Source: a virus. From it: 22,183 nt of DNA. The DNA lies in IMG/VR virus record IMGVR_UViG_3300037847_002840, positions 1-22,183 of that record, one strand, 5' to 3'. Every line of letters begins with the position of its first letter. Position 1 is the stretch's first letter. Shown here piece by piece: positions 1 through 22,183 of the stretch. The notes under the pieces were generated by a model. It was not told the DNA's origin and did not search any database. It saw only the letters and a program-made list of their open reading frames with translations. Both the position numbers and the translations under genes were made by a program.

Positions 1-1082
1 CTGCATTCCTCGAAAAACTCGGAACCCGTCAAGTGGAACAACCCATCCGTTCTGCCGATGTCACTTCCAACGATGTCGGTCTTTCACAGAAAGAAGTCAA
101 GCGCTTCAGCTTCATTCGCGCTCTGAACTATCTGGCTAACCCCGGCGATCAATCTGCTCGTCGCGAAGCCGAGTTCGAGATCGAAGTTGGTAACGCTGCT
201 GCTAAGCAGTACGAGCGTTCCTCAAACGGCATCGTGGTGCCTAACGAGGTGCTGCGTCGTGACTTGAACGTTGGTACTGCCACTGCTGGCGGCAACCTCG
301 TCGACGATGTGCTGCTGTCTGGCAGCTTCATCGAGCTGCTCCGCAACCGTCTTGCTCTGGCCCAGGCCGGCATGACCACCCTGAGCGGAATCAACGGCAA
401 CATCTCGATCCCCAAGCAGGGTTCGTCCGCAACCGCTTACTGGGTTGGCGAGGGTTCCTCCCCCACCGAGTCCCAGCAAACGATCGAGCAGATCAACCTC
501 AGCCCCAAGACTTGTGGTGCTTTCGTTGACTACTCCCGCAAGCTGCTGCTGCAGTCCAGCATCGACGTTGAGCAAATGGTCCGTGATGACCTGGCTCGCG
601 TGCTGGCTCTTGAGCTGGATCGTGTTGGCCTGAACGGCTCTGGTTCTTCTAACCAGCCTCTGGGCATCATCAACACCACCGGCATTGGCACCCAGACCAT
701 CACCACCTTTGGAACCTTCGCCGAGTACATCGGCATGGAAACTGATGTGGCAGTGGCCAACGCTGACGCTGGCGCTCTGCGTTACATCATCAACGCATCT
801 GCTCGCGGCGCTCTGAAGAGCACTGAGAAGGCTTCTGGCACCGCTCAGTTCGTCTACGAGAACGACGAGATCAACGGTTACCCCGTGACCGTGTCCAACC
901 AGCTTGAGAACAACGACGCTCTGTTCGGTGACTTCTCACAGCTGATTATGGCCATGTGGTCTGGCCTGGATCTGACCGTCGATCCTTATGCAGGTGCAAC
1001 TGCTGGCACCGTCCGCATCATTGCTCTGCAAGATGTTGACTTCGCTGTCAAGCAGCCTGGCGCCTTCTGCTACGGCACCTGA
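1..1082 (+). CDS. HK97-fold major capsid protein, 5' end cut off by window
   Basis: This is the shell protein of the phage head. The reading frame is open from the left edge (first full codon at base 3), so the GTG at 33 is internal and the true start lies upstream. What is seen is a helical stretch (FSFIRALNYLANP, about bases 100-140), then a linker, then the typical HK97-type body: a 'GTATAGGNLV' segment, 'IPKQGSSATAYWVGEG', a 'DLARVLALELDRVGLNG' helix and the 'QPLGI' turn. The helix plus linker before the body resembles capsid proteins preceded by, or fused to, a ClpP-type prohead protease in other siphophages. Whether such a protease lies upstream cannot be seen here. The capsid call is firm. 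The cleavage site and any fusion are inference. Confidence 0.93.
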   Translation, partial: AFLEKLGTRQVEQPIRSADVTSNDVGLSQKEVKRFSFIRALNYLANPGDQSARREAEFEIEVGNAAAKQYERSSNGIVVPNEVLRRDLNVGTATAGGNLVDDVLLSGSFIELLRNRLALAQAGMTTLSGINGNISIPKQGSSATAYWVGEGSSPTESQQTIEQINLSPKTCGAFVDYSRKLLLQSSIDVEQMVRDDLARVLALELDRVGLNGSGSSNQPLGIINTTGIGTQTITTFGTFAEYIGMETDVAVANADAGALRYIINASARGALKSTEKASGTAQFVYENDEINGYPVTVSNQLENNDALFGDFSQLIMAMWSGLDLTVDPYAGATAGTVRIIALQDVDFAVKQPGAFCYGT

Positions 1083-1113
1083 TCCAGGTGATTTGTCACT
1101 TCGTTTCTGACTC

Positions 1114-1182
1114 ATGAAGATTGAAATTCTGAGGCCAGTAATGATTTCCGGTGAGCCCGCAGCAGCGGGCTCCATTTCCTGA
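1114..1182 (+). CDS. 22-aa mini-protein after the capsid gene (MKIEILRPVMISGEP type)
   Basis: A short open frame reads MKIEILRPVMISGEPAAAGS, then Ile-Ser-stop. Many siphophages and prophages carry a small protein of the same pattern (MK-[IV]-x-[IVL]-L-[RK]-PVMI-x-G-x-P/H-x-x-x-G-x-I) just after the major capsid gene, usually with an acidic tail about 10-20 residues longer. This copy stops early, right after 'GS-I-S'. It lies 31 bases after the capsid stop and has no clear Shine-Dalgarno sequence. An 8-bp hairpin (1153-1172) sits inside its 3' half. The family resemblance is recalled from memory and the function is unknown, so this may be a degenerate remnant rather than a working gene. Confidence 0.5.
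   Translation: MKIEILRPVMISGEPAAAGSIS
1153..1172 (+). terminator. Strong hairpin after major capsid gene, poor U-tract
   Basis: A perfect 8-bp stem, GAGCCCGC / GCGGGCTC, closes a 4-base loop (AGCA). It is followed by CATTTCC rather than a T run, so it may be a weak or partial terminator, or a 3' stabilising hairpin for the capsid mRNA. It overlaps the 22-aa mini-protein frame. Confidence 0.5.
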
Positions 1183-1227
1183 GTCTGTTCCTAAAAAGAC
1201 CACCACTCGCAAGAGGACTAAGGAATC

Positions 1228-1605
1228 ATGAGCATCGGCAACACTCGGCGGACTTTGACCGCCCTGTCGTTTGCGCCTAACGACGTTGTCACTGCCACTG
1301 GCAATGAAACAGGCGTTGACCTCCTCGACTATGAGGGTGACATCACCCTGATTCTCGATGCTGAGGCTGGCGGCTCAGGCATCACCTATGCCGTCAAGGT
1401 GCAGGACTCTTCTGACAACAGCACTTTTGCTGATGTCAGTGGTGCTGCTTTCACCACCACCACTGCTAACACTGCTCTTGTCGAGAGCCTGACTGTTAAC
1501 ACCGATGAGATCAAGCGCTATGCGCGTGTTGTCATCACTGTTGCTGGTGGTACTGGCGCTGGCGCTGTTAGCGTCGTGGCCCTTGGCCGCAAGAAGTACA
1601 ACTGA
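1228..1605 (+). CDS. Small beta-rich head protein, candidate capsid decoration protein
   Basis: A 125-residue protein with no cysteine, rich in Val, Thr, Ala and Gly, with alternating patterns typical of a beta-sandwich ('GDITLILDAEAGGSGITYAVKV', then 'YARVVITVAGGTGAGAVSVVAL'). It sits directly after the capsid gene, where lambda-like phages encode FI or decoration proteins. It is followed by a strong terminator, as expected for a product needed in hundreds of copies. AAGGAA at 1220-1225 and GAGGA at 1213-1217 lie before the ATG. The decoration role is inference from position, size and composition. A head fibre or neck component is an alternative. Confidence 0.6.
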   Translation: MSIGNTRRTLTALSFAPNDVVTATGNETGVDLLDYEGDITLILDAEAGGSGITYAVKVQDSSDNSTFADVSGAAFTTTTANTALVESLTVNTDEIKRYARVVITVAGGTGAGAVSVVALGRKKYN

Positions 1606-1618
1606 TCTTTGATCTGCC

Positions 1619-1642
1619 GCCCCCGCAATGCGGGGGCTTTTT
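1619..1642 (+). terminator. Rho-independent terminator
   Basis: A perfect 8-bp G+C stem (GCCCCCGC / GCGGGGGC) with an AAT loop is followed directly by five T. It ends 3 bases before the ATG of the next gene at 1646, so read-through is required for that gene unless another promoter exists. Confidence 0.85.
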
Positions 1643-1645
1643 CAT

Positions 1646-1936
1646 ATGGCACTTTCTTTCACTGAAGATCTCGACGCTTTCTTCGATACGCCGGGTTTCA
1701 CGGTGCCAGTAGTTTTTGGTGCGACCACCGGAGTTGGATACTTCGAGTCGCCAAACGAGATTATTGCTGACGGAGTTGTGCTGACGACTGACTATGCAGT
1801 CGTAGTCAAGACTTCTGATTTTTCATCCGTGGCGCGGGGCGACACGATGACTGTCGACAGCGTGAATTACACGGTGCGAGAGCCGATGCTGCTTGACGAC
1901 GGTAAGATCATGCGTGTGATGCTGATGAAGGACTGA
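1646..1936 (+). CDS. Head-tail joining protein, lambda FII-like
   Basis: A 96-residue protein resembling the FII / 'Phage_attach' family that forms the ring between portal complex and tail. Visible features are an N-terminal 'FTEDLDAFFDTPGF' segment, a beta segment 'GVVLTTDYAVVVKTSDF', and the family-like pattern 'RGDTMTVDSVNYTVREP' followed by a short C-terminal strand (KIMRVMLMK). Lambda FII is 117 residues, so the size fits. I chose the ATG at 1646 rather than the in-frame ATG at 1628, because the latter lies in the loop of the terminator hairpin and would add only MRGLFH. The stop overlaps the next start by one base (TGATG). Confidence 0.75.
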   Translation: MALSFTEDLDAFFDTPGFTVPVVFGATTGVGYFESPNEIIADGVVLTTDYAVVVKTSDFSSVARGDTMTVDSVNYTVREPMLLDDGKIMRVMLMKD

Positions 1937-2262
1937 TGTCTGGCATTTACGGCAGTTGGGCTAGTCGGCGGGACAACATTGTTGAGCTAGGTACGCTTAC
2001 GACTACAACTTCCACTGATTCCGTAGAAGTCTCAGGCACGAAATTCACCTTTGCGCATACGATTATTGGCACCAATATTAAGACCCTGGATGAGGGCAGC
2101 ATTGATGGCACCAACTGGTTTCCTCTTAATGATGAAAAGACTCATGAGTCGACTGGAACGTATGGACATAGCTATTCACACAGAGTCGTCCGTTATGTGA
2201 GGACTCGTTGTACTGCCATTGGAAGTGGCGAGAGCGTAAATATCTGGATGGCTTGTGACTAG
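1936..2262 (+). CDS. Unrecognised small protein in head-tail connector region
   Basis: A 108-residue protein, Thr- and Ser-rich and probably mostly beta. It contains 'GSIDGTNWFPLND' and a C-terminal 'VVRYVRTRCTAIGSGESVNIWM', patterns seen in small beta-sandwich virion proteins. It occupies the slot of lambda Z (tail completion) but is much shorter than Z (192 aa), and I see no Z-like sequence. A layout like that of the 125-aa candidate decoration protein (strand, 'DG-S/N-W/F-P/A' turn, 'R-Y-x-R' strand) suggests a related fold, which is speculation. Translation is probably coupled to the upstream joining gene through a 1-base overlap. Confidence 0.5.
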   Translation: MSGIYGSWASRRDNIVELGTLTTTTSTDSVEVSGTKFTFAHTIIGTNIKTLDEGSIDGTNWFPLNDEKTHESTGTYGHSYSHRVVRYVRTRCTAIGSGESVNIWMACD

Positions 2263-2301
2263 CAGGATCGTGCAGAATAAGCGTGGCTCTGGTCTAGGCA
2301 T

Positions 2302-2727
2302 ATGACTACCAAGCGTGAAAGCATTCTTGCTGCCGTCAAGACGGCTCTCGCAGGCACTGCTGGAGTAGGTACGCGGATTTATAGGAGCCGTGTTGACCCT
2401 TTGAGCCGAGGCGAGTCACCCGCGATCATCATTGAGCCGGTAAGCGACACTCCTGAGCAAAACACAAGCCTGCCAACGCTTGATTGGACGTTGCGCATTC
2501 GAGTGGTTGTTATTGAGCGCTCAGACGTTCCAGACCAAGCGGCTGACGACACGATTGAAGATATGCATTCAAAGTTGATGGCTGATCTAACTCTTGGCGG
2601 ACTGGCGATTGATATTCAGCCTGCTCAAACCAGTTTTCAACTGCTTGAGGCGGATCAGCCTGCTGGTGTGATTTTCTGTGAATATGAGATTCGATATCGC
2701 TCACAGGTTGCTGATCTAACTCAATAG
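2302..2727 (+). CDS. Tail terminator protein, lambda U-like
   Basis: A 141-residue protein (lambda U is 131 aa) expected to cap the tail tube after tape-measure-limited polymerisation and to present the surface that joins the head. Visible features are an N-terminal helix 'RESILAAVKTALAGTAGVGTR', 'SPAIIIEPVSD', a central beta strand 'TLDWTLRIRVVVIERSD', the helix 'AADDTIEDMHSKLMAD' and a C-terminal strand 'GVIFCEYEIRYRS'. This alpha-beta-beta-alpha-beta order matches U/gp10-type terminators. Its place just before the tail tube gene agrees. No strong Shine-Dalgarno sequence precedes the ATG. Confidence 0.75.
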   Translation: MTTKRESILAAVKTALAGTAGVGTRIYRSRVDPLSRGESPAIIIEPVSDTPEQNTSLPTLDWTLRIRVVVIERSDVPDQAADDTIEDMHSKLMADLTLGGLAIDIQPAQTSFQLLEADQPAGVIFCEYEIRYRSQVADLTQ

Positions 2728-2730
2728 ATG

Positions 2731-2765
2731 GTGGAGGCTAGGCTGAACCTAACCATGTCCTCCAC
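2731..2765 (+). repeat. Nested inverted repeat between terminator and tube genes
   Basis: An outer perfect 7-bp stem (GTGGAGG 2731-2737 / CCTCCAC 2759-2765) encloses an inner 4-bp stem (TAGG 2739-2742 / CCTA 2748-2751). A competing outer pairing, ATGGT (2728-2732) with ACCAT (2768-2772), would sequester the ATG at 2771. There is no T run, so it is not a simple terminator. It may be an RNA processing or stability element, or a translational control for 2771. Confidence 0.4.
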
Positions 2766-2770
2766 TTACC

Positions 2771-3010
2771 ATGTTGGATGAACACAGTGGTCACGGCGGG
2801 AGTTACCTCCTTGATCCTGAAACAGGCGTACGCACTTTGATCGAGCGGACGCTTCCACCACAACCATCAAAGGAAACATCCGATGGCACTGCTACTTCGC
2901 AAACGCCTGATCCTGATCGAGACGGAGTCGAGCTACGGGACAGATCCGACGCCGGACGGAGCCGACGCCGTACTGGTAAGAGATCTGAGCATCACTCCTC
3001 AAAGCAGTGA
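2771..3010 (+). CDS. Possible small protein upstream of and overlapping the tube gene
   Basis: A 79-residue frame. Its first 50 residues look protein-like and include 'GHGGSYLLDPETGVRTLIERT', a pattern (GGSY-x-x-D-P-x-T-G-x-R-x-L-x-E-R-T) that I recall from tiny proteins beside siphophage tail tube genes. The last part, from about residue 40, overlaps the first 128 bases of the tube gene in another frame and is Arg/Ser/Asp-rich, as expected from overprinting. There is no clear ribosome binding site, and the ATG lies at the edge of an inverted repeat. I judge the N-terminal half probably real and the overlap a consequence of a missing earlier stop. Confidence 0.45.
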   Translation: MLDEHSGHGGSYLLDPETGVRTLIERTLPPQPSKETSDGTATSQTPDPDRDGVELRDRSDAGRSRRRTGKRSEHHSSKQ

Positions 3011-3821
3011 CGTTGTCAGTCGTGACCTGCTCCGTCCTTATTTAGGTGCGTCACAGCAGCTTTTGGCCAATACTCGCGTTGAATGCACTTTCAGCGTTGA
3101 GCTTGTTGGCTCTGGCACAGCAGGTACTGCGCCTCAATTTGGAAAAGCACTAAAAGCTTGTGGGCTGTCAGAAGTCATCGTCGCCAGTACTTCTGTCACA
3201 TACGCTCCAGTTAGCGCCAGCTTCTCTTCGGTCACCATCCATTACAACATTGATGGCGTGCGCCATAAAATGACCGGTTGCCGAGGGAGTGTTGGAATCA
3301 GCGCTTCCGTTGGCGAGATTCCAACGCTGGATTTCACTTTCACAGGCATTTATAACGCTCCTGACGATACTGCGTTGCCTACGCCCACTTATGCCAATCA
3401 AGACGATCCTCTGGTCTTCAAGAATGGCAATACCAGCAGCTTCCAGTTGCTGTCCTATGCAGGTGCTCTCCAAACGTTCTCCTTCGACCTTGGTAATTCC
3501 ATTACTTATCGGGAATTGGTCGGCGGTTCTAAGGAGGTTTTGATCACTGATCGTGCCGCCACTGGCTCAGTGTCAATTGAGGCAGTCACTATCGCGACGA
3601 AGGATTACTTCGCCTCTGCAGTTGATGACGATGCTGCATTGGGGAATTTGCAGTTCACTCATGGCAGCACCGCTGGCAACATCGTCACATTTAGCTCCAG
3701 CAAAGTAGACATCGGTGACGTGGCTTATGGAGATTCCGACGGCATCGCCATGCTGGAAATCCCTTACACCTGCGTTCCTGATTCAGCAGCTAACACTGAA
3801 GTCAGCTTGGCTTTCACCTAG
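2883..3821 (+). CDS. Major tail tube protein
   Basis: A 312-residue structural protein expected to stack as hexamers to form the siphophage tail tube (lambda V counterpart, 246 aa). The N-terminus 'KRLILIETESSYGTDPTP' followed by 'DLSITPQSSDVVSRDLLRPYLG' is typical of long phage tail tube proteins, as are the 'FSVELVGSGTAG...FGKALKACGL' segment and the C-terminal repeated beta strands ending 'MLEIPYTCVP...VSLAFT'. AAAGGA lies about 8 bases before the ATG. It is followed by a strong terminator, consistent with high output. Its place between the U-like gene and G/GT is exactly that of lambda V. Confidence 0.88.
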   Translation: MALLLRKRLILIETESSYGTDPTPDGADAVLVRDLSITPQSSDVVSRDLLRPYLGASQQLLANTRVECTFSVELVGSGTAGTAPQFGKALKACGLSEVIVASTSVTYAPVSASFSSVTIHYNIDGVRHKMTGCRGSVGISASVGEIPTLDFTFTGIYNAPDDTALPTPTYANQDDPLVFKNGNTSSFQLLSYAGALQTFSFDLGNSITYRELVGGSKEVLITDRAATGSVSIEAVTIATKDYFASAVDDDAALGNLQFTHGSTAGNIVTFSSSKVDIGDVAYGDSDGIAMLEIPYTCVPDSAANTEVSLAFT

Positions 3822-3843
3822 GACGCAACCTAAGGACACTACG

Positions 3844-3870
3844 GGGAGCCTTTGCGGGCTCCCTTTTTTT
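3844..3870 (+). terminator. Rho-independent terminator after tail tube gene
   Basis: A perfect 7-bp stem (GGGAGCC / GGCTCCC) with a 6-base loop (TTTGCG) is followed by seven T. It lies 22 bases after the tube stop codon, and the next gene starts 33 bases later. Confidence 0.9.
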
Positions 3871-3902
3871 GTGTATGCTGAGCCGGCTTATCTCCTTATC
3901 TA

Positions 3903-4235
3903 ATGGCTTTTGTACGCAAGAAGGTAAAAACCTTCAAGTGGCCCGTCAAGGTCAAAGAGCCAAGTGCTGATCGTCCTGGTGAGTTTGACACTTTTGAGTT
4001 TGTTGCTCTTTTCAAGCGTGTAAAGCTTTCAGAGATTGAGCAGATGGGTGATGACTCTGGATTGCCGTTGCTCAAAAAAGTGCTTGTTGGATGGGAAGGT
4101 ATTGAGGATGAGGATGGCAACGCGGTTCCGTTCTCCTCTAAAGAACTTGAACTGTTTGCTGATGATGTGGATTGGCTGAAGGCTGTGCTCTCGGCTTACA
4201 CCAACACCTACGCAGAAGGTGAGGCGGGAAACTAA
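3903..4235 (+). CDS. Tail assembly chaperone G (short product)
   Basis: A 110-residue acidic/basic protein counterpart of lambda G, which coats the tape measure protein during tail assembly and is absent from the virion. It starts with a basic beta segment ('KKVKTFKWPVKVKEP'), then 'DTFEFVALFKRVKLSEIEQM', 'LLKKVLVGWEGIEDEDG' and 'FADDVDWLKAVLSAYTNTYAEGEAGN'. The 'VGWEGIEDEDGNAVPFSSKEL' stretch is characteristic of G-type chaperones. It ends at TAA 4233-4235, immediately after the slippery heptamer. Most ribosomes should stop here, and a minority shift into the T frame. Its position, after the tube and before the tape measure, matches lambda. Confidence 0.85.
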   Translation: MAFVRKKVKTFKWPVKVKEPSADRPGEFDTFEFVALFKRVKLSEIEQMGDDSGLPLLKKVLVGWEGIEDEDGNAVPFSSKELELFADDVDWLKAVLSAYTNTYAEGEAGN

Positions 4236-4260
4236 GGGAGGCTGCTGTTCATTGGGCCTC
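4226..4260 (+). promoter_or_regulatory. Programmed -1 ribosomal frameshift site with candidate hairpin
   Basis: GGGAAAC occupies 4226-4232 and is phased as G GGA AAC in the G frame, the canonical X XXY YYZ arrangement. The next codon is the G stop TAA. Starting five bases downstream, GAGGC (4238-4242) can pair with GCCTC (4256-4260), with one extra G-U pair (4237-4261), giving a possible stimulatory stem with a 13-base loop. Lambda uses GGGAAAG at the same place. The slippery site is seen directly. The efficiency and the role of the stem are inferred. Confidence 0.88.
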
Positions 4261-4588
4261 TGGCGGCAAGATCGTTGAGGACAAAACCCAGGATGATGCA
4301 GCAGCTTTTGGCATGAAACTGCCAGAGCCCAAGCAGGAGGAATCTGAGGATTTTGAAGTTTGGGAAGAAAACTGGGAAGCAGTGACGATGTTCCTGCGCA
4401 TGCAAACCCAGTGGCAGGTCTCCATGAGTGGGTATGTGGGGATGAAATACGAGGTATTGCTGGGTTCCGGAGGCTTGTGTGACCTCTACAATGTGGAAGA
4501 TCGCCGCGACGTGCTCGAACGCCTTCAGATCATGGAGGCATCGGCCCTTACCGAACTGAGGAAACGCTCTGATGGCAAAGCCAATTGA
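4232..4588 (+). CDS. T domain of tail assembly chaperone GT (reached by -1 frameshift)
   Basis: The frame -1 to G is open from the slippery site through to TGA 4586-4588, adding 118 residues to the 110 of G for a GT fusion of about 228 residues. The first residues after the shift (LREAAVHWASGG) and the pattern 'FEVWEENWEAVTMFLRMQTQW' then 'GLCDLYNVEDRRDVLERLQIMEASAL' resemble the DUF1799-type T domains of lambda-like phages, which contact the tail tube subunits. An independent start at ATG 4313 would drop the conserved HW segment, so fusion through frameshifting is far more likely. The 3' end overlaps the tape measure start by 17 bases. Confidence 0.85.
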   Translation, partial: LREAAVHWASGGKIVEDKTQDDAAAFGMKLPEPKQEESEDFEVWEENWEAVTMFLRMQTQWQVSMSGYVGMKYEVLLGSGGLCDLYNVEDRRDVLERLQIMEASALTELRKRSDGKAN

Positions 4589-7361
4589 AACGCTTTCCAT
4601 CCAGCTCAAGTTCAAGGACGCTGGCAGTCAAGCAGTAATTGAAAAGGTCAAAGGCAGTCTCAAGAGGTTAGAGCTTGGTGCTTCTGGAGCAAAGCCACAG
4701 ATTGAAGGTCTTAGAAGAGAAATACTTGCGCAAGGCAGGGCAAGCGTAACTAGCGTTGCCAATATCCAGGCTCAAGCAACTGCCCTCAGAGCTTTGCGAG
4801 ACGAGGCAAAGATTGGCGGAGCCACGTTCAAAAAGCTCACTGAAGACATCAAAAAGCTTGATGCTCAAATGGGCAAAAGCGCTAGTAGCTCTGCTCAGCG
4901 AGGCATGGGTGCTCGTCGAGCAACTCAGACTGCTGGCGCGATTATTTCTGGCGGCATCTTTGGTGGCCCTGAGGGCGCAATTGGTGGCGCCTTGGGTGCA
5001 TTTGGTGGCGTAGAGGGTGCATTCGCTGGCGCAGCGATTGGCGCTCAAATTGGCATGTTGCGTCAGGCCGTTGGAGAAATGGCTAATTATGCCGCCACTA
5101 TTGAAAAGGCAAAAATTGCTCTAAACGGGGTTCTGCCCAATCAAAACGATTTCAATTTTGCGCTGCAGGTTGCTTCGCAGGCGACAAAAGAGCTGAATAT
5201 TCCCCAAGATCAGTCGATTCAAGGCATGACGCGGTTGGCTGCTGCTGTTACTGGTGCCAACGGACCAGTTTCAGATGCAGCTTTGACTTTTAGGAATGTC
5301 ACGGCAGCGATTAAAGCAACAGGCGGCAGTTCTCAAGACGTACAAGGCGCGATCACTGCGATGGTGCAAGTCTTCAGTAAAGGCAAGGTGAGCGCTGAAG
5401 AGCTTTCAGGTCAGTTGGGTGAACGCCTGCCTGGTGCCGTCACAATGTTTGCCAAGGCAAATGAAATGACACTGCCTGAACTGCAGAAAAATCTAAAGGC
5501 AGGCACCGTTGGATTGAATGAGCTGATGAATTTTATTGTCGAGCTTGGAAACAAATACAACTCAACAGCAGGAAAAATTTCAGACTCTAATGCAGAGGCA
5601 GGCGCTCGTTTGTCAGTTGCAATTCAAGACATGCAGGCCGATGTTGGCGCAGCCTTGATCCCAATCGGCGCTCAATTCCAAGCAGCTTTTGCGGAATTTA
5701 TTAGAGAGATTACTCCGCATCTTGTGACATTTTTGCCAAAAATTGGCAATCTTTTCCTCGCGCTTGCAAAAAATATTGACACCGTCGTTGTTGCCGCATT
5801 GGCCGCTCTTGGGGTCTTTGGCATAGCAAAGCTGGTTGCAATCGCCACAGCTGTCAATGGAATTACTACAGCTGTAGCAACCTTAAAAGCTGGAATGGTG
5901 GCATTAGGTCTAGCCAATCCATTCACAGCGATTGCAGTCACCGTTGGAATAATGGCTGGCCATATTCACAATGCGGCGAAAGAACAGAAACGACTGAACA
6001 TTTTGATTAGAGAGGGCACTAAGGCGCAGGTCCAGCCTGTGTTGACGCAGAAGCGGCAAGAGCTTGATGCGCTTTTAACTCAAAAAATTGCACTTGGTGG
6101 AGGGACTGGCCCGTTAGCAGCCCAATTCCAACCTGGCGGCCAAAAGTTTGAGGAAGAACAGCAACTCAGGCGGACGATAGCGGATCTAGAAGAAAGGCTT
6201 CGTGTATCTGCTTACGACGCAACTCAAGGTGCAGATTTAGATCTTGGCTTGATACGCAGGTTTAAGTACGACCCCGTAAAGCCTGAAGATGGCGGCGGCA
6301 CCGCTGGCACAATTAAGGACATCACAGCAGATCAGGCCGCTGCGCAGATCAAGGTGATTCAAAATCGCACTCGCGGCATTGAGCTTACTAAGCAAGCTAT
6401 TGCAGAAGAGGCACGGCTGGCCAGGGTTGCTGCTGAGAAACTGCCTCCTAATAAGAAGTCTGTTGAGCTTGCAAGGATTGCTCAAAAAGAAGCCAATCAG
6501 CTGAACAGACTTCAGCAAAAGGAGCTTAGGACTGCCAACAATATCGCCAAGGCAAAGCTTGAATTGAATGAGCTTTTGACCAAGGCTAAGGGTGAGCAAG
6601 GGTTGTTGAATGATGAGCAGTTGCAGCAAGAGCTGAATCAGATCAGGGTCAATGAGTTGATGTTGAAGTACAACATTCTTGTAGAAAATAATGTAATTAG
6701 CGCGGAAGAATTAAAGAAAAAACTTCAAGAAGCTGTTGCTGCGCTGAACAATCCAGAGGAGAAGACAAACAGCTTTGTACAGGGACTGAAAGATCTTGTT
6801 GAAGAAGCTACTAATTTGAATGAAAGGCTTGGCAAGTTTGGAGTACAAGCCATAGACAAGTTTGCCAATACATTTGCAGACTTTGTTGCCACAGGAAAGG
6901 CAAGCTTCAGCGAGTTTGCAAGCTCAGTGCTGCAAGATTTGTCACGCATTTTTGCTCGTGCTGCTTTCTTCCAAGCGCTCGATCTTGTATTCCCTGGACT
7001 CAGCAAAGCTGCCAAGGTCACCGGAAACGCTAAAGGCAATGTGATTGCTAAAAACAAGATCGTGCCTTATGCCGCGGGCGGCATCGTTGACAAGCCCACG
7101 CTCTTCCCAATGGCCAATGGTGCCGGGCTAATGGGCGAGGCCGGAGCAGAAGCGATTTTGCCTCTACGTCGCGGTCCTAGCGGTCGACTTGGCGTTGAAG
7201 CGTCTGGCGGCATGGGCAACGTGGTTGTTAATGTTGATGCCACTGGCAGCTCTGTGAAAGGCGATCCTGATTCAGCAAAACAGCTTGGAAATGCCATTGG
7301 CGCTGCAGTTCAGGCAGAATTGGTGAAACAACGCAGACCTGGCGGTTTACTTGCAACCTGA
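4572..7361 (+). CDS. Tape measure protein (lambda H-like)
   Basis: A 929-residue protein that sets tail length and is probably ejected with the DNA (lambda H is 853 aa). In order: an N-terminal coiled coil (about residues 10-110), a Gly/Ala-rich hydrophobic stretch (115-165), the conserved tape-measure domain (about 170-350, with 'VSAEELSGQLGERLPGA' near 275-290), a hydrophobic region with probable membrane-spanning segments (about 400-465), a long charged coiled coil (about 588-723), and the lambda-type C-terminus 'AAGGIVDKPTLFPMANGAG' / 'LMGEAGAEAILPLRRG' (about 834-870). The start ATG lies inside the end of GT, and the stop shares one base with the next start (TGATG). Confidence 0.95.
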   Translation: MAKPIETLSIQLKFKDAGSQAVIEKVKGSLKRLELGASGAKPQIEGLRREILAQGRASVTSVANIQAQATALRALRDEAKIGGATFKKLTEDIKKLDAQMGKSASSSAQRGMGARRATQTAGAIISGGIFGGPEGAIGGALGAFGGVEGAFAGAAIGAQIGMLRQAVGEMANYAATIEKAKIALNGVLPNQNDFNFALQVASQATKELNIPQDQSIQGMTRLAAAVTGANGPVSDAALTFRNVTAAIKATGGSSQDVQGAITAMVQVFSKGKVSAEELSGQLGERLPGAVTMFAKANEMTLPELQKNLKAGTVGLNELMNFIVELGNKYNSTAGKISDSNAEAGARLSVAIQDMQADVGAALIPIGAQFQAAFAEFIREITPHLVTFLPKIGNLFLALAKNIDTVVVAALAALGVFGIAKLVAIATAVNGITTAVATLKAGMVALGLANPFTAIAVTVGIMAGHIHNAAKEQKRLNILIREGTKAQVQPVLTQKRQELDALLTQKIALGGGTGPLAAQFQPGGQKFEEEQQLRRTIADLEERLRVSAYDATQGADLDLGLIRRFKYDPVKPEDGGGTAGTIKDITADQAAAQIKVIQNRTRGIELTKQAIAEEARLARVAAEKLPPNKKSVELARIAQKEANQLNRLQQKELRTANNIAKAKLELNELLTKAKGEQGLLNDEQLQQELNQIRVNELMLKYNILVENNVISAEELKKKLQEAVAALNNPEEKTNSFVQGLKDLVEEATNLNERLGKFGVQAIDKFANTFADFVATGKASFSEFASSVLQDLSRIFARAAFFQALDLVFPGLSKAAKVTGNAKGNVIAKNKIVPYAAGGIVDKPTLFPMANGAGLMGEAGAEAILPLRRGPSGRLGVEASGGMGNVVVNVDATGSSVKGDPDSAKQLGNAIGAAVQAELVKQRRPGGLLAT

Positions 7362-7702
7362 TGGCTACTTTCCCCAGCTTGGACCCTGATTTTGGTGCTG
7401 CTGAAAAAGCGCAACCAAAGCTAAGAATTGCCGAGTTCGGCTCTGGCTATTCGCAACGTACGGTTTTTGGAATTAACCAAGACCCTAAGGTGTGGACATT
7501 GAAGTGGGAATACAGAAACGCAACGGATACAAACACTATTGAAGACTTTCTTGAAGCTCGTGCCGGTGCTGAGTCCTTTGATTGGTCTCCACCAGACGAG
7601 ACCGATACTTACAAATGGATTTGCAGGGATTGGGAGAAGATTATGCCTCTTCCAGGGTTGTTTACAATTAATGCAACATTTGAGCAGGTATTTGAAGCAT
7701 GA
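7361..7702 (+). CDS. Minor tail protein M
   Basis: A 113-residue tail-tip protein (lambda M is 109 aa), a ring component between tube and tip. Visible family signatures are 'KLRIAEFGSGYSQRTVFGIN', 'VWTLKWEYRNAT', 'FLEARAGAESFDWSPPDE' and the C-terminal 'TINATFEQVFE'. These match the order in phage M proteins: a gp-type 'FGDGYSQR' motif, a beta strand, then a 'F.W.PP' segment. It is coupled to the tape measure gene by a 1-base overlap and to L by ATGA. Confidence 0.9.
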   Translation: MATFPSLDPDFGAAEKAQPKLRIAEFGSGYSQRTVFGINQDPKVWTLKWEYRNATDTNTIEDFLEARAGAESFDWSPPDETDTYKWICRDWEKIMPLPGLFTINATFEQVFEA

Positions 7703-8403
7703 GCGTTCCAGACTCGATTCAAGAGCAGCTTCAGGCTGTTGAGCCCTCCGCGATTATTGAGCTGTTCCACTTAAAACTTACTGAGGCTGTCAATGGCATT
7801 AATGAGGACTACTACTACCATGCCGGAACAAACGGCTTGACAAAGAATATTATCTTCGACAGCCTTGAATACAGTGCCTTTCCTATTGAGGTTGAGGGGT
7901 TTGAGATGACGACCAAGGGTTCATTGCCCCGCCCAACCATGAGAATTGCAAACGCAAATAACGCAATCTCTGAACTTCTTTTGGCATATAATCCTTTGCA
8001 GGCACAGGTAACTCGAATTCGTACTTGCGCAAAGTTTCTCGATAAGGAAAATTTTACTGGCAATACAAATGCAACTGCCGACCCTGATGCAAAGTTTGAA
8101 GATGAGGTCTGGTATATCGATAGGGTTGCAAGCGAGAACACAACGTTTGTTGAGTTTGAGCTGACTAGCAAATTAGACTTAACTAACTTGCCTTTGCCGC
8201 GACGTCAAATTTTGGAGCATTGCCCTTGGAAGTACAGGGGGGAAGAATGTGGCTACAAGGGCACCAAGTGTTTCACTATTAATAACAAGCCAACAACGGC
8301 AGCAAATGATGTCTGCGGCAAGCAGTACACCAGTTGCGTTTTACGTTTTCCTAAGGGCAATCTTCCGTTTGGAGGTTTTCCAGGTGCAAGACTTCAGGTT
8401 TGA
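7699..8403 (+). CDS. Minor tail protein L, cysteine-rich C-terminus
   Basis: A 234-residue tail-tip hub protein, almost the same length as lambda L (232 aa). The N-terminal half carries 'AIIELFHLKLTEAVNG' and 'FEMTTKGSLPRPTMRIAN'. The C-terminal domain has 'RRQILEHCPWKYRGEECGYKG' with cysteines at 175, 184, 191, 206 and 213. Lambda L is reported to bind a 4Fe-4S cluster through C-terminal cysteines, so a metal cluster is likely here, although five cysteines are present and I cannot tell which ones ligate. The start overlaps the M stop as ATGA. The 3' end overlaps the next gene by 20 bases. Confidence 0.92.
   Translation: MSVPDSIQEQLQAVEPSAIIELFHLKLTEAVNGINEDYYYHAGTNGLTKNIIFDSLEYSAFPIEVEGFEMTTKGSLPRPTMRIANANNAISELLLAYNPLQAQVTRIRTCAKFLDKENFTGNTNATADPDAKFEDEVWYIDRVASENTTFVEFELTSKLDLTNLPLPRRQILEHCPWKYRGEECGYKGTKCFTINNKPTTAANDVCGKQYTSCVLRFPKGNLPFGGFPGARLQV
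8371..8375 (+). promoter_or_regulatory. Shine-Dalgarno GGAGG deciding a GTG start
   Basis: GGAGG lies inside the end of the L gene, 8 bases before GTG 8384. It supports a GTG start for the JAB protein over the longer frame (from 8249), whose first 45 residues would be pure overprint of L. Confidence 0.7.
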
Positions 8404-8692
8404 CGCTGAGCAGCACGCATTTGAGTCGGCACCATCTGAAGCGTGTGGGCTGGTTGTAGATGGTCAGTACTTTCGATGCAGAAACATTGCGGATGATCCA
8501 TGCCTTGATTTTGTTCTGGACAGTCGAGATTATGCGCTTGCTGCGCTAACAGGCACTATTGAGGCGGTGGTTCACTCGCACCCACAAGGCGGTCCAGCAA
8601 GCGATGTTGATCTTGAGTCATGCAAGGGCACAAAGCTGCCATGGCACGTTTTCTCTGTACCTGAAAAGCAATGGTCAACTATCAATCCTTAA
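8384..8692 (+). CDS. JAB/MPN metalloprotease-like half of tail protein K
   Basis: A 102-residue protein equal to the N-terminal JAB (JAMM) domain of lambda K. JAMM residues are visible: Glu19 in 'PSEACGLVV', His64 and His66 in 'VVHSHP', Ser73 and Asp76. The gap between His66 and Ser73 is six residues, one fewer than in the classical H-x-H-x7-S-x2-D. After the motif, 'LPWHVFSVPEKQW' matches the lambda K pattern before its second domain. Lambda K joins JAB and NlpC/P60 in one 199-aa chain. Here the chain stops and a second gene starts 22 bases earlier. The likely role is processing or placing the tail tip, perhaps acting on peptidoglycan stems. Substrate unknown. Confidence 0.85.
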   Translation: MQDFRFDAEQHAFESAPSEACGLVVDGQYFRCRNIADDPCLDFVLDSRDYALAALTGTIEAVVHSHPQGGPASDVDLESCKGTKLPWHVFSVPEKQWSTINP

Positions 8693-9063
8693 TTGGCAGG
8701 CAATGGGACTACGGCAAGTTTGATTGCTTCAGTCTTGTACGCGACTGGTTTGCTTTACAAGGGATTCACCTGCCCGACTTTGAGCGTCCAAAAGACCTAG
8801 AGACCTGCAGCAGTGTCTTTTTGCGAGAGGCCAAAAACCTAGGGTTTGTGCTGGTGCCTTTGGAGCGAAGACAGCCTGGCGATGTTGCGATTATGCGCCT
8901 TGGAACGGCAACTCCAATGCACGCGGCTGTGTTGGTGGACTATGACCGGATTCTGCATCAGCGGCAAGATTCTTTAAGTGCGGTAGAGCCGTTAGGGCGA
9001 TACTATGTGAACAGCATTGCAGCCGTGTTTCGCTATGCAGCAGGTCGTCCGACTGCTGGGTGA
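8671..9063 (+). CDS. NlpC/P60 peptidase half of tail protein K
   Basis: A 130-residue cysteine peptidase-like protein, equal to the C-terminal domain of lambda K. Catalytic candidates are Cys19 in 'YGKFDCFSLVRDW', His84 in 'PMHAAVLVD' and His96 in 'RILHQRQDS'. The 'QPGDVAIMRLG' segment before the His is typical of NlpC/P60. The family cleaves peptide stems of peptidoglycan, and in tails it is thought to help DNA entry. The start ATG lies 22 bases inside the JAB gene in the -1 frame. I see no slippery heptamer there, so two separate chains are expected. The end overlaps the I gene by 29 bases. Confidence 0.9.
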   Translation: MVNYQSLIGRQWDYGKFDCFSLVRDWFALQGIHLPDFERPKDLETCSSVFLREAKNLGFVLVPLERRQPGDVAIMRLGTATPMHAAVLVDYDRILHQRQDSLSAVEPLGRYYVNSIAAVFRYAAGRPTAG

Positions 9064-10816
9064 TCTGGGTGAGCGGTACGGCACCGAGCACACATATCAC
9101 AACCTACGTAGCCCAGCGGACGCGATCAAGCTGCTATGCGTTAACTATCCTGCGCTTCAAAAGGAATTAGTAGAGGCTCATCTGCACGGTGTCGAGTATC
9201 GGGTCATCCAAGCTGGCGTTGATTTGTCAGAGCATGATTTACGTTTGCCTCTTGGCAAAAACGATTTAGTTATTACTCCTGTTATCGCAGGCAGCGGCAG
9301 CACAGGCAGAACAATACTTGGCATAGCGCTGATTGCGGCTTCAATTGTTTTTGCCCCTGTTGCAGGTGGAAAGGCAGCGGGTTTTTTAGGACTGACTGGA
9401 TCAGGTGGTTTAACCGCCACACAATCAGTTATTCTCGGACGACTCGGTGTTGCTTTAGTGCTTGGGGGTGTTTCAGAAATGCTTTCGCCCCAGCCAACGT
9501 TGACGCCATTAGCGGGTGGTGATCGGATGAAGCCTACACGGACTGATGGGCCGCAATCTGTTACTCGTGGCGCAGATGGTACGCAAACGTATGCATACAC
9601 AGGCGCTGCGAACACTGTAGGTTTGGGAGCAACGATACCTGTTGCTTATGGGGAGGTCCTTGTTGGTAGTCATCTTCTCAGCGCAACCGTTGAGGTGTCT
9701 GATGAATCTGATCCGCTGAAAAACACTATTAAGCAGCCAGGAGCAGAAACTGTTTTATTCGGTGGAGAGAAACTAACAAGTAAGTTCACCACATCTTCAG
9801 GCGTTGTTGCGAAGCGAACAGACAAAAAGTCTTTTGGCAACAATGCAGTTCAAAAGCCAATTAATCAGGTTATTACCTTAGAAGACGGCAAAGAGCAAAG
9901 CCTTGGAACAATAAGTTACAACGATAAATTTTTCAAGAAAGTAGATGTTGTTCTTGAGCTTGATAAGGGACTTTTTGAGTTTGTAAGCGGTGAGGGCACT
10001 ACCAAGGTGGACGGATTTATCACTTATAAGATTGAAGTGATAGGAACCCCTCAAGGGGGCAATGAGCAGGTTGTTGGGAATTCACAGGCAACGATACAGG
10101 GCCTTTTGCTAGACACTCAAAAATATCGCTGGATGCACCGTCTCAATATGTCTGATGTTACCTACACTGGCAACATTGAGTATCGGGTGACCGTTATTGA
10201 TTTTAGGGCCGAGCAGACTACGACGTTGGTTGCACGCGCATACGGCTTTAACTTGGATAGGAGTATAGATATTGACGACGGCGGCGAGGATCCTGCTGTC
10301 AGCACAGTAGACATCAACGGCACAACGCTCAGTAATACTTTTAAGTCTGTTGGGGGCACACTTCTCAAGCTTACGTCTGCGAATATAACTAGCAGTCAGG
10401 AAAGCAGCTCTATCGAGAGGGTATATGCTCTTGTTGTAAGTTCAGGAACTCGTTTTCGCAAAACGGCAAGCCTTTCAGATGCGCCGAACGCAAATCTTGA
10501 TATAATTTTTGAGATTACGGATGGCCTCGCTAAGAAAAAAAGCGGCACAAACGCATTGTTCCCTGGTTCCATAACCATAAGCAATGAAGTGACTATTAAA
10601 GAAGACGGTGAGTCTGATGTTGTGAAAACAAGCACTTTTAAAATCACTGGCACCCTAAGAAAGGGTCAAAAATATAAGTTCGTACAGCGTGTTAGGGTAG
10701 ACAATTTCAGTTCAGTGAATAAAGTTGTTGTCGCACCAGTGCTAATAGATCGCGACACCAGCAGCAATGATCACAACGTACGGTTCGTCGGCGCAGGTTT
10801 TAACCTCAATCCGTAA
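9035..10816 (+). CDS. Tail assembly protein I with long duplicated C-terminal extension
   Basis: A 593-residue protein whose first 220 residues match lambda I (223 aa): 'MQQVVRLLGDLGERYGTEH', 'SPADAIKLLCVNYPAL', a hydrophobic Gly/Ala segment at about 90-150, then 'LGATIPVAYGEVLVGSHLLSA'. After residue 230 comes an extra 360 residues not found in lambda I. This extension holds two related beta-rich units (about 282-409 and 437-592), with 'GLLLDTQKYRWMHRLNMSD' aligning to 'GTLRKGQKYKFVQRVRVDN', and each ending in 'AYGFNLD' or 'AGFNLNP'. I chose ATG 9035 because the in-frame TTG at 9017 is weak. The one-base overlap with J and the I position are as in lambda. The role of the extension is unknown, perhaps a tip collar or side attachment. 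Confidence 0.85.
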   Translation: MQQVVRLLGDLGERYGTEHTYHNLRSPADAIKLLCVNYPALQKELVEAHLHGVEYRVIQAGVDLSEHDLRLPLGKNDLVITPVIAGSGSTGRTILGIALIAASIVFAPVAGGKAAGFLGLTGSGGLTATQSVILGRLGVALVLGGVSEMLSPQPTLTPLAGGDRMKPTRTDGPQSVTRGADGTQTYAYTGAANTVGLGATIPVAYGEVLVGSHLLSATVEVSDESDPLKNTIKQPGAETVLFGGEKLTSKFTTSSGVVAKRTDKKSFGNNAVQKPINQVITLEDGKEQSLGTISYNDKFFKKVDVVLELDKGLFEFVSGEGTTKVDGFITYKIEVIGTPQGGNEQVVGNSQATIQGLLLDTQKYRWMHRLNMSDVTYTGNIEYRVTVIDFRAEQTTTLVARAYGFNLDRSIDIDDGGEDPAVSTVDINGTTLSNTFKSVGGTLLKLTSANITSSQESSSIERVYALVVSSGTRFRKTASLSDAPNANLDIIFEITDGLAKKKSGTNALFPGSITISNEVTIKEDGESDVVKTSTFKITGTLRKGQKYKFVQRVRVDNFSSVNKVVVAPVLIDRDTSSNDHNVRFVGAGFNLNP

Positions 10817-13800
10817 TGGCTCTTAACTCCACCTCCACCATTAAGCTGATTGACCTTTTGTGTGAGGGGCCAATTGATGGCTTGGTTGGCAAAACTAGGG
10901 GTGTATTCCTTGAGGAAACACCTATCGCAACTGGCAATGTCCGCAATTTTGCAAAAGAAGATGTAACTTATGACTTCAAGACTGGCGGCAGAACACAAAA
11001 TCAATTGGACCAAGGCACAGATGGCACCTCAACTGTTACCAACATCAGTGTAGAGGTTGGAAGTAATTACACAGAAACAGTTAATGCAAGCAATCAGGTG
11101 ACTGCTCGCGACTACGGGTCTGGGCAGCAAATTAGACAAATTACAGATACAGACGTTGAGTTTTTTGAAATAATCTTCGGCATTCCTCGCTTATATTCTA
11201 CGGCGGTAGAAGGCTTGGCGAAAGGTCAGTTGTTTAATGGCAAAATTCAAATTAGAGTTCATGTTCAGCCTCGTGGAGGCAGCTATTCCAAAGTTTACGA
11301 TAAAACTATTACTGGCGTTTCAACCAGTGATTATCAACTAAAAACACCTCGGATCAAGCTGCGCGGCTCTGGGCCGTGGAACATTAAAGTAACCAAGGTT
11401 AACTTGAAAGAGGATCATTTTGAAGTTAAGTTCAATAACTTCGAGGAAGTAGACAAGAAAACGCCACAGGCTAGCAATCGCGGAAATCAACTTACCTGGG
11501 TTTCTTTGATTGAAATTCAATCCTTAAGAACTGCCTATCCATATTGCGCTGTAGCTGGCTTGTCTCTTTCAACAAGGCAATTTAATAGCCTTCCTACTCG
11601 TGCCTACAAGATTCGTGGACGCACTGTTCAAATACCTAGCAACGCAACAGTCAGAACCGATGGCAGTCTTTTGTTTACAGGGGCTTTCAACGGAGAGCTT
11701 ATAGAACGTTGGACAACGTGCCCTGTGTGCTGTTGGTACGACATGCTTACAAACAAGCGTTATGGAGCGGGTGACTTCGTAGCTGCTGAAAACGTTAGTT
11801 GGGTTGATCTTTATCCTCTTGCTCAATACGCAAACCAGCTCGTCAGCACTCCTGATGGAGGAAAAGAGGCACGTTTTGCTTGCAACACTGTTATTGGCGA
11901 CCAGGCAGAAGCCTTCAATGTTTTACAGGATTTGGCAAGTGTTTTTCGTGGAATGCTCTATTGGCAGGCAAACACGATTCAATCAACTGCTGATCATGGC
12001 AATCTAAATGGCACAGCTATCAGTCCTGTTCACCTTTACAGCAATAGCAATGTTATTGAAGGTGCTTTCGAGTATTCAGGAACATCGCTAAAAACTCGCA
12101 GCACAAGTATCAGAGTCCGGTATAACGATCCTGATAATTTTTACAAGAGCAACTACGTGACCGTTGAGGACGCCGCTCTAATTACAAAGTATGGCTATCA
12201 ATTGAAAGAGATTGTGGCCATTGGTGCCACTTCAAAATGGCAAGCACAGCGTCTTGGCCGCTGGATGCTTGCCTCTGAAGAGTTAGATGGAGAGACCGTA
12301 ACGTTTACAACTGGACTTCAAGGTGCTGTTGTTTCGCCTGGTCAGATCTTTGCTGTTGCCGATGAGATGCGACAAGGTGCAAGGCTTTCAGGCCGTGTCG
12401 CTAGCGCAACAACTACAGTCATAACAACAGATCAGATTATTACTCTTCCAGGCGGGTCTAGCCACACCCTTACAGTAACGCTTCCTAATGGAGCTATCCA
12501 GACACGCACTATTAGCGGAACAAACACTCAGAAACAAGTTAATGTCACTTCTCCTTTTAGTAGCGCACCGCTGGAACAATCTATTTGGTCAATAACATCA
12601 ACAGATGTACAACACCAAAAGTTTCGCTGCTTGTCTGTTTCTGACAACGGCGATGGCCAGTACACAGTTGCAGGTGTTGAGCACAATGATAGTATTTACG
12701 CCACGGCTGATACTGGCAGAGACCTAAAATTTCAAGACGTTACCACCTTCGACGAAAAACCGCGTCAAGTAACTGGTTTAACTATTGCGACTCGCGTTGT
12801 CAGGGAAAGTAATAACACCGTAAATGAGCTTACTGCTGCTTGGTCGCGCAACGTTGACGGTAAAATTTTTAAATATGAAATTAGATATAAAATCGGCGAT
12901 GGTGATTATACAACAGTGCAATCAACAAGCAACAGTATAAAAATAAAAAACTTGAAAGTTGGTGCTGTTGTAACAATTGAAATTAGAACTTTAGGCCGTG
13001 ATGCAACATTTAAAAACTCGCAGTGGTCTGTTAGTAAATTTACTGTTCCGGCAAAACCGACCGTAACACCTGTCACGCCTGGTGATGATGATCCTCCAGA
13101 AGTAGAAGTCGTCCCGCCAGACCCAACAAATGTTTCTATTGAAGCTACCGAAAAAGATCAAGTAATGCTGCGTTGGGACGTTCCTGCTACTGGTGATGGC
13201 GCAACAGCTGACCGTTTGACTGCAATTATTAAACATAATCGCAAAACAGATGGCACAGGTCTTTGGCAGAACAGCACTACTTTGACGCGAGTCAAGGCCA
13301 ACACAAACATAGCGATATTGCCTGCCATGGAAGGCGAATATCTAATCAAGTTTGTAGACGATGAAAAACTAAAAAGTAAAAACGCTGTTAGCGCAACATT
13401 TGACCTGCCTGATGCAATTCCACGCCTCACAGCTTTCTCGCGACGTGAAGATCAAGACAGCCCAGAGTTTCAAGGTCAAAAGAACGGCTGTTTTTACTCT
13501 GACGCTGGTGATGCGGAGGCGGGCTTCGGCTATGACGGTTTAGTACTTGCAGGTGACCAAACGATTGACGACATTACAGCCAATATTGATACGCTTTCAT
13601 CCTTCGACTTCCTCGGCAATCGCTTGTTGAGTGGCGAGTACTTCTTCGCGAATACACTTGATTTAGGCGCAAAATTCAATGTACAGCTGAATCGCGTGCT
13701 TGAGGCTCGGGGAATCTATCCAAATGATTTGATTGACGAGCGCACCGTCAACATCGACAGGTGGACTGATTTTGATGGGTCTATTGCCGACGAGACTAAC

Positions 13801-14298
13801 GCTGAAATGTATTTCAGAGTGTCAGACCAAGGCATTGTTGAGGAAAATTATTTGCTTGAAAATGGTGACAACTTTTTGCTTGAAGATGGCTCGCAGATTG
13901 ATTACGAGTCAAACGCAGTGTTTGGTAACTGGATCCCTATGCGCTCCGGGCGAACAACTGGTCGATTATTCCAGTTCAAGGCCGAGCTAGAAACAAACGT
14001 GCAAGATCAAACGCCGATTATCGATGAGCTTGGCTATGAGGTGTTGATTGAAAGCAGAACAGAGAACAGTTCGGCTATCGCCAGTGGTGCAGGCGCTAAG
14101 GCTGTGACGTTCACAAATGCGTTCTATCAAGAGCCGAGCATCGCCATCAACGCTTTCAACCTTGCCTCAGGGGATTACTATGAGGTGACATCGACCTCTC
14201 GAACTGGTTTCACAGTGACGTTCAAGAACAGCAGTAACGCTGCGGTTGACCGTAACTTCACCTATTCGGCTGTCGGCTTCGGCACTCAGCAAGCTTAA
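10816..14298 (+). CDS. Tail tip central protein J (host specificity)
   Basis: A 1160-residue counterpart of lambda J (1132 aa), the tip protein that contacts the receptor. The conserved N-terminus (STIKLIDLLCEGPIDGLV), the 'AYPYCAVAGLSLSTRQFNSLPT' hub segment and 'CPVCCWYDMLTNKRYGAGDF' identify it. A fibronectin type III-like domain lies at about 650-740. A Pro/Asp-rich hinge (743-770) and a second FN3-like domain (767-870) follow. The last 290 residues are variable in type, with a near repeat 'NYLLENGDNFLLEDG' and a final beta domain (about 1090-1160, 'VTFTNAFYQEPSIAINAFN') resembling C-terminal domains found in other phage tip and fibre proteins. Receptor binding by the C-terminus is inferred from lambda. 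Confidence 0.93.
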   Translation: MALNSTSTIKLIDLLCEGPIDGLVGKTRGVFLEETPIATGNVRNFAKEDVTYDFKTGGRTQNQLDQGTDGTSTVTNISVEVGSNYTETVNASNQVTARDYGSGQQIRQITDTDVEFFEIIFGIPRLYSTAVEGLAKGQLFNGKIQIRVHVQPRGGSYSKVYDKTITGVSTSDYQLKTPRIKLRGSGPWNIKVTKVNLKEDHFEVKFNNFEEVDKKTPQASNRGNQLTWVSLIEIQSLRTAYPYCAVAGLSLSTRQFNSLPTRAYKIRGRTVQIPSNATVRTDGSLLFTGAFNGELIERWTTCPVCCWYDMLTNKRYGAGDFVAAENVSWVDLYPLAQYANQLVSTPDGGKEARFACNTVIGDQAEAFNVLQDLASVFRGMLYWQANTIQSTADHGNLNGTAISPVHLYSNSNVIEGAFEYSGTSLKTRSTSIRVRYNDPDNFYKSNYVTVEDAALITKYGYQLKEIVAIGATSKWQAQRLGRWMLASEELDGETVTFTTGLQGAVVSPGQIFAVADEMRQGARLSGRVASATTTVITTDQIITLPGGSSHTLTVTLPNGAIQTRTISGTNTQKQVNVTSPFSSAPLEQSIWSITSTDVQHQKFRCLSVSDNGDGQYTVAGVEHNDSIYATADTGRDLKFQDVTTFDEKPRQVTGLTIATRVVRESNNTVNELTAAWSRNVDGKIFKYEIRYKIGDGDYTTVQSTSNSIKIKNLKVGAVVTIEIRTLGRDATFKNSQWSVSKFTVPAKPTVTPVTPGDDDPPEVEVVPPDPTNVSIEATEKDQVMLRWDVPATGDGATADRLTAIIKHNRKTDGTGLWQNSTTLTRVKANTNIAILPAMEGEYLIKFVDDEKLKSKNAVSATFDLPDAIPRLTAFSRREDQDSPEFQGQKNGCFYSDAGDAEAGFGYDGLVLAGDQTIDDITANIDTLSSFDFLGNRLLSGEYFFANTLDLGAKFNVQLNRVLEARGIYPNDLIDERTVNIDRWTDFDGSIADETNAEMYFRVSDQGIVEENYLLENGDNFLLEDGSQIDYESNAVFGNWIPMRSGRTTGRLFQFKAELETNVQDQTPIIDELGYEVLIESRTENSSAIASGAGAKAVTFTNAFYQEPSIAINAFNLASGDYYEVTSTSRTGFTVTFKNSSNAAVDRNFTYSAVGFGTQQA

Positions 14299-14300
14299 AA

Positions 14301-15839
14301 ATGGCCCAGCACGACCAAAATCTTGCAAATGCCTCAGGTAGCGCATTTCGTGCAGATTTAAACAATGCACTTAGTGCGATTTTTTCCAATAGCTCAGGTG
14401 CCACAGAGCCCTCAGTTACCACAGCCTATATGTGGTGGGCCGATACTACGGCCAATCAAATGAAGATCAGGAACAGCAACAACGATGGGTGGATCACGCT
14501 GAGGGAGCTTGACGGCACGATTCTGATGCAGGACGGCAGTGCCGCATCTCCATCACTGTGTTTCAGGACTGACACTGATACTGGTTTCTACAAAGATGGT
14601 GATAATAGGATTGGCATTGCCACTGGAGGTGTAGAACGAGCAACGATTCTTGATGCTGGATTTATAATCAACGATGCTGGAAACGATTGTAATTTCCGCG
14701 TTGAGTCAAGCGGCGATGCAAACATCCTATTTGTCGATGGAGGAGAGGATCGCGTCGGTATTGGTGATTCGGCCCCATCAGAAAAGCTAAACGTTGCTGG
14801 CAACGTAATGCTGGAGGGTGGCGATCAATACCTTTATCTGACTAACGCAGGCACTGGCAACAGCGGTATATATATTAGAGGCAATACTTCAAGTTCATAT
14901 TTAAGGTCTCATAGCACTGGGATCTTTACTTGGGAGGTGACTGGATCAGAGAAAATGCGCCTCGACAGTTCGGGGCGGTTGTTGTTGGGGGCGAGTTCAA
15001 GCGTTTCTCCTAATCGCAATTTTCAGATTGCAGGAAATATGTCTATTTGCGCCAATTTAAACAGCGCTGATGGCGTAACTGTTGACTACATTAAAAGTCG
15101 CAATACAACATACGGGTCTAATACTATTGTTCAAGACGATGACACTATCGCCAAAATTCAATTTAGAGCAGACGATGGAAGTGACTATCTTACGCAAGCT
15201 GCCCAAATCGCAGCAGAAGTAGACGGCACCCCTGGCTCAAATGACATGCCAGGTCGGCTTCTTTTCCTCACCACCCAGGACGGTGCGAGCAGCCCTGACG
15301 AAAAAATGCGAATTTTTGCCACTGGGCAAGCGCATCACTTCACAACAGGCAGTGGAGTCTTTGTTGGATCGAGTCAAGGCGCAGGAACTACAAATTGGCT
15401 TTTCCGCGGAAATCGCAACAGAACAAACAACACCAGTGGAGGTGTCACGGTTTTCTATGTATATACCAACGGCAACGTCCAAAACACAAATAACTCTTAC
15501 GGTCAGATTTCTGATGTCAAACTAAAAGAAAACATTGTCAATGCAAACTCTCAGTGGGACGACATTAAAGGTGTTCAAGTTCGCAACTTTAACTTCAAAG
15601 AAGAAACAGGCCATTCGACGCACACTCAAATTGGCGTTGTTGCCCAAGAGCTTGAAACTGTATCGCCTGGTCTTGTTTATGACACGCCTGACCGCGATGA
15701 AGAGGGTAACGATCTTGGCACCGTTACCAAGGGAGTTAACTACTCCGTGCTTTACATGAAGGCTGTCAAAGCTCTTCAGGAGGCAATGGAGCGCATCGAA
15801 ACGCTTGAAGCCAAAGTTGCAGCCCTTGAGGCTGGCTAA
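14301..15839 (+). CDS. Tail fibre with C-terminal S74 self-cleaving chaperone
   Basis: A 512-residue fibre. The N-terminus (about 1-75; 'SGSAFRADLNNALSAIFSNS', 'YMWWADTTANQMKIRN') is a virion-anchoring type that I recall from marine cyanophage fibres. The middle is made of beta repeats, including 'DTIAKIQFRADDGSDYLTQA' (about 280-300), a module shared with the fibre at 16205. The C-terminus is a Peptidase_S74 intramolecular chaperone (about 404-512). Ser404 and Lys409 in 'SDVKLKENI' match the catalytic Ser-Lys dyad, followed by 'IGVVAQELE', 'VNYSVLYMKAVKALQ' and a final coiled coil. Trimerisation, then self-cleavage just before Ser404, is expected. The gene begins 2 bases after the J stop codon. 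Confidence 0.9.
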   Translation: MAQHDQNLANASGSAFRADLNNALSAIFSNSSGATEPSVTTAYMWWADTTANQMKIRNSNNDGWITLRELDGTILMQDGSAASPSLCFRTDTDTGFYKDGDNRIGIATGGVERATILDAGFIINDAGNDCNFRVESSGDANILFVDGGEDRVGIGDSAPSEKLNVAGNVMLEGGDQYLYLTNAGTGNSGIYIRGNTSSSYLRSHSTGIFTWEVTGSEKMRLDSSGRLLLGASSSVSPNRNFQIAGNMSICANLNSADGVTVDYIKSRNTTYGSNTIVQDDDTIAKIQFRADDGSDYLTQAAQIAAEVDGTPGSNDMPGRLLFLTTQDGASSPDEKMRIFATGQAHHFTTGSGVFVGSSQGAGTTNWLFRGNRNRTNNTSGGVTVFYVYTNGNVQNTNNSYGQISDVKLKENIVNANSQWDDIKGVQVRNFNFKEETGHSTHTQIGVVAQELETVSPGLVYDTPDRDEEGNDLGTVTKGVNYSVLYMKAVKALQEAMERIETLEAKVAALEAG

Positions 15840-15866
15840 GTAAACTCTGCCTGACTTCACTTCATC

Positions 15867-16199
15867 ATGGCCAACACCTACGTTTGGAAGATTGCCGATC
15901 TCAATCGTGACCTTGGTGACGGTTTTGCTCACACGGCTCATTGGACCGTGGTCGCAATCAGCGATCAGGTTGACTCTGAGGGCAACGCCTACAACTCAGG
16001 TGCTTACGGCAGCGTTGGCCTAGATCGCCCAGACACCTTGGTTGAGTTTGATGATTTGATTGAGGCTGACATCGTGGCAGCTGTGCAGGCCAAGCTCGGT
16101 GGCGCTGCAAAGGTTACTGAGATTCAAGATACGCTGGCTGCACGCATCACTGAACAGATCACGCCGACTCACGCGTCTGGCAAACCCTCTAGCTGGTAA
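15867..16199 (+). CDS. Small cyanophage-type protein between fibre genes
   Basis: A 110-residue protein starting 'MANTYVWKIADLNRDLGDG' and containing 'AHWTVVAISDQVDSEGNAY', a short Gly/Tyr strand, then a helical 'DDLIEADIVAAVQAKLGG', and ending 'THASGKPSSW'. I recall very similar small proteins (MANTY-x-WKI N-terminus, Pro/Trp C-terminus) next to structural genes in marine T4-like cyanophages, where they are listed as hypothetical. Function is unknown. A tail accessory or fibre-associated role is suggested only by location. It is separated from the fibre genes by short gaps of 27 and 5 bases, so it probably shares their transcript. Confidence 0.7.
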   Translation: MANTYVWKIADLNRDLGDGFAHTAHWTVVAISDQVDSEGNAYNSGAYGSVGLDRPDTLVEFDDLIEADIVAAVQAKLGGAAKVTEIQDTLAARITEQITPTHASGKPSSW

Positions 16200-16204
16200 C
16201 TCTC

Positions 16205-17371
16205 ATGGCCGACAGAAAAATATCCCAGCTGACTGAGCTGACTGCTCCTGTAGCAGGCGATCTGTTCACTGTTGTTGATGTCAGCGAAGCTGCCAACGCC
16301 GACAAGAACAAAAACATCACCTACGGAACAATGTTCCGAGCATTGCCTGATGGCACGGCAGGTGCGCCAGCAATAGGTTTTGCCTCTGATAATGGCACTG
16401 GTGGCATTTATCGCAGTGCTGCAAATGAAATTGCTATTAGCGCTAGCTCTGGTGAGATCGGCAAATTCACCACAGCAGGTTTCCAGCTAGGTGGTGGCAC
16501 TGCTGCAGCACAGCTGCATTTATTCAGTCCTGATACGACCGATCAGGTCATCATTGAAAACACTAATGCTGGCCTAGACACTGCGCCTGATTTGGTGTTG
16601 TATCGGAACAGCGCATCACCTGCCGCAGACGACAATCTTGGGAACATTGAGTTTCGAGGTGAAAGCAGCACCGGCAATACTCATGCTTATGCCCAAATAA
16701 CTGCTGGAATTCAAACAGCAACTGATGGATCAGAGGATGGCATCCTTGACCTGATGTCGTCTAGCTCAGGAACGACCGCATCACGGTTGCGCTTGCGGAA
16801 TTCGTTTGTCGGGATTGGTGAAAACGAGCCTGCTTTCCCTCTGCATGTCACGAACACAGTCACTAGCACTGCTCTAAACATTGAGTGCTCTGCTGACGAT
16901 CCAGCGTCAGGTGCAGATATTACGTTGTTCCATCGTCGCGGGGCTGCAGGTGCTGGTCAGGATGATGACGTGCTCTCCACGTTGTTTTTCCGTGGCAAGA
17001 ACGATAACGCCACACCTGAAGAGATTGATTACGCAGCTGTAGAAGCAAGCATTGTTGATGCCAGCGACACGACTGAAGATGGACGTTTGCGTTTACAGGT
17101 TCAAACTGATGGCACGCTAACAACGCAGCTAGAAATTAATGCCAACACGATTGGTTTCTTTGGCACTACCCCTGCAACGCAGCCTGCTGCGATTGCAAAT
17201 ATGACTACTACAGCAACGACTGGCACACTGCCAACCACTGATGGCGCGATAACGATTGCAGACGCAGCATCACCAACCAACGCAGAGTTGCTTGAATACT
17301 GCGTTGAGCTACAAAGCAAGCTAGAGGCAGCTTTGGCTGCTTTGCGTTCCCTTGGAGTCATTGCCACCTAA
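16205..17371 (+). CDS. Second tail fibre / appendage protein with duplicated module
   Basis: A 388-residue fibre. The N-terminus 'MADRKISQLTELTAPVAGD' followed by 'FTVVDVSEAANADKNKNIT' is a common anchoring segment of phage fibres. Two related units follow, about residues 105-190 and 215-310. 'DLVLYRNSASPAADDNLGNI' pairs with 'DITLFHRRGAAGAGQDDDVL', then 'EFRG' with 'FFRG', then 'AQITAGIQTATDGSEDGILD' with 'AAVEASIVDASDTTEDGRLR'. The end has 'GFFGTTPATQPAAI' and a short coiled coil (AELLEYCVELQSKLEAALAA). It lacks an S74 domain. It probably acts as a trimeric side or tip fibre. The stop overlaps the next start by 1 base. Confidence 0.8.
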   Translation: MADRKISQLTELTAPVAGDLFTVVDVSEAANADKNKNITYGTMFRALPDGTAGAPAIGFASDNGTGGIYRSAANEIAISASSGEIGKFTTAGFQLGGGTAAAQLHLFSPDTTDQVIIENTNAGLDTAPDLVLYRNSASPAADDNLGNIEFRGESSTGNTHAYAQITAGIQTATDGSEDGILDLMSSSSGTTASRLRLRNSFVGIGENEPAFPLHVTNTVTSTALNIECSADDPASGADITLFHRRGAAGAGQDDDVLSTLFFRGKNDNATPEEIDYAAVEASIVDASDTTEDGRLRLQVQTDGTLTTQLEINANTIGFFGTTPATQPAAIANMTTTATTGTLPTTDGAITIADAASPTNAELLEYCVELQSKLEAALAALRSLGVIAT

Positions 17372-17529
17372 TGGGATCGCCTTATCGGTTCATTCTGTGT
17401 GGCTGGTTAGTGATAACCAGTTTTGTAGTTGTCATTATCGGCTCTTCCAACATTTTCTACTCAGCTGGCTACAAGCAAGCCGAATCTGACATTTGTTTCA
17501 AATCCCCATGCAACGACCTGACCCGATGA
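17371..17529 (+). CDS. 52-aa single-span membrane protein
   Basis: A short frame starting at an ATG that shares one base with the previous stop (TAATG). The product begins MGSPYRF, then a hydrophobic span at about residues 8-30 (ILCGWLVITSFVVVIIGSSN), then a polar tail with two cysteines (ICFKSPCNDLTR). It looks like a small inner-membrane protein with a periplasmic or cytoplasmic tail. Holin, spanin or superinfection roles are possible, but nothing in the sequence decides between them. The exact start/stop coupling on both sides (ATGA at its end) supports it as a real gene despite its size. Confidence 0.6.
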   Translation: MGSPYRFILCGWLVITSFVVVIIGSSNIFYSAGYKQAESDICFKSPCNDLTR

Positions 17530-17699
17530 TCGCCTCAATGCCTGGTGCTGAGGACGTACAAGCTATGGCGGCTAGAACGCTGTGGCTTGAAGAGCTGTAC
17601 TTCCTTGATGGCCGCGACCAGATCAGTCACCCTCAATATGGTTTGTTTACTGGGCTGGCCCTTAAATATCAGAACTTGCAGTCAACTGACGGTATCTAA
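17508..17699 (+). CDS. Small acidic protein of unknown function
   Basis: A 63-residue protein whose core is 'TLWLEELYFLDGRDQISHPQ' followed by 'YGLFTGLALKYQ'. I recall short proteins with the same 'WLE-x-LY-x-LDGRD-x-x-x-HP-x-x-x-x-(Y/F)TGL' pattern in marine cyanophages, all without function. The frame can also start at ATG 17526 (57 residues), which would give a clean ATGA overlap with the membrane protein before it. ATG 17508 overlaps it by 22 bases. Upstream in-frame TTG 17493 is unlikely. The stop overlaps the next start by one base, continuing the chain of coupled small genes. Confidence 0.6.
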   Translation: MQRPDPMIASMPGAEDVQAMAARTLWLEELYFLDGRDQISHPQYGLFTGLALKYQNLQSTDGI

Positions 17700-17824
17700 T
17701 GGCCAAGTCAATTAGCGGGCAAAATTTTGTCCCCAGCAAGCCGAAAAAGACACGTCAAGGTAATGGATCACATTCCAAACCGTCCCATGGACGGAAGAAG
17801 TATCGTGGCCAAGGAAAACGCTAA
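17699..17824 (+). CDS. 41-aa highly basic protein (MAKSISG...KKYRGQGKR)
   Basis: The product starts MAKSISGQNFVPSKPKKT, is full of Lys, Arg, Gly and His, and ends with GRKKYRGQGKR. It has no hydrophobic core and should be disordered and bind nucleic acid or membranes electrostatically. I recall the same framing (M-x-KSISG at the start, Y/M-RGQG(K)R at the end, about 40-50 aa) in many marine T4-like cyanophages, so purifying selection on both ends is likely. Function is unknown. It starts on the stop codon of the preceding gene (TAATG) and ends 11 bases before the secreted barrel-like gene. Confidence 0.65.
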   Translation: MAKSISGQNFVPSKPKKTRQGNGSHSKPSHGRKKYRGQGKR

Positions 17825-17835
17825 TTCTCTTCCAA

Positions 17836-18198
17836 ATGATCAAGCGTCTTGTTTTTGGTGCAGCCGCTGGCGCACTTGCCTTGGCTCCCCTCTCTGCCCG
17901 CGCAGATTGGTATGTCAACCCTGAGTTCAACGGTGCCAGCTTGGGCGACGAGTACTTGGGTGGGACGGTAAATTTCGATCTGGGCTATGAAGGCTCTTCA
18001 GGTGCCTACAGCTATTACATCCAGGGCGGACCTGCTTGGGTGATGCCAAATGGCTCTGACAATGAGATTAGGTTCGCTGGCAAGTTTGGCGGTGCTGTCC
18101 AAGCTTCTGAGGACGTCTCTGTTTACGGCGAACTGAGTGCAATGTCTGGCGACAAAGTGTCTGTCGGTTCAAAGGTTGGTTTGAAGTACACCTTCTGA
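17836..18198 (+). CDS. Secreted barrel-like outer-membrane protein
   Basis: A 120-residue protein with a clear Sec signal peptide (MIKRLVFGAAAGALALAPLS, cleavage likely after ARA at residue 23). The mature 97 residues are rich in Gly, Tyr and Ser and alternate polar/non-polar in strands ('FDLGYEGSSGAYSYYIQGG', 'EIRFAGKFGGAVQASEDVS', 'SKVGLKYTF'). The last residue is Phe, the usual recognition end of outer-membrane beta-barrels. The size allows only a short barrel or an oligomer. Secreted beta proteins of this kind occur in marine cyanophages as I recall. Modifying the host surface (for example blocking superinfection) is a speculation. A terminator follows. Confidence 0.7.
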   Translation: MIKRLVFGAAAGALALAPLSARADWYVNPEFNGASLGDEYLGGTVNFDLGYEGSSGAYSYYIQGGPAWVMPNGSDNEIRFAGKFGGAVQASEDVSVYGELSAMSGDKVSVGSKVGLKYTF

Positions 18199-18236
18199 GC
18201 TATAACTCGGAAGTCTCCTCACACAAGACAGCAAGC

Positions 18237-18271
18237 AGCCCCCGTAATCGTGCAGAGCGCGGGGGCTTTTT
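18237..18271 (+). terminator. Rho-independent terminator
   Basis: An 8-bp stem (AGCCCCCG 18237-18244 / CGGGGGCT 18260-18267) encloses a 15-base loop and runs into five T (18267-18271). It closes the run of coupled genes that ends with the secreted barrel-like protein. Confidence 0.85.
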
Positions 18272-18286
18272 GTTTATCTATTTACC

Positions 18287-18481
18287 ATGAGCACCAAACT
18301 CAACGGCAACAGGTTCTCCCCAATGGGTAGCCGGGTTCCAACAGAGCTTTTGCCAACAGCTATCCGTTATGAACATGCACGCGCAGTGCTGTTTGATCAA
18401 TTCGGTCAACACAGCAAAGCTAGAGAGTGCGAGAAATTGAAGCGCTATTACGAGCGCCGTAGCATGGATGAGTGCATTTAA
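18287..18481 (+). CDS. Small basic helical protein of unknown function
   Basis: A 64-residue protein starting 'MSTKLNGNRFSPMGSRVPT' and continuing with two probable helices, 'TAIRYEHARAVLFDQFGQ' and 'HSKARECEKLKRYYERRS'. The helical pair has a TPR-like look (Ala/Leu spacing, 'H-x-KARECEKL'), but one pair is too little to call. It is the first gene after a terminator, so a promoter is expected between about 18200 and 18287, although I cannot point to convincing -35/-10 boxes. The next gene starts 5 bases after its stop. The function is not recognised. Confidence 0.6.
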   Translation: MSTKLNGNRFSPMGSRVPTELLPTAIRYEHARAVLFDQFGQHSKARECEKLKRYYERRSMDECI

Positions 18482-18486
18482 GACTC

Positions 18487-18720
18487 ATGCAAAAGGTCTA
18501 CAACGTGCTTGGCGTGCTGGGCTTTGTGATGTCTGGAACGCTGGTTGGGCTAAGTATTGCTGCCTTTGCTCAAATTCCAGGAATGATCGACGACATGGCC
18601 GCCGACATGATGGACGACATCACCGGCAAAGTGACTGACATGGTGCCGGGTCAAATTGATCAAGCCATGCCAGAGTTGCCAACCAGCACTGGACCGGCTG
18701 TGCCGTTCAAACTTCCATGA
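18487..18720 (+). CDS. 77-aa membrane protein with acidic/Met-rich tail
   Basis: The product has an N-terminal hydrophobic span (about residues 6-30, VLGVLGFVMSGTLVGLSIAA), then an acidic Met/Asp-rich helix ('MIDDMAADMMDDITGKVTDM') and a Pro-rich end (VPFKLP). The start was set at ATG 18487. The upstream in-frame GTG 18472 lies inside the previous gene and adds only MHLRL. The stop overlaps the DUF3310 start as ATGA. I recall similar MQKV-type single-span proteins in marine cyanophages. It could be a signal anchor, so the tail may be periplasmic. Holin-like function is possible but unsupported. Confidence 0.6.
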   Translation: MQKVYNVLGVLGFVMSGTLVGLSIAAFAQIPGMIDDMAADMMDDITGKVTDMVPGQIDQAMPELPTSTGPAVPFKLP

Positions 18721-18941
18721 GCGATCAGGTTAATTCACCAGCGCACTACACCAAAGGTCGCGTCGAGGCGATTGAGGTGATTGAGGATGTGGTCGCTGGT
18801 GCGCCTGATGCCGTGACCGGCTACTTGGTCGGTCAAACAATGAAGTATCTGCTGCGGGCATGGCACAAGGGCAATGCAATGCAAGACCTGCAAAAAGCGG
18901 CTTGGTACTTGAATCGCGCTATCGACAGGTTCAACGCTTAA
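18717..18941 (+). CDS. DUF3310 protein
   Basis: A 74-residue protein matching DUF3310: 'VNSPAHYTKGRVEAIEVIED' at the N-terminus, then 'TGYLVGQTMKYLLRAWHKG' and 'MQDLQKAAWYLNRAIDRF'. The conserved order is N-x-P-x-HY, a Glu-rich helix, G-x-x-x-KY-x-x-R and a final WYL helix. The family is widespread in phages and includes part of the T7 gp1.7 protein, a thymidylate-related nucleotide kinase. Most stand-alone members lack a proven function. A nucleotide-metabolism role would be inference. It starts on the previous stop (ATGA) and ends tail-to-tail with the minus-strand gene, the stops overlapping. Confidence 0.85.
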   Translation: MSDQVNSPAHYTKGRVEAIEVIEDVVAGAPDAVTGYLVGQTMKYLLRAWHKGNAMQDLQKAAWYLNRAIDRFNA

Positions 18942-19282
18942 ATCACCATCTTGGTGCCGGTGATGGGGTCATCATCAAAGAGAACGTTTACCAGTGCATC
19001 TGGGTCATGAGCTTCAGGTCCGAAGCCTTCAGCTTTAATTTTTGCCATATCAAGTTCTGGCACGGGTGCTTCAGGTTTCTGCTCAAACGACGCCAACCAT
19101 TCGCGTAAAGCATCACCAGTGGGTGTGCCTTTGGGCCATTTCACCCACTTGAGAATTGCCTTTGGATCGGTAAATGGCCTAGAAGATTTGCCGCACAGTA
19201 CGGTGTAGACGACAGGCGGGCCTTCTCTGCGCTTGGCACGTTCGATCCAAAGTTGACCCGCCGTAAACCGCTCTGACTTCAT
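18938..19282 (-). CDS. Lone minus-strand protein of unknown function
   Basis: A 114-residue protein beginning MKSERFTAGQLWIERAKRRE and containing 'PPVVYTVLCGKSSRPFTDPK', 'WVKWPKGTPTGDALREWLAS', and an acidic C-terminus (VNVLFDDDPITG). The composition is protein-like (Trp, Pro and charged residues in order), and the opposite frames across this stretch look random. Its ATG (19282-19280) and the plus-strand ATG at 19281 share the palindrome CATG. A longer frame to TTG 19441 would only overprint the plus gene. Its 3' end overlaps the DUF3310 stop by 4 bases. No known domain is recognised. Any promoter would have to lie inside the plus-strand gene. Confidence 0.6.
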   Translation of the reverse strand: MKSERFTAGQLWIERAKRREGPPVVYTVLCGKSSRPFTDPKAILKWVKWPKGTPTGDALREWLASFEQKPEAPVPELDMAKIKAEGFGPEAHDPDALVNVLFDDDPITGTKMVI

Positions 19283-20048
19283 GCCTGAAATTCGTGAGAT
19301 CAGTGTGCAAGCGATTGGCGTCCCTTCGATTTCCGTAGGCAAGCCAATCCCACCTCCTGTTTTACCAGCAGCACCTCCAGTTACGTCAGCAGCATTTCCA
19401 GTTATTGATATGCCTGGCTGTGTGCGTGCCCGTATCGGCAAAGGAACTGGCGTTCAAACGTTTGAAGATGATGAGCGTGGAACGGTAACGCTGTGCGATG
19501 GAACGGTTCCAGTCTTCGAGGCACCTGATTACAGGCCGCGTGACTTTACGTGGGTGCAACCGCCAAAGACAGAAAGTAAAAAGCCAGAGCCAAAAGCCCC
19601 GGCCGTAATCCCCTCTGTTGATGTGCCGAGTCCTGATCTCGACAACTCAAGGTTGCCACCAGATCCACCGTGCCCAGCTTTCGGCGCGAAAGAAATCGGA
19701 TCGTTTAACAAATTAGGGACAGAGGTCTTGGCGGGTTATGAGCTGCAAGACGGCAAGTGCGTAAAGATTTGGGATCCTGTGCCTGTCGCACAGGTCATCA
19801 ATAACTACGTGCCTGATGCTGGGCCGACAGTATCAGTTGCCGTGACTGCCGCGATTGCCACTACAACAGCCATCTTGAGCAAGCCGATTGCATCAGTGCT
19901 GCAAAAGCTCGCCAAGCCGCTTACGAAGAAGGTCGTGAAGAAGCTTCTTTTGAGAAAGGAGAAACCGGTATCTTTACGGGAGCGGGTTTTGGCGCAGAGA
20001 GATCGGAATCGCGCACGAATGGCTTTACGTCGGGCTGTGGGTAAATGA
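19281..20048 (+). CDS. Pro-rich cyanophage protein with membrane span and basic tail
   Basis: A 255-residue protein starting 'MPEIREISVQAIGVPSISVG', then Pro-rich, with 'FPVIDMPGCVRAR', 'TLCDGTVPVFEAPDY', and a Pro/Lys linker at about 95-130. A 'CPAFGAKEIGSFNKLGTEVL' block precedes a hydrophobic span (about 180-206, VSVAVTAAIATTTAILSKPI) and a very basic C-terminus (KKVVKKLLLRKEKP ... RDRNRARMALRRAVGK). I recall this architecture (MPEIREI start, 'IDMPGC', 'LCDG', RNRA-x-RALR end) in marine cyanophages, where it is hypothetical and probably structural. The last 128 bases overlap the minus-strand 260-aa gene tail to tail. Confidence 0.75.
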   Translation: MPEIREISVQAIGVPSISVGKPIPPPVLPAAPPVTSAAFPVIDMPGCVRARIGKGTGVQTFEDDERGTVTLCDGTVPVFEAPDYRPRDFTWVQPPKTESKKPEPKAPAVIPSVDVPSPDLDNSRLPPDPPCPAFGAKEIGSFNKLGTEVLAGYELQDGKCVKIWDPVPVAQVINNYVPDAGPTVSVAVTAAIATTTAILSKPIASVLQKLAKPLTKKVVKKLLLRKEKPVSLRERVLAQRDRNRARMALRRAVGK

Positions 20049-20703
20049 TCTCGTGAGTGTGGCCTTCAACAGGGATCGGCTTGAGCACTACGTCATGACA
20101 GATCGGCTTAAAGGGACTGTCATCTGAAAAGCCATAGCCTTCCCGGATGGCAGTTGCACAAGCCTTTAGGCGACCCATTTCATAATTAAGCCTCTTCTCA
20201 GCGAGAGCTTGCTCATACAAGGCAACTTGTTTACGTGCCGCTTGTTTGCACAACTCAATCGGCTGACGATCCAAAGGGATTGAAAAAGTGGCTGTGATGC
20301 CGAAGTTATGGCTGAAATTTTGGCGATAACCCGTCCTCATCTTTTTGTAGTAGAGGATTTTCCCAGGGTTATCGGGCACTCCATCTGGGCCGTCATTCCC
20401 GTCTTTATCCTTTTTCCCCTTGTTGTCGCTGGTGTCGTAAACGGGTTCGTTGTAATACTCGTTGCCAGGCAGGCCGTATGAGTTTGTGGTTGAGACAAAT
20501 GGGCTGATGTTGAGCGTGGCTGTATCGCACTGAATGCCTGATCCATAAAACTGCCTCATGTACTGTCCAGGGTTGATTTGAACAGCCTGATTAACGACTG
20601 AACCGCTGCTGTTGCTGACAGGTGCAGCAGTTGCGTTCATCTGTGCTGCTGCTGGCGCTCCATACGTCAAACCAAGCAATAGGAAGCTTGCCGCTGCTTT
20701 CAT
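19921..20703 (-). CDS. Secreted protein, last gene of minus-strand operon
   Basis: A 260-residue protein with a Sec signal peptide (hydrophobic 'AASFLLLGLTYGAPAAAQ', cleavage near residue 21). The mature part has 'SGSVVNQAVQINPGQYMRQF', 'YGSGIQCDTATLNISPFVS', a charged Asp/Gly/Lys loop (about 95-115), 'NFGITATFSIPLDRQPIELC' and a helix with 'AARKQVALYEQALAEKRLNY' and 'LKACATAIREGYGF'. Four mature cysteines could form disulphides. The C-terminus is Pro-rich and overprints the plus-strand gene by 128 bases. I recall similar signal-peptide proteins (NQAVQ-x-NPG start, 'IPLD..P.ELCK') in marine cyanophages. Function is unknown. Coupled to the gene before it by ATGA. Confidence 0.72.
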   Translation of the reverse strand: MKAAASFLLLGLTYGAPAAAQMNATAAPVSNSSGSVVNQAVQINPGQYMRQFYGSGIQCDTATLNISPFVSTTNSYGLPGNEYYNEPVYDTSDNKGKKDKDGNDGPDGVPDNPGKILYYKKMRTGYRQNFSHNFGITATFSIPLDRQPIELCKQAARKQVALYEQALAEKRLNYEMGRLKACATAIREGYGFSDDSPFKPICHDVVLKPIPVEGHTHEIIYPQPDVKPFVRDSDLSAPKPAPVKIPVSPFSKEASSRPSS

Positions 20704-21086
20704 TGGCTAAAGGTGCTGGTGGAATCGACGACAGCCTCAATGACTGTTTCGCGACTGATGTTGACCTTTTCGATCAGACCAGGACCATTGAAGGTTTCTG
20801 CAAACTGGAACGGTTGACCAGCTGCAGTTTGTTTCCAGTTACCGCGTGTTTGGAACGTAATGCTGTTTTTGCCTGGAGTAGGACTGACAATGCCGTTCAC
20901 AGGCTGAACGTTCTTGCCAGACACTGTGTACTCAAAGCCAGTGCGATAAGACTCGGAGACAATCGACTCTTTGACCACAGTCTTTGACTCAGTGCGGGAG
21001 GTGACCACACCAGTAGCGAAGTTAGGGACAACTGGGACGGCTACTGCTGGAGCTGGTAACAGCAGCAGAAGAATTAGCCGTTTCAC
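20700..21086 (-). CDS. Secreted protein, third gene of minus-strand operon
   Basis: A 128-residue protein with a strong signal peptide (MKRLILLLLLPAPAVA, cleavage near residue 16). The mature part reads 'VPNFATGVVTSRTESKTVVK', 'FEYTVSGKNVQP', 'SITFQTRGNW', 'AAGQPFQFAETFNGPGLIEK', and ends 'VDSTSTFSQ'. It shares the landmarks Y-[ST]-VSG and G-x-x-F-x-F-x-x-x-F with the product of the next gene upstream (21083-21577), so the two may be paralogues. It contains no cysteine. ATGA overlaps on both sides suggest fixed stoichiometry by coupled translation. I recall cyanophage homologues with the 'NF-T-T-G' and 'PFQF' blocks, listed as hypothetical. Confidence 0.72.
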   Translation of the reverse strand: MKRLILLLLLPAPAVAVPVVPNFATGVVTSRTESKTVVKESIVSESYRTGFEYTVSGKNVQPVNGIVSPTPGKNSITFQTRGNWKQTAAGQPFQFAETFNGPGLIEKVNISRETVIEAVVDSTSTFSQ

Positions 21087-21577
21087 CGTGTAGTTAGCTC
21101 AGTAACGACTTGACCGATTGCACTGGTGTTTGCCCCGCCAGCCGTCACCGTGATTGCGCCTGCAGTAGAGATTGTGCCCGCTAGATCTCCTGCAGTTCCT
21201 GCAGCTGTGCTGGTGATATCAGAAAAGGCGGGCACAGCTCCCACTGTTGGAGCGGAGGTTGGAATTGTGTCGCCTGCCTGGAACGAGTTACTGAAGCTGA
21301 ACGCTGACCCGTTTGTGGCTTGAGTTGCAGTGACAGCAGTCAAAGCATTGACGCCATTAGTGTGAGTGCCCAGGCCGCCAACAGCGCCAGCAGTAGTGCC
21401 GTCAGTGGTGTTGACCCCACTCCCGCTCACGGAATAGCTGTTGCCTTGTCTAATAGCACGAGTTGACGCACCACCGACATCTAGTTGAAGACTGCTGCTA
21501 ATTCGGTGGGTGAGATCAGCCTTGGCAGGCAATGCAGCTGCCAATGTGATGCCCAATACCAAAAGTGTGCGCTTCAT
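21083..21577 (-). CDS. Secreted Gly/Thr/Ala-rich protein, second gene of minus-strand operon
   Basis: A 164-residue protein with signal peptide (MKRTLLVLGITLAAALPAKA, cleavage near residue 20, before DLTHR). The mature protein is low in charge and rich in Gly, Thr, Ser and Ala, with 'ISSSLQLDVGGASTRAIRQG', 'SYSVSGSGVNTTDG', 'NGSAFSFSNSFQAGD', a Thr/Ala-rich repeat-like region (about 105-140) and the end 'GGANTSAIGQVVTELTTR'. It looks like a beta-rich surface or fibre-like protein. Landmarks are shared with the 128-residue protein encoded just downstream. It is linked to neighbours by ATGA on both sides. Function is unknown. Periplasmic or outer-surface location is inferred from the signal peptide. 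Confidence 0.72.
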   Translation of the reverse strand: MKRTLLVLGITLAAALPAKADLTHRISSSLQLDVGGASTRAIRQGNSYSVSGSGVNTTDGTTAGAVGGLGTHTNGVNALTAVTATQATNGSAFSFSNSFQAGDTIPTSAPTVGAVPAFSDITSTAAGTAGDLAGTISTAGAITVTAGGANTSAIGQVVTELTTR

Positions 21578-21852
21578 TTGGTGGTTGAAGTGGTGCTTTT
21601 ACTTTCAAGGTTAACGCTTTCATCTTTTTTCTTCTTGCCTGTTCTGTTCATGGTCAACCCGTAGCTAGCTGCAGTCGAACTAAGCAGTGATGCGCTGAAG
21701 GTCACGTCGATTTGACCTTTGAAATAACCGACGTAATTAGCCGTGATAATCGCCATCGCCCACAGCATGATTGTGATGCGGACAAAGTCACCTAACCATC
21801 CATTGCTGTGGTCTTCCTGTTCCTGGCCTTGTGCTTCCTTGCTTTCTGCCAT
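21574..21852 (-). CDS. Membrane protein, first gene of minus-strand operon
   Basis: A 92-residue protein. An acidic N-terminus (MAESKEAQGQEQEDHSNGW) precedes a membrane span (about residues 23-45, 'FVRITIMLWAMAIITANYVG'), a possible second shorter amphipathic stretch (SASLLSSTAASYGLTM), and a Lys/Ser/Thr-rich end. The arrangement suggests an inner-membrane anchor with a possible hairpin. I recall cyanophage proteins with 'GW-x-GD-x-VR-x-x-IM-x-WAM-x-IIT-x-NY' that match closely. Holin-like size and layout are noted, but there is no endolysin beside it. The gene leads the secreted-protein operon, and its start lies 23 bases from that of the divergent gene at 21876. Confidence 0.7.
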   Translation of the reverse strand: MAESKEAQGQEQEDHSNGWLGDFVRITIMLWAMAIITANYVGYFKGQIDVTFSASLLSSTAASYGLTMNRTGKKKKDESVNLESKSTTSTTK

Positions 21853-21875
21853 GATGGTTTGACGCTAGAGGTCGA

Positions 21876-22130
21876 ATGGTGGTTGAAGTCTGGGCTGCAG
21901 TAGCTGGAGCGTCTGTCGGCGTAGCTTCAGCTGGACTGACGGGGATGAGTCGTCAGAGTCAGCAGGGACGTGACTCCCTGATACGCCTTACGACCGCTGT
22001 AGACAACCTAGCTAGCCGCCTTGATGTGCTTCACGCAGACATCAGGACTCGTGACCAAGAGATTTTTGCGAGACTCGCAAATCTGGAGCAGTCAGTAGCG
22101 CGATTGGAAGGGCACAGCAATAGGAACTAA
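21876..22130 (+). CDS. Membrane-anchored coiled-coil protein, divergent from the operon
   Basis: An 84-residue protein with an N-terminal hydrophobic segment (about residues 3-22, VEVWAAVAGASVGVASAGLT) and then a regular coiled coil: 'LIRLTTAVDNLASRLDVLHA', 'DIRTRDQEIFARLANLEQSV', 'ARLEGH'. Hydrophobic residues recur every 3-4 positions from about residue 35 to the end. AGAGG (21867-21871) lies four bases before the ATG. I recall small 'VEV-x-A-x-x-AGA' coiled-coil proteins in marine cyanophages with no assigned role. The layout resembles some phage spanins or holin antagonists only superficially. The 23-base gap to the minus-strand start must contain or adjoin divergent control. Confidence 0.68.
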   Translation: MVVEVWAAVAGASVGVASAGLTGMSRQSQQGRDSLIRLTTAVDNLASRLDVLHADIRTRDQEIFARLANLEQSVARLEGHSNRN

Positions 22131-22183
22131 GGTATTGATGCTGTTCAAAACAGTCTCATGCTTTTAGTACTCAAGCCCTTGGT

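Follow-up and report, generated by a model that had tools for sequence, protein, structure and literature searches.

The gene cassette described here stands an even chance, judged from sequence, of being the lysis module of marine cyanophages, in which a small membrane protein (M92) would act as the holin and three Sec-secreted proteins (S164, S128 and S260), together with a fourth protein, C255, would act on the outer envelope. It was analysed in a 22,183-nt stretch of viral DNA, hereafter the window (positions 1 to 22,183 of IMG/VR record IMGVR_UViG_3300037847_002840). The cassette itself has been noticed before; the lysis assignment proposed for it, which draws on gene context, is new to the literature consulted.

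A sequence-only reading had placed four minus-strand open reading frames (92, 164, 128 and 260 aa) in the window, and all four are found where it put them (Table 1). It had chained them by three ATGA overlaps; the 4-nt coupling holds at every junction, but the DNA reads ATGA at only two of the three, M92/S164 (AAATGAAG) and S128/S260 (CAATGAAA), and GTGA at S164/S128 (CGGTGAAA). The three signal peptides that it recognized are evident in S164 (MKRTLLVLGITLAAALPAKA-D), S128 (MKRLILLLLLPAPAVA-VP) and S260 (MKAAASFLLLGLTYGAPAAA-Q), and are of the ordinary signal-peptidase I type; none of these proteins has a lipobox or a Cys near the end of the signal peptide. Cys is wholly absent from the homologous pair S164 and S128; S260 has four such residues, invariant or near-invariant. 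In M92, residues 20-38 form a hydrophobic transmembrane (TM) segment, and another conserved stretch is of the DPTFIASVFTG type. Each of the four genes matches a PHROG of its own (1e-15 to 1e-70), and S128 and M92 match Pfam DUF6322 and DUF6450 directly, above the curated cut-off. Four genes, taken earlier for the whole unit, are too few: the convergent plus-strand C255 gene belongs to it, and its 3' end overlaps that of S260 by 128 bp (19921-20048). In several relatives, C255/S260 overlaps measure 28 to 232 bp.

Table 1. Cassette genes and their neighbours in the window.
Feature	Position	Strand	Families	Description
M92	21574..21852	-	phrog_721 / Pfam DUF6450; T4-GC 218 family	92 aa; small membrane protein; holin candidate
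S164	21083..21577	-	phrog_564; T4-GC 237	164 aa; Sec-secreted; paralogue of S128
S128	20700..21086	-	DUF6322 / phrog_650; T4-GC 236	128 aa; GTG start; Sec-secreted
S260	19921..20703	-	phrog_848; T4-GC 235	260 aa; Sec-secreted
C255	19281..20048	+	phrog_570; T4-GC 234	convergent to S260
PSTAB	18472..18720	+	phrog_568; T4-GC 414	'plasmid stability' gene; one N-terminal TM (12-30)
Phage_OMP	17836..18198	+	PF24653	secreted; resembles an outer-membrane beta-barrel; often found near the cassette
CC84	21876..22130	+	phrog_26178	divergent; N-terminal TM and predicted coiled coil

Profile annotation of 112 loci (80 from IMG/VR and 16 from GTDB, besides known phages and the window, counted together with a sub-locus of its own) identified S260 in 111 ORFs, C255 in 109, S128 in 107, M92 in 97 and S164 in 93; C255 is as constant as the secreted genes. 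Three orders dominate among these loci: the window type, [CC84<] M92> S164> S128> S260> C255< PSTAB< OMP<; the T4-like, S164> S128> S260> C255< PSTAB< M92<; and the podovirus order, C255> M92> S128> S260>. Order conservation, proposed earlier as a check, bears the unit out: the genes are not scattered, and their order recurs in about 110 relatives, which together with the separate PHROG match of each gene places the cluster far beyond chance. Loci in which M92 lies apart, on the opposite strand, still retain S128 and S260.

The suggestion that this is an undescribed system fails. T4-GC 218, 219, 234, 235 and 237 and a 'plasmid stability' gene were reported as a cluster in 15 of 16 T4-like cyanophages by Sullivan et al. 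(2010; PMC3037559), who surmised that the genes cluster for functional reasons and that the cluster is mobile, and gave no function; the available part of that paper contains no link to lysis, no extension to podo- or siphoviruses and no overlap analysis. In the Syn33 GenBank record, T4-GC 237, 236 and 235 are convergent with T4-GC 234, 219, 414 ('plasmid stability') and 218. The window keeps the same gene families in the same relative order (M92 = 218, C255 = 234, S260 = 235, S128 = 236, S164 = 237, PSTAB = 414) and represents a siphovirus-type member of this cyanomyovirus cluster.

By tblastn, S260 is found in 442 phage records, S128 in 412 and S164 in 323, nearly all of them cyanophages. 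The cassette genes occur in 300-440 cyanophage records, whose phages are of the myo-, podo- and siphovirus types. The 16 contigs obtained by scanning genome collections, fragments of marine MAGs and picocyanobacterial single-cell genomes, resemble phage contigs in their titles and gene content. No copy is clearly host-chromosomal, and a host origin was provisionally rejected. Cassette contigs (L096-L100, L102-L107, L110 and L111) also sit in public genome bins assigned to bacteria and archaea (Nonlabens, Lewinella, Formosa, Chloroflexota, Euryarchaeota), probably as contamination. A PDB sequence search found no relatives of the cassette proteins, a search of defence families found no match for the cassette, and no NCBI-named family was informative.

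M92 is likely a holin; this assignment, made from gene context, is the firmest of those proposed here. With 92 aa, a TM at 20-38 and a K-rich tail, M92 has the size and topology of holins, which measure about 60-160 aa and have one or more TM segments and a charged C-terminus; in relatives it is found beside C39/endolysin-type and lysozyme genes, as expected of a holin gene. Among the commonest families in the neighbourhood of window-type cassettes, a PHROG scan identified the 'endolysin' phrog_10051, and the matching gene carries a C39-like peptidase domain. Thirty siphovirus-like loci, all of them non-podovirus, have M92 upstream and more than 1.5 kb of flank; in 29 of them (the exception is L100) a C39/endolysin-type gene lies divergently just before M92. 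A 4-nt overlap joins the M92 stop to a C39-like gene in L056, L062 and L097. The gene after M92 in L081 encodes a 182-aa membrane protein, and the next one a Phage_lysozyme protein (PF00959, 3e-20) with a C39-like half; in freshwater DSL-LC03, a C39 protein, a phage lysozyme (6e-22), a barrel, M92 and a C255-like protein are encoded in this order in one operon. The lysozyme domain was seen only in these two, and the C39-like domains are putative peptidoglycan hydrolases. In most T4-like phages, M92 does not adjoin a hydrolase gene. The window ends at 22183, just past CC84 and before the expected hydrolase position; because a C39 ORF lies about 456 nt upstream of M92 in close relatives, the hydrolase gene is expected near 22,310, about 130 nt beyond the end.

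In T7, holin 17.5 occupies the place before the TerS/TerL genes. In P-SSP7, P-SSP2 and 9515-10a, C255-like, M92, S128 and S260 genes stand directly before TerS-like and TerL genes, and podovirus M92 is, by analogy of position, in the T7 holin slot. The cassette resembles lambda S-R-Rz/Rz1 and T7 17.5/18.5/18.7 in having a small membrane protein adjoining peptidoglycan-hydrolase genes, and T7 also in its equivalent position in podoviruses.

Other neighbours add to this context. In relatives, CC84 separates M92 from the C39/endolysin-type gene; its match to the Rz-like phrog_89 reaches only E 0.059, and it might serve in lysis as an accessory or i-spanin-like protein. PSTAB encodes an 82-aa protein with a single N-terminal TM and an acidic tail, and its 'plasmid stability' label looks wrong. 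T4-GC 219 (phrog_605; L002:9354-9923 and relatives) occurs in T4-like members only, often between C255 and M92, and has an N-terminal TM and a hydrophobic Gly/Ala-rich C-terminus; none was seen in the window. Elsewhere on the plus strand, the window encodes a DUF3310 protein (18717-18941) with a sub-threshold match (E 0.001, 19.7 bits against a cut-off of 25) to Tad4, an inhibitor of type I Thoeris, and, in the tail module, an NlpC/P60-type tail peptidase (8671-9063; TIGR02219, 1e-6, below the family cut-off) of a kind typical of lambda-like tails.

Most T4-like relatives carry a late-promoter motif, a further likeness to holin-endolysin-spanin cassettes. Upstream of S164, an exact TAAATA lies 60-70 nt before the ATG, taken as the script-chosen start, in 26 of 43 T4-like loci, mostly as CTAAATA or as TATAAATA, the T4 late-promoter core; ATAAATA is found there in 12 of the 43 versus 1.9 in shuffles. 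The window's own cassette yielded no sigma-70-like promoter. Of the functions that the sequence-only reading had floated, lysis is favoured by this late motif, the hydrolase adjacency and the podovirus slot, while nothing was found in favour of superinfection exclusion or a virion-surface system.

The S128/S260 junction differs between the window and most of its relatives. About 38 loci, the window included, have the S260 start in the ATGA junction. In 66 others (L002, L004, L006-L008, L010-L014, L048 and more), the S128 stop codon is TAA or TAG and only rarely TGA, the junction ATG is absent, and the S260 signal peptide is encoded within the S128 3' end in the -1 frame. Of these 66 loci, 61 keep the frame open for 135 nt or more, versus 10.4 expected with synonymous codons shuffled; the same test on the window-type class gives 0 versus 0.7. 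An ATG, GTG or TTG is present at -165, -171 or -177 in 51 of the 66. The open -1 frame and the upstream starts suggest that in most cyanophages S260 is probably translated from inside S128, out of frame, through a long overlap of about 165 nt in most relatives; in the window the two genes overlap by 4 nt. Synonymous-site conservation is weakly raised, too weakly to be taken as proof of dual coding, and the stop-codon shuffling test is decisive. No single -1 slippery heptamer was found by eye in the aligned S128-S260 junctions. Some GenBank start sites may be unreliable.

About 20 Prochlorococcus and Synechococcus phages are among 91 phages without spanins; the outer membrane of these hosts, it was suggested, may be fragile (Kongari et al., 2018; PMC6139136). 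The cassette genes are present in P-SSP7, P-SSM2, P-SSM4, P-HM1, Syn33, Syn9, S-SM2 and others on that list (PMC6139136). Whole-genome profile searches found no S260, M92 or C255 in S-PM2, Syn5, P60, PSS2 and S-CBS4, also spanin-less; the cassette is therefore not a general answer, and other solutions must exist.

Holin-endolysin-spanin cassettes differ from this one, which has no lipobox o-spanin and instead encodes three signal-peptide proteins and the convergent, cationic membrane protein C255. The lipobox of the o-spanin in a two-component spanin is missing from S164, S128 and S260; to the out-of-frame overlapping or embedded gene pair of such spanins, the S128/S260 overlap, about 165 nt in most relatives but 4 nt in the window, is at most a possible parallel. 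C255 is Pro-rich (13% Pro), with four Cys, a weak TM at 181-199 and a C-terminal tail of charge +16. A unimolecular spanin has an N-terminal lipobox and a C-terminal TM; the C255 sequence contains the C-terminal TM, and neither a lipobox nor a signal peptide. Within its 255 aa, helix 199-216 is cationic and amphipathic (moment 0.62, charge +4), a possible likeness, toward the C-terminal end, to disruptins, short cationic amphipathic peptides that act on the outer membrane, such as the 56-aa gp28 of coliphage phiKT; C255 differs in its length and its Pro-rich, Cys-containing domain. phiKT is also on the spanin-less list (PMC6139136).

AlphaFold2 models, built from 64-sequence alignments, predict two strands of about 24 residues with a small insert between them for S128 (pLDDT 85.7) and four strands with a 41-residue helix for S260 (pLDDT 73.8). 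Foldseek searches of the PDB with S128 returned lysenin/aerolysin-type stems and phage tail proteins, none significant; the best toxin-pore match, lysenin, has an E of 0.16, and a pore-forming toxin was rejected. Against a viral structure library, the significant S128 matches were its own family alone. S260 hints at TolC through a strand-PL-helix motif, and TolC-family names top its Foldseek list; an outer-membrane factor was nevertheless rejected (best E 0.42; hhalign probability below 1% to TolC and CusC). The Syn5 structural protein gp58, considered as an S260 homologue, gave no match.

In the proposed mechanism, S164, S128 and S260 would leave the cytoplasm through Sec late in infection and stay in readiness in the periplasm or outer membrane; M92 would open the inner membrane for the neighbouring peptidoglycan hydrolase; and the secreted proteins, with C255, would take the place of spanins by breaking or permeabilising the outer membrane of the cyanobacterium. 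C255, Pro-rich, Cys-bearing, membrane-attached and strongly cationic, may take part in this step. Outer-membrane disruption by the four proteins is plausible, and the evidence from their genes leaves it evenly poised. More tentatively, they might constitute a third kind of outer-membrane disruption machine, neither spanin nor disruptin, in which long-beta-hairpin proteins would assemble in the outer membrane or periplasm, perhaps as a physical complex, and be triggered with C255 upon M92 opening.

T4 RI is a secreted periplasmic antiholin, and the secreted proteins might, in its style, regulate the timing of an M92 holin from the periplasm instead of breaking membranes, as their co-transcription with M92 in the window type would allow; but a timer would not need as many as three or four secreted proteins that are conserved together and have long beta strands, and S128 and S260 persist where M92 is encoded elsewhere, which makes this unlikely. 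The exported proteins and the Phage_OMP barrel, encoded in one cluster, could alternatively change the outer membrane against later phages, through superinfection exclusion or envelope remodelling. Such exclusion functions are usually early and accessory, however, and a cassette with a late-promoter motif, hydrolase neighbours and no defence-family match, near-universal in T4-like cyanophages, makes this explanation quite unlikely. A role in host physiology is improbable: cyanobacterial Sec delivers proteins both to the periplasm and to the thylakoid lumen, and the products of a cassette restricted to cyanophages, near psbA/psbD/talC in some T4-like phages, could act on photosynthetic or envelope membranes and prolong infection, but hydrolase adjacency and the podovirus position beside late packaging genes speak against it. 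Most improbable are ordinary virion or assembly proteins: some cyanophage virions do hold many unknown proteins (PMC10665884, PMC9602691), but signal peptides would carry the products away from cytoplasmic assembly, the Syn33 record by virion-proteomics authors labels them hypothetical, Sullivan et al. (2010; PMC3037559) list them separately from virion proteins, and the M92-like gp131 of S-CREM2 does not appear as a virion protein in the part of the published table available. The S-CREM2 table was discounted as evidence on the cassette, since that phage holds only the M92-like gene.

Few killers of the ocean's primary producers are as numerous as marine cyanophages, and engineering of cyanophages has been reported (PMC8776855). 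The lysis reading would offer named genes, in tractable phages (Syn9, P-SSP7), for testing directly how cyanophages open the outer membrane, and a clue to the roles of Pfam DUF6450 and DUF6322, neither of which has an assigned function.
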